From NCBI GenBank assembly GCA_019359095.1, contig JAHHHZ010000011.1:310001-374000 (forward strand): 64,000 nucleotides of DNA, given 5' to 3'. Source of the DNA: Pleurocapsa minor HA4230-MV1. Lineage in GTDB: Bacteria > Cyanobacteriota > Cyanobacteriia > Cyanobacteriales > Xenococcaceae. The notes below the pieces were generated by a model that was not told the origin of the DNA, did no database searches, and worked only from the letters and a program-made list of their open reading frames with translations. This document shows positions 1 through 64,000 of the stretch, in pieces; position 1 is the stretch's first letter, and each line of letters begins with the position of its first letter. Made by a program: the position numbers and the translations under genes.

Positions 1-309
1 AATGCTTTCCCCTTCACGATCTTCATCCGTCGCCAGAATTAGCTCGTCTGCGTTTTTCAGGGCGGTCTTTAATTCTTTAACTACCTTCTTTTTCTTATCA
101 GGCACAACGTAGATCGGTTGGAACTCATCTTCGATGTTGATGCCTAAAGTAGCCCACTTCTTATCTTTAAAGGCAGGAGGAATCTCTTTGGCTGAGGGGG
201 GCAAATCTCGGACATGACCCATTGATGCCTCAACCTGATAGCCAGAGGGCAGATAATTACGAATAGTACGCGCTTTGGTAGGAGACTCGACAATAACTAA
301 TGTTGACAT
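1..309 (-). CDS. topA: DNA topoisomerase I, N-terminal part (cut by window edge)
   Basis: The minus strand reads from an ATG at 309 and stays open to base 1, giving the first 103 residues. It begins [16 protein letters not shown], continues with SMGHVRDLP, and ends in [10 protein letters not shown]. These are the TOPRIM-domain motifs of bacterial type IA topoisomerase: the active-site glutamate lies in VESPTKA and the metal-binding acidic triad is in the DEDREGE stretch. The enzyme relaxes negatively supercoiled DNA through a transient 5'-phosphotyrosine. The rest of the gene, including the catalytic tyrosine, lies outside the window. It is divergent from ndhB, with about 325 bp between the two starts. 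Identification is secure; only the length is unknown. Confidence 0.95.
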
Positions 310-635
310 ATGAGATGGGATTAACGCAGTAAGATAGCTGGGATGAATTTTCTCTAGAGATTTTTTTGATCTATTTTTCTAATCTATAGTTATATTCCCT
401 TAAACGACAAATATCTTTGTTGATTGATTGCAGAGCAGAATTGGTGAATCAATTAGCCTACTCAGCTTTAGCCTGGTTTTTACCATAACCTAAATTAACC
501 TCTAGTTAATCTTCCGTTTGTTAAATAGCCAAAACATAATAAGCTGAAACAGGATCGGGATAGAGAGTTACAATCCTTTGTATAGCTCCTACAGCAATTT
601 TTCAACTGTATTTATATCTGACTGTATCTAAATCT
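310..635. other. topA-ndhB divergent intergenic region
   Basis: AT-rich spacer between two divergent starts that must hold both promoters. I see no small gene. An inverted repeat, ATTAAC-5-GTTAAT, lies at 494-510 and could be an operator or chance. No clear -35/-10 pair stands out. Confidence 0.5.
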
Positions 636-2210
636 ATGGATTTTTCTAGCACTGTAGCCTCTCAGCTTCATGCAGCGACAATTGTACCCGAAGGTATTGT
701 GACCGTGACGCTCATAGCTGTTCTCATTGGCGATTTAATCTTTGGGCGTAGCTCCTCCCGCTGGTTGCCCTATCTAGCTATCTTCGGATTATTCAATACC
801 CTTGTAGCTCTCTTTTTTCAATGGAGTAATCCCAATGCGATCGCTTTTTTGGGATCGTTTAATGGAGATAATCTTAGCATTGTCTTTCGGGGCATAGTTG
901 CCCTCTCGGCACTGGTTACAATTCCCATGTCTATTCGCTATATTCAGCAATCGGGAACATCTTTGGCAGAATTTATTGCCATTATGCTCACCGCTACTCT
1001 AGGAGGTATGTTCCTCTGTGGAGCGAATGAGTTAACGATGGTGTTTATCTCTCTAGAAATGTTGAGTATTTCTTCCTACTTGATGACGGGCTACATGAAG
1101 CGCGATCCCCGTTCTAATGAAGCTGCCCTCAAGTACCTACTAATTGGAGCTTCTAGCTCGGCAATCTTCCTGTATGGCATGTCTTTACTTTATGGTTTGT
1201 CGGGAGGAGAAACAAATCTTAACAGTATCTCCGCTAAGGTCACGGCTGTTAATGGTGTAGAGTCTCTTGGTTTAGCTATCTCTTTGGTATTTATCATTGC
1301 GGGTATTGCCTTTAAGATCTCGGCTGTTCCTTTCCACCAGTGGACACCAGATGTTTACGAAGGTTCTCCCACTCCTGTAGTTGCTTTCCTCTCTGTTGGC
1401 TCAAAAGCTGCGGGTTTTGCCCTGGCAATCCGTCTCTTGACCACTGCCTTTGGTTCACTTACCGAACAGTGGCACTTTATTTTTACCGCCCTAGCAATTC
1501 TCAGTATGGTATTGGGTAACGTAGTAGCCCTCGCCCAAACCAGTATTAAGCGGATGTTGGCTTATTCTTCCATCGCCCAAGCTGGGTTTGTGATGATTGG
1601 TTTAATTGCAGGGACAGATAATGGCTATTCCAGCATGATCTTCTATCTGTTTATTTACTTATTTATGAACTTAGGAGCGTTTAGCTGTATTATTCTCTTC
1701 TCTCTACGTACGGGAACAGATCAAATTAGTGAATACGCGGGCTTATATCAAAAAGATCCCTTGCTTACCCTGTGTTTAAGTATTTGTTTGCTTTCTCTCG
1801 GTGGTATTCCTCCCATGGCTGGCTTCTTCGGCAAAATTTACCTATTTTGGGCAGGTTGGCAAGCTGGACTATATGGACTCGTATTACTTGGCTTAATCAC
1901 CAGTGTCATCTCAATTTACTACTACATTCGAGTGGTCAAAATGATGGTAGTCAAAGAACCCCAAGAAATGTCTGAATCCGTCAAAAACTACCCCAAAATC
2001 AACTGGAAGCTTCCAGGAATGCGTCCTCTACAGGTAGGAATTGTCGCTTCAGCAATTATTACTTCTCTGGCTGGAATTTTATCCAATCCCCTGTTTACTT
2101 TAAGTGCTAGTTCAGTTGCCAGTACGCCGATTCTACACTCGACTGTCATCACTCAGGAAATACCCAAAACTACAATTCAAGTTTCCACAATCGACGATTT
2201 AATCAATTAA
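636..2210 (+). CDS. ndhB: NAD(P)H-quinone oxidoreductase subunit 2 (NdhB)
   Basis: A 524-residue, strongly hydrophobic protein with about 14 predicted membrane segments. It belongs to the proton-pumping, antiporter-like subunit family of complex I/NDH-1 in thylakoids. Family motifs are visible in order: the [19 protein letters not shown] helix, [34 protein letters not shown] and [14 protein letters not shown]. The conserved glutamate and lysines of the proton channel are present. NdhB is a core membrane subunit of all cyanobacterial NDH-1 forms, which serve respiration, cyclic electron flow and CO2 uptake. It stands alone, followed by a terminator at 2241-2264, so it is probably monocistronic. 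Length is normal for the family, and the start is a plain ATG. Confidence 0.97.
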
Positions 2211-2240
2211 TAAATTAAGCTAAAAGATTTAATCTAATGA

Positions 2241-2264
2241 GGCTCGCTGCGGTGAGCTTTTTTT
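2241..2264 (+). terminator. Rho-independent terminator after ndhB
   Basis: Stem GCTCGC (2242-2247), loop TGCG, GTGAGC (2252-2257, one G-U pair), followed by seven T residues. It lies about 30 bp beyond the ndhB stop codon and points the right way. Confidence 0.8.
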
Positions 2265-2295
2265 GTCGGCAAGTAGCATGATCAGTAATCAGTAA

Positions 2296-3534
2296 TCACT
2301 GTGCTAATTTTTTCAAAGCAGAAAGAGCATGAAGTTGGACTTTGCGATCGCTATCTGTGGCAAGTTGTTCTAAGACTGGGATAGCAGAGCGATCGCCTAA
2401 TTCACCCAAAGAAGTGGCTAAGGCTTGTCTAATGGAGGCTGACAATGATTGTTGCCGTTGCCAAAAAGCGATTAATACCTGAGCTGACTGATGCTTTAGT
2501 TCTAACGTACCATTTCGCCCCAAAATGATAATAATCTCCTGGATAATTAGTTCACTGGAGTTGGTTAGAGCCTGTTCTAGATAAGTGATTCCTGAACTAA
2601 GTTTGCTCCAGCCTAAAGCTTTGACTAAATCTAATTTGAGGGCTACAGGCGTAGTATCGACTTGCAATACTTCAAACAGAGCAGTAGTAGCGTTTGGTTG
2701 CTGCATTCTGCCTAAAGAAATTGCTGCTTGGCTACAAACTTCGAGGTTTAAATCGTAGAGTAGAGGTTGTAGGTGTTTAACCAAGTCCATTGATTGACAG
2801 AGATCGGGACGAAAACCTAGAGCGATCGCCGCTTCTTTTCTAACTGTACTGGCTCGATCTTGCAAGGCGGTAATCAATACAGGCGGGATACGGCGATCGT
2901 GGAAGCTACCTAAAGCATTAATAGCAATGGCGCGTAATTCTGCCTTCTCGTGAGTGGTGATGGTTAACAGTGGCGAAATAGTCGAGGCAGAACGAATGTA
3001 AGATAAAGCATTAGTTGCCAAAAAACAATATTTTGGCTCTGATAATAAATCTACTAAAGCATCAATAGCGCGATCGCCAATTTGAATTAAAGTTTTGCCA
3101 GCGATAGTAATTAATTCATTGTCGTTAGATTGCTGTAGTAGCTGCACTAAAGTTAAGACAACTGACTGTTCGGGAAAATTGCCGAGAATTTGACAGATAA
3201 ACCAACGTACTTCTGCTTCTACTGTTTCATCTAAAGCTAAAGTATTGAGGGGTGTAATTATTTTGTGACCCAAGAGGGGAAAAAGTTTAGTAATTGACCA
3301 TTTATGCTGAAAATCGGCTTTAATTAACATTTCTAAGGCAATATTAAAGACCGTCTGCCAATCCTCTGGGTTTAAAACTAACTGCTTATGATTGGCAGAT
3401 TTACTTTGTGGTAGTTGTTGAAGCTGATTGCTTACCTCTAACCAATTTTGTGTTTGTGCTGCCTTGAGTGCCTGTTCCAATATTACTTTAACCAAAGATT
3501 GATTCGCTGCTGTTTCTGGTTTAATATAAGTCAC
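2296..3534 (-). CDS. HEAT-repeat protein
   Basis: A 412-residue protein built of repeated helical pairs from about residue 90 to the end. Typical repeat phrases are AELRAIAINALGSF, STVRKEAAIALGF, LEVCSQAAISLGRM, ASIRQALATSLGEL and RKVQLHALSALKKL. These are HEAT/PBS-lyase-type repeats, which form a curved solenoid for protein binding. In cyanobacteria the fold is found in phycobilin lyases (CpcE/F type) and in many scaffolds of unknown role. No bilin lyase partner or phycobilisome gene is nearby, so no substrate can be assigned. There is no signal peptide, so it is probably cytosolic. It is divergent from proB and convergent with ndhB, so it stands alone. Confidence 0.85.
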   Translation of the reverse strand: MTYIKPETAANQSLVKVILEQALKAAQTQNWLEVSNQLQQLPQSKSANHKQLVLNPEDWQTVFNIALEMLIKADFQHKWSITKLFPLLGHKIITPLNTLALDETVEAEVRWFICQILGNFPEQSVVLTLVQLLQQSNDNELITIAGKTLIQIGDRAIDALVDLLSEPKYCFLATNALSYIRSASTISPLLTITTHEKAELRAIAINALGSFHDRRIPPVLITALQDRASTVRKEAAIALGFRPDLCQSMDLVKHLQPLLYDLNLEVCSQAAISLGRMQQPNATTALFEVLQVDTTPVALKLDLVKALGWSKLSSGITYLEQALTNSSELIIQEIIIILGRNGTLELKHQSAQVLIAFWQRQQSLSASIRQALATSLGELGDRSAIPVLEQLATDSDRKVQLHALSALKKLAQ

Positions 3535-3742
3535 GCGATCGCTATCACCATCAATAAAATTATAAATTGCTCAAAAAAAATAGTTTTCAAAACTTTAATC
3601 TAGTTTTAATTATTATTTGATTTTCAACTCATACTGGTAGCATAAAGCACCAATAACTTTGCAGATGTAGAGTGGGAATGGAATCAATGCAAATCGATCA
3701 TAGTAAAGCCTGATTTTGTCTAGAACAAATAATATTTAGTTA

Positions 3743-4861
3743 ATGAGCAACTTTCAAACCATCGTCGTTAAAATTGGCACTTCTAGTCTGACGCAACCGA
3801 CAGGGCAAATTGCGATCGCCACTATTGCTTCTTTGGTCGAAACTTTAAGTTATTTACGCTCTCAGGGACACAGAGTTGTCTTAGTTTCCTCTGGTGCTGT
3901 GGGTATTGGCTGTGCCAGACTAAATTTAGCGGAAAGACCGCGAAAAATGGCTTTAAAACAGGCTGTAGCAGCAGTTGGACAGGGACGTTTAATGCGCATC
4001 TACGACGATCTGTTTAGTAATTTACAACAGGCGATCGCTCAGGTGTTATTAACCAGGCGGGAATTAGTTGAACGCAACACCTATGTCAATGTCTCCAATA
4101 CTTTTCGAGAACTACTAGACTTAGGGGTAATTCCCATCGTCAACGAAAACGATACCGTGGCAGTAGACGAACTAAAATTTGGTGATAACGATACCCTTTC
4201 GGCTTTAGTTGCGAGCTTAGTTAAAGCAGACTGGTTATTTCTCTTAACTGATGTAGATCGCATGTATTCGGCCGATCCCAAAACTTTTCCCCATGCTCAA
4301 CCAATTAAACTAGTAAGTAGTGACGAGCTTAATCAACTTCAGGTTGATGCAGGATCTAGTGGTTCACAGTGGGGTACTGGCGGTATGGCAACTAAACTTG
4401 CCGCAGCACGTATTGCTACAAGCACGGGAGTTAGAACCGTGATTACTCAGGGGAAAGAGCCACAAAATATTTTAGAGATCTTGCAAGGCAAAGATTTAGG
4501 AACTCAGTTTGAACCCCAACCCCAGACTGATAATGCACGCAAACGCTGGATTAGCTACGGTTTGATTCCGATGGGTAAGCTCTATTTAGATAGTGGTGCA
4601 GTCAAAGCTATCATCAGTAAAGGAAAATCCTTGCTTCCTGCGGGAATCGTGGCGGTTGAAGGAGAATTTTCAGCCACCGATGCGGTGCTGCTGTGTAACC
4701 AAGAAGGTATTGAATTAGGTCGAGGTTTGGTTAACTATAACAATAGTGAAATTGAACAAATCAAAGGACATCATTCAACCAAGATTGCAGCAATCTTAGG
4801 TTACGACAGCGTAGATACAGTAGTGCATCGTAATAATTTGGTGATGAAAGAGAATATTTAA
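3743..4861 (+). CDS. proB: Glutamate 5-kinase
   Basis: A 372-residue enzyme of proline synthesis that phosphorylates L-glutamate to glutamyl 5-phosphate. The amino-acid-kinase domain spans about residues 5-255, with the nucleotide-binding start [10 protein letters not shown], the glycine loop VSSGAVGIG, the acidic motif [17 protein letters not shown], and [16 protein letters not shown] domain follows (about 275-355, recognisable in [18 protein letters not shown]), as in the long bacterial ProB type. Synthesis is normally feedback-inhibited by proline through the kinase domain. The gene is followed after 16 bp by the ArsC/Spx-like gene and then a HAD gene, so the three probably share a transcript, although no functional link is evident. 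The proA partner is not in the window. Confidence 0.95.
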
Positions 4862-4877
4862 TCCGACTGAGGTAAAT

Positions 4878-5231
4878 ATGACTATTAAAGTTTACGGTAT
4901 TCCTAATTGTGGGACTTGTAAAAAAGCGATCGCCTGGCTACAGGAAAATAATCTGGAATATGAATTTATTAATACTAAAGATCATCCTCCCGATCGAAAA
5001 ATGATTACTAGTTGGGTCAAAGCATTAGGTAGTAAAGCAATGCGCAATACTTCAGGGAAATCTTATCGCGCTTTAGGCGAATCACGAAACACCTTTAGCG
5101 ATCGAGAGTGGATCGATCTTTTTGCTCAAGATGCTATGTTGCTTAAACGACCTTTGTTTACTAAAGATAATCAGGCGGTATTAGTTGGGTTTAAAGCCTC
5201 GCCAGCAGAATTAAAAGAGAAATTAAGCTGA
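4878..5231 (+). CDS. ArsC/Spx-family thioredoxin-fold protein (YffB-like)
   Basis: A 117-residue protein of the Spx/ArsC family. The N-terminus has a CxxC pair (C11 and C14 in IPNCGTCKKA), then the family sequence YEFINTKDHPPD, and near the end RPLFTKDNQAVLVGFK, which matches the conserved arginine-proline loop of the family. This subgroup is usually annotated as arsenate-reductase-like or YffB. Glutathione-linked reductase activity has been proposed, but the physiological substrate is not settled. There are no arsenic-resistance genes nearby, so arsenate reduction should not be assumed. It lies between proB and a HAD phosphatase gene with short gaps of 16 bp each side, consistent with an operon. 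Confidence 0.85.
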   Translation: MTIKVYGIPNCGTCKKAIAWLQENNLEYEFINTKDHPPDRKMITSWVKALGSKAMRNTSGKSYRALGESRNTFSDREWIDLFAQDAMLLKRPLFTKDNQAVLVGFKASPAELKEKLS

Positions 5232-5247
5232 TGAAAAATAATTAAAA

Positions 5248-5904
5248 ATGATTGAAGCCGTAATTTTTGATCTCGATGGCTTATTAATCGATTCTGAACC
5301 TCTGTGGCAAGAAGCAGAGATCCTGGTATTTAAACAAGTAAATTTGCTGCTGACTAGTGAACTATGTCGGCAAACTCAAGGTTTAAGAATAGATGAAGTA
5401 GTAGACTATTGGTATCGTCAATATCCTTGGACTAATTTAAGCAAGCTGGAAGTTGAAAAGCTAATTGTGAGCAAAGTAATCGAATTAATTCACCTCAAGG
5501 GTCAACCCCTTCCAGGAGTCCATCAGGCAATCGCTTTCGTCAAAAACCAGAATGTCAAAATTGCTTTAGCTTCTTCTTCAGCATTAAAAATTATTCAAGC
5601 TGCTTTACAAAAGCTCAATTTAACCGAAGTGTTTGCCGAGATCTATTCAGCAGAATTTGAAGTTTTAGGCAAACCTCACCCAGGAGTCTACTTAACTACT
5701 GCCCAGAAATTGAATGTTCCTCCTCAATCTTGTCTGGCTTTAGAAGACTCGTTAAACGGCGTATTAGCTGCCAAAGCTGCCGACATGAAGTGTATCGCTA
5801 TTCCCGAAGCAATACAGCAGAAGAATCCCCAGTTGGCGATCGCCGATCTAATCTTAAAATCTTTAGAAGAATTAAATCAGCCAGTCTGGAATAGTCTCAA
5901 TTAA
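5248..5904 (+). CDS. HAD-superfamily hydrolase, subfamily IA (sugar-phosphatase-like)
   Basis: A 218-residue HAD phosphatase. Motif I is VIFDLDGLLIDSEPLW, with nucleophile D8 and acid/base D10. Motif II lies in KIALASSS, the motif III lysine in LGKPHPGVY, and motif IV in LALEDSLNGVLAAKAADM. The alpha-helical cap (about residues 15-85) is of the C1 type found in beta-phosphoglucomutase and 2-deoxyglucose-6-phosphatase relatives such as YniC/HxpB. The substrate is probably a sugar phosphate but cannot be fixed by motif. It ends 5 bp from the convergent prxQ stop codon, so transcripts from the two strands meet here with no room for a terminator. Confidence 0.85.
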   Translation: MIEAVIFDLDGLLIDSEPLWQEAEILVFKQVNLLLTSELCRQTQGLRIDEVVDYWYRQYPWTNLSKLEVEKLIVSKVIELIHLKGQPLPGVHQAIAFVKNQNVKIALASSSALKIIQAALQKLNLTEVFAEIYSAEFEVLGKPHPGVYLTTAQKLNVPPQSCLALEDSLNGVLAAKAADMKCIAIPEAIQQKNPQLAIADLILKSLEELNQPVWNSLN

Positions 5905-5909
5905 CTTAC

Positions 5910-6386
5910 CTAACTCACCTGAGTCTTTAATTCCTGCAAAACCTTCTCAGCATGAGCTTTGACTCGAACTTTGTCCCAAACTTGAACAATTTTGCGATCG
6001 GGGGAAATTAAAAAAGTAGAACGCACGACTCCCATATATTCTTTGCCCATGAATTTCTTTAAGCGCCATGCACCATAAGCCTCAATCACGACATGCTGAG
6101 GATCGCTTAATAGCTTTAAAGATAAATCTTGCTTATCAATAAACTTACAGTGAGACTGGGGGGAATCTGGACTCACACCGAGAATATCCGCCCCTAGTTC
6201 CTGGAAAGCTTGGGCATAGGCGGTAAAATCCTTCGCTTCGGTAGTGCAACCAGGAGTATTGTCCTTGGGATAAAAATATAGCACTAACCACCGTCCTGAA
6301 TAATCTGCCAGGCTAACAACTAAGTCATGTTGATCTTTGGCGGAGAAATCTGAGGCTGTCTGTCCAACTTGAGGCATATCTGTCAT
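5910..6386 (-). CDS. prxQ: Peroxiredoxin, BCP/PrxQ family
   Basis: A 158-residue thiol peroxidase that reduces H2O2 and organic hydroperoxides. The peroxidatic cysteine is C47 in PKDNTPGCTTEAKDF. The usual PrxQ resolving cysteine five residues later is absent (K52). The only other cysteine is C80 in SPQSHCKFID, which would sit in helix 3. Some PrxQ/BCP proteins use a resolving cysteine in that helix, so an atypical two-cysteine mechanism is likely, with thioredoxin as reductant. The start ATG is preceded by the region shared with the small peptide gene at 6591; a Fur/PerR-like box at 6550-6568 lies 164 bp upstream and could serve either gene. Confidence 0.93.
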   Translation of the reverse strand: MTDMPQVGQTASDFSAKDQHDLVVSLADYSGRWLVLYFYPKDNTPGCTTEAKDFTAYAQAFQELGADILGVSPDSPQSHCKFIDKQDLSLKLLSDPQHVVIEAYGAWRLKKFMGKEYMGVVRSTFLISPDRKIVQVWDKVRVKAHAEKVLQELKTQVS

Positions 6387-6438
6387 GGTAATAAAAGTTC
6401 AAGTTATTAATAAATTTTTTGGTTTGATGGGGGAGATC

Positions 6439-6467
6439 TAGCCAAGCTGTCACCAGGGGCAATCTAG
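6439..6467 (+). repeat. Left arm of a 29-bp inverted repeat around the small peptide gene
   Basis: TAGCCA at 6439-6444 then, after three bases, TGTCACCAGGGGCAATCTAG (6448-6467). It matches the reverse complement of 7211-7239 with two mismatches. It lies 53-81 bp upstream of prxQ. Confidence 0.8.
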
Positions 6468-6549
6468 GCTAAAACTGCTTATTATGTAACATAATATTAC
6501 GATGGTGCCGTTAAAACATTAAAACGTCATATACTTATGGTGTCATTTT

Positions 6550-6568
6550 CATAATGATTCTTATTATC
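6550..6568 (-). promoter_or_regulatory. Fur/PerR-type box (candidate operator)
   Basis: Plus strand reads CATAATGATTCTTATTATC. Its complement, GATAATAAGAATCATTATG, matches 16 of 19 positions of the classical Fur box (GATAATGATAATCATTATC). It ends 22 bp before the ATG of the small peptide gene, where a bound repressor would block transcription or initiation. A Fur-family regulator is encoded at 14683-15201. Which Fur-family member binds is unknown. Confidence 0.55.
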
Positions 6569-6590
6569 ACAACATAATGTGGGAAGGAAC

Positions 6591-6857
6591 ATGACTCTTG
6601 CATCTAATTATAGACAAACCGATTATGGTAAAACGGTTGTTGAAGCAGTAAGTACATCTGGTGCTTCTGCTGCTTTGGCTCATACAGCGGTACACGCGGG
6701 TATAGCCACAGGAATCATACATACCACTGCTGCTACTGCTGCTACTGCTGGTGGTACTTTTCTTGGTACAGCCTGTATTGCTGCCTGCGCTCCAGTGGCT
6801 CTTACTGGTGCTTTAATTGGTGGAGGAATATATTTGATAGCTAAAGCATGTGAATAA
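6591..6857 (+). CDS. Small Gly/Ala-rich hydrophobic peptide of unknown function
   Basis: An 88-residue ORF from ATG 6591, chosen over an in-frame GTG at 6579 because GGGAAGG at 6581-6587 is a good ribosome site only for the ATG. The N-terminal 25 residues are polar (MTLASNYRQTDYGK). The rest is a long low-complexity Ala/Gly/Thr stretch with glycine-zipper spacing, ending GALIGGGIYLIAKACE; cysteines lie in GTACIAACAP. It resembles membrane-active small proteins or class II-type bacteriocin precursors only in general character; no processing protease or transporter is adjacent. It has its own Fur-like box, ribosome site and terminator (6901-6931), so it looks like a genuine monocistronic gene. 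I do not recognise the family. Confidence 0.65.
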   Translation: MTLASNYRQTDYGKTVVEAVSTSGASAALAHTAVHAGIATGIIHTTAATAATAGGTFLGTACIAACAPVALTGALIGGGIYLIAKACE

Positions 6858-6900
6858 TTTCTAACTAAAAAATGAAATTATTTATTTATATGCTATGTGA

Positions 6901-6931
6901 AAAATCGCTTCTAGTAAGAGCGGTTTTTTTT
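6901..6931 (+). terminator. Rho-independent terminator after the small peptide gene
   Basis: AAATCGCTT pairs with AAGAGCGGTTT across a short loop (CTAGT) and runs into eight T residues, 45 bp beyond the stop codon. Confidence 0.8.
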
Positions 6932-7210
6932 CGTTCAAAAAGTATTACTAACTAATTAGTGGGACTAAAACTAACGAAGAAGTTATGCGAGGTAGTAAGC
7001 GAAAATATTGCAGCTTTTAGTGTTTGAGATAGTTAAAATTGCTTTTAAAGCATAATCGCTATAATCTATGCAGCACAAGTAATCCAGGAATTTAGCTCTT
7101 TTCCAAAAAATTCCTAATTTTGCAGAGATTAGCCAAAGACTGCAAAAATTATCATCTTCGGTCATCGCTAAAATCTGATTTGTAAACCCTTACACAGCAA
7201 TCGTTTCAAG

Positions 7211-7239
7211 CTAGATTGCCCCTGGTGACATCCTGGCTA
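7211..7239 (-). repeat. Right arm of the inverted repeat around the small peptide gene
   Basis: CTAGATTGCCCCTGGTGACA at 7211-7230 is the exact complement of 6448-6467; the match continues to 7239 with two mismatches. The two arms enclose about 740 bp containing the Fur-like box, the peptide gene and its terminator. Confidence 0.8.
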
Positions 7240-7449
7240 ATTTTAGCTCTTGATCTGATGATTTTTTTCCGTAGAAATAACTAAGAGTTCCCATAATTAA
7301 TGAAAACAAAATTTTAGTAAAAATACGGTTGTGCTTCAGCTTTTTTGAAGAGATGATTAATTTTAGAGTTAAATAAATAATAAAAATATTTCCTGATGAA
7401 GCCAAGGTATCACTTCACCTCTAGCTAATCATATCTAGTCTTGCTCCAG

Positions 7450-7476
7450 AACCCAGTTATACAACTGGGTTTTTTT
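7450..7476 (+). terminator. Orphan rho-independent terminator
   Basis: Perfect 9-bp stem AACCCAGTT/AACTGGGTT with loop ATAC, then a T run. No plus-strand gene ends nearby; the previous plus-strand gene already has a terminator at 6901-6931. It may end an unannotated small RNA starting near 7380-7420. Confidence 0.75.
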
Positions 7477-7632
7477 CTGACTTTTTAAAAGCTCTAAGCT
7501 CTAAGCCTGGTTAACCGCGAAGCGAGTTTAAATTACATCAAGTTCGCGTAATTAGTTGGAATAAAGCTGTCCCTAATTCCCTAATTCCCCAAATACTTAC
7601 AAGTACTTAACTGTTCAACCGAACCTAATATT

Positions 7633-9048
7633 TTACTCAGCATTGCCGCCAATAGTCACATCTTTGATTCTGAGACTAGGCCCTCCGCAACCAACGGCTA
7701 GTCCTGACTGCCCTCCTTTACCACAACCGCCTGACTCATCCCAATAAAAATCATCGCCGATCGCTTCAATATTTGCCAGGGTTTTAAATACATTGCCTGA
7801 AAGAGTTACATCCTTAACGGGTTCGGCTAATTCACCTTGCCAAATCATCCAAGCTTCCCCAGCGCTAAAGGTAAACATTTCGCCGTTAGTCATTCCTCCT
7901 AGCCAGTTACGAGCATATACACCCTCACTAACATCTTTGATTAAATCTTTTACAGGAGTTTTTCCTCTGGCAATCCAGGTATTAGTCATGCGCACAATGG
8001 GAGAATGATGATAATCTAAACAGCGAGCATTACCTGTCGGGGCTTCTTCTAACTTGCCCGCTGTTTCTCGCGAATGGAGTCTACCAACCAAAACACCATC
8101 TTTAATTAACTGGGTAGTAGTGGCGGGAGTCCCCTCGTCATCATAGAAGTAGCTACCGCGATGAACATAATTATCTTCTGAGGCAATTGGGGCAGCACCA
8201 TCAAAAATCTGTAGCTCTGGTGAGCCAAAACGCTTACCCATACTCATCACTTCTAATAAGTCGGGGTTTTCATAAGCCATATCTGCTTCCGATAGATGTC
8301 CAAAAGCTTCGTGGACAAATAATCCAGTTAAAATTGGATCGATCACGACGGTGTAGATATCACCCTTAATTTTGGGTAAAGATAGAGCATCAACCGCTCT
8401 TTGTGCAGCGCCAATTACCTGTCGATCTAAATTCGTCAAATCTTCATAAGCCTGACGAGAGCCTGTAGTTTCCCTTCCTGTTTGAATCGCATCATCTTTT
8501 CTCGCTGTTGCCGAAAAGCGCATTTCCATATCTGACCAGGATTGTTCAATTAAACTACCTTCAGAAGTTGCCAGAATTATCCTTTGAGAGCTATCGCCAT
8601 AGCTAACGGTAGTAGTGGTCAGACAGTCATGATAACCACGCAGAATCTGATCATAGCGATCGCACAAGGCTTTTTTATCGGCTAAAGAGATATTCCTGGG
8701 ATCGCTTCCCTTCAAGGGGACATGGCAAATCGTTTGAATTGGCTCAACGGTTGCAAGGATTGTTTCTGAATCGCCAACTATTTTAGCAGCAGCGATCGCT
8801 TCTTCAATTCTCTCAACCAAACTGCTCAAGTCGTCAAACGCCGAAAATCCCCAGCCTCCACGGTAACAAGCTCTCACCTGTCCACCCAAAGCGATGCTCT
8901 CACTGAGAGTTTCAATCTTACTCTGACGCAAGAAAATATTGGTTTCTGCTGCTTGTTCTAGACGAATGGTCAGAAAGTCAACGCGATCGCGATATTTAGA
9001 GATTAGTTCAGTCAGTCTATTTTTATGTTCGGCAAATAGATCGCTCAT
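7633..9048 (-). CDS. tldD: TldD-family metalloprotease
   Basis: A 471-residue member of the TldD/PmbA (U62) family. The zinc-site motif HEAFGH lies near residue 255 (LFVHEAFGHLSEAD), and the C-terminus carries the glycine-rich ending GGCGKGGQSGLAVGCGGPSLRI that shapes the active site. Known TldD proteins pair with TldE/PmbA to form a heterodimeric protease that degrades unfolded peptides and matures some ribosomally made peptides such as microcin B17. The TldE partner is not in the window. The neighbouring small peptide gene at 6591 is an unproven but tempting substrate. Length and start are normal. It is preceded by a small receiver-like gene 59 bp away on the same strand. Confidence 0.92.
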   Translation of the reverse strand: MSDLFAEHKNRLTELISKYRDRVDFLTIRLEQAAETNIFLRQSKIETLSESIALGGQVRACYRGGWGFSAFDDLSSLVERIEEAIAAAKIVGDSETILATVEPIQTICHVPLKGSDPRNISLADKKALCDRYDQILRGYHDCLTTTTVSYGDSSQRIILATSEGSLIEQSWSDMEMRFSATARKDDAIQTGRETTGSRQAYEDLTNLDRQVIGAAQRAVDALSLPKIKGDIYTVVIDPILTGLFVHEAFGHLSEADMAYENPDLLEVMSMGKRFGSPELQIFDGAAPIASEDNYVHRGSYFYDDEGTPATTTQLIKDGVLVGRLHSRETAGKLEEAPTGNARCLDYHHSPIVRMTNTWIARGKTPVKDLIKDVSEGVYARNWLGGMTNGEMFTFSAGEAWMIWQGELAEPVKDVTLSGNVFKTLANIEAIGDDFYWDESGGCGKGGQSGLAVGCGGPSLRIKDVTIGGNAE

Positions 9049-9107
9049 GATGATAATTGATCGGCAGACGTAACTTAACTTATATATTATCGCGGGTTTT
9101 GATTATC

Positions 9108-9554
9108 CTAGCTTCGCAGCAACGGAAGACATTTATGCAGCTTTTGATCCAAATAAAGAGACTGAGGATAGCTGAGGGCTAGATCGATCGCCTCTAAAAC
9201 TATCTCGGCATCACTTTCTTTAGTACAAAAAGAATTTACGCCCATCGAATACAATAGCTCAATTACTTCAGGATGCCGATAGTCACTCCAATGAATCACA
9301 CTGCTATCAGGAGCGATCGCCTTGAACAAAGCTAAGTTATCAGTATCTGATTCTGATTCAATATCAAAGAATAAAAGATCGATTTTCATCTCTCCATACA
9401 TTAAGGAGAAAACCTGCTCGGAATTATCCAGCAAAATTAAATTAAGATTGGGTCTTTGAGTTTTAATCAGTTGGTATAGCTGCTTCCCCTGTTGTCGATT
9501 GGGTTCAACGATGACTACATTTAACAGTTTTGCAGAAAATATATGATCGAGCAT
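9108..9554 (-). CDS. Small receiver-domain-like protein
   Basis: A 148-residue protein with the outline of a stand-alone CheY-like receiver. Strand 1 is VVIVEPNRQQGKQL, but the usual acidic pair is reduced to a single E. A possible phospho-acceptor aspartate lies in LLFFDIES, and a lysine lies in the strand-5 position (NSFCTKESD). The acidic pocket therefore looks partly degenerate, so phosphorylation is uncertain. No output domain or kinase is adjacent. It lies just upstream of tldD on the same strand. I do not recognise a named orthologue. Confidence 0.6.
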   Translation of the reverse strand: MLDHIFSAKLLNVVIVEPNRQQGKQLYQLIKTQRPNLNLILLDNSEQVFSLMYGEMKIDLLFFDIESESDTDNLALFKAIAPDSSVIHWSDYRHPEVIELLYSMGVNSFCTKESDAEIVLEAIDLALSYPQSLYLDQKLHKCLPLLRS

Positions 9555-9787
9555 AAACCTTAAAAAGTTTTTTCAGTATATTCATTTAGATATTATTACC
9601 TAGAATAATACGTATTTTTTGCTTTTGAGGTATTTTTAAGCTCAATTAATCTAAAGTTAATCAAAACACTTTGATTATTAAAGTTTGGCTAAAGTTAATA
9701 TTTAATGCTTAAGGTGAGTTATCTTCGTTCTAATTTACCAGCTCTTAGCTTTTAGCTTCTTAGCTTTGGAAAACTTATTACATTTGA

Positions 9788-9901
9788 ATGCGTGTTACTA
9801 ATGGCCCAACATTAGAGCAATTTTGGGGTGCGCCTCAAGATCATCAAGAGATTCCTTGGCAAATTCAATCTAAGGAAAAACTAGTAAAATCTGCTGAATA
9901 A
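9788..9901 (+). CDS. Small ORF, 37 residues, unverified
   Basis: ATG at 9788 to TAA at 9901, starting MRVTNGPTLEQFWGAP and ending EKLVKSAE, in the 419-bp spacer before the Rieske gene. Composition is soluble and proline/glutamine-rich, unlike random AT-rich spacer translation, but there is no clear ribosome site. It could be a remnant of an older gene, a real microprotein, or chance. Confidence 0.25.
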   Translation: MRVTNGPTLEQFWGAPQDHQEIPWQIQSKEKLVKSAE

Positions 9902-9973
9902 CATTTGGTCAGCAGTTATCCAAAATCTTGTGTCACAATTATTTACAAAACAAATAATTAAAGATTTCTGGGT

Positions 9974-11371
9974 ATGACCACAACTTCAAATAGTTCAAGT
10001 ACAGCAATATTACCTGGGGGTAGTGACTCCACTGTTTTTGATCCGCAAGAAGCCTGGTATCCTATCTACTTTGTTGATGATTTAGCTCGGCGTAAACTAA
10101 CTCGATTTACTTTACTCAATACAGATTTAGTTATCTGGTGGGATAAATCCGCTGAGACTTGGCAGGTATTTGAGGATAAATGTCCTCATCGTCTGGCATC
10201 TTTGAGTGAGGGCAGAGTTAACGAAGACGGTTTCTTAGAATGTCCCTATCATGGCTGGGCATTTTCGGGTAATGGTGACTGCGAAGTAATTCCCCAACAG
10301 CAACCAGAAGGAATGGCTCATACTTCTGCTAGAGCTTGTGTTAGATCTTATCCCACGGCGATCGCCCAAGGACTATTATTTGTTTATCCTGGTATTAAGG
10401 AAAACGCTGCTATAACTCCTGTACCGATTATTGAACCGATGGAAGAAGATCCTGATGCTTGGGTTTGCATGAATATCTTCCGTGATCTTCCTTATGATGC
10501 TCATACTCTACTCGAAAACGTTATTGATGCCAGCCACATTCCCTATACTCACCATAAGACTGTGGGAAATCGCTCCAATGTTGCACCTGTGGAATTAGAG
10601 GTCACCGAGTCGAGTAAACAAGGATTCAAAGGTATCTGGCAAGAAGGCCCTCGCAAGGGTCAATTAGGGACGCAATACACAACTTTTACCGCTCCCTGCT
10701 TAATCTGGCACGATTTGACCTCCAAGCAGTTTGGACGCACTCTAACAGTGGTCTATGCTACGCCGATTAGTAAAGGAAAATGTCGCTTATTTGCTCGTTT
10801 CCCCTTTAAGTTTGCATCTCCTTTGCCTCGCTTTTTGATTAAGCTTGCTCCAACTTGGTATTCTCACCTCAATCAAAATGGCGTATTGGAAGACGATCAG
10901 ATTTTTCTGCATCATCAAGAACGCTACCTTGAGGCTTTGGGTGGTAGTGATAACTATAGCAAAGCGTTTTACTTGCCCACCAAAGCAGATTTATATGTAT
11001 CCGAGTTACGCCAGTGGGTCAATCTTTACAATGCCGATCCTTTTCCCCATCAAGATCTACCCCCCGCATTATCAAAAGAACTACTACTAGATCGCTATCA
11101 TTCCCATACCAAAAACTGTCGTAGCTGTAGTCAGGCTTTGGGGGTGATTAAACAAATTAAACAAATTGCGATCGCCATTCCTATTTTAACCTGGGCAATT
11201 ATTCCTTTACTGTCGATATTTATCACCTTACCTAGTAATTTAATCGCAGTAGGCTTATCTGGCACATTGCTAGTGTTTAGCTTAATTTGGTGGCAACTCA
11301 ACAAAATCGAATCGAAATTCTATTTGGGCAAAGAAACTCCACCCCGTAACTTACCAGGCAAAAAAAAATAA
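9974..11371 (+). CDS. Rieske [2Fe-2S] oxygenase, PaO/Tic55/chlorophyllide-oxygenase-like
   Basis: A 465-residue non-haem iron oxygenase. The Rieske cluster ligands are CPHR (about residue 70) and CPYHGW about 18 residues later. The mononuclear iron site is ENVIDASHIPYTHH (about 185-198). Near the end is a CxxC pair in TKNCRSCSQ, characteristic of the pheophorbide a oxygenase/Tic55/PTC52 group, followed by two hydrophobic segments (about 395-440) that anchor the protein in the membrane. Plant relatives act on chlorophyll breakdown products or protochlorophyllide, with ferredoxin as electron donor. The cyanobacterial substrate cannot be deduced. It stands alone, convergent with the DnaJ-like gene. 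Confidence 0.88.
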   Translation: MTTTSNSSSTAILPGGSDSTVFDPQEAWYPIYFVDDLARRKLTRFTLLNTDLVIWWDKSAETWQVFEDKCPHRLASLSEGRVNEDGFLECPYHGWAFSGNGDCEVIPQQQPEGMAHTSARACVRSYPTAIAQGLLFVYPGIKENAAITPVPIIEPMEEDPDAWVCMNIFRDLPYDAHTLLENVIDASHIPYTHHKTVGNRSNVAPVELEVTESSKQGFKGIWQEGPRKGQLGTQYTTFTAPCLIWHDLTSKQFGRTLTVVYATPISKGKCRLFARFPFKFASPLPRFLIKLAPTWYSHLNQNGVLEDDQIFLHHQERYLEALGGSDNYSKAFYLPTKADLYVSELRQWVNLYNADPFPHQDLPPALSKELLLDRYHSHTKNCRSCSQALGVIKQIKQIAIAIPILTWAIIPLLSIFITLPSNLIAVGLSGTLLVFSLIWWQLNKIESKFYLGKETPPRNLPGKKK

Positions 11372-11420
11372 ATTTGGCTAACTGATTACTAATTACTACT
11401 CATTGTTCATTGTTCATTGT

Positions 11421-12413
11421 TCAAAGGCTTATTCTCTCTAGGTTACTACGAGGATTTTCCAGACGTAAATCGCGAATTTTTTCGTAATATTCTCTTTCTT
11501 GAGCATTAATCTTTTGTGGAGTTTCCACGACAATTTTGACTAATTGGTCTGTTCTGTTTCCTTGAGGAGAAATCCAGCCTTTGTCCCGCAAACGCAATAC
11601 TTGACCTGAATTTATACCCGCAGGAATTTTCATGCTTACCATCCCATCAGGAGTAGGAACATTAATTGATGAACCTAAAACTGCTTCATCAGGAGTGATA
11701 GGTACTTCACAAAGTAAATCATCGCCCTCAAAACTAAAAAAAGCATGAGGATTTAATTTGATTTTGAGATATAAATCGCTTGATACTCCAGAAATACTAG
11801 GTTTTCCTTTCCCTGCTACACGAATCTGAGAATTAGGTTTCACTCCCGCAGGAATACGTATCTCCACTATTTCTTGTTCTAAGTTAAGCTTTTTGGTTAT
11901 ACCTCTAAAAGCTTCAGCATAAGTTAAATTGATGCTAGTTTCATCATCAACAAAACTAGATGTTTCAGCCTGACTAAAACCTGAAAAATTACTACCTTGA
12001 GATGAGTTTGCTGATGAAGTACTGCTACTACTCGGAGTAGAAAAACGGCCTAAAAGTTCATTGATAAATTCATCAAAATTACCATATTGGCTAAAATCAG
12101 TACTGTTGAAATCAACTTTAGAGTTAGTACTACTGTGATTATTAGTACTTCGAGCAGTAGTGTGTTCTGTGCTTACATCTTTTTGCCAATATTGTCCAAA
12201 GTGATGGTATTTTGTGCGCTTGTCTTCATCAGACAACACGTCATAGGCTTCACTAATTTCTTTGAATTTCGCCTCAGCAACTTTATTTCCCTGATTGCGA
12301 TCGGGATGATACTTTAAAGCTAGTTGACGAAACTTCTTTTTAATCTCGCTAATATTCGCTGTTTTTCTAACTCCTAAAGTAGCGTAGTAATCTTTAAATT
12401 CGGCAGAAGACAT
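11421..12413 (-). CDS. DnaJ-type (CbpA-like) co-chaperone
   Basis: A 330-residue J-protein. The J-domain occupies residues 6-75 with the HPD triad in LKYHPDRNQG. A serine/asparagine-rich linker follows (about 85-160, including TPSSSSTSSANSSQ). The C-terminal substrate-binding domains span about 165-315 (IPAGVKPNSQIRVAGKGKP, then LRLRDKGWISPQG). The cysteine-rich zinc domain of true DnaJ is missing, so this is the type II/CbpA class, which stimulates DnaK ATPase. No dnaK is in the window. It lies 294 bp downstream of glgC, on the same strand but separated by a terminator, so it is probably transcribed separately. Confidence 0.92.
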   Translation of the reverse strand: MSSAEFKDYYATLGVRKTANISEIKKKFRQLALKYHPDRNQGNKVAEAKFKEISEAYDVLSDEDKRTKYHHFGQYWQKDVSTEHTTARSTNNHSSTNSKVDFNSTDFSQYGNFDEFINELLGRFSTPSSSSTSSANSSQGSNFSGFSQAETSSFVDDETSINLTYAEAFRGITKKLNLEQEIVEIRIPAGVKPNSQIRVAGKGKPSISGVSSDLYLKIKLNPHAFFSFEGDDLLCEVPITPDEAVLGSSINVPTPDGMVSMKIPAGINSGQVLRLRDKGWISPQGNRTDQLVKIVVETPQKINAQEREYYEKIRDLRLENPRSNLERISL

Positions 12414-12584
12414 TAAAAATTTTCCTAAAAAGTTTAGCTAATTTTAATCCGATTAATCATAAAAATGAAAGGAACAGAAGATTATTTTAGCAATCTTCTT
12501 TAAAGTTTCACTCCAAAATTTGCTTAAGCAATTAATCTGTAGTCTTTGCTCAAATACTAATAATTAGTTACAGATGGTCAAAGT

Positions 12585-12611
12585 AAAAGGGCTAGTAAAT
12601 TGAACTAGCCC
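12585..12611 (-). terminator. Rho-independent terminator after glgC
   Basis: On the minus strand an 8-bp perfect stem (GGGCTAGT/ACTAGCCC; plus-strand arms 12589-12596 and 12604-12611) with a 7-nt loop runs into UUUU. It lies about 100 bp beyond the glgC stop. Confidence 0.75.
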
Positions 12612-12707
12612 CCAGAGAATATTTAATTTTAATCTTAGGTTAAGTGATCTTAAGCTAGTGTTTGGTAAATTAACCTTGATAATGTCAGCTAATAGATAAT
12701 AAACGGT

Positions 12708-13997
12708 TTAGATCAAGGTGTTATCTTGAATCAAGGCATTTTTCAAAATAACTACAATGCCACTACGAATATAAAATCCTGCATCTTCTCTTTGAGCTTC
12801 TTCCACTCGCTCCTTGTTAAGAATTTGGACATTACGACCAATACGAGCATTTTTATCCACAATAGCATGACGAATTGTACATCCTTCACCAATACCAACA
12901 GGAACAGCTGCGTTATGCAGCCCAGACTGCCTTTCCGCAAAAGGTTCGTAAAAATCTGCTCCCATAATTAAACTATCTTCTATGGTACAGTTTTCTTCAA
13001 TTCGAGTCCTGACACCAATTACAGAATGATTGATGCGACAATCTTTTAAGATACAGCCCTCTCCAATCATCGATTCACTTACTTGACAATTAAGCAGTTT
13101 TGTAGGTGGCAAATAGCGCGATCGCGTATAAATTGGCGCTTTTTCGTCATAGAAGCTAAAGTCTGGCAATGGCTGCTTCGTCAGGGCTAAATTTGCTTGA
13201 TAAAATGATTCAATCGTACCAATGTCTTCCCAGTAACCCTTGAATAAGTAAGCCTGAAGATTATGATCTTTGGCTGCACCAGGAATAATTTCGTTGCCAA
13301 AATCAGTCTGGTCAAAGTTCTTTTCTAATAGATTGATTAAAACATCCTTTTTGAACACATAGATGCCCATAGAAGCTATGTAAGGGCTTTGTCTAGCTTG
13401 TTCAGGAGTTAAACCTAATACAGTCGTGTCTACCTGCATTTGCTTCAATTCTTCGCCTTTTGGCTTTTCCGCAAAGTCGATAATTCTGCCTCGATCATCA
13501 ATTTTCATTAGACCAAAACTGGAAGCTCTCTTGTCGTCAATTGGGACTACAGACAAAGTAATATCTGCCTTGCTTTCGCGATGATGCTCGATAAACTTGC
13601 TGTAATCCATACGATAGAGGTGATCGCCAGAAAGGATGATGACCTCATCAACATCCCAAGCCTTGATGGAGTCAATATATTGACGAACCGCATCAGCCGT
13701 TCCCTGAAACCAACCAGAGTTATCTTTGGTTTGCTGTGCTGACAGTACCTCTACGAACCCTTCTCTAAAGCCAGAAAAATTGTAACTGCGATTTAGATGA
13801 CGATTGAGAGAAGCAGAATTAAACTGAGTCAGAACGTATATTTTGAGAATCTCAGAATTAATACAGTTACTGACGGGAATATCGATTAAACGATATTTAC
13901 CGGCTAAGGGGACTGCTGGTTTGGCTCTTAGCTTAGTGAGGGGATACAAACGAGTACCTGCACCGCCTCCTAGAATGATACCTAATACTCTTTTCAC
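12708..13997 (-). CDS. glgC: Glucose-1-phosphate adenylyltransferase (ADP-glucose pyrophosphorylase)
   Basis: A 429-residue enzyme that makes ADP-glucose from glucose-1-phosphate and ATP, the committed step of glycogen synthesis. The N-terminal nucleotidyltransferase domain starts [26 protein letters not shown] in two overlapping motifs. [10 protein letters not shown] and FAEKPKG mark the catalytic and sugar sites. The C-terminal left-handed beta-helix (about 290-429) ends [12 protein letters not shown], the allosteric domain that in cyanobacteria responds to 3-phosphoglycerate (activation) and phosphate (inhibition). Length is normal and the start is ATG. It is divergent from sufE, with a terminator at 12585-12611. 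Confidence 0.97.
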
Positions 13998-14198
13998 TTC
14001 TTAAAAACCTCGTGAATGGCTGTGCCTCTCAAAATAAAGTTTATCCGAATGAGGGACAGATTCAGCAAAATTAGAAGGAAAAGAATTACTTTTGCTAAAG
14101 TATTAAGTGAATGTAATATAAGCGATGCTTTACGCCTAGCTTGGAGATAGCTTAATTTTCCAGAAAAATCGTTATTTTAAAACCACTTTTATTACTCA

Positions 14199-14639
14199 AT
14201 GTCATCAACCGAAACCTCTCTTCCACCGAAGTTAGCAAAGATCGTTGAGCGTTTTCAACGCCGTTCTGACTCTAAACAAAAATATAAGCAGTTGCTGTGG
14301 TATGGGCAAAAATTACCAGCTATGTCCGAAGCTGACAAAACTGAAGCCAATAAAGTCAAGGGTTGTGTTTCTCAGGTATATATTACTGCTACTTTAGAAG
14401 ATGGTAAAGTTCAGTACCAAGGAGATGCTGACGCTCAGTTAGTTAAAGGATTGGTTGCTTTTTTGATTGAAGGCTTAAACGATCTACCACCAGCAGAAAT
14501 TGCCCAGATTGAACCTAGTTTCATCGAAGATACTGGCTTGAAAGTTAGTCTCACACCTTCCCGTGCCAATGGCTTCTTTAATATTTTTCAAATGATGAAG
14601 CAAAAGGCTTTAAACTTTAACTTAGATCAAGCTAAATAA
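14199..14639 (+). CDS. sufE: SufE-family sulfur acceptor
   Basis: A 146-residue SufE protein. The sulfur-accepting cysteine is C56 in NKVKGCVSQVY, flanked by the family sequence LLWYGQKLPAM. SufE takes persulfide sulfur from the cysteine desulfurase SufS and passes it to the SufBCD scaffold for iron-sulfur cluster assembly. The rest of the suf operon is not in the window, which is usual in cyanobacteria, where sufE is unlinked. It is convergent with the Fur-family gene 43 bp away, a suggestive but unproven neighbour for iron or redox control. Confidence 0.93.
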   Translation: MSSTETSLPPKLAKIVERFQRRSDSKQKYKQLLWYGQKLPAMSEADKTEANKVKGCVSQVYITATLEDGKVQYQGDADAQLVKGLVAFLIEGLNDLPPAEIAQIEPSFIEDTGLKVSLTPSRANGFFNIFQMMKQKALNFNLDQAK

Positions 14640-14682
14640 ATTAGGTAGATAGCAAAGGCAACTGTGCTTATTTGTAATACTG

Positions 14683-15201
14683 TTATCTTTTCTTTTTCGT
14701 CGCTTGTTCCGAGATGATGCGAGTACAGCACCAGTCAGTGGGTAAAGCTGATGGCCAACCCATGCGAATTGCTTCAGGGCAAATAGTCATTACTGTGAGT
14801 TGACAATCAATTAGCTGAAAGCCTTCTTTTTTGCACTGCTTTAAACTGTGTTTGAGAATTGTATCATCTCTAAATTCGATTGTATTATTGCATTGAATAC
14901 AAACTACGTGATGATGATGGTGGGGATAGGGTTGATTTAGTTCGTAGTGCTTATGTCCTTCGGCCAGTTCTAGTTCACGCAGAATACCCATCCGTGCCAT
15001 TAGTTTTACGCTACGGTAGATAGTAGATAGACTAATAGATTCTCGGCGCTGCTCTAGTAAATCGTATAGTTCTTCTGCGCTGAGGTGATCACCTTTAGGT
15101 AAGTTTTGGAAGACGTGCAGAATTTTTTCTCTTTGGGGTGTCATGCGCCAACCCCTAGAGTTAAGTTCGGCTTTTAAAGAAGATGCCGTGTAGTGAGCCA
15201 T
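14683..15201 (-). CDS. Fur-family transcriptional regulator (PerR/Fur-like)
   Basis: A 172-residue Fur-family repressor. The winged-helix DNA-binding domain spans about 1-85 (GWRMTPQREKILHVF, then SLSTIYRSVKLM). The metal-sensing hinge HYELNQPYPHHHHHVVC leads to the first CxxC (CIQC). The second cysteine pair typical of the structural zinc site is altered: instead of CxxC the end reads TICPEAIRMGWPSALPTDW and then CC. An alternative frame does not restore a CxxC, so a frameshift is not supported; this may be a natural subgroup of cyanobacterial PerR. It likely controls iron or peroxide-response genes. A dyad at 15228-15245 may be its own operator. Confidence 0.9.
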   Translation of the reverse strand: MAHYTASSLKAELNSRGWRMTPQREKILHVFQNLPKGDHLSAEELYDLLEQRRESISLSTIYRSVKLMARMGILRELELAEGHKHYELNQPYPHHHHHVVCIQCNNTIEFRDDTILKHSLKQCKKEGFQLIDCQLTVMTICPEAIRMGWPSALPTDWCCTRIISEQATKKKR

Positions 15202-15227
15202 ACCAGTCTTTTATCAATTGTTTGCTG

Positions 15228-15245
15228 CTTATTGACAATAATAAG
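15228..15245. promoter_or_regulatory. Inverted repeat upstream of the Fur-family gene
   Basis: CTTATT-gacaat-AATAAG, perfectly symmetric arms, 26 bp before the fur start codon. AT-rich dyads of this type are typical Fur/PerR targets, and autoregulation is common in the family. It matches Fur boxes less well than the site at 6550-6568. Confidence 0.4.
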
Positions 15246-15296
15246 ATTTTTAAGCAGCCTTTGCAATAAAGTTTAGTTATATATACATACTATAGA

Positions 15297-16616
15297 TCAA
15301 TTATCTTTGAGACTATTCCATTCTTCAGCAGCATCTTGAACTGCTTGCTCGACGCTTTTCTCTTTTAACATAGCAGCTTGTAGGTTTTCATAGATTGTTT
15401 TTTGCAAAATATGTATATTCTTGGTAACAGGAATGAGAATTTCGGCATTCTCTAGCTGACTGGCGCTAACTTTTTTGGCTTGTTCTTTTAAGCTCTTGGG
15501 TTGCTGTTCTATATTTTTGATATATTGCTCTACTGCTTCAGTGGTAGAAGGAAGAACATTCGACTCTTGAGCAAAAGCTAGTTGATTTTTGGTATTAGTG
15601 ACAAACAAAGCATACTTAAGTGCCTCAGCAGATTTATCACTATCACGGGGAATAACTAGATTCATGACTGCAACACTCTTTTTCTCATTTTCACCAGTGA
15701 TTTGTGGTGCAACAGCAGAAACTTGAGCTACAGTCGGCGCATTGTTGTTAATGCTGTCAATAAACTCAGCACCAGAGGATAGCAGGGCAATTTCTCCCGC
15801 TTGATATAGCTCAACTCCTCGACGATGCCCTTGAGTTAAGACATCTGGAGGAAGCAGCTGTTGTTGATATAAATCGACCCAATATTGAAAAGCAGCTTTA
15901 CCTTCAGGAGTATTAAAAGCCGCCTTACCCGACTCATCGATTAAATTTACGCCCATCTTGACCAAAGATTCTAAAACATCTGCTGAATCATTAGGAACAA
16001 AGGAGATGAAAAAGGCATACTTCCCTGTTTGAGCTTTAATTTTTTGAGCTGCTTGAGCTAACTCGGCATATGTTTGAGGTGCTTGAGTCAGATTTGCTGC
16101 GGTTAAAAGTTCTTGATTATAAATAGTGATCGTAGTTGTGAGATACCAGGGAAGACCAAAGGTTTGCTGATTACACTTACTTTCTTGGCACACTTCAATC
16201 GTGCTAGCCTGCCAGATTTTAGGTAGGTAGGTAGCTTTTACTTCAGGAGTGACACTAGACTCAAGATCCAACCAAGCATTGCGCGTCGCTAACTGGGAAG
16301 CAAATTTAGGATTGAGATTAACAACATCTGGTGCTGTTTTAGCCGAGATTGAGGTTAAGATTTTGTTTTCCATCGCTGACCAAGAAACATCAATCCAGCG
16401 CAACTTAACTGTTTTATTTTGCTCTTCAAAAGTTTGATTGATGCCTGCGAAATATTGATCGAAGGTGGGTTTAAGCTGCATTGTCCAAAATTCTAGCTGG
16501 TTAGAGTTAGCTTTTTTTTGCGGATTACAGCCAGAGAGTCCACCTAAAATCATTCCTAGCAAGAGACACAGACTTAACTTTGTACTTAACTTCGTCATTG
16601 AGGTGATTTTTTGCAT
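15297..16616 (-). CDS. ABC transporter solute-binding lipoprotein, sugar type (family 1)
   Basis: A 439-residue extracellular binding protein. A lipoprotein signal peptide ends in the lipobox LSGC (about residue 30); an internal ATG seven codons in is an equally possible start. The mature part has the MalE-like family 1 fold: NQLEFWTMQLKP, later KTAPDVVNLNPKF and FGLPWYLTTT. Such proteins deliver sugars or related solutes such as glucosylglycerol to a membrane permease. No permease or ATPase gene adjoins it, so the partner is elsewhere. It is divergent from pilM and shares a 364-bp promoter region holding a CRP-like site (16775-16790). Confidence 0.85.
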   Translation of the reverse strand: MQKITSMTKLSTKLSLCLLLGMILGGLSGCNPQKKANSNQLEFWTMQLKPTFDQYFAGINQTFEEQNKTVKLRWIDVSWSAMENKILTSISAKTAPDVVNLNPKFASQLATRNAWLDLESSVTPEVKATYLPKIWQASTIEVCQESKCNQQTFGLPWYLTTTITIYNQELLTAANLTQAPQTYAELAQAAQKIKAQTGKYAFFISFVPNDSADVLESLVKMGVNLIDESGKAAFNTPEGKAAFQYWVDLYQQQLLPPDVLTQGHRRGVELYQAGEIALLSSGAEFIDSINNNAPTVAQVSAVAPQITGENEKKSVAVMNLVIPRDSDKSAEALKYALFVTNTKNQLAFAQESNVLPSTTEAVEQYIKNIEQQPKSLKEQAKKVSASQLENAEILIPVTKNIHILQKTIYENLQAAMLKEKSVEQAVQDAAEEWNSLKDN

Positions 16617-16774
16617 AACTTAGCCAATTAATAAACAATCAAACAAAAGATATTACCAATGAATGTAAATGGCAATATCCATCCGTAATTTTAACTACTC
16701 TTTAAATAGTGAATTTACTTTTTTCGGTACTACCACTTATCAAGATAACTCTTAGTAGCAGCTACAATATCCGA

Positions 16775-16790
16775 TGTGACTAAGATCACC
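16775..16790. promoter_or_regulatory. CRP/SyCRP1-like site between the binding-protein gene and pilM
   Basis: TGTGACTAAGATCACC fits the TGTGA-N6-TCACA consensus at 9 of 10 specified positions. It lies 159 bp from the binding-protein start and 191 bp before pilM. A second dyad, AAATTGAT-8-ATCAATTT, follows at 16794-16817. The rest of the 364-bp spacer shows nothing else. Confidence 0.5.
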
Positions 16791-16980
16791 GTTAAATTGA
16801 TTAATATCGATCAATTTATGATTAATAATTTGCTTAACTATTTTATTAAAGATTTTTAAGCTATTAACCCAATTAAAAATATCTAGTATTTATTCGGCAT
16901 GATACAAAACTGAATCTAAAAAATAGATTGTTATCGCTAATGTGGAGTACAAATTTTGAAATACTACTTGGTGAAAGAGT

Positions 16981-18084
16981 ATGCTGAAAAATCTAACTAA
17001 TATATTTGCCAAAAAAGGCGATCGCGTCGGCATTGAAATTAATGCTCACAAGATAAATATTGCGCAAATAGCTAAACAAGGACAGCAATATAAGCTGATT
17101 AAACATGTGTCAGCAGATATTCCTGAAGGTATATATGAAGATAGCAAAATTGTGGATTCTTTGGCTTTGTCAGAGCTAATTAAAGATACTCTTAAAACTA
17201 ATAAAATTAGTGCCAAAAAAGTCACTAGTGCCGTACCAATGCGGGAGGCTATTATTCGAGTTATTCCTGTTCCCGCAGAATTAGACGAAGCTGAACTAAA
17301 AGATATGGTTTTGGTTCATGAAGCAGGAATGTATCTTCCTTATCCTAGAGAAGAAGTTGATTTAGACTACGCCAAACTAGGATATTTTATGGATGAAGAT
17401 GGTATTGAAAAAGTCAATGTCTTATTAGTAGCAACTAAAAAAGAAGTTACAGATCTTTATACGGAAATTTTTGCGCAAGCAGATCTGGAAATTAATATTT
17501 TAGAAGTTAATAGCTTTGCTTTAATTAGAACCCTGAGAGAACAATTACGTCAGTTTGGTTCTAAAGAAGCCGTGGTTTTAGTCGATTTAGAATTCGACAA
17601 TACCGAAATTGCGATCGTGGTGGAAGGAGTGCCTCAGTTTTCCCGTACTGTGCCAATTGGTACTCATCAAATGCTGTCTGCTTTATCTGAAGCCATGAAT
17701 TTACCAGCTACTGGGGATTCGGTAATGCTTCATGATTTAAACTTACTAGATGGAATTGAAGACTCAGGGGAAATAGATGCGTCGCAAATGGAATCTGGAC
17801 AAACAGCACTATTAAAAATTTTAGGAGAATTAACTGAAGAGTTGAGTCGTTCAATTAATTTTTATATTAATCAAAGTGAAGACTTAGAAATTGCCCAATT
17901 ATTATTAGCAGGGCCAGGAGCTGGGATTAGTCAGGTTGATGATTTTTTCACCCAAAAACTTAATTTGCCCACGGCAAAAATAGACCCTGTAGCTGCTTTA
18001 GGTTTAGATACTAGTCAAGAAATAGCTCCTAAATATCGTCCAGGTTTAGGAATTGTATTAGGGCTAGGAATGAGAGAGCAATAA
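16981..18084 (+). CDS. pilM: Type IV pilus assembly protein PilM
   Basis: A 367-residue actin-like ATPase of the type IV pilus inner-membrane platform. It opens with RVGIEINAHKINIAQIA, the phosphate-1 loop of the actin fold, and has VVLVDLEFDNTEIAIV and LLAGPGAGI as the later nucleotide-binding loops. PilM is cytosolic and binds the N-terminal tail of PilN, linking the motor to the PilNO ring. It heads a pilM-pilN-pilO-pilQ cluster, without pilP, as is usual for cyanobacteria. The pili drive phototactic motility and DNA uptake. Its upstream region carries the CRP-like site, consistent with cAMP control of motility known in Synechocystis. Confidence 0.95.
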   Translation: MLKNLTNIFAKKGDRVGIEINAHKINIAQIAKQGQQYKLIKHVSADIPEGIYEDSKIVDSLALSELIKDTLKTNKISAKKVTSAVPMREAIIRVIPVPAELDEAELKDMVLVHEAGMYLPYPREEVDLDYAKLGYFMDEDGIEKVNVLLVATKKEVTDLYTEIFAQADLEINILEVNSFALIRTLREQLRQFGSKEAVVLVDLEFDNTEIAIVVEGVPQFSRTVPIGTHQMLSALSEAMNLPATGDSVMLHDLNLLDGIEDSGEIDASQMESGQTALLKILGELTEELSRSINFYINQSEDLEIAQLLLAGPGAGISQVDDFFTQKLNLPTAKIDPVAALGLDTSQEIAPKYRPGLGIVLGLGMREQ

Positions 18085-18090
18085 ATCAAG

Positions 18091-18119
18091 CCTGATGTTG
18101 CATTTATTAGTACATCAGG
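18091..18119 (+). promoter_or_regulatory. Hairpin between pilM and pilN
   Basis: Perfect 8-bp arms CCTGATGT and ACATCAGG with a 13-nt loop, directly after the pilM stop and 55 bp before pilN. No T run follows, so it is not an ordinary terminator. It could shield the 3' end of a processed pilM message or balance expression within the operon. Confidence 0.5.
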
Positions 18120-18173
18120 GAACTGTAATATAGCCAATAAATATATTAGTTATTTCCCAATTCGTATGGTTTT

Positions 18174-18995
18174 ATGTATAACTTAGATATTAATTTTCTG
18201 CGAGAGAGAAATCCCAATCAATCTATCGATCTCAGTCGTGATTTTGCTCAAAAGAAAGAACCCACTTTAGCTGATAAAATTCCGTTAGCTTTGGGGGCAT
18301 TTGTCTTTATTTTAACTCCTGCAATTACTTTTATGTACTTGAAAAATGTGCAGGCAAGTACAGTAACTGTACAGTCAGAAATTAAGCAAATTGAGAGTGA
18401 AATTGCTGATTTAGGTAATCAAAACAAAAAAATTGAGGCTGCTAATGCAGAACTAGCAAAAGTCCAAAAAGAAACCGCTGCTTTGGTTGGCGTATTTGAA
18501 AAAATTAAGCCTTGGGCAGCAATTATGCAGGAAGTAAGCGATCGCACTCCCCCAGGAGTCTTGGTTGAATCCATGCAACAAACTGGTACGACTGCAACAG
18601 CTGCACCTGCACCTGCACCAACGGATAAGGATGCCCCCGCTGCTCAAGCTGCACCAACTGCTTCAGATCTGGGTATTAATTTGGCTGGAGTGGCTCGTTC
18701 CTATGAAGATGTTAATGATTTTGTCTTATTTCTTCAGCGATCGCCATTTTTTAATCGTCAACAAGTTCGCATTAATGATGCCAGTTTGACTGCTTTTCCT
18801 GTGGAAGTTGAAAACAAAGATAACTTGCCCCAAAATGCCACATTGGAAATTCCTGAAGGCATTAAATTTACCATCTCCGCCCAACTAAACAACGCCCCTG
18901 CTTCTCAACTCAAAGAAGAAATTGAGAAAAAAGGCTCAATTGGTTTAGCTACGAGATTAAACACCTTAGAACGTAAAGGAGCGACTTTTAAATGA
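18174..18995 (+). CDS. pilN: Type IV pilus assembly protein PilN
   Basis: A 273-residue bitopic inner-membrane protein. The short cytoplasmic tail begins MYNLDINFLRERN, the conserved PilM-binding motif. One membrane segment lies at about residues 38-57 (IPLALGAFVFILTPAITFMY). A coiled coil follows (about 62-105), then an Ala/Pro-rich linker around residues 140-165 and a ferredoxin-like periplasmic domain. It pairs with PilO to form the periplasmic ring. The stop codon overlaps the pilO start (ATGA at 18992), indicating translational coupling. Confidence 0.93.
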   Translation: MYNLDINFLRERNPNQSIDLSRDFAQKKEPTLADKIPLALGAFVFILTPAITFMYLKNVQASTVTVQSEIKQIESEIADLGNQNKKIEAANAELAKVQKETAALVGVFEKIKPWAAIMQEVSDRTPPGVLVESMQQTGTTATAAPAPAPTDKDAPAAQAAPTASDLGINLAGVARSYEDVNDFVLFLQRSPFFNRQQVRINDASLTAFPVEVENKDNLPQNATLEIPEGIKFTISAQLNNAPASQLKEEIEKKGSIGLATRLNTLERKGATFK

Positions 18996-19777
18996 CCTTT
19001 GCTGATGATTTTGCCACGGAAGAACAATCACTGGAGGGAGACTATCCTACTGCCTTCGGGATTACTTTTACACCTGTAATTATGGGTGTAGCGATCGCCG
19101 TTGCGGGGATTACTTTAGCCATATATGGTTTTGTTAAATATGTCCAGCCTGCTCAAAAAACATATAAAGAGGCTTTGACTCAAAAAGAAACCTTACAAGC
19201 ACAATTAAACAGTATTAAAACTGGAGATTTGCAGTTAAAACTGGCTCAAGTGGAGTCCGATCTAGCAGCAGAAAAAGTACTTAAGTCTCGTGTTTTGGCA
19301 ATGTTTACTAGTGAAAATGATCTCGAAACATTACTGATAGATTTAAACGGTTTTATCGCCACAAATCAGGGTAATTTAACTCAGTTTCAACCTGAAGCTG
19401 AGGTGATCACTGTGAGTGATGCGAGCCTGGGTGCAGAAATTCAAGGAAAACTCAAAAAGAAAAGCATTGCGATGACTTTTGAAGGAACATTTAATGAAAC
19501 TAAAAAGATTCTTCAAGATTTAGAACGTTTACAACCATTACTAATGGTACAGACGATTAATTCGACGGTGAAAGACAAGCCTACAGCTATTTTAACTGGT
19601 GGCAATAGCTCAATCGTGCCACAGAAAGAGGCTGTGTTAACAACTCAGATCAAGCTGGATGCTATTTTGCCCATGAGTCAAGGAGAACTCGAACAAGCGC
19701 AAAAGACAGATGAGCAAGCAATGTTAAATGAACAAACAGATCAGCGTAAGGGTAGACGTGAACGTAAAAGTGAGTAG
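18992..19777 (+). CDS. pilO: Type IV pilus assembly protein PilO
   Basis: A 261-residue partner of PilN. One membrane segment (about 24-46, ITFTPVIMGVAIAVAGITL) is followed by a coiled coil (about 55-95) and a periplasmic ferredoxin-like domain (about 105-225). The charged C-terminus ends RKGRRERKSE. The TAG stop codon lies inside a 28-bp palindromic repeat (19774-19801), so insertion of that repeat may have set the present C-terminus. It overlaps pilN by four bases and is followed by pilQ after 77 bp. Confidence 0.92.
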   Translation: MTFADDFATEEQSLEGDYPTAFGITFTPVIMGVAIAVAGITLAIYGFVKYVQPAQKTYKEALTQKETLQAQLNSIKTGDLQLKLAQVESDLAAEKVLKSRVLAMFTSENDLETLLIDLNGFIATNQGNLTQFQPEAEVITVSDASLGAEIQGKLKKKSIAMTFEGTFNETKKILQDLERLQPLLMVQTINSTVKDKPTAILTGGNSSIVPQKEAVLTTQIKLDAILPMSQGELEQAQKTDEQAMLNEQTDQRKGRRERKSE

Positions 19778-19801
19778 GGGCGAACGGCCGTTCGCCCCTA
19801 C
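19774..19801. repeat. Perfect GC-rich palindrome, copy 1
   Basis: The core GGGCGAACGGCCGTTCGCCC, extended at both ends by GTAG/CTAC, is a perfect palindrome. It supplies the pilO stop codon and lies in the pilO-pilQ gap. A second copy is inside the aminotransferase gene at 23628-23670. Without a T run it is a repeat element rather than a terminator, but the RNA hairpin could lower pilQ read-through. Confidence 0.9.
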
Positions 19802-19854
19802 TAGCAAAATATTATTTACTTTATTTACTAACTGTATAGGTTGAGGATTAAACA

Positions 19855-22383
19855 GTGAAAAATTATTGTGATCGCCTTGGTTTTTTGACCGCACTAACGG
19901 TTATGTTAACCGCAGCTCCTTCGATGGCTGCCGAGAATAAAATTACCGATCTAAAAATTGCTAAAAGTAACAATCAACTGGAATTGAAACTATCAGCAAC
20001 TAATCAGGCTGATGCTTCTTTTTATACTCTCCGTGGTGATAATACGATTGAAGCTAATATACTTAATACTAGTTTAGATTTACCAGAAGGAAATTCTTTC
20101 AAAGAAGATAATCCGATGGCTGGGATTAAAGCTCTAGAAATTAATCAGATTGACAACGAACATACCCAAATTCTAATTTCTACTGAAGCGAATACCCCAG
20201 TAAAATCCTTGTTCAAACAAGAGGGAGATGATTTAATTCTCACTCTCAATCAAGTAACAAAAGCTGATACTTTGAAACAAGAAATCAAAGAGTTTGGTCA
20301 AAAAACTGTGACTAATCTCAAGCAAACTTATAAGTCAGCATTGGGTCAGACAAAAGACAAAGATAACGAAAAAATAGACGAAGATTCTAACAAAGGTGAC
20401 ACAGATTCAGATATCTTAATTCCTAATCCTGAAGTCGTAATTCAAGACAATCGCGTTAATGAAGTCAAAGAAAAGGTTTTCACCGCTCAAAATAGCGAAA
20501 CCGAATTAAACGATTCTACCGCTCCAGCAACTTTACCCCGTGCTGCTGCTCCTCCTGTGGGGGATATGGCGGTTTCTAACATCAATACCATGCCTGATAT
20601 GGTAGATCTTGGTTCTAGCGCTTTAGTTTCTAACTTGGTATTGCGCGATGCCCCTGTTAGAGAAGTCTTATCTATGCTCGCTAAGACTGCCAATTTAAGC
20701 CTGGTATACGCGGGTGGAGATAACGCTGGCGATCAAGCCAATCAAGACAATGGCGGTGAAGAAACTGGCCCAACCATCTCCCTAGATTTAGACAATCAAC
20801 CTGTGCAGGAAGTATTCAACTCCGTATTGCTTATTTCAGGTTTAGACGCTAACCGCCGAGGAAATATCATCTACGTTGGTGAACAATTACCTGCTCAAGC
20901 GCGTAATTTGGTTAGCCGTACTATTCGCTTAAATCAAGTCACAGCAGAAAACGCAGCTTTGTATCTAGCGAGTCAAGGTGCCAAAGGTAAGAGGCTCACT
21001 AACGAAGTTGAAGAAATTATTGACCCTGAAACTGGTAAAGTTGTCCAGAGAAAAGAAACCAACCCAGAATTAAGCGATTTAGATGGTGGCAGCGAAGATG
21101 AAACTGGCACTCAAGCACTCATGCTTACAGGATTACAGGTTTCCACCGATGGTAGATTGAACTCAATTACTTTGGTAGGCGAACCACGTAAAGTGGAAGT
21201 AGCAACTTCGTTTTTGACTCAACTAGATGCTCGTCGCCGTCAGGTATCAGTTAATGTCAAGGTTCTGGATGTCAACTTGCTTAATCAAGATATTTTTAAC
21301 AGTAGCTTTTCCTTTGGCGTAAATGATAGCTTTTTCAGCCAAGATAAAGGTTCGGCATCTTTAAGATTTGGGGAATCAGCTCCTCCTACGAATGCTGAGT
21401 TAAATAGTCCTGGTGGAAGAATTTCTAATCCGCCTATTATTAACAATCCGTTTGCTAGTGCCAACACATTTCTAGATATAGACGGTGCTGGAGTAACTAT
21501 TGGAGGGACTACTCCAGGCACAGTAACCATCGATGCTTCTGGAAATGTTACGAGAAACTCCGAAAAAGGTGCAATAACATTTTTTAATCGAATTGCAGGT
21601 GTTTCTGGAGATCCTTTTACAACAGGAATCACAGATGTAACTTTGGCAACAGATGATACAATTACCATCAATAGTGATGGAACAAGAGATACTGTCGCTG
21701 GAACAAATGGTACAGCTACTTCTGGATTACCAAGTCTCTTTCAGTATCCTGATAAATTCTTAGCTTTACTAGAGGCAAAAGTTACTAGTGGGAATGCCAA
21801 AATCTTGACTGATCCAACTTTGATGGTTCAAGAAGGGCAACAAGGTACGGTTAAACTAATACAAAAAATTGTAGAAAGCGTCAAAACGGAAATTGATGGA
21901 GATTCAGGAGCAAGAACTATCACACCACAAATAGGAGAAGCTGGACTTTCATTAACTGTAAATGTAGAAAGAATTGATGACAACGGCTTTATATCCATGT
22001 CTGTTAGCCCCAAGGTTAGTTCGGTTGGCGCTACCCAAAACTTTGATAGTGGCGGTGGAGCAGAGAATATACTCAACCTATTGAGTGAACGGGAAGTTAG
22101 TTCTGGTTTAGTACGTTTACGAGATGGTCAAACCTTAATTTTATCAGGGATTATTCAAGACCAAGAGAGAACTACTATTTCTAAAGTACCTATCTTGGGA
22201 GATATTCCTTTACTTGGTTCTTTGTTCAGAAGTACCGATAAGACCAACGAAAGGGCAGAAGTAATAGTTTTGTTAACTCCTGAAATTGTGGAAGAGGATG
22301 CGGGGTTGGCAAGTAACTTTAAGCCTAGTAAGGAAAGCCGTGAAATGCTTCAGAAACAAGGTGTTGGAGCGCTTGGTAAGTAG
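19855..22383 (+). CDS. pilQ: Type IV pilus secretin PilQ
   Basis: An 842-residue outer-membrane secretin with a GTG start. A signal peptide ends near SMAA (residue 25). An AMIN domain (about 30-140, ITDLKIAKSNNQLELKLS) would bind peptidoglycan. A low-complexity linker (about 170-215) and N0/STN and N1 domains follow (about 255-480). The secretin core (about 620-825) carries the signature VPILGDIPLLGSLFR. A Gly/Asn/Thr-rich insert at about 500-620 is longer than in proteobacterial PilQ. The multimer is the pore through which pilus fibres cross the outer membrane. It is last in the pil cluster. Confidence 0.95.
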   Translation: MKNYCDRLGFLTALTVMLTAAPSMAAENKITDLKIAKSNNQLELKLSATNQADASFYTLRGDNTIEANILNTSLDLPEGNSFKEDNPMAGIKALEINQIDNEHTQILISTEANTPVKSLFKQEGDDLILTLNQVTKADTLKQEIKEFGQKTVTNLKQTYKSALGQTKDKDNEKIDEDSNKGDTDSDILIPNPEVVIQDNRVNEVKEKVFTAQNSETELNDSTAPATLPRAAAPPVGDMAVSNINTMPDMVDLGSSALVSNLVLRDAPVREVLSMLAKTANLSLVYAGGDNAGDQANQDNGGEETGPTISLDLDNQPVQEVFNSVLLISGLDANRRGNIIYVGEQLPAQARNLVSRTIRLNQVTAENAALYLASQGAKGKRLTNEVEEIIDPETGKVVQRKETNPELSDLDGGSEDETGTQALMLTGLQVSTDGRLNSITLVGEPRKVEVATSFLTQLDARRRQVSVNVKVLDVNLLNQDIFNSSFSFGVNDSFFSQDKGSASLRFGESAPPTNAELNSPGGRISNPPIINNPFASANTFLDIDGAGVTIGGTTPGTVTIDASGNVTRNSEKGAITFFNRIAGVSGDPFTTGITDVTLATDDTITINSDGTRDTVAGTNGTATSGLPSLFQYPDKFLALLEAKVTSGNAKILTDPTLMVQEGQQGTVKLIQKIVESVKTEIDGDSGARTITPQIGEAGLSLTVNVERIDDNGFISMSVSPKVSSVGATQNFDSGGGAENILNLLSEREVSSGLVRLRDGQTLILSGIIQDQERTTISKVPILGDIPLLGSLFRSTDKTNERAEVIVLLTPEIVEEDAGLASNFKPSKESREMLQKQGVGALGK

Positions 22384-22500
22384 AGTATTTTACTGGTTTT
22401 TAGGCTGGTTTTGGCGAGGCGAAAGTGGAAAAATTGTTGAAATCTAGATAAATTAATGCTTTCAACGATCCATATTTGCCAAGTAGAGCTTAGAATAAGG

Positions 22501-22547
22501 CAGTCACGGATTAATCTGGCTATGGTCAGTGACCGATACCGTGACTG
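22501..22547. repeat. Inverted repeat with nested dyad
   Basis: CAGTCACGG (22501-22509) and CCGTGACTG (22539-22547) are perfect complements around a 29-nt centre that itself contains GGTCAGTGACC. It is about 120 bp after pilQ. No T run follows; it is possibly a repeat element or cruciform-forming site. Confidence 0.6.
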
Positions 22548-22705
22548 TAACTAAAGAAAAGTCTATAAAATGTTGTGGGGTTTTTGAACTCTGATGCTAT
22601 AAATTAGGCTGGTCACAAATTATTTTCGTCATTAATGGCGGAAATCCCTGTGAACCTTGGTTAATCCATTTTCTAAATCTAAAGAGAACGTCTGAAAAGT
22701 ACCAG

Positions 22706-22847
22706 ATCCCCCTAAATCCCCCTTAATAAGGGGGACTTTAAGACTTATTCCCCCCTTAATAAGGAGGACTTTAAGACTTATTCCCCCCTTGATAAGGAGG
22801 ACTTTAAGACTTATTCCCCCCTTAAATAAGGGGGGCTAGGGGGGATC
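22706..22847. repeat. MITE-like element with internal 33-bp tandem repeats
   Basis: Outer ends are GATCCCCCTAAATCCCCCTT and, inverted, AAGGGGGGCTAGGGGGGATC. Inside are three copies of a 33-bp unit (CCCCCCTTAATAAGGAGGAC then TTTAAGACTTATT) with small changes. Each unit is itself partly palindromic, and no spacer-like unique sequence separates them, so it is not a CRISPR array. Confidence 0.8.
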
Positions 22848-22952
22848 AAAGCTAGTAAAGTAAGACTTCTCAGGCAAATTCTAAGTTCTCTCCTGTGGAG
22901 AACAAAACACAAAACACACAAACCATAAGTAAATAATAATCAGGAAATTACC

Positions 22953-23237
22953 ATGAACAAAGGAGAACTAGTCGATCGCATTTCACAAAAAGCGACTGTA
23001 ACTAAGAAGCAAGCTGATGCTGTACTATCCGCAGCTATCGAAACTATCATGGAAGCTGTCTCTGATGGAGATAAAGTAACCCTAGTAGGATTTGGTTCTT
23101 TTGAACGTCGCGATCGCAAGGAAAGAGAAGGACGTAACCCCAAAACTGGTGAAAAAATGTCCATTCCCGCGACTAAAGTTCCCGCTTTCTCAGCAGGAAA
23201 ACTATTCAAAGAAAAAGTAGCCCCTGGCAAGAAGTAG
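22953..23237 (+). CDS. hup: HU-family DNA-binding protein
   Basis: A 94-residue histone-like protein. It starts MNKGELVDRISQKATVTKKQ and contains the DNA-binding arm signature VGFGSFERRDRKEREGRNPKTG. HU bends DNA without strong sequence preference and organises the nucleoid as a dimer. It is preceded by a repeat-rich 569-bp spacer and followed after 20 bp by the CobD/HisC-like gene, which may be cotranscribed although the functions are unrelated. Length and sequence are typical. Confidence 0.96.
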   Translation: MNKGELVDRISQKATVTKKQADAVLSAAIETIMEAVSDGDKVTLVGFGSFERRDRKEREGRNPKTGEKMSIPATKVPAFSAGKLFKEKVAPGKK

Positions 23238-23257
23238 TTTTAGATAACTAATTTATC

Positions 23258-24343
23258 TTGAACCGACCACATCACGGTGGAAATTTGAATTGGGCGGCCA
23301 GAATTGCTGGTTGCCCAGTTTCTGCTTTAACGGATTTTTCCGCCAGCATTAACCCGTTGGGTACTCCCCAAAGTGCGATCGCCGCGATTATTAGCAATAC
23401 ACCCCAGCTAAGCGCTTATCCCGATCCTGAATATACTGAATTGCGATCGCATTTAGCGAACCATCATCAGATCGATCCTCAGTTTATCTTGCCTGGTAAT
23501 GGTTCAGCGGAGTTGCTCACCTGGGCAGGCAGAGAGTTAGCACAACAAAATTTTACGTATCTAATTACTCCCGCTTTTAGCGATTATGCCAGGGCATTAA
23601 ACGCCTTTGGCGGAAAAATATTACCATGTAGGGGCGAACGGCCGTTCGCCCTTACCAAGTTCGCCCCTACACTGTTCGATTCCTTGCCCATTCCCCAGTC
23701 ACCTCAGCCTCAATCAGGGTTGTTGTTAAACAATCCCCATAACCCTACGGGCAAATTGTGGACAAGAGAGGAGATTTTACCTCATTTAAAGCAATTTAAC
23801 CTCGTGGTGATTGATGAAGCCTTTATGGACTTTCTAACGCCCGCTCAAGAGCAAAGCTTGATTCCTTGGGTTGCCGAATATCCTAATTTGGTAATTCTAC
23901 GCTCTTTGACTAAGTTTTATAGTTTGCCTGGGCTACGGATTGGTTATGCGATCGCCCATCCCGATAGATTGAAAAAATGGCAGCAGTGGCGCGATCCTTG
24001 GTCAGTTAATACCCTAGCAGCAGCAGCAACGGCAGCAGCCTTACAAGACAAGAAATTTCAGCAGCAAACTTGGAATTGGTTAACTCCTGCGCGATCGCGT
24101 TTATTTGAGCAGCTAGAGGCCATTCCTGGACTCGATCCTCTACAGGGTGTAGCAAATTATCTGTTGGTAAAGACAGAACTTTCAGCAACCAAGTTACAAG
24201 AGCAATTGCTCAGAAATTATCAAATTGTAATTCGCGACTGTCTCAGCTTTCCTGAATTGGGCGATCGCTATTTCCGAATTGCAGTACGTTTACCCCCAGA
24301 GAATGATGCTTTAACCGAGGCTATTAGGGAATTAGGGAATTAG
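23258..24343 (+). CDS. PLP-dependent aminotransferase-fold protein, CobD/HisC-like
   Basis: A 361-residue fold-type I PLP enzyme with a TTG start, the only start that keeps the conserved opening RPHHGGNLNWAARIAG. Family marks are DFSASINPLGTP, LLLNNPHNPTGK, VVIDEAFMDF, and the PLP lysine in LRSLTKFYSLPGLRIGY. This opening and motif set fit L-threonine-O-3-phosphate decarboxylase (CobD of cobalamin synthesis) better than histidinol-phosphate aminotransferase. No other cob gene is nearby, so the reaction is inferred. Two oddities: residues about 124-138 are encoded by an inserted palindromic repeat, and the last residues and stop codon come from an octamer tandem tract. Confidence 0.82.
   Translation: MNRPHHGGNLNWAARIAGCPVSALTDFSASINPLGTPQSAIAAIISNTPQLSAYPDPEYTELRSHLANHHQIDPQFILPGNGSAELLTWAGRELAQQNFTYLITPAFSDYARALNAFGGKILPCRGERPFALTKFAPTLFDSLPIPQSPQPQSGLLLNNPHNPTGKLWTREEILPHLKQFNLVVIDEAFMDFLTPAQEQSLIPWVAEYPNLVILRSLTKFYSLPGLRIGYAIAHPDRLKKWQQWRDPWSVNTLAAAATAAALQDKKFQQQTWNWLTPARSRLFEQLEAIPGLDPLQGVANYLLVKTELSATKLQEQLLRNYQIVIRDCLSFPELGDRYFRIAVRLPPENDALTEAIRELGN
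23628..23670. repeat. Palindromic repeat copy 2, in frame inside the aminotransferase gene
   Basis: The core GGGCGAACGGCCGTTCGCCC of copy 1 recurs here (one change on the right end), followed by a further half-copy GTTCGCCCCTAC at 23659-23670. The reading frame passes through, adding CRGERPFALTKFAPT in a loop just before the conserved NNPHNPTG region. Confidence 0.9.
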
Positions 24344-24356
24344 GGAATTAGGGAAT
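24323..24356 (+). repeat. Octamer tandem tract (ATTAGGGA)x4
   Basis: Four copies of ATTAGGGA plus two bases. The first two units encode the end of the aminotransferase (IRELGN) and its stop codon. A related tract in inverse orientation lies at 24797-24853, on the other side of the four-helix-bundle gene. Confidence 0.85.
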
Positions 24357-24363
24357 ATAGAAA

Positions 24364-24786
24364 ATGCAGCGAAATCAACCAAAATTTATTAGTAACCATG
24401 AAGACTTAGAAGTCTATAAAATTGCCTTCGAGACTGCTATGGAAATATTTGAACTTTCTAAAAATTTTCCTCTTGAGGAAAAATATTCTTTAACCGATCA
24501 AATTAGACGTTCTTCTCGTTCAGTGTGCGCTAATTTATCTGAAGCATGGCGAAGAAGAAGGTATAAGGGTTCATTTATACTCAGGTTGAATGATGCAGAG
24601 GCGGCCCTAAAGGATACCGCTTCGCATAAAGCGGCAGAAACTCAGGTTTGGCTAAAGTTTGCAGTTAAATGCCAATATTTAAATATAGATTCGGGAAGAA
24701 AGCTCTATAGCCAATATAATCAAATTTTGGCATTAATTGTCACTATGATTAATAGTGCCGATAAATGGATGTTAACAAAAAAATGA
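24364..24786 (+). CDS. Four-helix-bundle (S23-type) protein
   Basis: A 140-residue member of the four-helix-bundle family first known from intervening sequences of 23S rRNA genes and including the Avd accessory protein of diversity-generating retroelements. Marks are SNHEDLEVYKIAFETAMEI, LTDQIRRSSRSVCANLSEAW and AETQVWLKFAVKCQYL. Function is unknown; no reverse transcriptase or rRNA gene is nearby. The usual DAEAAETQ junction is interrupted after DAEAA by about ten residues (LKDTASHKAA) encoded by a small dispersed repeat at 24606-24630, which keeps the frame. Inverse octamer tracts flank the gene. The added loop may or may not disturb the bundle. Confidence 0.85.
   Translation: MQRNQPKFISNHEDLEVYKIAFETAMEIFELSKNFPLEEKYSLTDQIRRSSRSVCANLSEAWRRRRYKGSFILRLNDAEAALKDTASHKAAETQVWLKFAVKCQYLNIDSGRKLYSQYNQILALIVTMINSADKWMLTKK
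24606..24630 (+). repeat. Small dispersed repeat inserted in a coding sequence
   Basis: CCTAAAGGATACCGCTTCGC plus ATAAA, flanked on both sides by GCGGC (24601-24605 and 24631-24635). Removing the element and one GCGGC leaves an uninterrupted, family-like coding sequence. Total addition is 30 bp, so the frame is kept. Confidence 0.85.
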
Positions 24787-24796
24787 ATTATTAATG

Positions 24797-24853
24797 TTCC
24801 CTAATTCCCCAATTCCCCAATTCCCCAATTCCTCAATTCCCCAATCCCCCAAT
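24797..24853 (-). repeat. Octamer tandem tract (TTCCCCAA-type)
   Basis: About seven imperfect copies of an octamer that reads, on the other strand, as TTGGGGAA/TTAGGGAA, related to the tract at 24323-24356. It ends 21 bp before the flavoprotein gene. Confidence 0.75.
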
Positions 24854-24874
24854 CTTCTATAGTGAAAAATTAGC

Positions 24875-26320
24875 ATGGCGGTAGATTATGACTTGGTAGT
24901 AATTGGTAGTAGTTGGGTGGGTATTTATGCCGCGCAGAAGGCAGTGCAACTTCAGGCTCGGGTTGCTTTGGTGACAAGCTGTGATGAATTGTTTTTGCCT
25001 AATGATGCCTTAGTGAATAATATCCTTAGTGAAGTTGGATGCTGGAATGATCGACTAGCAAATAATCCTGTTACTAAAGTTTCAGCCATTTCTCTCACAG
25101 CAGCTAAAGATTGCCTGAACAGAGTTACTTCGACAATCCAAACCAAGAATTCGTTGGCTAATTTAGCAGCTTTAGGGGTTGATGTGATTACAGGGAAGGG
25201 AGAGTTTTGTCGTTTGCCTCACCTGGCTTTACAGACTGCTAAACGTAAATTGCGATCGCGTGCTTTTCTCTTAGCTACAGGTGCTAATTATGCTTCAGAA
25301 TTTGTCGATCAGCACGGTGTTAATAATTACCTGACTTTACGTGATTTATGGCAGACAGATCTGGCAAGTTTAGGGCAAAAGATTATTATTGTGGGTGGCG
25401 ATCCTGCTGCTTTGGAATTAGCACAAACTTTAGCTAGGTTTGAGAAAACTATCACTTTAGTTACGGCACAGTCGAGAATTTTACCCCAAGAAGATCCTGA
25501 ATTTGCTTTATTGCTACAAGCGCAGTTGGAAGCAGAAGGAATTAAGCTTTATTTAGATTCGCCGATGAGTCAGATCAAAACTATTGATGGACAAAAATGG
25601 TTACAGGCAGGCGATCGCGCTTTGACTGCCGAGCAAATTATTATCGCTGATGTCCGACAGCCTAATATTGCAGGTTTGAACTTAGCAGGGGTAGGGGTTA
25701 AATACGATCGCCAGAGGGTTTATGTTAATCGTAAATTGCAAACAACCAACCCCAATATTTACGCCTGTGGGGATATCATTGGTGGTTATAGCCTGCCTAA
25801 TTTTGCTCGCTATGAAGCTAATATAATTCTGAAAAACACCTTATTTTTGCCCTGGTATCGGGTGAATTATCATGCTCTACCTTGGGTAATTTCAACTCAG
25901 CCTAATTTTGCTAGAGTTGGTTTAACGACTCAACAAGCTCAACAGCAATACGGCAAAGATTTATATCTAGTCACAGAATATTTTGCTGATTTAGAGCGAT
26001 CGCCAATAGCCAACTATACTACGGGAATGTGCAAGGTGTTAATTAGAGAAAATGGCGAAATTGTCGGCTGTAGTTTAATAGGCGATCGCGCAGAAGAATT
26101 AATTACGGCGATCGCCTTAATGATTCAGAATAAAATTAAACTAGAGCAAAACCCCATGCGCGGATTAACTTCTTTATCCTTACCAACTACTTATTTGAGT
26201 CAGTCTGAAATCTGGCAGCGCGTCTGGAATAATTATTATCAGCAAAAACTCCAGCGCCATCCGCGATTATTAAATCGTCTCCGAAGTTGGTTTTCCCTCC
26301 GCCAAGAATGGCATCGATGA
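24875..26320 (+). CDS. FAD-dependent pyridine-nucleotide oxidoreductase lacking the redox disulfide
   Basis: A 481-residue protein of the dihydrolipoamide dehydrogenase/mercuric reductase fold. The FAD-binding start is YDLVVIGSSWVGIYAAQKA, the NAD(P)-binding site is KIIIVGGDPAALELAQTLAR, the second FAD motif is PNIYACGDIIGGY, and the dimerisation domain starts near residue 340. The CxxxxC active-site pair that normally follows the first motif by about 30 residues is absent; that region reads LFLPNDALVNNILSEVG. It therefore cannot work by the classical disulfide exchange, and its electron acceptor is unknown. The stop codon touches a heptamer tract. tmk follows after 53 bp. Confidence 0.82.
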   Translation: MAVDYDLVVIGSSWVGIYAAQKAVQLQARVALVTSCDELFLPNDALVNNILSEVGCWNDRLANNPVTKVSAISLTAAKDCLNRVTSTIQTKNSLANLAALGVDVITGKGEFCRLPHLALQTAKRKLRSRAFLLATGANYASEFVDQHGVNNYLTLRDLWQTDLASLGQKIIIVGGDPAALELAQTLARFEKTITLVTAQSRILPQEDPEFALLLQAQLEAEGIKLYLDSPMSQIKTIDGQKWLQAGDRALTAEQIIIADVRQPNIAGLNLAGVGVKYDRQRVYVNRKLQTTNPNIYACGDIIGGYSLPNFARYEANIILKNTLFLPWYRVNYHALPWVISTQPNFARVGLTTQQAQQQYGKDLYLVTEYFADLERSPIANYTTGMCKVLIRENGEIVGCSLIGDRAEELITAIALMIQNKIKLEQNPMRGLTSLSLPTTYLSQSEIWQRVWNNYYQQKLQRHPRLLNRLRSWFSLRQEWHR

Positions 26321-26353
26321 TTACTAATTACTAATTACTGATTACTGATTACT
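26319..26353 (+). repeat. Heptamer tandem tract (GATTACT/AATTACT)x5
   Basis: Five heptamers, GATTACT or AATTACT, start within the stop codon of the flavoprotein gene. Tracts of this kind recur in other spacers of the window (2281-2297, 11384-11420, 55357-55387). Confidence 0.85.
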
Positions 26354-26373
26354 AACTATTGTTATTTTAAATA

Positions 26374-27003
26374 ATGGATAAAAGATTGTTTATTGTTTTT
26401 GAAGGAATCGATAGTTCAGGTAAAACTACTCAGGCTGAGTTGTTAAAAAATAGCTTAATTGCCAACCAACAACAAGCTGTAATTAGTCCAGAGCCTTCTA
26501 ATGGTATTATCGGTAATTTAATTCGCCAAGCCTTAAAAAAAAGAATTATCTTTAGTAAAGAACAAGATTTATTTGATCGGCAAATGGCTTATCTATTCGC
26601 TGCCGATCGCCACGATCATTTATATAATGATGTAGATGGAGTTTTTAAATTAATTAAAGATAATTACCATGTTATTAGTACTAGATATTACTTCTCTTCT
26701 TTGGCATATAATTGCGATACTGTAAAACAATTTAATTTTATTCAAAAACTAAACGATCGCTTTCCTAATCCAGATTTAACAATTTATCTAGACATCCCAA
26801 TTGAAGTTTCTTTAGCCAGATTACAAGAACGTTCTTTACAAGAAATATATGAGACAAAAGCTAAATTAACTAAAGTTAAAGAACAATATCAGCAGATATT
26901 TGCTGCTTACGAGGGTAAAGCGATCGCTATTGATGGAACTCAAGACCAGCAACAGATTCATCAAACAATAGTTGCTCAAGTACAAGCTATTACTAAAGCA
27001 TAA
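26374..27003 (+). CDS. tmk: Thymidylate kinase
   Basis: A 209-residue dTMP kinase that makes dTDP for DNA synthesis. The P-loop is FEGIDSSGKTTQAELL at residues 8-23, the DR(Y/H) motif is FAADRHDH near residue 73, and the substrate/lid region includes STRYYFSSLAY and LDIPIEVSLARLQER. The sequence is more AT-rich and more diverged than most tmk genes, and fits the shorter, eukaryote-like DSSGKTT subgroup. It is followed by a 790-bp spacer. Confidence 0.88.
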   Translation: MDKRLFIVFEGIDSSGKTTQAELLKNSLIANQQQAVISPEPSNGIIGNLIRQALKKRIIFSKEQDLFDRQMAYLFAADRHDHLYNDVDGVFKLIKDNYHVISTRYYFSSLAYNCDTVKQFNFIQKLNDRFPNPDLTIYLDIPIEVSLARLQERSLQEIYETKAKLTKVKEQYQQIFAAYEGKAIAIDGTQDQQQIHQTIVAQVQAITKA

Positions 27004-27794
27004 AATAGTTAAGCGGAATTTGCGACCATCTGATTAAATACCAACAAAATCTAATTAGTGAATTTTTACACCAATTCTCTATAACAAGACACTAAATTTA
27101 ATTTAACCCCTTTGCCCCAAACTAAGCGGGATGCTCCCTTTGCGTCTTTGCGTCTTTGCGTCTTGGCGCGAGATTTAAACTTAAAATATTAAGTGCAACC
27201 TTAAGAAGAAATGGTATCACTAGCTTTTGCTTACTAGTCAAACCATACTTAATCTGAATTTAAGCGTGAGTCACTTGATATTTTTTTGTCAATATTTTAC
27301 TGCAATTTGCAGTTTAGTAGAATACATGAGTTGAACTTTAAAGAGCTAATACTATTTCTCGAAACTAGCTAAATAGATAAGCTTTGAAATGTATAGGTTG
27401 GGTTGAGGCACAAAAACTAACATCTATAACTTTTGTTGGGTTGCACTATCGTTTAACCCAACCTACTAAGTCTTTTTTTACTTTTAAGAATCCGTGTAAG
27501 AAGTTCACAGCCACCATCTTTTAACTCTAATATTTTGTGTTCCTTAGAAATTACTTTAACCTTAATCTAAATTTTCATTTTTATTAGATTTAATTAGATA
27601 AACAATCTAACTATTATTTAGCGCTATAAAATAAAATCATAGTTATACTGGTCATTGTTAAAAAAATCTTAAATAGAGGAAACTATTTAGCAACTCTTTT
27701 CTTCTATATCTATAGATTGAACCAAGATACTACAGCCTACAGCTGAAAAATTTTGTCTTTACTGGCAGTTTCAGCTATAAAACATAACAATCAG
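27004..27794. other. tmk-tamB intergenic region
   Basis: A long AT-rich spacer with no recognisable gene. It holds an octamer tract TTTGCGTC x3 (27138-27166) and an inverted-repeat element (27393-27466). A TTG at 27753 could extend the tamB reading frame by 14 codons, but the added residues carry no recognisable feature. Confidence 0.6.
27393..27466. repeat. Inverted-repeat element of about 74 bp
   Basis: TAGGTTGGGTT near the left end and AACCCAACCTA near the right end are perfect complements; TTGGGTTG recurs in the centre. It has the form of a REP/MITE-like element but differs in sequence from the REP next to the RAYT gene at 48841. Confidence 0.75.
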
Positions 27795-30700
27795 ATGAAC
27801 CAAGATTCTGAGTATCATTCAGATAAAATAGCTAATTCTGGCGATCGCCCAGTAAAGTCTCATCGGAAATGGCGCGAGATAGTCATGGCAGTTTCTCTGT
27901 TGCTTGTGAGTGGTACTGGATTGGGCTTAATCTATGGTTGGTATCTGATTCAGCGTAAGTTAATTCCTCTAATTGAAACCGAAGCAGGTGATTATCTCCA
28001 TCGTCCTCTAGAGTTGGGGGAATTAAAATCCATCTCTTTCACGGGAGCTAGTTTTGGCAAGAGTGCTTTACCTTCTACCTCAGAAAATCCTGATTTTGTC
28101 AAAACACAGGAAGTAAAGGTTAATTTTGCACCTTTGCATTTTCTCCGTCAAAAGGAATTGAAACTAGATCTGACTCTAGTTAAGCCTGATGTCTATATAG
28201 AGCAAGCTGAATCTAAACTGTGGACTCCTACGGATTTTGGCTCAGGCAAAGAATCGAAGGGAAAAATTAAGGTTGAGGTTAAATCGATTCAACTAGATGG
28301 AGGACAGCTTTCTCTAGTCGCCTATAATTCTCAGACTAATAATTTAAATCCTGCGGTAATTGCCAATATAGACGAGATTACTATTCGTCCCCAGGATGAT
28401 GCCATTAAGTTTGATGCCACAGCCGAACTGATTCAAGGGGGCAAATTTACGGTTGATGGCAAAGGTTATAGCAAGACGGGAATTATTGACTTAGATTTGA
28501 TCGCACGGCAGTTAAAAGCATCTGAAGTAAGTAATTTGCTGGCGTTACCTATCGAGTTGGAGCAGGGTAACCTTGATGGCAAGCTGGGTATAACTCTCAC
28601 AAAAGATGAGCCGATTCCTCAATTACAAGGAGCATTAGATCTAGATAATGTGAGCCTACAAATCCCTGGTTTAGTTAAGCCTTTTAGCGGTAGTGAAGGC
28701 AAACTGCGTTTTAAGGGTTCAACGGTTGAATTAAATCGTATTGCGACCAATTTTGGTGAAGTTTCAGGACTTGCTTCTGGCTCGTTAAATTTAGCAGAGG
28801 CAGGAAATTACCAGATCGATACGCAGGTTAAGCCAGTGACAGCGCAAAAAGTCATTGATGCTTTAGAACTTGATGCTCCTGTACCAATTCAAGGCAAAAT
28901 AGGCGGAAATTTAGCAGTTAGAGGTAGCCTAGAAGCTCCTGTTGTCCAGTTCGATCTGGCTACTACTAGCCCTAGTCGCATAGATCGAGTAGATTTCCAA
29001 GCAATTAATGCTGATTTAGAGTTAATCGGTACAACTTTAAACGTTAGGCAGTTTACCTCCTCGCCTAAAGGTGGGGGAACAATTGTCGGCAATGGTCAGT
29101 TTCAGCTAGACGGATTGCAAAACCTAGCCTTTAACGTCCAGGCAGCGGGAGTTTCGGCTAAAGCGATCGCCCGTGGTTATAATAGTCAGCTATCTGTAGA
29201 TATTGGTCAAATTTCTGGTCAAACGAATATATCAGCCCAAGCAACAGATCTCTCGACTCTCCGTTTTCGTAACGGCAAAGCTAATTTTGACCTCGGTAAC
29301 GGTATAGTTGAGGTAGATAATCTAGACTATGGCGAGGGTGTTTGGTCATCAAAGCTGACGGCTTCTAGTGTAGAGTTTGGCAGTTTGCCGATTGGCAAAG
29401 GTAGTGCGCCAACTATTGCCCAAGGTTTAGTCACTGGTGTCCTCGACGTTTCAGGAACGAAAAATTTTGGTAATTTAAATCAGGTTAAAGCAAAGGGTCA
29501 AGCAAACCTTAATACCGTTGGTGGAAAAGTTTCTATACCTAAAATTGCGATTAATCAGGGCAAATGGACGGCAGATACTAAGACTAAGAACTTAAAGCTA
29601 CAGCGTTTATTTCCCGACTTACCTGACGAATTTAACGATAACCTGAGCGGAAAATTTTATCTCACGGGTAATATTCCCGATCGGGCGCAGCCTCAAACCT
29701 TGATTAACGGTTTTGGCGATTTAGCTTTAGCCCAGGGGCAAGTTAAGGTAGATGATTTAAAAATTGTCGATCGAGACTGGACAGCGATCGCCCAAGGTAC
29801 TAATCTTAAGCTGAAGGAATTAAGCTCAAGCACTCCCGATCAGTTTGCTGGACTGGTTAACGGTAGAGTAAAGCTCGCTGGAACGACAGATAATATTACC
29901 CCTGAAGGGATTAAAGCCACAGGGAATGGTAGTTTGACCCTACCAGAAGGCGTATTTCAAGCTCAACAACTGGCGATCGCCAACGGTAAATTTAACGCTC
30001 AAGTAACGCCCCAACAAGTAGATTTGAGTCTATTTGCCGATCCTAATTCTAATGAACTCGAACTTAAGGGAAAACTGGGGGGCAATCTAACAGTTGCGGG
30101 TAAAGTAGATAATTTGACTCCCAGCGCCGTAACCGCCAAGGGGAATCTGAGCTTTAGTCAAGGAATTGATCTATTAGAACAGCCTCTATCTACGGCTATT
30201 GCTTGGGATGGGAAACGCCTAAACGTACTGCAAGCTACAGGTGATGGTTTAGATGCTCAGGGCTATATAGTGCTAAACAAATCGTTTTTTAGCACTATTC
30301 CCGATAAGTTGGCTGCGGTAGAGTATTTTGAATTTGACGTTCCCCAAGCCCGCAGGATCGAGCTGAAAAAGCTGCGTCTACCATTACCTAGTTGGGCAAC
30401 AAACTTAGACTACACAGGGAAAGCAGACTTCTCAGGCAATCTTAGCGGAGTGCCTTCTGCTCTGAAAATTAACGGTAATTTAGGTCTTCAGGATTTTCGC
30501 GTTGAGGGTCTAGATTTTGCGCCTTTCCTCGCGGGTAACGTCCAAGTATCACCTGAAGGGGTGCAACTTAATCTCCAAGAAGCTTTAACTACCCCATTAT
30601 TACCTGCTACGGGCGACTCTAATCAGCCATCTCGACCTCTAGATCGGATTAAATTGGTTTTAAATCCTGATTTTTCGCCTGTGAGTTTAGCGATCGCACA

Positions 30701-33383
30701 AGACTATTTTCAAGTAACGGGAACAGGGGAACAAGACATTCTCAACCTGACTACAGCGAATGTGCCGATCGAACTGCTCAAAACTATGGCACTAAAAAGC
30801 GAAGAGTTTGCCGTATCCAAAAATCTCGCGCTGCAACCAGTCAAAGGCAATCTGTCGGGAGATTTTACCTTTAATCTGAAGACTTTAGCCACTACTGGTA
30901 CAGATGTGGTCATTGAAAACCCAGCTTTAGCCAGTATCAGAGGCGATCGCTTAGCAGGAGATTTTCAATACGTTGATGGTTATTTCGCCGTTCAGGATGC
31001 TGAATTTAAGCAAAGAGACAGCATTTATAAACTAACGGGTAATCTACGTCAAAAACCAGATGATCTAGAGCTAGATGGTCAAGTTAGCGTTAATGGAGGA
31101 CAGATTCAGGATATCTTAGTTGCCCTGCAAATTTTTGAACTGACGGACTTTGCTCGTATATTTAGCGATCGCGCTTATGGTAAAGCTACCGATCTATATC
31201 AGCCAGCAACTTCCCCTCAGAAACAAGCTTTATTCGATCTGGGTTTAAAAAATGCGCCTGTGATCGACCAGCTTCAGTTATTAGCTGCAATTCAAGCCTG
31301 GCTAGCCTCAGCACAGGAAGAAAGACAAACGGCTTTAGTTCCCGACCTGAAAAACCTACGGGGAACTTTCAATGGCGAAATTAACCTGTTTGGCTCTTTA
31401 AAAAAAGGCATCACTTCAGAATTTGATTTCATCGGTCAAGAATGGCGCTGGGGTAATTTAACTGGTGAAAAAATTATCGCCCAGGGAAGTCTGCGGGAAG
31501 GGATTTTGACTTTACTACCTATTTCGGTACAACTTCAAGATCTGACTAAATCTAATGTTCAAAATAATATTTCGCCAACCCTTCTATTTACAGGTACTTT
31601 TGGTGGTTCAACCCAATCGGGACAATTGAGACTAGTAGACATGCCGATGAAATTAATCGAACAGCTATTTTCCTTACCTTCAGAACCAGCTGTAGATGGT
31701 CTAATTAATGCTACTGCCAGTATTGCAGGCAGCAAAGATAACCCTCAAGCCAGGGGAGAGATTAGCATTGATAATGCTTCGTTAAACGATACCTCCATCC
31801 AATCAACCAAAGGCAGCTTTAACTATAAACAATCTCGTTTAGAATTTTCCGCCAGCAGCATAATTGCCACCAATGCCGATCCTTTGATTCTTCGAGGTAG
31901 CGTTCCCTATCAACTACCTTTCGCCCAAGCTAAACCCCAAAGCGATCGCCTAGAACTACAGCTTAACGTTAAAGATAAAGGCTTGGCTCTACTAGATATC
32001 TTTTCGCGGGGAGAACTCAAGTGGATTGACGGTGCAGGCAACATTGCCCTAGATATTACAGGAATTCTCGACCAACAGCAAAAACTACCACGTAAGTTAT
32101 CGGCTCAGGGAATAGTCAATCTTAAAAATGCGACCATCTCAGCCAAGAGTTTACCCAAGAATTTGCTTACCAAAATCAACAGTCAGGTATTTTTCGATCT
32201 AGATAATGTGCGTGTCAATAACTTTGAAGGAGATTTTGGCGGGGGCAAAATTACCGCAACTGGCACTATTCCCTTTAGTGAAACAGTCCCCCTTAATCCT
32301 TTGACCATCAACTTCAATGACATTCAAACAGTTGCAATCCCCAAACTATATAACGGAGGCGTGAGAGGAAGCCTACAAATATTAGGTAAGGCAACCGAAC
32401 CCAATGTCACTGGTGATTTAACTCTCTTTGACGGTACAATTCTGCTGAACGATGACAGCGATAGTGATGAAGCTAAATCTAAATCTACGGATTTTAGCGA
32501 TCGCCTCAATGCCATTGCCAGACCTGATGCTGCCGAGCAGGGAATTGCCGCCATCACTCAATATAAAAATCTTAAATTACGTTTAGGTAAAGACATTCAG
32601 ATTAGTCAACAGCCACTCTTTACCTTCACAGCTACGGGAAATCTAGACATCAATGGTACTTTTCTCCAACCCAGTCCCAACGGTACGATTAGGTTGAAAC
32701 GCGGTCAGCTTAACCTCTTTACCACTCAATTAAACTTATCGCGAGACTATCAAAACACGGCTCGTTTTTCCAGCAATAATGGGATCGATCCTTTCTTAGA
32801 TATTTTATTAATTGGTTCAGCGATCGAAGCCAGCAACCGCAACATTCCTAGTGAGTTATCGCCAACCGAAATTCCCGATTTTGGCTTAACCACCCTCGAA
32901 ACTATTCGAGTCTCCGCCAAGGTAAAGGGACTTGCCAGTCAAATCACTAACAATAACAAAATTGAGCTTACCAGTAGTCCGCCTCGTAGTCCAGATGAAA
33001 TTGCGGTCTTATTAGGAGGGGGTTTTGTCGAAGCTTTAGCAAACAGCAATGGTACTGCTGGATTGGCTACCTTAGCTGGTTCAGCACTCTTTGGTAGTTT
33101 AAATGCAGAATTTAATAACATTTTTCCCATTGGTGAACTAAGGCTGTTTCCTACCCCCATCATTGATGAGAATCGAGATAATCAAGGAGATGGCCTAGCA
33201 GGAGAAATCGCCTTTGACTTAATTAAAGATCTTTCTTTCTCTGTGCTGAAAATTTTAAACAATGACACTCCTGCTCAATTTGGTTTTCGCTATCGCCTCA
33301 ACGACAACTTTGTCCTGCGGGGTTCGAGTAATTTCCAAGAAGATGGCACTAGAGGACTGATTGAATATGAACTAAGGTTTTGA
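27795..33383 (+). CDS. tamB: TamB/DUF490-family inner-membrane translocation and assembly protein
   Basis: About 1862 residues from ATG 27795. An N-terminal membrane anchor (IVMAVSLLLVSGTGLGLIYG) is followed by a long series of beta-rich repeats with recurring phrases such as LDLDNVSLQIPGL, GTIVGNGQFQLDGL and ARGEISIDNASLND. This is the elongated beta-taco fold of the AsmA/TamB bridge proteins. The C-terminal DUF490 block (about the last 400 residues) includes IRVSAKVKGLAS and SPPRSPDEIAVLLGGG, and ends in FVLRGSSNFQEDGTRGLIEYELRF in two adjoining motifs. Such proteins span the periplasm and are linked to outer-membrane protein assembly or lipid transport; in plastids the relative is TIC236/SSG4. 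It stands alone. Confidence 0.93.
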   Translation: MNQDSEYHSDKIANSGDRPVKSHRKWREIVMAVSLLLVSGTGLGLIYGWYLIQRKLIPLIETEAGDYLHRPLELGELKSISFTGASFGKSALPSTSENPDFVKTQEVKVNFAPLHFLRQKELKLDLTLVKPDVYIEQAESKLWTPTDFGSGKESKGKIKVEVKSIQLDGGQLSLVAYNSQTNNLNPAVIANIDEITIRPQDDAIKFDATAELIQGGKFTVDGKGYSKTGIIDLDLIARQLKASEVSNLLALPIELEQGNLDGKLGITLTKDEPIPQLQGALDLDNVSLQIPGLVKPFSGSEGKLRFKGSTVELNRIATNFGEVSGLASGSLNLAEAGNYQIDTQVKPVTAQKVIDALELDAPVPIQGKIGGNLAVRGSLEAPVVQFDLATTSPSRIDRVDFQAINADLELIGTTLNVRQFTSSPKGGGTIVGNGQFQLDGLQNLAFNVQAAGVSAKAIARGYNSQLSVDIGQISGQTNISAQATDLSTLRFRNGKANFDLGNGIVEVDNLDYGEGVWSSKLTASSVEFGSLPIGKGSAPTIAQGLVTGVLDVSGTKNFGNLNQVKAKGQANLNTVGGKVSIPKIAINQGKWTADTKTKNLKLQRLFPDLPDEFNDNLSGKFYLTGNIPDRAQPQTLINGFGDLALAQGQVKVDDLKIVDRDWTAIAQGTNLKLKELSSSTPDQFAGLVNGRVKLAGTTDNITPEGIKATGNGSLTLPEGVFQAQQLAIANGKFNAQVTPQQVDLSLFADPNSNELELKGKLGGNLTVAGKVDNLTPSAVTAKGNLSFSQGIDLLEQPLSTAIAWDGKRLNVLQATGDGLDAQGYIVLNKSFFSTIPDKLAAVEYFEFDVPQARRIELKKLRLPLPSWATNLDYTGKADFSGNLSGVPSALKINGNLGLQDFRVEGLDFAPFLAGNVQVSPEGVQLNLQEALTTPLLPATGDSNQPSRPLDRIKLVLNPDFSPVSLAIAQDYFQVTGTGEQDILNLTTANVPIELLKTMALKSEEFAVSKNLALQPVKGNLSGDFTFNLKTLATTGTDVVIENPALASIRGDRLAGDFQYVDGYFAVQDAEFKQRDSIYKLTGNLRQKPDDLELDGQVSVNGGQIQDILVALQIFELTDFARIFSDRAYGKATDLYQPATSPQKQALFDLGLKNAPVIDQLQLLAAIQAWLASAQEERQTALVPDLKNLRGTFNGEINLFGSLKKGITSEFDFIGQEWRWGNLTGEKIIAQGSLREGILTLLPISVQLQDLTKSNVQNNISPTLLFTGTFGGSTQSGQLRLVDMPMKLIEQLFSLPSEPAVDGLINATASIAGSKDNPQARGEISIDNASLNDTSIQSTKGSFNYKQSRLEFSASSIIATNADPLILRGSVPYQLPFAQAKPQSDRLELQLNVKDKGLALLDIFSRGELKWIDGAGNIALDITGILDQQQKLPRKLSAQGIVNLKNATISAKSLPKNLLTKINSQVFFDLDNVRVNNFEGDFGGGKITATGTIPFSETVPLNPLTINFNDIQTVAIPKLYNGGVRGSLQILGKATEPNVTGDLTLFDGTILLNDDSDSDEAKSKSTDFSDRLNAIARPDAAEQGIAAITQYKNLKLRLGKDIQISQQPLFTFTATGNLDINGTFLQPSPNGTIRLKRGQLNLFTTQLNLSRDYQNTARFSSNNGIDPFLDILLIGSAIEASNRNIPSELSPTEIPDFGLTTLETIRVSAKVKGLASQITNNNKIELTSSPPRSPDEIAVLLGGGFVEALANSNGTAGLATLAGSALFGSLNAEFNNIFPIGELRLFPTPIIDENRDNQGDGLAGEIAFDLIKDLSFSVLKILNNDTPAQFGFRYRLNDNFVLRGSSNFQEDGTRGLIEYELRF

Positions 33384-33416
33384 TTAACTAAGAAAAACTA
33401 CAGTCCGATCGTCAAA

Positions 33417-34760
33417 CTAAGCCGATTCTGGCTTGCGATAGGAAGCAGGATGAACAATCAATTCAGCCGTAGAACGTTTTTCTACCATTTCTTCGGTAAT
33501 AATACATTGATAAACATCTTCGCGGGAAGGAATCTCATACATCACCTCCAGCATCAATTCCTCAACAATGCCTCTTAAGGCTCTAGCACCAGTCTTGCGA
33601 CGAAAAGCTTCTTTAGCTAAAGCTTTAATTGCTCCTTCAGTGAACTCTAGCTCAATGTTGTCCATTCTCAACAGCTTTTGATATTGCTTGACAATGGCGT
33701 TACGGGGTTGAGTCAAAATCTGGACTAAAGTTTCTTCATCCAGAGGCTCTAAGGCTGCGGTAACAGGAATTCGTCCGACAAATTCAGGAATCATGCCAAA
33801 CTTGACTAGATCGTCTAACTCTAATTTCTGTAAAACGTCGGCAGTACGCTTTTCTTTTAATCCAGATCGCTCTCCTTTCTGGATAAACCCAATTGACTTT
33901 TTACCCAAACGACGCTCAACCACCTTATCTAGACCAACAAATGCACCGCCACAGATAAACAGAATATTTTTAGTATCTATCTGAATACAATCTTGGTAGG
34001 GATGCTTGCGACCACCTTGGGGCGGTACATTAGCCACTGTTCCTTCCAGCATTTTTAGTAGCGCCTGCTGTACACCTTCTCCCGAAACATCGCGAGTAAT
34101 CGAGGCATTTTCACTCTTACGGGCAATCTTATCAATCTCGTCAATATAGATAATACCTCGTTGGGCTTCTTCTACATCTAAATCGGCTACCTGCAAGAGT
34201 CGTAGTAAGATATTCTCAACATCTTCTCCTACATATCCTGCTTCAGTCAGAGTAGTGGCATCAGCTACTGCAAAGGGAACTTGTAAAACTTTAGCCAAAG
34301 TCTGTGCCAATAAAGTCTTACCGCAGCCAGTAGGCCCAATTAACAGGACGTTGGATTTCTGTAGTTCGACAGAATCTTCTGCGTCTTTAGCTTTATTTGC
34401 TATGCTCAGACGCTTGTAATGATTGTAAACCCCGACTGAGAGAACCTTCTTGGCTTCTTCCTGACCAATGACGTGTTCATCCAAACACTTCTTAATTTCA
34501 ATTGGCTTGGGAATATCGCCAAAAGCAATACCACCCACTCTAGCTTTTCGTTTCTTGGGTGGCTTGGCTTCTGAATTACCAGACACAGCAGGAGAAGAGA
34601 CTATTGCCCCCTCTTCGATTAACTCCTCATCTAGAATTTCGTTGCACAGTTCGACACATTCGTCACAAATATATACTCCAGGGCCAGCAATTAATTTTCT
34701 GACCTGTTCTTGAGATTTTCCGCAAAACGAACATTTTAGATGGGAGTCGTATTTAGACAT
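33417..34760 (-). CDS. clpX: ATP-dependent Clp protease ATP-binding subunit ClpX
   Basis: A 447-residue AAA+ unfoldase. The N-terminal zinc-binding domain has four cysteines (CSFCGKS and CDECVELC). Walker A is [13 protein letters not shown], Walker B is [14 protein letters not shown], the pore loop is in [11 protein letters not shown], and the IGF-type ClpP contact appears as KSIGFIQKG. ClpX hexamers recognise tagged substrates and feed them to ClpP. It is 25 bp downstream of clpP, in the order tig-clpP-clpX. A charged segment around residues 50-75 separates the zinc domain from the ATPase domain, as usual in cyanobacteria. Confidence 0.97.
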
Positions 34761-34785
34761 ATAGACCTCTGACTAGTAGAGCTTT

Positions 34786-35466
34786 TTAGGTAGTAGGTGT
34801 GAGAGTCGCTGACGATTTAGTAATAACTTTATCGATTAAGCCATATTCCACAGCATCTTCGGAAGACATATAGAAATCTCTCTCTGTATCGGCAGCTATC
34901 TTATCAAAAGGTTGACCAGTATGTCCTGCGATCAGTTCATTAAGTCTTTGCTTAATATAAAGGATTTCTTTTGCCTGAATTTCAATATCAGTAGCCTGCC
35001 CCTGCGCACCCCCTAAAGGTTGGTGAATCATAATTCGTGAGCTAGGTAGAGCCATCCGCTTTCCTTTAGTACCACCAGATAACAAGAAAGCGCCCATGCT
35101 AGCAGCAATACCATAACAGATTGTTACCACATCTGGTTGAATTTGCTGCATGGTGTCATACATCGCCAGCCCTGAGTAGACTGAACCGCCAGGAGAGTTA
35201 ATGTAAATTTGAATGTCTTTTTCAGGATCTTCTGCTTCGAGATATAGTAACTGAGCAACTACAGAATCAGCCACCTTATCGTCAATAGCTGTCCCTAAAA
35301 AGATAATGCGCTCTCGTAACAGACGAGAGTAGATATCAAAGGCGCGTTCCCCTAGACCTGACTGTTCTACCACCATCGGTATGACATTCACTTCTGTCAG
35401 CATTGAGCTAACTTGAGGCAGGTTTTTGCTAACGAGGAAGCTATAGGCTGAATGCGATTCTAGCAT
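34786..35466 (-). CDS. clpP: ATP-dependent Clp protease proteolytic subunit
   Basis: A serine peptidase of about 226 residues from the ATG at 35466. An earlier in-frame ATG at 35520 adds 18 residues not seen in the family, and one at 35403 is also possible. Catalytic serine lies in [15 protein letters not shown], histidine in [13 protein letters not shown], and aspartate further on. The segment [21 protein letters not shown] matches cyanobacterial ClpP paralogues, which number three plus ClpR. It is the partner of the adjacent clpX. Cotranscribed with clpX, and possibly with the upstream tig. Confidence 0.94.
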
Positions 35467-35687
35467 AGGTTTTTGCCAAAAATTTGTCACTATTTTGAAT
35501 ATGTTATGGGCTGGAAACAATTATAGTTAATTGCTGAGGCTCCTTATATTTATTATGACTCAACTAACAATGATGAATAGTAGGGATTGCCAACCAAGAA
35601 TGCTAATGAAAAAAAAATAGGGCAACTTAAAACTTAATTATAATTCTGCTTTTTTAGTTCTTCATTAGCAATTTAACTCATTTAGCG

Positions 35688-37094
35688 TTACTCAGAATCA
35701 GCGACCACTTCTGCCTCAACAGTTTTTATTTCCGTCTCAGAATCTTCTTGTTCTGCTTGAGCTTCTTGAGCTTTTTGGAGAGAACCTTCAGGAACCAGCT
35801 CTATTTGAGCTTTATCGCGTAAAAACTTATAAGTGTTTTCAGTGAGTAAATCGCTTGTGACCATTTCTAGTAAACGTTCCTCGTCTACTTCTTGTCCTGC
35901 CAGTTGTGGTCTTATTTCAGTGATTTTGGCATCGATCGCCCCTTGATCGGGTTCTAGTGCTTCTTTTTTCGCTATTTCTTGGAGAATTAATGATTTTTGT
36001 AGATTGGATACCGCTTCAGGGCGAGCATTATCTCGCAACATGGGAACATTATCCGAGTTAAACAACTGTTTGACATCCAAGCCCATTTGCTGCATTTGCA
36101 TCAGGGTTTTCGTCAACACGCTAGTTGTTTCTTCCTGCACCAAAGATTCTGGCAGATCGATCTGGTTTTGTTCCATCAAGGCAGCAGCGATCGCCTCATT
36201 GATGTTATTGTTGGTTTGGTTTTGGGCTTGTTCTTTAAACTGTTTTTCGATCGACTCTTTATAGGCTGCGAAGGTGTCAAACTCATCATCACTGACTTCT
36301 TGAGCAAAATCATCGTCCAATTCTGGTAGCTCTTTGGTTTTTAGCTCATTCAGCGTAATACTAAAAATGGCTGGCTTACCCGCTAAATCTTCTTGGGGAT
36401 AATCTTCAGGAAAGGTAACGGACACATCCTTAGTTTCTTCAGGCTTCATGCCCACAATGCCTTCTACCATGCCAGGAATTAGTTTGCCTTCGGCTATTTC
36501 CACCTGGAAATTAGTGGCGCTGCCCCCTTCGATTTCCTTATTTTCCTCTTCTGGGAGAATGCCTTTAAAATCAACGAATGCCACATCTCCCATTTGAGCT
36601 GCACGTTCTTCTACGGGAACAAGATCGGCTTTTTGCTCGCGACGCTGATTGATAAAATCATCAACCTTTTCGGGCTGATAGACTATTTCTTCTGCTTTAA
36701 CGCTGAGATTATTGTAGTCAGACAGTTCTATACTGGGAGGAACATCTACGGCAACAGAAAAGCTAATCGCGTCCCCTGGATTATATTGTCCTAACAGTTC
36801 ATCAAAATTGGAGCGTAAATTGGGTTGACCAAGAGCCTTAATCGATTCCTGTTCAATGGCATCTTGTAAAGATTTTTGAATTAATTCTTCGAGGGCTGCT
36901 GCCTTAATGCGATCGTTACCGATTCTTTGTAACAAAATGCGACGGGGTACTTTTCCTTTACGAAACCCAGGAATATTGCTGGAACGGGCAAGGTTTTGCA
37001 CCATTTTTTCGTAGGCATTTCGAGACGCTTCTGGAGCAATTTCTATATTTAAACCAACTTGACTTTCAGGAAGTCTCTCCTGGGTTACTTTCAT
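35688..37094 (-). CDS. tig: Trigger factor
   Basis: A 468-residue ribosome-associated chaperone and peptidyl-prolyl isomerase. The ribosome-binding loop is in IPGFRKGKVPRRIL (about residues 40-53). The FKBP-type isomerase domain spans about 160-245 (QMGDVAFVDFKGILP, then TFPEDYPQEDLAGKPAIF). The C-terminal helical arms follow, ending in an acidic tail rich in Glu/Gln. It meets nascent chains at the ribosome exit. First in the tig-clpP-clpX group, a conserved bacterial arrangement joining folding and degradation. Confidence 0.97.
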   Translation of the reverse strand: MKVTQERLPESQVGLNIEIAPEASRNAYEKMVQNLARSSNIPGFRKGKVPRRILLQRIGNDRIKAAALEELIQKSLQDAIEQESIKALGQPNLRSNFDELLGQYNPGDAISFSVAVDVPPSIELSDYNNLSVKAEEIVYQPEKVDDFINQRREQKADLVPVEERAAQMGDVAFVDFKGILPEEENKEIEGGSATNFQVEIAEGKLIPGMVEGIVGMKPEETKDVSVTFPEDYPQEDLAGKPAIFSITLNELKTKELPELDDDFAQEVSDDEFDTFAAYKESIEKQFKEQAQNQTNNNINEAIAAALMEQNQIDLPESLVQEETTSVLTKTLMQMQQMGLDVKQLFNSDNVPMLRDNARPEAVSNLQKSLILQEIAKKEALEPDQGAIDAKITEIRPQLAGQEVDEERLLEMVTSDLLTENTYKFLRDKAQIELVPEGSLQKAQEAQAEQEDSETEIKTVEAEVVADSE

Positions 37095-37456
37095 CGATGC
37101 TAATATCTCAAAACTACTGGGTTAATTTTAGGGTGGATCTAGGTAGGGATAAACTTAAGCTAAAGTTAAAACTTGCAATGCACTTAGTTAATTACTGTAG
37201 TAACAATAGTTTGCGTATCGAAATGTAAATAACCAGAACAATTTGCCTCAGTTTTTCTCCATGAACCAATAGTCATAATAATATATCTATTGAGCGAGCT
37301 ACATCTTTTATTGACTAGCAAATTATCGGGTTATTTTTTAGATGTAGTTAAACTAAGCAATTAGACTGCTGAAATTAAAGCCAAAATAATTTTGTCTGAA
37401 ACCAGATGATCGTCAAACTTTACTAAAATTGATAAGCCCGAAGGAGGTCAAGATAA
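37095..37456. other. tig-asd divergent intergenic region
   Basis: 362 bp between divergent starts with no gene. AT-rich, with a weak dyad CAATAG...CTATTG at about 37266-37295. The last bases hold the strong asd ribosome site AAGGAGGT (37441-37448). Confidence 0.5.
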
Positions 37457-38500
37457 TTGTCTAAAAAAGTGAATGTAGCGATTTTAGGAGCGACTGGAGC
37501 AGTTGGTAAGGAACTACTAGATTTACTTGCCGAACGCCAGTTTCCTCTAAAAAATCTTAAGTTACTGGCATCTTCTCGTTCGGCGGGGAGTAAAATTGCT
37601 TTCAATGGTCAGGAAATAACCGTTGAGGTAGTGAGCGAGAATTCTTTTAAAGATATCGATCTTGTCTTGGCATCTGCGGGGGGTTCTACTTCTAAAAAAT
37701 GGGCGCATCAAGCGATCGCTGCGGGAGCGGTGGTAATTGATAACTCTAGCGCTTTTAGAATGGATGAGCGCGTACCTCTAATTGTGCCTGAAATTAATTC
37801 TGCGGCGGCTGCTAACCATCAGGGCCTGATTGCTAATCCTAACTGCACCACGATTTTGATGGGGGTGGCAATTTATCCTCTGCATCAGGTTCAGCGTATT
37901 AAGCGCATCGTGGTGGCTACCTATCAATCTGCTTCTGGTGCAGGAGCTAGAGCAATGACAGAAGCTATGGTTCAAGCTCAGGATATTTTAAACGGTAAGC
38001 AACCCCAAGCGGAAGTCTTACCCTATCCGATCGCCTTTAATTTATTTCCCCATAATTCGCCTCTAAATGAGCAGGGATATTGCGAAGAGGAAATGAAAAT
38101 GATTAATGAAACCAGGAAAATATTTGGCGATCCAGATATTGCGATTACCGCCACCTGTGTCCGCGTACCCGTATTACGAGCGCACTCTGAAGCTATTAAT
38201 CTGGAGTTTGAGCAACCTTTTGATGTTAAGCAAGTTAGAGAGTTGATTGCAGCAGCACCAGGAGTCAAGCTAGTCGAAGACTGGCAAAGTAATTATTTCC
38301 CGATGCCGATTGATGCTACAGGCAAAGATCCAGTGTTAGTGGGTCGAATTCGTCAGGATATTTCTTGCGATCGCGGTTTGGAACTGTGGCTTTGTGGCGA
38401 TCAAATTCGCAAAGGAGCAGCTTTGAATGCAATCCAAATTGCTGAGTTATTACTGCAAAAGAATTTATTAACAGTCCCTAATTCGGCGGTGAGCGCTTAA
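37457..38500 (+). CDS. asd: Aspartate-semialdehyde dehydrogenase
   Basis: A 347-residue NADP-dependent enzyme that converts aspartyl phosphate to aspartate semialdehyde, the branch point to lysine/diaminopimelate, threonine and methionine. The start is TTG, fixed by an excellent ribosome site AAGGAGGT 8 bp upstream and by the family opening VNVAILGATGAVGKELL. The catalytic cysteine is in NPNCTTILM, and YQSASGAGARAM and CVRVPVLRAHSEA mark substrate and phosphate sites. It is followed after 80 bp by dapA, the next step toward diaminopimelate, so the pair is a functional operon. Confidence 0.96.
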   Translation: MSKKVNVAILGATGAVGKELLDLLAERQFPLKNLKLLASSRSAGSKIAFNGQEITVEVVSENSFKDIDLVLASAGGSTSKKWAHQAIAAGAVVIDNSSAFRMDERVPLIVPEINSAAAANHQGLIANPNCTTILMGVAIYPLHQVQRIKRIVVATYQSASGAGARAMTEAMVQAQDILNGKQPQAEVLPYPIAFNLFPHNSPLNEQGYCEEEMKMINETRKIFGDPDIAITATCVRVPVLRAHSEAINLEFEQPFDVKQVRELIAAAPGVKLVEDWQSNYFPMPIDATGKDPVLVGRIRQDISCDRGLELWLCGDQIRKGAALNAIQIAELLLQKNLLTVPNSAVSA

Positions 38501-38580
38501 GAAACTAGCTAGCTGGGAAAATACAGACTGAGAACAGATTGAGAACAAATTGAAAATAGTAATCATAATGAGTCAGATAA

Positions 38581-39471
38581 ATGCGTGAAGAACCGTTTGG
38601 TAGGGTAATAACGGCAATGGTCACACCATTTGCTGAAGATGGCAGTGTCAACTATGCAGTTGCCGAAAAATTGGCGGTTCACTTGGTAGAACACGGTAGT
38701 GATGGATTAGTAGTTTGCGGCACTACAGGAGAATCTCCAACTTTAAGTTGGTCAGAAGAGTATGAGCTATTTAAAGTAATTAAGCAGGCGGTGGGCGATC
38801 GCGCTAAAATCATCGCGGGAACAGGATCGAATTCGACAACAGAAGCGATCGCTGCTACAGTCAAGGCAGCAAAACTTAACCTAGATGGTTCATTGCAGGT
38901 CGTACCATACTATAACAAGCCACCCCAAGCAGGATTATACGAGCATTTTAAAGCGATCGCCGAGGCTTGCCCCGATTTACCAATGATGCTTTACAATGTG
39001 CCTGGCAGGACTAGTTGTAACTTGGAGGCAGAAACTGTAGCCAACCTAGCGCAAATTAGTAATATAGTGGCAATTAAAGAAGCTAGTGGTAATTTAGAAC
39101 AAGCCTGTAAAATCAAATGTTTAACCCCCGCTAATTTTGCGATTTATTCAGGAGAAGATGCGTTAACATTGCCGATGATGACCGTTGGTAGTTCTGGAGT
39201 AGTAAGTGTTGCTTCTCATTTAGTCGGCAAGCAAATGCAGTCAATGATTGCAGCCTTTCATAATGGGGATAATCAACAGGCTACCAAAATCCAGTTACAG
39301 TTATTTCCTTTGTTTCAAGCGTTGTTTATGACCACTAACCCAATTCCTGTCAAAACTGCTTTAAGGTTGCAAGGATGGCAGGTAGGTAAGTTACGAACAC
39401 CATTATGTGAGTTACAATTAGATTTATTAGAAAAGTTAAAGTTAATTTTGCCAGAATTAAACCTAATTTAG
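38581..39471 (+). CDS. dapA: 4-hydroxy-tetrahydrodipicolinate synthase
   Basis: A 296-residue (beta/alpha)8 aldolase that condenses pyruvate with aspartate semialdehyde, the first step of the diaminopimelate/lysine branch. Family motifs are [13 protein letters not shown], the tyrosine in [12 protein letters not shown], and the Schiff-base lysine in [25 protein letters not shown] is the C-terminal signature. Downstream of asd and upstream of rnj, a gene order seen in many cyanobacteria. Confidence 0.97.
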
Positions 39472-39758
39472 ATAGCGTTAACAGCACTCTTTGATTGACT
39501 ATTATTGTAATCAGTAGCTAAGATTTGGATTCTCTAATCAACAGCAGGTCTTTATTCATCAACAAACATTAAAGCTGGCCGCGATCGGCAGCTAGTCGTA
39601 GTTAGATCACAGTTAGCAGTTAGTCAAGAAAAAAAGTTAATTGTCCCCAGTAATAGTTCAGTTCTTAGAAAACTCTCTTCAATAGAAATTCTAAGGCGAA
39701 TTTACAGTTTTTATTGAGTAAATAAAAAAGCGCGAATAACCACATACAAATAAACCAC

Positions 39759-41573
39759 ATGAGCAAAATAGTCAAAAAAAGCAAAAAGCCAACTGTCAAA
39801 ATTATTCCCTTGGGTGGACTGCATGAAATAGGTAAAAACACTTGTGTCTTTGAATACGAAGATGAAATAATTCTGCTGGATGCAGGATTGGGTTTTCCCT
39901 CAGATCAAATGCACGGCATCAACATCGTTTTACCCGATATGACCTACTTGAGAGAGAACTCTCATCGGATTAAGGGCATGATTGTCACTCATGGTCATGA
40001 AGATCATATTGGCGGTATTGCTTATCACCTCAAGCAGTTTGATATCCCTGTAATTTATGGGCCGCGACTAGCAATGTCTTTGCTGAGCGATAAATTAGAA
40101 GAAGCGGGAGTTAGCGATCGCACTACCTTAAAAAGCGTTCTTCCCAGAGACATTGTCCAGATCGGTCAGTATTTCCGCGCTGAATATATCCGCAATACCC
40201 ACTCCATCGCCGACAGCTTTACCGTTGCCATCCATACACCAATTGGCACAATCATCCATTCAGGAGACTTTAAAATTGACCACACTCCTGTAGATGGTGA
40301 ACACTTCGATCTTCAGAAGCTAGCCGAGCATGGAGCCAAGGGTGTACTGTGCTTGCTGAGCGATTCTACCAATGCTGAAGTTCCAGGACATACCCCTTCA
40401 GAGAGATCCGTCTATCCCAACCTAGATCGCATCTTTAATGGCGCAGAGGGGCGGATTATGGTGACCACCTTCTCTTCTTCAGTGCATCGAGTCAATATGG
40501 TCTTAGACTTAGCTCGTAAGCATGGTCGCAAGGTTGCAGTCGTCGGACGTTCGATGCTAAACGTGATTGCCCACGCTCGTAAACTAGGGTATATCCAGTG
40601 TCGTGACGATATTTTTGAACCCTTACGCTCAGTCAATCGTTTACCAGACGAAAAAGTTTTAATTCTTTGTACTGGCTCTCAGGGTGAAGAATTAGCAGCG
40701 ATGACCCGTATTTCTAAAGGGGAACATCGACAAATTAGTGTGAGGGAAGGAGACACGATCATCTTTTCCGCTAATCCCATTCCTGGCAACACTATCGGCG
40801 TGGTTAACACCATCGATCGCCTGATGATGCAGGGAGCAAAAGTAGTCTATGGACGTAAAGAAGGAATTCACGTTTCAGGTCATGGTGCGCGAGAAGACCA
40901 CAAGCTCATGCTTAATCTAACCAGACCCAAGTTCTTTGTCCCTGTTCATGGTGAACACAGGATGTTGGTAGAACACTCAGGCATGGCTCAGGCAATGGGT
41001 ATTCCGAAAGAAAACATTGTCATCATCAAAAACGGCAATATCATTGAACTTACAGAAGACAGCATTGGCGTTAATGGAGAAGTTCCTTCTGGTATCGAAC
41101 TTGTAGACCGTGCAGGTATCGTGCAAGACAACGTGATGAAAGAAAGACAGCAGTTGGCTGAAGATGGTGTAATTACTGTCGCTGCTGCAATCAACTGGTC
41201 TGGTGAATTAGTCGCTACTCCTGCTTTACACCTACGGGGGGTGGTCACTTCCATCGAGCAATCTTTACTGCAACAGTTGGTCAATCGAACTGTCGAAAGA
41301 ATTTTAAGCGATCGCTGGAACGATTTTAGTGAAACTAAAGACGGTGAAACTGAGGTTGACTGGACGGGAGTACGTCTAGAAATTGAAGGTGGTTTACAGC
41401 GTTTATTGAAGCGGGAATTAAAAAGCCGTCCTTTGGTAGTATTTATGATGCAAATTCCTGAAAAACAACCTGCTAAAACCACAACAGCCAGAAGAAGAAA
41501 ACGTTCTAGTTCGATCGGCACAACTAGCACAGCTAGCTCAACTTCTGCACCTGTAATTTCTAGCCGTAAATAA
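39759..41573 (+). CDS. rnj: Ribonuclease J
   Basis: A 604-residue metallo-beta-lactamase/beta-CASP ribonuclease for mRNA turnover and 5' end processing. The metal-binding signature is VTHGHEDHIGGIAYHL (about residues 75-90), with later ligands in IHSGDFKID and VHGEHRMLVEH. The beta-CASP domain lies at about 215-350, and the C-terminal domain (from about 450) ends in a basic, Ser/Thr-rich tail (TTARRRKRSSS) likely to bind RNA. It has a good terminator at 41616-41651 and probably its own promoter in the 287-bp gap after dapA. Confidence 0.96.
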   Translation: MSKIVKKSKKPTVKIIPLGGLHEIGKNTCVFEYEDEIILLDAGLGFPSDQMHGINIVLPDMTYLRENSHRIKGMIVTHGHEDHIGGIAYHLKQFDIPVIYGPRLAMSLLSDKLEEAGVSDRTTLKSVLPRDIVQIGQYFRAEYIRNTHSIADSFTVAIHTPIGTIIHSGDFKIDHTPVDGEHFDLQKLAEHGAKGVLCLLSDSTNAEVPGHTPSERSVYPNLDRIFNGAEGRIMVTTFSSSVHRVNMVLDLARKHGRKVAVVGRSMLNVIAHARKLGYIQCRDDIFEPLRSVNRLPDEKVLILCTGSQGEELAAMTRISKGEHRQISVREGDTIIFSANPIPGNTIGVVNTIDRLMMQGAKVVYGRKEGIHVSGHGAREDHKLMLNLTRPKFFVPVHGEHRMLVEHSGMAQAMGIPKENIVIIKNGNIIELTEDSIGVNGEVPSGIELVDRAGIVQDNVMKERQQLAEDGVITVAAAINWSGELVATPALHLRGVVTSIEQSLLQQLVNRTVERILSDRWNDFSETKDGETEVDWTGVRLEIEGGLQRLLKRELKSRPLVVFMMQIPEKQPAKTTTARRRKRSSSIGTTSTASSTSAPVISSRK

Positions 41574-41615
41574 GCTCTACTAATCTATCGATTTTGAATT
41601 GATATCTAGACTAAA

Positions 41616-41651
41616 GCGTTGCCTATGGTGAACAAAGGCAACGTTTTTTTT
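41616..41651 (+). terminator. Rho-independent terminator after rnj
   Basis: CGTTGCCT (41617-41624) pairs perfectly with AGGCAACG (41636-41643) across an 11-nt loop and runs into eight T residues. Confidence 0.9.
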
Positions 41652-41711
41652 GTCAAACTACTTCCTACTCAATATTTCTCGTTTAAGCTTTGTTATTGAT
41701 TAGTTAAGTAG

Positions 41712-41773
41712 TAGGTAGTCCTAAAGGACGACGCGTAGCTAGTGCTTTAGCATAAGCTTCGCAAATAGGTAGT
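41712..41773 (+). repeat. Small dispersed repeat, long variant, with flanking direct repeat
   Basis: TAGGTAGT at 41712-41719 and 41766-41773 flanks a 46-bp element that starts CCTAAAGGACGACGCGTAGC and ends AAGCTTCGCAAA. Compared with the short form it carries about 24 extra bases in the middle. The surrounding sequence is itself rich in TAGGTAG, so the direct repeat may be older than the insertion. Confidence 0.7.
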
Positions 41774-41962
41774 GAATAGTAGGTAGCGTTACTTGTTACT
41801 CGTTACTCGTTACTTTTCTAGCCTCATAGATTAATCTGCATTTGTTAAACGAGAAGTATTGACTTCCTACTTCCCAAGCGCTCGCTGTTAGCTGTAGACT
41901 AAAATAGTCGGTTAAAATAGTTGTTATTTGTGAACAGACAATAGAAAATATAAACTTCAATT

Positions 41963-42415
41963 TACAATGTCAATCAAGCGATCGCTGTAGTTCAAGCCAA
42001 TAAAAAACGATTACCTTTACTGGGAAATCAAACGATGTATAACTTTGAAACTCTACAACAAGGTTCAGCAAATGCTAACGGCATGACTTTATCGGTAGCT
42101 TGGCATTCAGGGGATAATACGGATCGAGTCTTTATTGAGTCAGCTCAATCACAATGGGGTGGTGATGTTGGGTGGCGCACCGCGATGGCTTATGATGCAA
42201 CGAAAGCAATGGTTGTCGGTTTGGAGTCAGAGTTAAAACCCACTCGCCAGCAGCTACAGGCAACTTTAGCCAATCCTGATTTTACTTTTACTGGTGCTAC
42301 AGGCATAGTCAAATTTTTACCTTCAGGCGATCGCAACCTTAAAGGTGTTCTAGTTCAAGTAGAATCAGGCGATCGCTCTGGGGTGGGTTATGATTTTGTG
42401 CCAGTTGAACCTTAA
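41963..42415 (+). pseudogene. 3' fragment of an ABC-type (LivK-like) substrate-binding protein gene
   Basis: The frame from 41963 reads AIAVVQANKKRLPLLGNQ and continues into MYNFETLQQGSANANGMTLS at 42035, then a binding-protein C-terminus (WRTAMAYDATKAMVVGLE, FTGATGIVKFLPSGDRN). This is the last third of a periplasmic binding protein of the branched-chain amino-acid/receptor type. The signal peptide and first two thirds are missing, and there is a stop just upstream of 41963. An ATG at 42035 allows a 126-residue ORF, but no complete domain. The 460 bp before 42035 hold a dispersed repeat, heptamer tracts and this decayed part. Confidence 0.75.
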
Positions 42416-42428
42416 ACATACTGTCAAA

Positions 42429-43424
42429 CTACTGTAAAAGATATTGCCATAGCAAAATCATCACGGGTAAAAATATGGTGCTGAGGGCAATCGTACTAGC
42501 TGTTACTTGGCGATCGAGATTATACTCTTCCGCCAAAATTAAGTTAGTATTAGCCGTTGGCATCCCAGACATCAACACCATCGACAAACGGGCATCTCCT
42601 GTAAAGCCAAACCAAGTTAAACATAATCCTGTTAATCCTGGTATAACTAGCATTTTGAGTAGAGTAGGCATAATTGCCCAGTTGAAACAATTAACTTTTT
42701 TGATTTCTTGAATTTGGATTCCCGTTAGTAAAAAGGCACTGGCGATCGCTAGCAAAACTGCAAATTTAAGCCCCGAATCAACTGTTACGGTAAAGTCAAC
42801 ACTACGACTGTACCATCCCAGTACAAACGCCCATAAAGCAGGGACTTTAAGTAATTGCTGTAGCTGAATTGACCAACTAATTTTTTGTTGAGAGCTACCA
42901 TAGTAATTAGCCAGCAAAACCCCCATTCCAAAACTACCAAATAAGATTTGGGTAACACTGTATAGCACAGCCCAACCTGAATATACCGAATTGACGAAAA
43001 GAGGGACGATGCTTAAGCCTAAATAACCCGTACTGCCTAAAGTAGAAGCCAAAATAAAACTACCTTGACCAGAAGAATGTTCTGGTATTGGCAAATCAAC
43101 TTGCTTAGTTTGATAGCTAAATAAAGAAAATAAGTTTTTTACCAGATCTTTTGTCAAGATTGCCTGACTTAATTGTTGACCATAAAATAAATTTAAATTA
43201 GCTAAAATTAACCCTAATAACAATACCAAAATGGTAATTATAGGCGGAAACCAAATGTCTTTAATTAATGTAGTATTGTGAGCGATTACAAATATTTGTA
43301 GTGGTAAGCCAAAACGATATAAACTACGGCCGAGCGAGCGAGTAAATTTAGCATTAATTAATTTCAATCTTCCGAGAAAAACTCCCGTAACTGTACCTAA
43401 CAAACTTAAAACGATAGTTTCCAT
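42429..43424 (-). CDS. AEC-family (auxin-efflux-carrier-type) transporter
   Basis: A 331-residue membrane protein with about ten predicted helices in two inverted halves. The C-terminal signature is MLVIPGLTGLCLTWFGF followed by MVLMSGMPTANTNLILAEEY, typical of the AEC family (TC 2.A.69). Bacterial members move small organic acids such as malate; the cargo here is unknown. It is convergent with the decayed binding-protein gene and has a 592-bp AT-rich upstream region. Confidence 0.85.
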   Translation of the reverse strand: METIVLSLLGTVTGVFLGRLKLINAKFTRSLGRSLYRFGLPLQIFVIAHNTTLIKDIWFPPIITILVLLLGLILANLNLFYGQQLSQAILTKDLVKNLFSLFSYQTKQVDLPIPEHSSGQGSFILASTLGSTGYLGLSIVPLFVNSVYSGWAVLYSVTQILFGSFGMGVLLANYYGSSQQKISWSIQLQQLLKVPALWAFVLGWYSRSVDFTVTVDSGLKFAVLLAIASAFLLTGIQIQEIKKVNCFNWAIMPTLLKMLVIPGLTGLCLTWFGFTGDARLSMVLMSGMPTANTNLILAEEYNLDRQVTASTIALSTIFLPVMILLWQYLLQ

Positions 43425-43537
43425 GATGATTTGCTCTTGCTAGCAATTACTGCAAAATATGAGTTAATACCACACTCTTAATTACTCAGCAAATTTATGT
43501 AAGCAAAGTATTTAATAATCAAAAGCAAGTAAAACTG

Positions 43538-43570
43538 ATGCTGTTCAGCTATATGCTGGCAGCATTTTTT
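43538..43570 (+). terminator. Terminator-like hairpin without an upstream gene
   Basis: ATGCTG (43538-43543) pairs with CAGCAT (43560-43565), with a smaller AGC/GCT stem inside, followed by six T residues. No plus-strand gene ends here, so any RNA it stops would be antisense to the AEC leader or a small RNA. Confidence 0.45.
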
Positions 43571-43598
43571 AGTCATTATTTTTCGCTCAAAACTTCGC

Positions 43599-43624
43599 TT
43601 AAATTCTATTTTTATAGAATTTAA
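43599..43624. repeat. Perfect AT-rich palindrome
   Basis: TTAAATTCTAT (43599-43609), TTTT, ATAGAATTTAA (43614-43624): an 11-bp perfect stem with a 4-nt loop, located 175 bp upstream of the AEC gene. Confidence 0.7.
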
Positions 43625-44016
43625 AAGCTTAAAAAACCGCTTATTTCACTCTTACAAGTTAGTTTTAACTTAAACTACTTTTTCAAAAGTATCTTTTGCT
43701 ACTAAAGTTTGATTACTCCGTAAAATTATGAATTAAAATCATCGAAACATTGAATAAATTACATATTGATTGGTTTTTATTTAAAAATATGCTTTTTGAA
43801 AGTTTTAAAAATAACTTTGATTATTAAAAAATTGAGAACTAGTTTGAGATTTTTTGAAAAATAAATATAATGATCGATGCATTTAAGACATAATAATATT
43901 GCTAAAAATACATTGACAACTTATAAAAGCGTTTAATTTAATTTACAATTACCAAAATGACTAGTTTCTATAAGCTGGTCTAATACAGTCGAGTTTTTAT
44001 CAATGCCGTTTTTAAA

Positions 44017-44742
44017 ATGTCACAACAAACCGCTCAAAACTCTACTCAAGGTGATTCATCAGGAAAGTTAGTCTTATCGCATCGCTCAACCTCAATCATT
44101 GATAGCAGTAGTCCTCAGCAACAGCTAATAGAAGCTCAACAACAGCAAATTAATCAGTTAAGGGAAGAACTTGATCAACTCAAAAGAGACGGCGTTAACC
44201 CAAGTAAAACACATAAGTCTCGGCATTTCTGGCGTAATTTGAGACAGTATCTTGCCAAAATCAATCTTGGTTCAAATCATCAACCTAGATTTTCGCTGAA
44301 TGAAATTTTGTTCTCTTATGTTGGCAGTTTTCTGGGTATTGCCACTTTAGCTTATTTAAGCGTTAATTCTGGTTATCCTTTGATTGCAGCCCCATTTGGC
44401 GCAGCAGCAGTATTAGTTTTTGCCGTACCAAATTCACCTTTAGCTCAACCTGGTAATCTTATTTTCGGTAACTTCTTAGGTGCGGTAGTTAGTGTATTGA
44501 TGGTTTTTTTATTTGGTTCAGAGCCTTGGGTAATGGCTTTAGCTGTGGCAACGGCAATTAAACTAATGCAGTTGACAAAAACGCTGCATCCTCCTGGTGG
44601 GGCAGTTGCTTTAGTGGGAGTAATGAGCAAAGCTGAAGTAAGTTTTATTGTTACGCCTGTTCTTCTTGGTTCAATAATTTTGTTGTTTTGTACGATTGGA
44701 TTTAATAACTTAATGCCAGGGAGATCTTATCCCAAAGCTTAA
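44017..44742 (+). CDS. HPP-family membrane protein
   Basis: A 241-residue protein. The first 65 residues are polar and contain a glutamine-rich coiled coil (QQLIEAQQQQINQLREELDQ). Four membrane helices follow from about residue 97 (SYVGSFLGIATLAYL, IAAPFGAAAVLVFAVP, ISVLMVFLFGS-like, and the last near 220). The HPP signature is LTKTLHPPGGAVALVGV. Cyanobacterial HPP proteins have been linked to nitrite transport across plastid or cell membranes, but this member's cargo is not established. The N-terminal coiled coil is an unusual addition. A small membrane protein follows after 49 bp. Confidence 0.85.
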   Translation: MSQQTAQNSTQGDSSGKLVLSHRSTSIIDSSSPQQQLIEAQQQQINQLREELDQLKRDGVNPSKTHKSRHFWRNLRQYLAKINLGSNHQPRFSLNEILFSYVGSFLGIATLAYLSVNSGYPLIAAPFGAAAVLVFAVPNSPLAQPGNLIFGNFLGAVVSVLMVFLFGSEPWVMALAVATAIKLMQLTKTLHPPGGAVALVGVMSKAEVSFIVTPVLLGSIILLFCTIGFNNLMPGRSYPKA

Positions 44743-44791
44743 TGATGAGGATTGCCAACATTGGCTAAAATATGGCAAAACTATTTAGATC

Positions 44792-45199
44792 ATGACCACT
44801 TTAAGCAAAAAAAGAAAGCAATCCTGTTTGATTATCCTGGCTACAGTTTTTGGTAGTGCCGTAGTGGCAGCAGCACCAAAAGCTAATCTAGACTATGCTA
44901 AGCAAGTATTTTTAACGGTTGCCGATATAGCTATGTGTATGGTGATCTGGGATATTTACTTTGAAGAAAATTTATATCAGAAAAATATTACATCTATTTT
45001 GTTAGAGTTGTTTGGTGTCATTATCGTAAGTGCGATTACTGCCTATATAGCCTCTAAAGGAATCACGGCATTGAGCGATCGCCTAATTCTCTGGTTAGGA
45101 GAAATGGGTTGGTGGGTAATTGGCGCGATCGCCGCTTTGACAGCTAGTTTGCTTGGAGTTGGCTGGACGTTGTATTGTGATGATCAATATAGAAATTAA
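44792..45199 (+). CDS. Small membrane protein of unknown function
   Basis: A 135-residue protein with three or four predicted membrane segments: CLIILATVFGSAVVAA (about 11-27), VADIAMCMVIWDIYF (about 42-57), LFGVIIVSAITAYI (about 72-87) and WWVIGAIAALTASLLGVGW (about 106-125). An acidic residue pattern (WDIYFEEN) lies between segments. I do not recognise the family. Short spacing to the HPP gene (49 bp) suggests cotranscription. Confidence 0.6.
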   Translation: MTTLSKKRKQSCLIILATVFGSAVVAAAPKANLDYAKQVFLTVADIAMCMVIWDIYFEENLYQKNITSILLELFGVIIVSAITAYIASKGITALSDRLILWLGEMGWWVIGAIAALTASLLGVGWTLYCDDQYRN

Positions 45200-45269
45200 G
45201 ATCTAATTAAAATAGTTATTAATTATTATAGTTATTAATTATTAGTAGGCGCTTAAAAGTATAAAGGTA

Positions 45270-45659
45270 GTGAAAAAAGCAAAATTAACCACTAAAGATG
45301 AGCAAATTGGTAAATGGCGATGCGTTTCAGGCTGTGGTGCTTGCTGTAACCTTGACCCCGAAGAACGACCAGATCTAGAGGAGTATCTCTCACCAGAGGA
45401 GCTAGAAACATATCTGAGTATGGTGGGGGAAGATGGCTGGTGTATAAATTATGACCACGACGATCGCCAATGCCAAATATACGAGCAGCGTCCGCGTTTT
45501 TGTCGAGTGCAGCCAGATAATTTTAAATCCATGTTTGGCATCGAGCCAGTAGAGTTTAATGAATTTGCGATCGCCTGTTGTCAACAGCAAATCACTGGCG
45601 TTTATGGAGCAAAAAGCCCTGAGTTAGAACATTACAACCAAGAAATTACCCAGGTTTAG
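45270..45659 (+). CDS. YkgJ-family cysteine-cluster protein
   Basis: A 129-residue protein with a GTG start. Cysteines lie in CVSGCGACCNLDPEERP near residue 18-26, then DDRQCQIYEQRPRFCRV, and CCQQ near residue 105. The pattern CxxxCxxCC plus later Cys residues is that of the YkgJ/UPF0153 family, presumed to bind zinc or an iron-sulfur cluster. Function is not established. It is convergent with trpD, 20 bp away. Confidence 0.82.
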   Translation: MKKAKLTTKDEQIGKWRCVSGCGACCNLDPEERPDLEEYLSPEELETYLSMVGEDGWCINYDHDDRQCQIYEQRPRFCRVQPDNFKSMFGIEPVEFNEFAIACCQQQITGVYGAKSPELEHYNQEITQV

Positions 45660-45679
45660 ACTTTCCTCCTGTCAATACT

Positions 45680-46726
45680 TCAACTTTTGAGGAAGTTGAC
45701 CAATTCCTCTAATTTAGACCAAGCAGCTCCACTGCTGATGATTTCTTGGGCAATGGTAACTCCTTGAAGATAATCACCAAAAGGGACAAGTTCCCCAACC
45801 TGTAGAGCAAGAGAAGCGTTAAGAGCTACTGCATCTTGCTGTGCCGTTGTTCCTTTTCCTTGCAGTACATTGCGTAGGATCGTCGCATTCTCGTCAACGT
45901 CTCCACCTTGTAATGCGCTCAGGGATGCAGATTTTAAACCTAATGTCTGCGGATTAATCGTATCAGGTCTAATTTTACCCTGGTTAACTATCGTCAAGTC
46001 GCTAAGATCGCCTAATCCTGCCTCATCGAGCTTTTCTCTACCGTGCAGGGCGATCGCCTTTTTGACTCCCAACAGATTTAAAGCTTCCGCCATGCTATAA
46101 ATAAACTTACTGTCATATACTCCAATTACTTGACCTGTAGGGCAAAGAGGATTAACTAATGGCCCTAAAAGATTAAATACCGTTCTAATTTTGAGGGTGC
46201 TGCGTAAAGGTGCAACACTTTTCATTGCAGGATGCCAGCCACGGGCAAACAAAAAAGTAACTCCCACATTTTCTACGGCTGCGGTGACTTTCTCTGGGGT
46301 AGCAGTTAAATCAACTCCTAAATATTCCAAAACATCTGCTGAACCCACTTTACTAGAAGCGGAACGATTACCATGCTTTGCCACTTTAATTCCCGCTGCT
46401 GCTGCCACAAACGCCACAGCTGTAGAAATATTAAAGGTAGATGAGCCGTCTCCTCCTGTGCCACAGGTATCGATTACAGGGTAAGCATATTTAATTGATT
46501 GCTGTTGCAAAGATTGATTTTTTAATACCTGCGCCATCCCTGCTAATTCCGTAGCAGAGACTCCCTTAGCTTGAATAGCTGTCAAGATTGCCCCCGATAA
46601 CACTTCAGGAATTTGCTCGTTTAACCATCCTTCCATTAGTTGCGCAGCTTGAGACTGGGAAAGGGATTGTTGCTCTAATAGCTGTTGCAGCAAACTAGTG
46701 AAATCTAGAGGATTTGGGTTATTCAT
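45680..46726 (-). CDS. trpD: Anthranilate phosphoribosyltransferase
   Basis: A 348-residue enzyme that transfers phosphoribose from PRPP to anthranilate in tryptophan synthesis. The PRPP loop is [19 protein letters not shown] (about residue 84), followed by [18 protein letters not shown] and the metal-binding segment [16 protein letters not shown]. Length is typical. As is common in cyanobacteria, the trp genes are scattered and no other one is adjacent. The gene is divergent from a lumen-type pentapeptide gene. Confidence 0.96.
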
Positions 46727-46835
46727 GATTATTTTTGCGAATTTAAACGAATTTCTCGCACTAGGTACAGAAGAGGATTTACAATTAGAAACAATATTCT
46801 TTTTAGCTCAGTTTGCTGAAAAATAAATTTAATCC

Positions 46836-47336
46836 ATGAAATATTTTCTCCGACTAAGCGCACTTTTGTTGCTGTTAATTTGCTTAATTTTGCCTGTTCC
46901 CGCTTTAGCTGGGAGTTCTTCTTCTGTAACTCCTTCAACCTATAGCGAATCTGACTTAACCAATAAAGACTTTTCAGGGAAAGTTTTGCAGAGCGTAGAT
47001 TTTGCCAGAGTCGATTTGTCAGGAGCAAACTTCAGTAACGCAGATATTAGAGGAGCAGTCTTTAATGCTTCTAATTTAGCTAAGGCTAATCTCTCTGGGG
47101 CAGATTTTAGCTATGGTTTTGGCTATTTAACCAACTTTGATGGTGCAGACTTGACTAATGCCAATTTTCAAGAATCAATTTTGTCATTTTCCACCTTTCA
47201 AGACGCAACTATCAACGGAGCAGATTTTACCTTTGCAGTTCTAGAAAAATGGCAGGTTAAACAACTTTGCGAAAATGCTACTGGAGTAAATCCGCAAACT
47301 GGGGTAGATACTCGTGAATCATTAGGATGTAAATAA
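46836..47336 (+). CDS. Secreted pentapeptide-repeat protein (lumen type)
   Basis: A 166-residue protein with a signal peptide (about 1-26, FLRLSALLLLLICLILPVPA, cleavage near ALAG). Pentapeptide repeats with the A(D/N)LxX pattern follow, about residues 50-135: VDLSGANFSNADIRGAVFNA, ANLSGADFSYGF, ADLTNANFQES. These fold into a right-handed quadrilateral beta-helix. Similar proteins in cyanobacteria and plants sit in the thylakoid lumen (TL15/TL17 type). Two cysteines near the end (LCENA and LGCK) may form a disulfide. No direct function is known. Confidence 0.87.
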   Translation: MKYFLRLSALLLLLICLILPVPALAGSSSSVTPSTYSESDLTNKDFSGKVLQSVDFARVDLSGANFSNADIRGAVFNASNLAKANLSGADFSYGFGYLTNFDGADLTNANFQESILSFSTFQDATINGADFTFAVLEKWQVKQLCENATGVNPQTGVDTRESLGCK

Positions 47337-47459
47337 CCTGAGTTAGGGTTAATTTTATCTATCAGACTACATATCCAAAACTACAAACAGTATAGAAATT
47401 TGCTTAATATTCACCGACAATAGAAATATTCTTGAATCCTTAATCTTCAGCCATAAATA

Positions 47460-48098
47460 ATGCCTCAAACAGTTTGGATTGCCAGACATGGTAACCGCCT
47501 CGACTTTGTTAATCCTGAATGGTTCAATACTGCTACGAGGCGTTATGATCCTCCTTTATCAGACGATGGTTTTATACAGGCAGCAGAATTAGGACAAAGA
47601 CTTAAATCAGAGAACATTAAACATCTTTTTGTCTCTCCTTTTTTGCGCACCATTCAAACCGCTCACGAGGTAGCTCAAGTTATCAATCTACCGATGAAGC
47701 TAGAAGCAGGATTAGGTGAATGGCACAATAGCCAATGGATGACAGAATCACCTGAAATTCATTCTCAAGAGTTGTTGGCAACGGCATATCCTACGATCAA
47801 TTGGAGTTATCAATCTCAGATTTATCCTCAATATCCTGAAACTAAAGCTGATGTTAATCAACGCACAGCAGCAACTGTTAAGCAGCTATTGTCTAAATAC
47901 GATGAAGATATTTTAATCGTGGGACATGGTGCATCTGTATTTGGTGTGACCCAAGGCTTAGTGGCAGATATTCCTGATTCTAAGATTGCTTTGTGTTCTT
48001 TAACTAAGGTAGTGCGAGATGCTGACAATTGGAATTTAGAGTTTTTCGCTGATACTTCCCATTTAAGTCAGACTGAATCTCAAGTAAGGTTAAATTAA
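47460..48098 (+). CDS. Histidine phosphatase-superfamily protein
   Basis: A 212-residue phosphoglycerate-mutase-like protein. The catalytic histidine is H10 in VWIARHGNRLD, the second is in DDIL-IVGHGASVFGV (about residue 158), and the arginine in FVSPFLRTIQTA. These belong to branch 1 of the superfamily, which includes phosphatases of sugars, nucleotides and proteins. The GNRLDFVNPEWF insertion after the first motif resembles the UBASH3/TIGAR-like subgroup rather than a true mutase. Substrate unknown. Confidence 0.82.
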   Translation: MPQTVWIARHGNRLDFVNPEWFNTATRRYDPPLSDDGFIQAAELGQRLKSENIKHLFVSPFLRTIQTAHEVAQVINLPMKLEAGLGEWHNSQWMTESPEIHSQELLATAYPTINWSYQSQIYPQYPETKADVNQRTAATVKQLLSKYDEDILIVGHGASVFGVTQGLVADIPDSKIALCSLTKVVRDADNWNLEFFADTSHLSQTESQVRLN

Positions 48099-48113
48099 TG
48101 GTTCTGTTAGGTA

Positions 48114-48272
48114 ATGATTGTTCTTAATCTTAATCAAAGTAGCAAAACACCTGCCGATCGCGTAATTCCTTTTTCTAATATAATTGATGCGATCGCTCAC
48201 GATCCTTTTATTGTTCTCGATCGCAATCCTTATTACAATTCGATTCTTAGTGGACAAAAAGAAAAAGCCTGA
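48114..48272 (+). CDS. Small ORF, 52 residues, unverified
   Basis: ATG 48114 to TGA 48272, beginning MIVLNLNQSSKTPADRV and ending NSILSGQKEKA, between the histidine phosphatase and the RAYT gene. It contains HIP1-type bases and soluble composition like real genes here, with only a weak ribosome site. It could be a remnant cut off by arrival of the RAYT unit, or a real small gene. Confidence 0.3.
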   Translation: MIVLNLNQSSKTPADRVIPFSNIIDAIAHDPFIVLDRNPYYNSILSGQKEKA

Positions 48273-48310
48273 ATACCATGGAAATCTTTCTTGCTTGAAA
48301 CTTAATTTTC

Positions 48311-48844
48311 ATGCCCAATTATCGAAGAGTATATGTTCCTGGTGGCACTTATTTTTTGACCTTGGTAACTTATTGTCGTCGTCCTTTATTCAAAGAACCA
48401 AGTAATATCAATATTTTACGTTCGGCGATCGCCAAAGTTAAAGCGCAAAAACCATTTGAGATTATGGCTGCGGTCATTCTAAGCGATCATCTTCATTTCA
48501 TCTGGCGCTTACCATCTGATGATTCAGATTATTCTCAAAGGATATCAAGATTAAAAGTCTTGTTTACTAGAGCTTTTAAGGCAAATCAAAGCTCATCTTG
48601 GGAAATTTCGGCTTCACGGCATAAGCATAGAGAAAGTGATGTTTGGCAACGACGTTTTTGGGAACATTTAATTAAAGATGAAAGAGATTTACAACAGCAT
48701 CTTGATTATATTCATTACAATCCTGTCAAACATGGGCTGGTTTCTTGCCCCCATCTGTGGGAGTATTCAAGCTTTTCTAAATGGGTAGGTAAAGACAGAT
48801 ATACCCAAGACTGGTGTTGTGTTTGCAAAAATATAGATTCGTAG
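48311..48844 (+). CDS. REP-associated tyrosine transposase (RAYT)
   Basis: A 177-residue IS200/IS605-type Y1 single-strand nuclease of the RAYT class. The opening MPNYRRVYVPGGTYFLTLVT is typical. The metal-binding histidine pair is in LSDHLHFIWRLP, and the catalytic tyrosine probably lies in HLDYIHYNPVKHGLV. RAYTs are single-copy, domesticated transposases that mobilise or process REP palindromes. The stop codon is inside the adjoining REP pair (48841-48986). That close link suggests an intact REPtron-like unit. Confidence 0.92.
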   Translation: MPNYRRVYVPGGTYFLTLVTYCRRPLFKEPSNINILRSAIAKVKAQKPFEIMAAVILSDHLHFIWRLPSDDSDYSQRISRLKVLFTRAFKANQSSSWEISASRHKHRESDVWQRRFWEHLIKDERDLQQHLDYIHYNPVKHGLVSCPHLWEYSSFSKWVGKDRYTQDWCCVCKNIDS

Positions 48845-48986
48845 GGTGGGCATTTTAAAATTTATCATGATGGTAAAACAATGTGATGATGCCCACCGAA
48901 ATTCAATCTTCTAAATTTATTGATTGGTGGGCAACATAGCTCTGCCTGAAATGTTAGTTTGCTCTGGTTGATTTTGCCCACCCTAC
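48841..48986. repeat. REP pair (BIME) next to the RAYT gene
   Basis: Four arms: GTAGGGTGGGCA (48841-48852), TGCCCACC (48890-48897), GGTGGGCA (48926-48933) and TGCCCACCCTAC (48975-48986). The outer arms are a perfect 12-bp inverted repeat; each half is itself a hairpin. It begins within the RAYT stop codon. A related single end lies at 49641-49666. Confidence 0.85.
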
Positions 48987-49019
48987 GAAGGCGCGATCGC
49001 TGAAAATGAAGCGAATGCT

Positions 49020-49481
49020 TTAAGTTCGTCCAGTATAGACAGCACCGTTAGGCATAATGGTTTCGTGGAAAATGACATTTTTACATTCGTAAGTCGTCAA
49101 CCCAGTAGCCCCTCTCAAATCGGCATAGCTGAGGTTGGCATTTTTGAAACCAGCTTCCTCGAAAACAGCGTTTCTGAAGATGGCTCGACTCAGATCGACA
49201 TCATAAAAAGTGGCTTGCCCGAAAATAGCATCACTGAAATCAGCCCCTTCCATATAGCTATTGCCGATAGTGCTTTCATACATCCGAACTCTATTGAAAA
49301 TAGCGAAACTCAAGTCAACTCCGATGAAGTGACTGCTATCGAAGTAGGCACCGCTGAAGTTAGTCTCCCTGTAAATACCACCTCTAGCGATCCTATCGCG
49401 CCAACGAGTACCTCGAAAGCTTTTTCCAGTGAGATCCTTTTCTCCCCCAGCGTAGAGTCTAAGCAATTCTTCTCTATCCAT
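49020..49481 (-). CDS. Pentapeptide-repeat protein
   Basis: A 153-residue cytosolic protein with no signal peptide. After a polar start (MDREELLRLYAGGEKDL), pentapeptide repeats run from about residue 18 to 135: DLTGKSFRGTRW, TNFSGAYFDSSHF, VDLSFAIFNR, ADFSDAIFGQATF, ADLRGATGL. The first 25 residues (LLRLYAGGEKDLTG) resemble the opening of several cyanobacterial pentapeptide proteins. It is flanked by REP ends on both sides. A longer ORF on the opposite strand (49065-49616) is judged to be its shadow. Function unknown. Confidence 0.8.
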   Translation of the reverse strand: MDREELLRLYAGGEKDLTGKSFRGTRWRDRIARGGIYRETNFSGAYFDSSHFIGVDLSFAIFNRVRMYESTIGNSYMEGADFSDAIFGQATFYDVDLSRAIFRNAVFEEAGFKNANLSYADLRGATGLTTYECKNVIFHETIMPNGAVYTGRT

Positions 49482-49961
49482 AATTCAACACCTAAAATAA
49501 TTAATGTACTAAATAATAGTGCAACCAAGATCTGGTCAGACTTACTCCAAACAGTCAGATTTGTATGTTGTGTAGAACGGAGTAAAACCAAAAATATACT
49601 AAGCTTTGGGCTATAGTGAGATCTCACTCCAAAAGCGATCGCCCACCCTACGAAAGCGCGATCGCTCTAAAGATTGATAATATTCCAGTTTTCATCGTTA
49701 CGTACATAGTGGTGTTTACGATCGTGACTGGAGTAATTCTCCTTTGGGTTTTGTGTCTTAATCCAACCTACAAGATCGGCGATCGCTCTGTTCAATTTTT
49801 AATGAATGGTCAGGAGTCAGAAGGTTGTCAAGTTTCAATGACGAATTGAGATGAAGCAGAGAAAAAGGCTTTAATTTTAAGGCATTCTGAGGTATTATTG
49901 ATGAAATTTAGATAACAAGCAGAATCTGAATTAGGTAGCTATATATAGACATTTATCTAAG
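49482..49961. other. Spacer before the hybrid kinase, with a REP end
   Basis: 480 bp. GCCCACCCTACGAAAGCGCG begins at 49641 and is nearly identical to 48976-49001, including the following bases. A 77-codon plus-strand ORF (49616-49849) starts through this repeat and includes one hydrophobic segment (VFIVTYIVVFTIVTGVILLW); it could be a remnant but is not supported. Confidence 0.5.
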
Positions 49962-52900
49962 ATGAATTCTTTATCCCAAGAGTTAGAAGAACTTTATAAT
50001 CAAGCACCTTGCGGATATCATTCTTTGGACTCAGAGGGAAAATTTATTCGTATTAACGATACCGAACTCAAAATGTTGGGCTATAGCCGAGAAGAAGTTT
50101 TGGGTCGCAAGTTCTGTGATCTAATTACTTCAGAAAGCTTGTTAATTTTTCAACAGAATTTTCCGATTTTCAAGCAGCAAGGCTGGATTAACGACCTTGA
50201 ATTACAGTTGATTCGTCAAGATGGCAGCCTTTTACCTGTATCCTTGAGTGCCACAGCTATTGAAGACGAAGCAGGGAACTTCGTGATGAGTCGCTCAGTA
50301 GTGATTGATATTAGCGAACGGCAGACCGCGCTTCGCGATCGCCAACAAGCAGAAACGGAAAGACAGGCATTAGAGGTAAATCTCAGAGCTAGCCAAGAAC
50401 GTTATCGCCTAATAGCAGAAGAGATTTCGCAGCGAGCAGCCAAATTAGATGCGTTTCGCGTCTCTCTCTCCAATGCGCTACGTCCACTGACTGATGCTGA
50501 TGAGATTCAAGCGATCGCTGCTCGTGTCTTGGGCGAATACTTGGGAGCAAGCCGTGTTATTTATATTGAAGTATTATCGGGTGACGAGGAGGTCATCGTT
50601 CATAAAAATTACACGAATGGTGTTGCCCAATTAAGCGGACGATACCGTTTGGAAGAATACCGACGCAACTTGAGCGACAATCACAAGACAGGGCAAACCC
50701 AGATTGTGACTGACATTGCCAACGATCCTAAGTATACAGACGCTGAGAAGGCAAGATACAGCACGATCGATATTGCTGCACATATTGATGTACCCCTGAT
50801 CAAAAACGATCGATTTGTCGCGTTGCTGGCGGTTCATCAATCCACACCGCGTCAGTGGACAGAAACCGAGGTCAAACTGGTTGAAGAAACCGCAGAGCAA
50901 ACTTGGGCAGGTGTCGAGCGCGCCCGTGCCGAAGCAGCTTTGCGGGAATCGGAAGAAAAATATCGCACCCTGTTCAATTCAATTGACGAAGGCTTTTGCA
51001 TTATTGAAATGATCTTTGATAAGAACGAAAAGCCTGTTGATTATCGCTTTTTAGAGATTAATCCAATTTTTGAGCAACAGACAGGACTCGCAAACGCCCA
51101 GGGAAAAACAGCGCGTCAACTGATTCCCGACCTCGAAGAGCAATGGTTTGAAATCTATGGCAAAATCGCGCTGACGGGTCAATCCATTCGTTTTGAAAAT
51201 CGTTCCGAAGTGATGCACCGCTGGTTTGATGCGTTTGCGTTCCGTTTTGGTAAGCCAGAACACCGACAAGTTGCCATCCTTTTCCAGGACATTAGCGATC
51301 GCAAGCAGGCAGAAACCTCTTTGCAAGAGGCTCAGGAAAGTTTAGCGATCGCCATTGAAGCTGCGCAAATGGGAACCTGGCATTTGGATCTAACCCGAGA
51401 TGTTTCATCTAAGCGATCGCTGCGTCACGATCAGATTTTCGGTTATCAGACACCCCAACTGGAATGGGGAGAGTCAATTGCTAGGCAGCATATTGTGGAA
51501 GCAGACAGGGAAATTTTCGATGCAGCCTTTGCTTACGCCAGAGAAACGGGCAAACTCGATTTTGAGGTGCGTGTTCAATGGCCAGATGGTAGTATTCACT
51601 GGATGGCAGCCCGTGGACATTTTTACTTTGATGAGAATGGAAATCCTGTCAGGGGCGGAGGAGTGAACTTTGATATTAGCGATCGCAAGCAAGCAGAACT
51701 AGCACGGGAGAGATTTCTAACTGTTGCTTCGGATTTACAAATAATCATGGGGAACAACGGATATTTTCATTGGGTCAGCCCAAGTTTTGAACAAGCCCTC
51801 GGCTGGACAACTGAGGAAATGACATCCCGCCCCTGGATTGAATTTATTCATCCTGACGACATCAGCCCTTCTGTCGCTGAAAGTGATAGTGTATTTGCTG
51901 GCAAGGAAACCAATTACTTTGAAAACCGTTATCGACATCGAGATGGTTCCTATCGCTGGTTGTTATGGACAGCACAGCCCTACCCAGAAGAACAAGTGAT
52001 TTATGGGGCTGCTATTGATATTACCGAGCGCAAACAAGCAGAATTAGCTCTTCAGCAACAAATAGCACGGGAACATTTACTGGCTAAAATAACCCAAGCC
52101 ATTCACCAAACTCTTGATGTCGAGCAAATTTTACAAAGTGCGGTAGATTTGGTGAGGCAATTCCTGCAAACAGAGCGAGTGATTATCTTTCGTTTCCAAC
52201 CAGATTGGTCAGGGAAAGTAGTCGCCGAATCAGTGGTGATGGAATCAATTTCGATTTTAGAATCTGAGATTATCGACCCTTGTTTTGGTGAACAATACGT
52301 CGAACCCTATCGCCAGGGACGAGTAGCAGCGATCGCCGATTTTCAGGCATCTGATGTCGAGTTATGCTATCAAGAATTAATGGCTCAATTTCAAGTCAGA
52401 GCTAATTTGGTAGTGCCGATCTTACAAAGGGAACATTTGTGGGGCTTACTAATTGCCCATCATTGCTCGGCACCAAGACCCTGGCAAATAGAAGAAGTCG
52501 AACTACTGCAACAACTAGCAACTCAGTTGGGTATTGCCATTCAACAAGCAGAATTACATCAACAAAATGTCCGACAAGCAGCCTTAATTGATATTGCTAG
52601 CGATGCAATTTTCGTCTGCGATTTGTCGAATCGAATTTTATTCTGGAGTCAAGGGGCGGAAAGGATGTATGGCTGGCGGGCAGTAGAAGTACAAGAAAAC
52701 ATAGCCCACGAACTTTTTCAACAAGAATCTTTATCTCAACTTACAGAAGCTCAAAGCATCGTTATTGAGCAAAATAATTGGTATGGGGAATTAAAACAAC
52801 TGACCAAAGATGGTCGAGAAATCATAGTCGAAAGTCGCTGGACATTAATTACCGATCGACAGGGTAATCCTCAATCAATTTTGGTGGTCAATACCGATAT

Positions 52901-54089
52901 TACCGAAAAAAAACAACTAGCCAAGCAACTGTTACACTCGCAACGTTTAGAAAGTATTGGCACTCTGGCAGGAGGGATTGCTCACGACCTCAATAATATT
53001 TTGACTCCCATTTTGGGCTTTACGCAACTTTTGCCCTTAAGGATTGCCAATTTAGATGATTCTAGTTTACAAATGCTGCAACTGATCCGCAACAATGCCC
53101 TGCGGGGTTCTAAGATCGTCGAGCAGGTGTTACTATTTTCGCGGGACATCGAAACGGAATGGGAATTGCTCAACCTAGCAGAAGTGTTAGAGGAAGTTCT
53201 CAAGTTGATTCAAGAAACCTTTCCCAAATCAATTACGATTGAAAATTCTGTTGCACAAGACTTGTGGTCACTTGATGGTGACTCCACCCAACTGCATCAG
53301 GTAATGATGAACCTCTGTGTTAATGCCCGTGATGCTATGCCCGATGGCGGAAAGTTACTCATTTCTGCTGAAAATCTACGTTTAGATGAGCAATATTTTT
53401 GCACCAATTCACATCTAAAAGTGGGTAATTACATTTTAATTACCGTCACCGATACGGGAATGGGTATTCCGCCAGAGATCGTCGATCGCATTTTCGATCC
53501 TTTTTTTACTACCAAAAAACCAGGTCAGGGAACGGGATTGGGATTATCTACGGTAATCGGTATTGTCAAAAAACATGGAGGTACAATCAACCTAGAAAGC
53601 GAGCGCCAAAATGGTACTCAATTTCAGATTTATTTACCTGCCTCAGCAACAATAACCGTCAATGAAGCAATAATTGGTGAAACTATCCCCTCTGGACAGC
53701 AAGAATTAATTTTGGTGGTGGATGATGAAGCGATAATTCGAGAAGTGACGAAAGCTACTTTAGAAATCTACAACTACCGAGTGATTACTGCTAATGATGG
53801 TATTGAAGCGATCGCCATTTATGCTCAACAACCCCAAGCGATCGCCGTGGTGCTGATGGATTTAGTTATGCCAGAAATGGATGGTCTAACTGCTATGCGT
53901 GCCTTAAAAAAAATTAATCCCCATGTCAAGCTGATTGTCACTAGTGGATTAGCCACCAAGGAAAATGTTACTACCGCTGAATCAATTGGTATCCAATCCT
54001 TTCTGGTTAAACCCTACACAACAGAAAAGTTATTGTTTAATTTAAATAAAACCATCCTAGCTCAATCGGGCTTGTCGAAAAATCAATAA
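49962..54089 (+). CDS. Hybrid sensor histidine kinase with PAS, GAF and a cyanobacteriochrome-like GAF domain
   Basis: A 1375-residue soluble multi-sensor kinase. Order: PAS (about 6-120), GAF (155-325), PAS (328-450), PAS (452-578), PAS (583-695), GAF (700-868), PAS (873-985), HisKA with H1008 in GGIAHDLNN, ATPase domain (N-box NLCVNARDAMPDGG, DTGMGIPPE, GQGTGLGLSTV), and a C-terminal receiver with D1300 in VVLMDLVMPEMDG. The second GAF has IIDPCFGEQYVEPYRQGR and ELCYQELMAQFQVRANLVVP, i.e. a DXCF cysteine (C774) and the canonical bilin cysteine (C802), here followed by Tyr instead of His. This matches DXCF-type cyanobacteriochromes. LtrA follows after 51 bp. Confidence 0.93.
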   Translation: MNSLSQELEELYNQAPCGYHSLDSEGKFIRINDTELKMLGYSREEVLGRKFCDLITSESLLIFQQNFPIFKQQGWINDLELQLIRQDGSLLPVSLSATAIEDEAGNFVMSRSVVIDISERQTALRDRQQAETERQALEVNLRASQERYRLIAEEISQRAAKLDAFRVSLSNALRPLTDADEIQAIAARVLGEYLGASRVIYIEVLSGDEEVIVHKNYTNGVAQLSGRYRLEEYRRNLSDNHKTGQTQIVTDIANDPKYTDAEKARYSTIDIAAHIDVPLIKNDRFVALLAVHQSTPRQWTETEVKLVEETAEQTWAGVERARAEAALRESEEKYRTLFNSIDEGFCIIEMIFDKNEKPVDYRFLEINPIFEQQTGLANAQGKTARQLIPDLEEQWFEIYGKIALTGQSIRFENRSEVMHRWFDAFAFRFGKPEHRQVAILFQDISDRKQAETSLQEAQESLAIAIEAAQMGTWHLDLTRDVSSKRSLRHDQIFGYQTPQLEWGESIARQHIVEADREIFDAAFAYARETGKLDFEVRVQWPDGSIHWMAARGHFYFDENGNPVRGGGVNFDISDRKQAELARERFLTVASDLQIIMGNNGYFHWVSPSFEQALGWTTEEMTSRPWIEFIHPDDISPSVAESDSVFAGKETNYFENRYRHRDGSYRWLLWTAQPYPEEQVIYGAAIDITERKQAELALQQQIAREHLLAKITQAIHQTLDVEQILQSAVDLVRQFLQTERVIIFRFQPDWSGKVVAESVVMESISILESEIIDPCFGEQYVEPYRQGRVAAIADFQASDVELCYQELMAQFQVRANLVVPILQREHLWGLLIAHHCSAPRPWQIEEVELLQQLATQLGIAIQQAELHQQNVRQAALIDIASDAIFVCDLSNRILFWSQGAERMYGWRAVEVQENIAHELFQQESLSQLTEAQSIVIEQNNWYGELKQLTKDGREIIVESRWTLITDRQGNPQSILVVNTDITEKKQLAKQLLHSQRLESIGTLAGGIAHDLNNILTPILGFTQLLPLRIANLDDSSLQMLQLIRNNALRGSKIVEQVLLFSRDIETEWELLNLAEVLEEVLKLIQETFPKSITIENSVAQDLWSLDGDSTQLHQVMMNLCVNARDAMPDGGKLLISAENLRLDEQYFCTNSHLKVGNYILITVTDTGMGIPPEIVDRIFDPFFTTKKPGQGTGLGLSTVIGIVKKHGGTINLESERQNGTQFQIYLPASATITVNEAIIGETIPSGQQELILVVDDEAIIREVTKATLEIYNYRVITANDGIEAIAIYAQQPQAIAVVLMDLVMPEMDGLTAMRALKKINPHVKLIVTSGLATKENVTTAESIGIQSFLVKPYTTEKLLFNLNKTILAQSGLSKNQ

Positions 54090-54140
54090 TCAGTCACTTC
54101 TGGTAAATTATGGGTAACTAATGCTGATGAGCTTATTGTC

Positions 54141-55304
54141 ATGACGAGAGCGATATTTCAACCCCCAAAATTACGCCTAGAAGAATGTGAAGATGAAGAA
54201 CGCAAGGTAACTTGGCTAGAGTTGTTTTTCGATTTGATTTTTGTAGTGGCGATCGCTCAACTAGCCCATAATTTTCATGCAGATTTTAGCTTACTGGGTT
54301 TAGCCAAACTAGGCGTTTTATTTGTCCCCGTGTGGTGGTGCTGGGTTGGCGAAGTCTTCTATGACACACGTTTCGATAATGATGGTTTAGTAGATCGCCT
54401 CATTACTCTGATGCAAATGGCGATCGCAGCGAGTCTGGCAGCTAATATTCATCATGGTTTAAGTAGCTCATCCGTCGGATTTGCCCTCAGCTACATCGCC
54501 TTTCGTGGCGTATTAATCTGTCAATATCTCCATGCAGGTTATCATATACCCCCAGCAAGATCCCTCACCAACTGGTATGCTGTTGGCTTTACTATCAGTC
54601 TTTTATTCTGGTTGGCTTCGTTGTTTGTGCCTCTACCCTGGCGTTTTGGGCTGTGGGGGTTGGGGTTAATTATTGATTTTGCCATTCCTCTAACTGCAGG
54701 AGAAAAAGTAGCTAAAGTTCCGCCTAATCTGACTCATACCACCGAAAGAATTGGGTTATTTACGATTATTGTTTTAGGCGAATCGATTGTTTCTGTAGTC
54801 GGTGGAGTATCTGAACTTGCTTGGACTCCTACTTCAATTGCGATCGCCCTATTAGGCTTATCCATTGCTTTTAGTTTCTGGTGGATGTATTTTGATACGG
54901 TGGATGAATCTCCTCTTCACGCCATGAAAAAAGGCAACATGACAATTGCCCTCACTTGGCTATATTCTCACCTACCATTGGCTGTCGGTTTAACTGCTAC
55001 TGGAGTAGGAGTCGAAAAGATGATTAGTGGTTTAGACAATGATGCTGCCAGAGGAGAAAAAGTTTTATTTTGTCTAGCAGTTAGTCTGTGTCTGCTGATT
55101 CTCTCCAGCCTCCATTGGACAAGCTGTGAGTTAGGTCAAACTAAATGTAAAAAAATCCTGACCTACTATCGTCTTGGTGCTGCTGCTTTTGTCTTAGCTT
55201 TGGCGATCGCCTGTAATGTTTTATCTTCCTTAGTAGTTATTACTTTGGTGGCATTTGTCTGCGCGATTCAAATCGTTTTAGATATTTTCAACACCTGCCC
55301 TTGA
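54141..55304 (+). CDS. ltrA: Low temperature requirement protein A (LtrA) family
   Basis: A 387-residue membrane protein with about ten to twelve helices. The family opening is RKVTWLELFFDLIFVVAIAQLAH, later FTIIVLGESIVSVVGGVSEL and FWWMYFDTVDESP. LtrA was named from Listeria, where loss impairs growth at low temperature; biochemical function is unknown. It follows the hybrid kinase after 51 bp and may be transcribed with it. A MITE-like repeat begins 5 bp beyond the stop codon. Confidence 0.9.
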   Translation: MTRAIFQPPKLRLEECEDEERKVTWLELFFDLIFVVAIAQLAHNFHADFSLLGLAKLGVLFVPVWWCWVGEVFYDTRFDNDGLVDRLITLMQMAIAASLAANIHHGLSSSSVGFALSYIAFRGVLICQYLHAGYHIPPARSLTNWYAVGFTISLLFWLASLFVPLPWRFGLWGLGLIIDFAIPLTAGEKVAKVPPNLTHTTERIGLFTIIVLGESIVSVVGGVSELAWTPTSIAIALLGLSIAFSFWWMYFDTVDESPLHAMKKGNMTIALTWLYSHLPLAVGLTATGVGVEKMISGLDNDAARGEKVLFCLAVSLCLLILSSLHWTSCELGQTKCKKILTYYRLGAAAFVLALAIACNVLSSLVVITLVAFVCAIQIVLDIFNTCP

Positions 55305-55309
55305 GCAAT

Positions 55310-55434
55310 TAAGTAGGTGGGTGTAATTAAATTGGAAATGAGGTTAGGGAGTAACAAGTAATGAGTAATGAGTAACGAGTAACAAATAGCTCTAAGGGTA
55401 GGGGTTTGATCAATTATTTTGCCTACCTACTTAA
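55310..55434 (+). repeat. 125-bp MITE-like element, copy 1
   Basis: Terminal inverted repeats TAAGTAGGTGGG (start) and CCTACCTACTTA (end). The centre contains a heptamer tract (AGTAATG/AGTAACG type, about 55357-55387). A nearly identical copy in opposite orientation lies at 59314-59454, so the two enclose about 3.9 kb. Confidence 0.85.
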
Positions 55435-55447
55435 CAACGAGCAATGA

Positions 55448-55486
55448 ACAATGAGTCCTAAAGGATTAGCTTCGCGTCACAATGAG
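55448..55486 (+). repeat. Small dispersed repeat in a heptamer tract
   Basis: TCCTAAAGGATTAGCTTCGC plus GTC (55456-55478), flanked by ACAATGAG on both sides. The flanks are also units of a CAATGA-type heptamer tract, so the direct repeat is not proof of target duplication. Confidence 0.75.
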
Positions 55487-55517
55487 CAGTGAACAACTAT
55501 GAGTAATCAGTAATTAT

Positions 55518-55555
55518 TAATCAGTCCTAAAGAATAAGCTTCGCAAATAATCAGT
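55518..55555 (+). repeat. Small dispersed repeat in a heptamer tract
   Basis: CCTAAAGAATAAGCTTCGCA plus AA (55526-55547), flanked by TAATCAGT on both sides, inside a TAATCAG-type tract. Confidence 0.75.
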
Positions 55556-55605
55556 AATTATCAAACCCGTTATAATCGCCATATTCTGTAAAATTTTCGG
55601 TATCC

Positions 55606-56889
55606 ATGAAAGAGCGTATTGCTAAATCCTTTGATATTTTCGCGAATAAATTAGTGCAGTTTAGCCAGGAAAAGGGTCGTTTATCTTGGTGGGTATTTTT
55701 GTTTGTTTTGGCTTTTACCCTGGTATCTATCACACCTTTACCTGGACATTCTCAGTCAGCTAGAAATCAACCTGTTGAACAAATTTGCCAAGCCGATCCC
55801 AAAAGAGAAATACGGGGTGTCTGGCTCACTAATGTTGATAGTGATGTCTTGTTTGAGGAGGAGAAAACCAAAGAAGCGATCGCCTTACTCGCCAAAGCTA
55901 ATTTTAATACTCTTTATCCTACGGTTTGGAATTGGGGCTATACTCTCTATCCTTCAGAGATAGCTAAATCTTTTACTGGACTGTCTCTTGACCCCACGGA
56001 AGGACTTCAAGGACGAGATATCTTAGCGGAAATGGTCGAATTAGGACATGAACAGGGAATGAGCGTCATTCCTTGGTTTGAGTTTGGCTTTATGGCTCCT
56101 GCTGATTCAGAGTTGGCACGTCATCCTGAATGGCTCACCGCCAGGCAAGACGGCAGTACTATTTGGTGGGAAGGGAAGGTACATCAAAGGGTGTGGTTAA
56201 ATCCTTTGCGTCCAGATGTGCAGCAGTTTATGACGGATTTAATTGTCGAGATTGTCTCTAACTATGACATTGATGGTATTCAGCTAGACGATCATTTTGG
56301 CTACCCATCAGAATTAGGTTATGACGACTATACTGTCAAGCTATATCAAGAGGAACATGAAGATAAACTACCGCCAAAAGATCCGCAAGATCCAGACTGG
56401 GTGCGCTGGCGTGCTGATAAGATCACAGATTATGTAGAGACTCTATTTCACGAAATTAAGCAACATAACCCTAACGCCATCGTTTCTGTTTCTCCCAACC
56501 CTCAGCATTTTTCCCTTAACTCTTTTTTGCTTGACTGGCATCGCTGGGAAAGAAAAGGCTTGATTGAAGAGTTAGTTGTGCAACTATATCGTGATGATAA
56601 CCAGAGCTTTATTAACGAATTAGAACAGCCTGAAATTCAAGCAGCAAGAGAACATATTCCCGTAGGCATCGGCATTCTCTCTGGTTTAAAAGGTCGTCCG
56701 ATTCCTTGGCGGAGAATATACCAGCAGGTTAAAATCGCTCGCGAGCATAAGTTTGCGGGGATATCTTTTTTCTTTTATGAAAGCCTTTGGAATTTAGCCA
56801 AGGAGTCTCCCACAAGCAGACAGGCTGCACTAAAGAGTTTACTTTACCATCAGACACAACCTTCTCACGTATCTGACTGTAAATCCTGA
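55606..56889 (+). CDS. Glycoside-hydrolase-like protein (GHL10/DUF187)
   Basis: A 427-residue secreted or membrane-anchored protein. One hydrophobic segment lies at about 28-47 (WWVFLFVLAFTLVSITPLPG). The barrel domain starts at REIRGVWLTNVDSDVLF and includes YPTVWNWGYTLYP, VIPWFEFGFM, DIDGIQLDDHFGYP and VSVSPNPQHF. This is the GHL10 clan of putative glycosidases; relatives act on or bind glycans of the cell envelope, but activity is rarely shown. Acidic residues in QLDDHFGYP are likely active-site groups. It lies between two inverted MITE-like copies and is followed after 75 bp by the cNMP/methyltransferase gene. Confidence 0.85.
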   Translation: MKERIAKSFDIFANKLVQFSQEKGRLSWWVFLFVLAFTLVSITPLPGHSQSARNQPVEQICQADPKREIRGVWLTNVDSDVLFEEEKTKEAIALLAKANFNTLYPTVWNWGYTLYPSEIAKSFTGLSLDPTEGLQGRDILAEMVELGHEQGMSVIPWFEFGFMAPADSELARHPEWLTARQDGSTIWWEGKVHQRVWLNPLRPDVQQFMTDLIVEIVSNYDIDGIQLDDHFGYPSELGYDDYTVKLYQEEHEDKLPPKDPQDPDWVRWRADKITDYVETLFHEIKQHNPNAIVSVSPNPQHFSLNSFLLDWHRWERKGLIEELVVQLYRDDNQSFINELEQPEIQAAREHIPVGIGILSGLKGRPIPWRRIYQQVKIAREHKFAGISFFFYESLWNLAKESPTSRQAALKSLLYHQTQPSHVSDCKS

Positions 56890-56964
56890 TCCCCATAATG
56901 ATGATTAGCGCGATTAATTTGGGAATAATGACCTGGGGTGTGCAGCATGGAGAACCCAAACTAA

Positions 56965-58434
56965 ATGGACAGTAGATTAAAATATTTGACTATTGAAGAC
57001 TATAGCGTTCTACTAGAGCAAGCCCAGGTAGCCACCTATAAACAGCATGAAGTAATTCTCAAAGAAGGTCGTCCATCCCAGGCGATCTATTTAGTACGTA
57101 AAGGTACGGTGAGGATTGAAAGAGCGGCTACGGGTAGAGATGTGGCGATCGCTTTTCTCGAACCAGGAGAGGTTTTTGGCGAAATTTCTTTTCTTGAGGG
57201 TGTGCCAACTACTAGCGGTGTAATTGCTCAAGAAGATGTGGAAGTTTGCGTGATTAACCAAGAGCAACTTACTGTCTTACTGTCTACTAAACCTGGTTTA
57301 TCGGATCGTTTTTATCAATCTTTGGCACATAATTTGTCTGGTCGTCTTCATCAAACTTCTTCTTTGGTGTCTCACTTAATGCGACGGGTACGTATGGCAC
57401 CAGAATATCATGGTCATCGTACGGGACAGGCTGGACAAAATGAAATTCCTCCTGAATTAGTTGGTGAAACTGAATTATTTAAAAAGAATTTAAGCAGCAT
57501 CGAACAGTTAATTCGTCACCGAGAAATCAGTGAACTGGATGCTCAAATACAGATTGACAAAATCTGTAATATGTTGATTAGCACCCTTAGAGAGCAAATT
57601 ATCGAAGAGCCAAAAATTGCTCAGGCAATTGGGACTTTTATTTTCCGTGAAACCTTTCCGTTTTTCATGCTCAGTAGTTTCCTAGATCGAGCTTTTCGTA
57701 GACCAGGAGGTTATGTTAGCGACTCTTATGTGACTGAATTGCTTTCCCAAAACGAACCAGAAGGGGATGGCTATTTGGGCATTTATCTAGACCGTTGGAT
57801 TCGCTCTCGACCTACCTGTTTAGCTCTTAAAAACCGTGGCGGGATCATTACTGAAACCATAAAACATCTAATTCATAATTGGACGGAATCAGGTCCCGTA
57901 CCCGTCACTAGTATCGCTAGTGGTTCAGCAGCGGAAATTTTGGATCTGTATTTTCGAGCCGAGCCACCTAATGTTCATGTCACCTGCATCGATTTTAATC
58001 ATCAGGAAATATCTTCGGCTGCTAACACCGCTCATAAATGGGGTTGGCAAAATCATCTAACCTTTGTTCAAGATAATTTCTTTTTAATCGCTGAAGGCTA
58101 TAGTCAAATTGATATTCCACCCCAGAAAATGATTTATAGCGTTAGTATGGCAAATTGTTTGCGCGATCGCGAATTTATTCGGATTCTCGACTGGATTTAC
58201 GATCATCTTTTACCTAACGGAATTGTTATTCTTGGTAATCTACATGCTGCTAACCCTGACCGTATTTTACTCGAACATATTCTGGAGTGGCATTCGATCT
58301 ATCGCTCCGCAGATGATTTAGAATCGCTATTTTCTCGTTCTAAATTCCGTTCTCTTCCTCTGTCAATTCAGTCTGATGAATATGGCGTTGAATTATTTGT
58401 AATTTGTAAGAAAGCTTGGGAAATCAATAAATAA
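56965..58434 (+). CDS. Cyclic-nucleotide-binding domain fused to a class I methyltransferase-like domain
   Basis: A 489-residue protein. The first 125 residues form a cNMP-binding domain: KEGRPSQAIYLVRKGTVRIE, then FLEPGEVFGEISFLEGVPTT as the phosphate-binding cassette region. A helical linker follows (about 150-260). The C-terminal half is a Rossmann-type SAM methyltransferase: TSIASGSAAEILDLYF (motif I, about 320), VTCIDFNHQEISSAA, and PQKMIYSVSMANCLRD. There is no helix-turn-helix, so it is not a CRP-type regulator. It may couple cAMP or cGMP level to methylation of an unknown target. The cassette lacks a clear arginine for the phosphate, so ligand binding is uncertain. Confidence 0.82.
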   Translation: MDSRLKYLTIEDYSVLLEQAQVATYKQHEVILKEGRPSQAIYLVRKGTVRIERAATGRDVAIAFLEPGEVFGEISFLEGVPTTSGVIAQEDVEVCVINQEQLTVLLSTKPGLSDRFYQSLAHNLSGRLHQTSSLVSHLMRRVRMAPEYHGHRTGQAGQNEIPPELVGETELFKKNLSSIEQLIRHREISELDAQIQIDKICNMLISTLREQIIEEPKIAQAIGTFIFRETFPFFMLSSFLDRAFRRPGGYVSDSYVTELLSQNEPEGDGYLGIYLDRWIRSRPTCLALKNRGGIITETIKHLIHNWTESGPVPVTSIASGSAAEILDLYFRAEPPNVHVTCIDFNHQEISSAANTAHKWGWQNHLTFVQDNFFLIAEGYSQIDIPPQKMIYSVSMANCLRDREFIRILDWIYDHLLPNGIVILGNLHAANPDRILLEHILEWHSIYRSADDLESLFSRSKFRSLPLSIQSDEYGVELFVICKKAWEINK

Positions 58435-58450
58435 GATAGTAGCCGTACTG

Positions 58451-58511
58451 GGAAATAGGAAGTAGGAAGTAGGAAATAGGAAATAGGAAATAGGAAATAG
58501 GAAATAGGAAG
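58451..58511 (+). repeat. Heptamer tandem tract (GGAAATA) about 8.7 copies
   Basis: Eight heptamers GGAAATA or GGAAGTA plus five bases, filling the gap between two convergent stop codons (58434 and 58514). Confidence 0.9.
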
Positions 58512-58513
58512 TT

Positions 58514-59146
58514 TTAACGGTGATCGAAGATGTTCTGATATTGCAGCATGTCTAAAGCGACCAATACAGGAACTACCTGAAAACACTGCTGTGCTAGCTG
58601 TTCTCTACCTTCTCTTTTAAGCATTTCCATGAGTTTTTCTTTCGCATCCAGTAGATATCGCACATCGTTAGCTGCGTAATCATACTGCTCACGGGAAAGG
58701 TTATCCATATTTCCCCAATCAGAACTAGTAATACTTTTATCTAAATCTACTCCAGCTAATTCAGCAATTAAACTTTTTAATCCATGATTAGAAGTATAAG
58801 TCCGAGCTAGTTTACTAGCAATCTTGGTGCAAAAAATTGGTGCGGTTTCAATGCCAAAGGTCACGTTGAACTGTGCCACATCAAAACGAGCATAATGAAA
58901 GACTTTTGTAACATCCCACGAAGTAAGTAACTTTTCTAGATTGGGTGCTGCTGTTTGTCCTTTAGAGATCCGTATGGCACTGACAAACCCTAGATCATCG
59001 CAAATTTGCACCAAACACAGGCGATCGCGTCCTAAAACTAAACCCATCGTTTCGGTATCAATCGCCACTGCTTCTGCTGCCATATAGCGAGATAAACTGG
59101 CGCTATCTAAATCTTCATCAAAAACTTGAACGTTCTCTAAAACCAT
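58514..59146 (-). CDS. rnd: RNase D-like 3'-5' exonuclease
   Basis: A 210-residue DEDDy exonuclease. Motif I is AVAIDTETMGL (D30 and E32), motif II is VFHYARFDVAQF, and motif III is YDYAANDVRYLLD with the catalytic tyrosine and aspartate. The HRDC domain of longer RNase D is missing, as in many short cyanobacterial forms. It likely trims RNA 3' ends such as tRNA precursors. Convergent with the cNMP/methyltransferase gene; its upstream 359 bp contain the second MITE-like copy. Confidence 0.9.
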   Translation of the reverse strand: MVLENVQVFDEDLDSASLSRYMAAEAVAIDTETMGLVLGRDRLCLVQICDDLGFVSAIRISKGQTAAPNLEKLLTSWDVTKVFHYARFDVAQFNVTFGIETAPIFCTKIASKLARTYTSNHGLKSLIAELAGVDLDKSITSSDWGNMDNLSREQYDYAANDVRYLLDAKEKLMEMLKREGREQLAQQCFQVVPVLVALDMLQYQNIFDHR

Positions 59147-59313
59147 ATTGCCGATCTAATTTTCTTTAATAAATATTTGACTGAAATAATATTCTCCTTA
59201 TTTATTTTTGGCTACTCTAATGTGAGTTTGAGTTACGACAATTTAACGGTTAGGTTAGCCATAAAACGAATCATTCTAATTTTTAATTAGGTTACTATTT
59301 CCTGCCAAACTCA

Positions 59314-59454
59314 TAAGTAGGTAGGCAAAATAATTGATCAAATCCCTACCCTTAGAGCTATTTGTCCTAAAGGATACCGCTCCGCATATTACTCGTTACT
59401 TGTTACTTGTTACTCCCTAACCTCATTTCCAATTTAATTACACCCACCTACTTA
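59314..59454 (-). repeat. MITE-like element, copy 2 (inverted), carrying a small dispersed repeat
   Basis: Apart from a 24-bp insertion, one base change and one fewer heptamer, this is the reverse complement of copy 1 at 55310-55434. Ends are TAAGTAGGTAGG and CCCACCTACTTA. Confidence 0.85.
59365..59388 (+). repeat. Small dispersed repeat inside MITE copy 2
   Basis: TCCTAAAGGATACCGCTCCG plus CATA, exactly 24 bp absent from MITE copy 1, between GCTATTTG and TTACTCG. The empty site in copy 1 defines the insertion boundaries. Confidence 0.85.
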
Positions 59455-59505
59455 GCTTAATATTGCCCGTAGAAATCAGTTTAGTCAAAGTCGATATAGC
59501 TTAAT

Positions 59506-59823
59506 CTAGATCAAAGTACTTAAATGCTGAATTAGCTGTGGCGCTTGTTGAACTCCTTCTATTTTTTCGGCTGGCTGACCGTCTTTAAATAGAACTAACG
59601 TTGGCAGAGCTTCAATTTGATACTTAGAGGCTAGATTAGGATACTTATCAGTGTCAATTTTGACTACCTGAAGGCGATCGCGTAAAGTTGCGCCAACCTG
59701 TTCGAGAATGGGAGCCATCATTTGGCAAGGACCACACCAGGTAGCATAAAAGTCTACTAACACAGGGACATTAGAACTTTCTAAGAGATCTTCAAAACTG
59801 GAAAATTGCTTTTTAACTGACAT
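59506..59823 (-). CDS. trxA: Thioredoxin
   Basis: A 105-residue thioredoxin with the active site WCGPC (C30 and C33 in DFYATWCGPCQMMAP) and the cis-proline in EALPTLVLF. It reduces protein disulfides, using electrons from ferredoxin- or NADPH-thioredoxin reductase, and is a likely reductant for peroxiredoxins such as the PrxQ at 5910. The short sequence and VSVKKQFSSFEDLL opening place it among the smaller cyanobacterial thioredoxins. It stands alone, divergent from fabG. Confidence 0.95.
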   Translation of the reverse strand: MSVKKQFSSFEDLLESSNVPVLVDFYATWCGPCQMMAPILEQVGATLRDRLQVVKIDTDKYPNLASKYQIEALPTLVLFKDGQPAEKIEGVQQAPQLIQHLSTLI

Positions 59824-59955
59824 AGCGATCGCCTGATATATTGCTTACTAACTGGGTCACAAGAGAAAATTAGTCTAAGAGACTGGTTAGCCTATATGAT
59901 AGCTAAGTTAATGGGAAAGCTAGATAGAGTTGTAGTAATTAGTAATTTTATTTAG

Positions 59956-60750
<795 letters not shown>

Positions 60751-60828
60751 AGTCGTTGGAGATTTTGTGGTTTTAGTTTGGGGTCAATTGGCTCGTAGCT
60801 ATAAGCTCTAAGCTATAAGCCTTTTAAG

Positions 60829-60896
60829 CAATGAGTCCTAAAGGATTATTCCTAAAGGATTAGCTCGCAAGCTCGCGTCCTTCGCGTCACAATGAG
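60829..60896 (+). repeat. Small dispersed repeat, apparently nested copies
   Basis: Two starts of CCTAAAGGATTA (60837 and 60852), then GCTCGCAAGCTCGCG and TTCGCGTC, flanked by CAATGAG at 60829-60835 and 60890-60896. It looks like one copy inserted within another. Confidence 0.7.
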
Positions 60897-60918
60897 CAAT
60901 TAACAGTGAAAAATTCAG

Positions 60919-60956
60919 TAATTAGTCCTAAAGGATAAGCTTCGCAAATAATTAGT
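60919..60956 (+). repeat. Small dispersed repeat in a heptamer tract
   Basis: CCTAAAGGATAAGCTTCGCA plus AA (60927-60948), flanked by TAATTAGT on both sides. Confidence 0.75.
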
Positions 60957-60958
60957 AA

Positions 60959-61429
60959 TCAGTAATCAACTGTTACGGGTAGTTCTTGGATTCGTCGGGC
61001 TAAGTCTTCGGTAGATTTAGAGTTGTGCAGCACCATTGTTGTGGTTTCGTTGCGCTCAAAGCCGATGCGCTCATAGAAGCTTTGTTGATGGGTGGTAGTT
61101 AGGTAAACCCTTTCTACTTTGCTTACCATCGGATGAGATAAGACAGTTTGCACCAGTTTTCTACCCAAGCCTACTCCTTGGTAGTCGGGGTCAACAACTA
61201 CATCCCAGATGCCAGCGCGGTATACTCCATCTGAAGTTGCTCTGGCAAAACCGATTAAGCGATCGCCATCCCAGACAGTAACTACAGGATTGCTGTTGGC
61301 GATCGCCATTTTTAGATCGTCCATATTTCGCGATCGCGCCCAAAAAGCAGTTTTGACAAATAAATGTTGCAGTTGTTCAAAGTCTACTTTTGATTTATCG
61401 GCACAAAACTGAATATGACTACAATCCAT
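60959..61429 (-). CDS. GNAT-family N-acetyltransferase
   Basis: A protein of about 156 residues from the ATG at 61429, chosen over an in-frame GTG at 61441 because AGGTGG lies 8 bp before the ATG. The acetyl-CoA-binding motif is VVVDPDYQGVGLGRKLVQTVL (about residues 88-108) and FYERIGFERN is the C-terminal motif. It resembles the plastid/cyanobacterial GNAT group that acetylates protein N-termini and lysines, but substrate cannot be inferred. A heptamer/dispersed-repeat region lies just after its stop codon. Confidence 0.85.
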   Translation of the reverse strand: MDCSHIQFCADKSKVDFEQLQHLFVKTAFWARSRNMDDLKMAIANSNPVVTVWDGDRLIGFARATSDGVYRAGIWDVVVDPDYQGVGLGRKLVQTVLSHPMVSKVERVYLTTTHQQSFYERIGFERNETTTMVLHNSKSTEDLARRIQELPVTVDY

Positions 61430-61658
61430 TGCGGTTACCACCTATTGCTATTATTGCAAGAACAGAACTCTGAAGATCGCGTTTTAAACTAGCTTATTTA
61501 TTTTTTATCTGGTGTAATACCAGACATCAGATGTGATTTTCAGTGTTTTTAAAATACTATCGCGATCTTTGCAAATTTTTGGTGAATTATGCAAGATTTA
61601 TATAGTTATTTCCTGACATTCTAACTCACGAATAACAAGAGGTGCATTGGATAAATAT

Positions 61659-62081
61659 TCAATTTATTTCTGGAAGATCGTAGAAAATCATGTCTGCGTA
61701 AGGATCTTGTTTCGTTGCGAGAAGTCGTGTTTGCCAATTACCTACGTGCAGTTCTAATTGATGATTATCAGGATCTAGAATGTATAGTGAATCTCCCTCA
61801 CTTTTATTTTCTTGCCATAGTTTGAGATTGAGTCGCTCATTTTGCTGGCACTCTCGCAAAAATTCTGGCGAAACACTAAAGGCAATATGGGTGTAGTTTA
61901 AAGATCTTGAACTATCAAGATGGTGATTTAGACTTAAACACAGCCAAAAATCACCTGCGAGTAGATATGCGCCGCGTTTCCATTTAGCCAGAGGCTTACA
62001 GCCTAAAGTTTGAGTATAAAAGTTAAAGGATGTTTTTAAACAAGAAACTGATAAAGTAAGGTGGTTTAATCCTTGCAACAT
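61659..62081 (-). CDS. FosA-like glyoxalase-fold metalloenzyme
   Basis: A 140-residue VOC-fold protein close in pattern to the fosfomycin resistance enzyme FosA. Metal ligands H7 (GLNHLTL), H65 (YTHIAF) and E110 (LELHVG) are all present. Active-site positions of FosA are also kept with nearly the same numbering: T9, W46, S94, S98, Y100 and R119 (KSEGDSLYILDPD, QTRLLATKQDPY). Two contacts differ, K90 to Q and R93 to K. FosA adds glutathione to fosfomycin with Mn2+; cyanobacteria contain glutathione. The natural substrate here may be another epoxide. The gene is an isolated chromosomal gene. Confidence 0.8.
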   Translation of the reverse strand: MLQGLNHLTLSVSCLKTSFNFYTQTLGCKPLAKWKRGAYLLAGDFWLCLSLNHHLDSSRSLNYTHIAFSVSPEFLRECQQNERLNLKLWQENKSEGDSLYILDPDNHQLELHVGNWQTRLLATKQDPYADMIFYDLPEIN

Positions 62082-62135
62082 AGAGTTTAAAGCTTCCTCG
62101 CTCTTTTACTGTTTATATTCTGGATAATAATTTTT

Positions 62136-62762
62136 ATGATAACGATCGCTTTACCAAAAGGTGCTTTATTAAAAGACAGTATCGAGCTATTTAAGAATTT
62201 AGGCTTAGATTTTAGTGCTTTCCTCGATAAAAACAACCGTCAACTACAAATTACCGAGGCGACAAATACCGCTAAAGCTTTACTGGTAAGAGCGCAGGAT
62301 GTGCCTGTATACGTCGAATACGGTCAAGCACAGCTAGGAGTTGTGGGTTATGATGTGTTGCGAGAAAAACAGCCAGAAGTGGCGAATCTCGTCGATCTAG
62401 AATTTGGCTATTGTCGCCTATCGGTAGCTGTACCTGCTAGTAGTTCCTATCGTCGTTCTGTGGAATTGCCTCCCCACGGTAGAGTGGCTTCTAAATTTGT
62501 TAACTGTGCCAAAGAATATTTTGATGGTATTGACTTGCCCATAGAAATTGTACCGTTGTCTGGTTCTGTCGAGTTGGGGCCGATTACAGGGATGTCTGAG
62601 GCGATCGTCGATTTAGTTTCGACAGGGAAAACGCTGAAGGAAAATGGCTTGATTGAAATTGATGTGCTATGCGAAAGTAGTGCCAGACTGATTGCTCATC
62701 CCCTTAGCTATCGTTTAAATCGAGATAATATCAACGACTTAGTATCTCAGCTCAGAAGTTAG
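62136..62762 (+). CDS. hisG: ATP phosphoribosyltransferase, short form
   Basis: A 208-residue catalytic subunit that joins ATP and PRPP in the first step of histidine synthesis. Marks are [36 protein letters not shown] and the PRPP loop [18 protein letters not shown]. It lacks the C-terminal regulatory domain of long HisG, so it needs the HisZ partner, encoded elsewhere. The gene lies 159 bp before an ABC exporter gene, and 54 bp after the divergent start of the FosA-like gene. Confidence 0.95.
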
Positions 62763-62920
62763 CAATTCTTGATAATCCTGTCATAATTTAAATAATTAGT
62801 GCGAATTAGTTTTACTCAAATTAATTAGTTTTTAGCTATCAGCTTCTGAGATAAAAGCTGGTAATAATAGGTGATTTGCAGATTCTTTAGGTTATTCCGC
62901 ATCCATTAATATTGAAATTC

Positions 62921-64000
62921 ATGACCATCGCCTCGACTAAGCCCAATCAAGTTAGAAATCAGGACAATGATTGGCGATTATTCCTTAAGCTGATTCCCTA
63001 TGCCAGTAAAAGTAAGGGAACTCTGATTATTTCTCTCATCTTATTAATACCATTGGCGATCGCAGGTTCAATTCAACCCTTGATTGTTGGTCAAGCCATA
63101 TCTTTGCTTAAAAACGAACCAACCTGGAGTTTTTTGAGTGGTGTATCTGTCAGTCGAGGAATTAATCTGTTATCAGGGTTGTTGCTGCTAACTATTGTAA
63201 TCAGGCTGATGTTTGCTTCAGTTCAAGGTTATTTAGTCCAAAAGGTTGGACAAGAAATTACGGCTGAAGTTCGCCAGGATTTATTTACTCACGTTACTTC
63301 TCTAGCGTCTAGCTTTTTCGATCGCACTCCTGTTGGTAAATTAATTACTCGCATTGCTAGTGATGTAGAAGCCTTGGGCAATGTCTTTGCTAGTGGTGCA
63401 GTAGGAGTAGTGAGCGATTTTGTTTCGATTGTGGCGATCGTGGTAGTAATTTATGTTACCAACTGGAAGCTGGCATCAATTTTGGTTTTTATGCTGATTC
63501 CCGTCACTGCTCTAATTATCTATTTTCAACAACAATATCGTAAGGCTAACTATTCTGCTAGAGAAGAACTGTCTCAACTCAACTCGATGCTGCAAGAGAA
63601 TATAATGGGCATCAATATTGTTCAGCTATTCCGACGGGAGAGATATAACAGTGAAATGTATCGCTCAATTAACGAACGCTATCGTTTAGAAGTCGATAAA
63701 ACTATTTTTCACGATTCCGCTGTATCCGCCACCCTGGAATGGATTGCTTTAGTGGCGATCGCCGCAGTCCTCTGGTTAGGAGGTATATTTGTGCTGCAAG
63801 ACACGATGACTTATGGTGCGCTATTGGCATTTATTCTCTATGCTCAACGACTATTTAATCCATTGCGTCAGTTTGCGGATAAATTCACGATGTTTCAGTC
63901 TGGATTTACGGCTATTGAAAGAATTACCGAACTTTTAAACGAACCTGTTGAAATTAGAGATAAGGTGATTACTATAGCCGAAGGACATCGCACTTTATTA
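62921..64000 (+). CDS. ABC transporter (exporter type), membrane and linker part, cut by window edge
   Basis: From ATG 62921 the frame stays open to the end of the window, giving 360 residues. After a short polar start, six membrane helices of an ABC exporter follow (LIISLILLIPLAIAGSI, INLLSGLLLLTIVIRL, VVSDFVSIVAIVVVIYV, LASILVFMLIPVTALII, EWIALVAIAAVLWLGG, YGALLAFILYAQRLFNPLR). The coupling sequences FFDRTPVGKLITRIASDVEAL and ENIMGINIVQLFRRE are typical of MsbA/MDR-type half-transporters. The ATPase domain lies beyond the window. The substrate cannot be told. Confidence 0.92.
   Translation, partial: MTIASTKPNQVRNQDNDWRLFLKLIPYASKSKGTLIISLILLIPLAIAGSIQPLIVGQAISLLKNEPTWSFLSGVSVSRGINLLSGLLLLTIVIRLMFASVQGYLVQKVGQEITAEVRQDLFTHVTSLASSFFDRTPVGKLITRIASDVEALGNVFASGAVGVVSDFVSIVAIVVVIYVTNWKLASILVFMLIPVTALIIYFQQQYRKANYSAREELSQLNSMLQENIMGINIVQLFRRERYNSEMYRSINERYRLEVDKTIFHDSAVSATLEWIALVAIAAVLWLGGIFVLQDTMTYGALLAFILYAQRLFNPLRQFADKFTMFQSGFTAIERITELLNEPVEIRDKVITIAEGHRTLL

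Follow-up and report, generated by a model that had tools for sequence, protein, structure and literature searches.

Here, we describe a hybrid histidine kinase of Pleurocapsa minor HA4230-MV1, encoded in a 64,000-nucleotide stretch of contig JAHHHZ010000011.1 (positions 310,001 to 374,000; the whole of it is referred to as the window), and propose with high confidence that its second GAF domain (GAF2) is a DXCF photosensor that would hold phycocyanobilin (PCB) or phycoviolobilin (PVB) on C802, form a dark-state bond between C774 and the bilin C10, and steer the kinase through a blue to teal-to-green cycle. This proposal builds on observed features, namely, homologous cysteine columns, relatives, conservation, bilin-synthesis genes, and kinase and receiver motifs. 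As far as sequence can tell, the family call is correct, and GAF2 joins a well-studied receptor family as a further example. An apparently generic PAS/GAF hybrid kinase can now be regarded as a candidate receptor for blue light in which individual residues can be tested, one more receptor is added to a genome already rich in cyanobacteriochrome GAFs, and a simple, testable question is raised, that of His versus Tyr after the canonical cysteine and the PCB/PVB balance.

Domain architecture of the kinase

The kinase gene (49962..54089; this and all features below on the forward strand) encodes a 1375-residue PAS/GAF hybrid histidine kinase with the order PAS - GAF1 - PAS domains - GAF2 - PAS - HisKA - HATPase - REC, in agreement with the first-pass annotation, which had described a hybrid kinase of this length with a receiver at its end (Pfam REC, residues 1250-1358). 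Several PAS stretches and two GAF stretches were matched by Pfam, the better GAF match spanning residues 719-860. GAF1 (50493..50906; a Pfam match in the genome scan at G000:C11:360493-360906, window offset 310000) yielded no DXCF motif when its translation was inspected by eye, and by its residues, which are not of the bilin-binding type, it is an ordinary GAF. GAF2 (residues 719-860; 52116..52541), a predicted DXCF cyanobacteriochrome domain by Pfam and relatives, contains in translation and alignments the motif D772-P773-C774-F775 (52275..52286), of which C774 (codon 52281-52283) is the predicted second cysteine and partner of bilin C10, and C802 (codon 52365-52367), the predicted canonical bilin-binding cysteine, directly followed by Tyr803 (both residues, 52365..52370).

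Between the photosensor and the kinase lies a PAS domain (residues 874-980; 52581..52901; Pfam PF00989), followed by Pfam matches to the HisKA dimerization/phosphoacceptor domain (residues 1000-1061; 52959..53144) with the predicted phosphoacceptor H1008 (52983-52985), the HATPase_c kinase domain (residues 1106-1227; 53277..53642), and the C-terminal receiver (residues 1250-1358; 53709..54035) with the predicted phosphoacceptor D1300 (53859-53861). By inspection, the motifs start at residues 1007 (AHDLNN), 1121 (NARDAM), 1164 (DTGMGIP), 1190 (GTGLGLS), and 1300 (DLVMPEM), with the second to fourth of these belonging to HATPase_c. The HisKA-HATPase-REC order is shared with CckA-type hybrid kinases, and the best NCBIfam match of the transmitter is NF046020 (CckA), but its score of 369.7 bits is far under the cut-off of 1000 bits, so identification as CckA was rejected.

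The two cysteines and reference receptors

The earlier claim that the second GAF has DPCF with C774, and C802 28 residues further on, was confirmed in the translation, as was its comparison with cysteines 494 and 522 of TePixJ, which have the same spacing. The TePixJ sequence, taken from the PDB alignment, aligns with GAF2 without gaps at 42% identity over 132 aa, with both cysteines paired. Further reference GAFs came from G120, a genome that matches TePixJ at 100%, where the frame of locus L106, read from the first GTG, has cysteines at 494 and 522. Two of these GAFs, L103 (48% identity over 170 aa), which we take from its genome position to be probably Tlr1999, and L104 (46% over 167 aa), also align ungapped with both cysteines paired. 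Read from its first GTG, L104 has C499 and C527, and is identified as Tlr0924 because these equal the numbers published for that protein in PMC4067208 (C499) and PMC4223177 (C499 and C527).

C774 thus pairs, ungapped, with the DXCF cysteine, and C802 with the canonical one, in TePixJ, Tlr0924, and the third Thermosynechococcus GAF (C802 on C522 of TePixJ and C527 of Tlr0924), with Asp-Xaa-Cys-Phe at the second-cysteine position, and the alignment supports the annotation of this hybrid kinase as carrying a dual-cysteine cyanobacteriochrome GAF of the DXCF type. For TePixJ, the bond between Cys494 and C10 is named in PMC6955287.

A larger alignment was compiled from rows fetched by likeness to the query, TePixJ, or the Pfam GAF model, and hence is not a random sample; after HSPs with an extended translation below 130 aa and contained sequences were dropped, 241 HSPs gave 204 distinct sequences. 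Rows were counted as dual-cysteine if they had the two cysteines as well as an acidic residue (Asp or Glu) at 772; this applied to 171, TePixJ being represented twice (PDB chain and L073). The spacing of 28 recurs in 166 of these rows and, together with the homologous columns, argues that the C774/C802 pair is not due to chance.

Among the named receptors, TePixJ (GAF structures 3vv4, 4fof, 4glq, and 6p58) shares DPCF, the canonical cysteine, and the spacing with GAF2 but has His after the canonical cysteine and Leu at helix 4 and, unlike the window kinase, is annotated as a methyl-accepting chemotaxis protein. Tlr0924, a blue/green DXCF receptor of Thermosynechococcus, shares DPCF, C-Tyr, and the spacing of 28, whereas its helix-4 tuning residue is Leu instead of Phe810 and its output, by eye, is GGDEF-like instead of HisKA-HATPase-REC. 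L103 has D-S-C-F and C-Tyr, corresponding to the DXCF/CY of GAF2, and differs in Tyr at helix 4, Met at beta-2, and a GGDEF/EAL-like output (by eye).

Lineage and color-tuning residues

According to PMC11284453, DXCF and red/green (XRG) receptors are told apart by the Trp of WXDXXL. XRG receptors typically do not have the DXCF cysteine; GAF2 has C774, and at the Trp position it has Ile770, as do 137 of the 171 dual-cysteine rows. The presence of C774 also separates GAF2 from the NpR3784 lineage, in which there is no DXCF cysteine. The helix-4 and beta-2 positions were mapped by spacing from the numbering in PMC5240096, not from structure, to Phe810 (52389..52391) and Val753; Phe occupies the former in 103 and Val the latter in 108 of the 171 rows, and the corresponding pairs are Leu/Val in TePixJ and Tlr0924 and Tyr/Met in L103. 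Phe at both positions is named for red/green and teal-DXCF types in PMC5240096; with the positions mapped by spacing, GAF2 has Phe at helix 4 but Val at beta-2. For DXCF receptors of the typical kind, a dark state absorbing in the blue is described, with photoproducts ranging from teal to orange (PMC6628166), and, by analogy with the family, a violet/blue dark state with a teal-to-green photoproduct is plausible for GAF2.

The residue after the canonical cysteine

The first-pass annotation had pointed to Tyr803 as a replacement of the common His. His is indeed the more frequent residue, but Tyr is a regular variant: this position is His in 121, Tyr in 46, Gln in 2, Arg in 1, and Leu in 1 of the 171 dual-cysteine rows, and the 155 strict D-x-C-F rows have His in 111, Tyr in 41, Gln in 2, and Arg in 1, with at least 20 switches between His and Tyr on the tree. 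Within the genome of P. minor itself, Tyr prevails (13 of 21 dual-cysteine rows, the other 8 being His). Given these frequencies and switches, Tyr803 was discarded as an unusual feature, and since Tyr is both common and present in Tlr0924, it is no sign of an unusual protein.

In Tlr0924, the conversion of PCB to PVB reportedly takes days and is incomplete, reaching ~80% PVB and 20% PCB (PMC4067208 and PMC4223177), so that Tyr does not stop isomerization. This slow, incomplete isomerization is a lead, not proof, for an effect of Tyr on the process. Because Tlr0924, which also has Tyr, converts PCB in this manner, GAF2 might conceivably keep a lasting PCB fraction, with one domain reporting blue, green, and orange/red and the choice of Tyr or His acting as an evolutionary dial of the chromophore mix, a scenario we consider speculative and rather unlikely.

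Pigment supply and other GAF domains of the genome

The genome encodes a single heme oxygenase along with four bilin reductases, one classed as PebB, one as PebA, and two as PcyA, each above the NCBIfam cut-off. Sampling of 30 loci from 50 Pfam GAF matches produced 30 distinct GAF rows, 21 of which are dual-cysteine; strict DXCF with the spacing of 28 is present in at least 17 GAFs (11 with Tyr, 6 with His).

Two large ORFs, L009 and L022 (G000:C13, ~295-298 kb and 300-303 kb), contain five GAFs each; both cysteines are present in 9 of these 10, with Tyr after the canonical one in 7 of the 9, and for one L009 GAF, the best match among solved structures is TePixJ. Elsewhere, locus L205 (G000:C36:463400-467600; 173-3470, minus strand) is a same-strand run encoding a 245-aa bilin reductase (the second PcyA-like one), a kinase (692 aa; PAS-GAF-PAS-HisKA-HATPase, its GAF with EEVF and C-Leu), and a single receiver (126 aa), and may represent a photoreceptor accompanied by an enzyme for its own chromophore.

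Proposed mechanism

From these observations, we infer bilin binding, the colors, the extent of isomerization, the direction of kinase control, and the downstream partner as follows. PCB would be attached covalently to C802 through its ring A and isomerized by GAF2, partly or completely, to PVB. C774 would form an additional bond to C10 of the bilin in the dark 15Z state, producing a violet/blue-absorbing form; on exposure to blue light, the bilin would switch to 15E and its link to C774 would be broken, yielding the teal-to-green photoproduct, and any non-isomerized PCB would give an orange/red one. The signal would pass through the linker and PAS to HisKA/HATPase, altering the phosphorylation of H1008, then to D1300 of the C-terminal receiver and presumably to a separate phosphotransfer protein. 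GAF1 and the several PAS domains may be the main input of the kinase.

Relatives and alternative photocycles

A search of PDB sequences with GAF2 returned 95 distinct sequences at E <= 0.001, and among the best 60 of the 95, which were inspected, the top relative is the dual sensor histidine kinase 6oap (E 4e-56), followed by the miRFPnano proteins; the TePixJ entries score from E 5.5e-29 to 1.8e-27. 6oap and miRFP670nano, the best matches in both sequence and fold, carry Tyr where GAF2 has the DXCF cysteine C774, so that the nearest structural templates of the dual-cysteine GAF2 are single-cysteine receptors. miRFP670nano belongs to the NpR3784-type lineage, and we read 6oap as a further member of it. 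An AlphaFold model from a 7-row alignment had a mean pLDDT of 56.8, too poor for the geometry of cysteines or bilin, and therefore the fold-level match alone was used; with this low-confidence model, Foldseek ranks cyanobacteriochrome GAFs first, and Pfam, the PDB sequence search, and the fold match all assign GAF2 to the cyanobacteriochrome family. The 18 stretches from a viral_contigs scan, run to deepen the alignment, contained no relative, and 17 of 72,556 records of a plasmid collection matched, all below 60% identity.

At E <= 1e-15, GAF2 has matches in all 40 genomes searched (its own and 39 relatives), the sole close one outside its own gene being an ortholog in G020, a genome of another genus, with DPCF and CY kept and the GAF 80% identical; the next match is at 56%. 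A scan of named genomes added 6 loci from 26 candidate stretches, of which L061, L062, and L063 (59-62% identity) keep both DPCF and CY; the two cysteines are also present in L064, L065, and L066, there with His after the canonical one. In a quick tree of 208 rows, with columns 774, 802, and 803 left out, the query and the G020 ortholog are united with an SH-aLRT of 99 and then joined by L061-L063 at 94. The smallest branch to unite the query with 6oap and miRFP670nano comprises 38 rows (SH-aLRT 84), and the path from the query is 2.25 to TePixJ versus 1.08 to the single-cysteine 6oap, although deeper support is uneven, with 75 of 205 inner branches below 80.

This proximity of solved single-cysteine receptors is consistent with a different photocycle of the single-cysteine type, in which the bilin of GAF2 would sit on C802 without a stable C774 bond and absorb green to red in the dark state. 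Two published findings point the same way: PVB formation and C10 bonding are separable (PMC11284453), and DXCF introduced by mutation into insert-Cys receptors did not restore an efficient photocycle (PMC5240096). Nevertheless, DPCF is common to a five-row clade (the query, L032, L061, L062, and L063), and Tlr0924, also with CY, bonds via its DXCF cysteine (PMC4067208), which makes such a photocycle very unlikely and favors the dual-cysteine mechanism.

Two members of the query's 16-row branch depart from the usual residues: L121 has DPCF and C-Gln (Gln at 803), and L162, also with Gln at 803, keeps the second cysteine in A-S-C-L and has Ala as the canonical residue. Both are natural variants of interest for altered or lost bilin binding.

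The conserved unit

Across the GAF2-to-receiver part, the G020 ortholog (1363 aa) and the window kinase are 74% identical; the ortholog has a CBS region at its N-terminus and no GAF1. Because this N-terminus differs and LtrA (see below) is absent, the conserved unit is delimited as GAF-PAS-HisKA-HATPase-REC. When the GAF2-to-receiver segment was searched against the 40 genomes, 5 of the 38 matches listed begin within the first five query residues and extend over the full unit, and the other 33 begin at position 138 of the query or beyond, downstream of both cysteines; for at least three of the latter (G015:C119, G016:C1, and G017:C274), a GAF2-like match lies farther upstream in a frame of equal length. 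DXCF GAFs in frame with a similar transmitter were found in G012, G015, G017, and G019, all with D-x-C-F and C-His. These match starts and GAFs indicate that a DXCF GAF with such a transmitter recurs and that the unit is shuffled among sensors.

Such shuffling, with most matches listed beginning past the cysteines, would fit a relic GAF2 that binds no bilin in the cell, the kinase answering to PAS or GAF1. We consider this even less probable than the single-cysteine photocycle: GAF2 is under purifying selection (dN 0.13, dS 1.06, dN/dS ~0.12 against the G020 ortholog, with dS near saturation), and both cysteines are kept in that 80% ortholog and in the 59-62% relatives L061-L063.

The LtrA neighbor and surroundings

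The reported LtrA gene 51 bp downstream of the kinase was located at 54141..55304 (forward strand; Pfam LtrA, E 6.6e-91) and encodes an LtrA-family membrane protein. A scan for promoters and terminators gave nothing above shuffled expectation, with no terminator-like site between the two genes. In G020, the gene after the kinase ortholog looks methyltransferase-like by eye, and no LtrA match was found in that genome; LtrA is present in 10 of 12 other genomes of the same genus. The kinase was searched by tblastn against 22 LtrA loci taken with flanks of at most 1.5 kb, and upstream ORFs were listed for 14 of the 22. Besides the kinase's own locus, kinase parts near LtrA were detected in L186 and L189, distant relatives at ~31% identity, shortly upstream in L186 and with a small ORF between in L189; in the flanks of up to 1.5 kb upstream of LtrA in the same-genus genomes, several of them truncated by contig ends, the sole match was a weak receiver-like one (L175, 30% over 111 aa).

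A single light-controlled operon with LtrA as its output, suggested by the 51-base gap, the shared strand, the lack of a terminator-like site, and the kinases near LtrA in L186 and L189, is highly improbable given the G020 neighborhood and the near absence of kinase matches in the same-genus flanks searched upstream of LtrA. As the kinase-LtrA pairing is not conserved, LtrA was rejected as the output gene on neighborhood grounds; it is probably not part of the kinase system and, on the G020 neighbor, the LtrA distribution, and the upstream flanks, was left out of the mechanism.

Two other genes of the window were noted. A 489-aa protein (56965-58434) has a cyclic-nucleotide-binding domain at residues 24-107, with no Pfam match at 1e-5 in its C-terminal rest, and in the product of 48311-48844 Pfam matched a Y1 transposase domain of the IS200-like type (E 9e-07).
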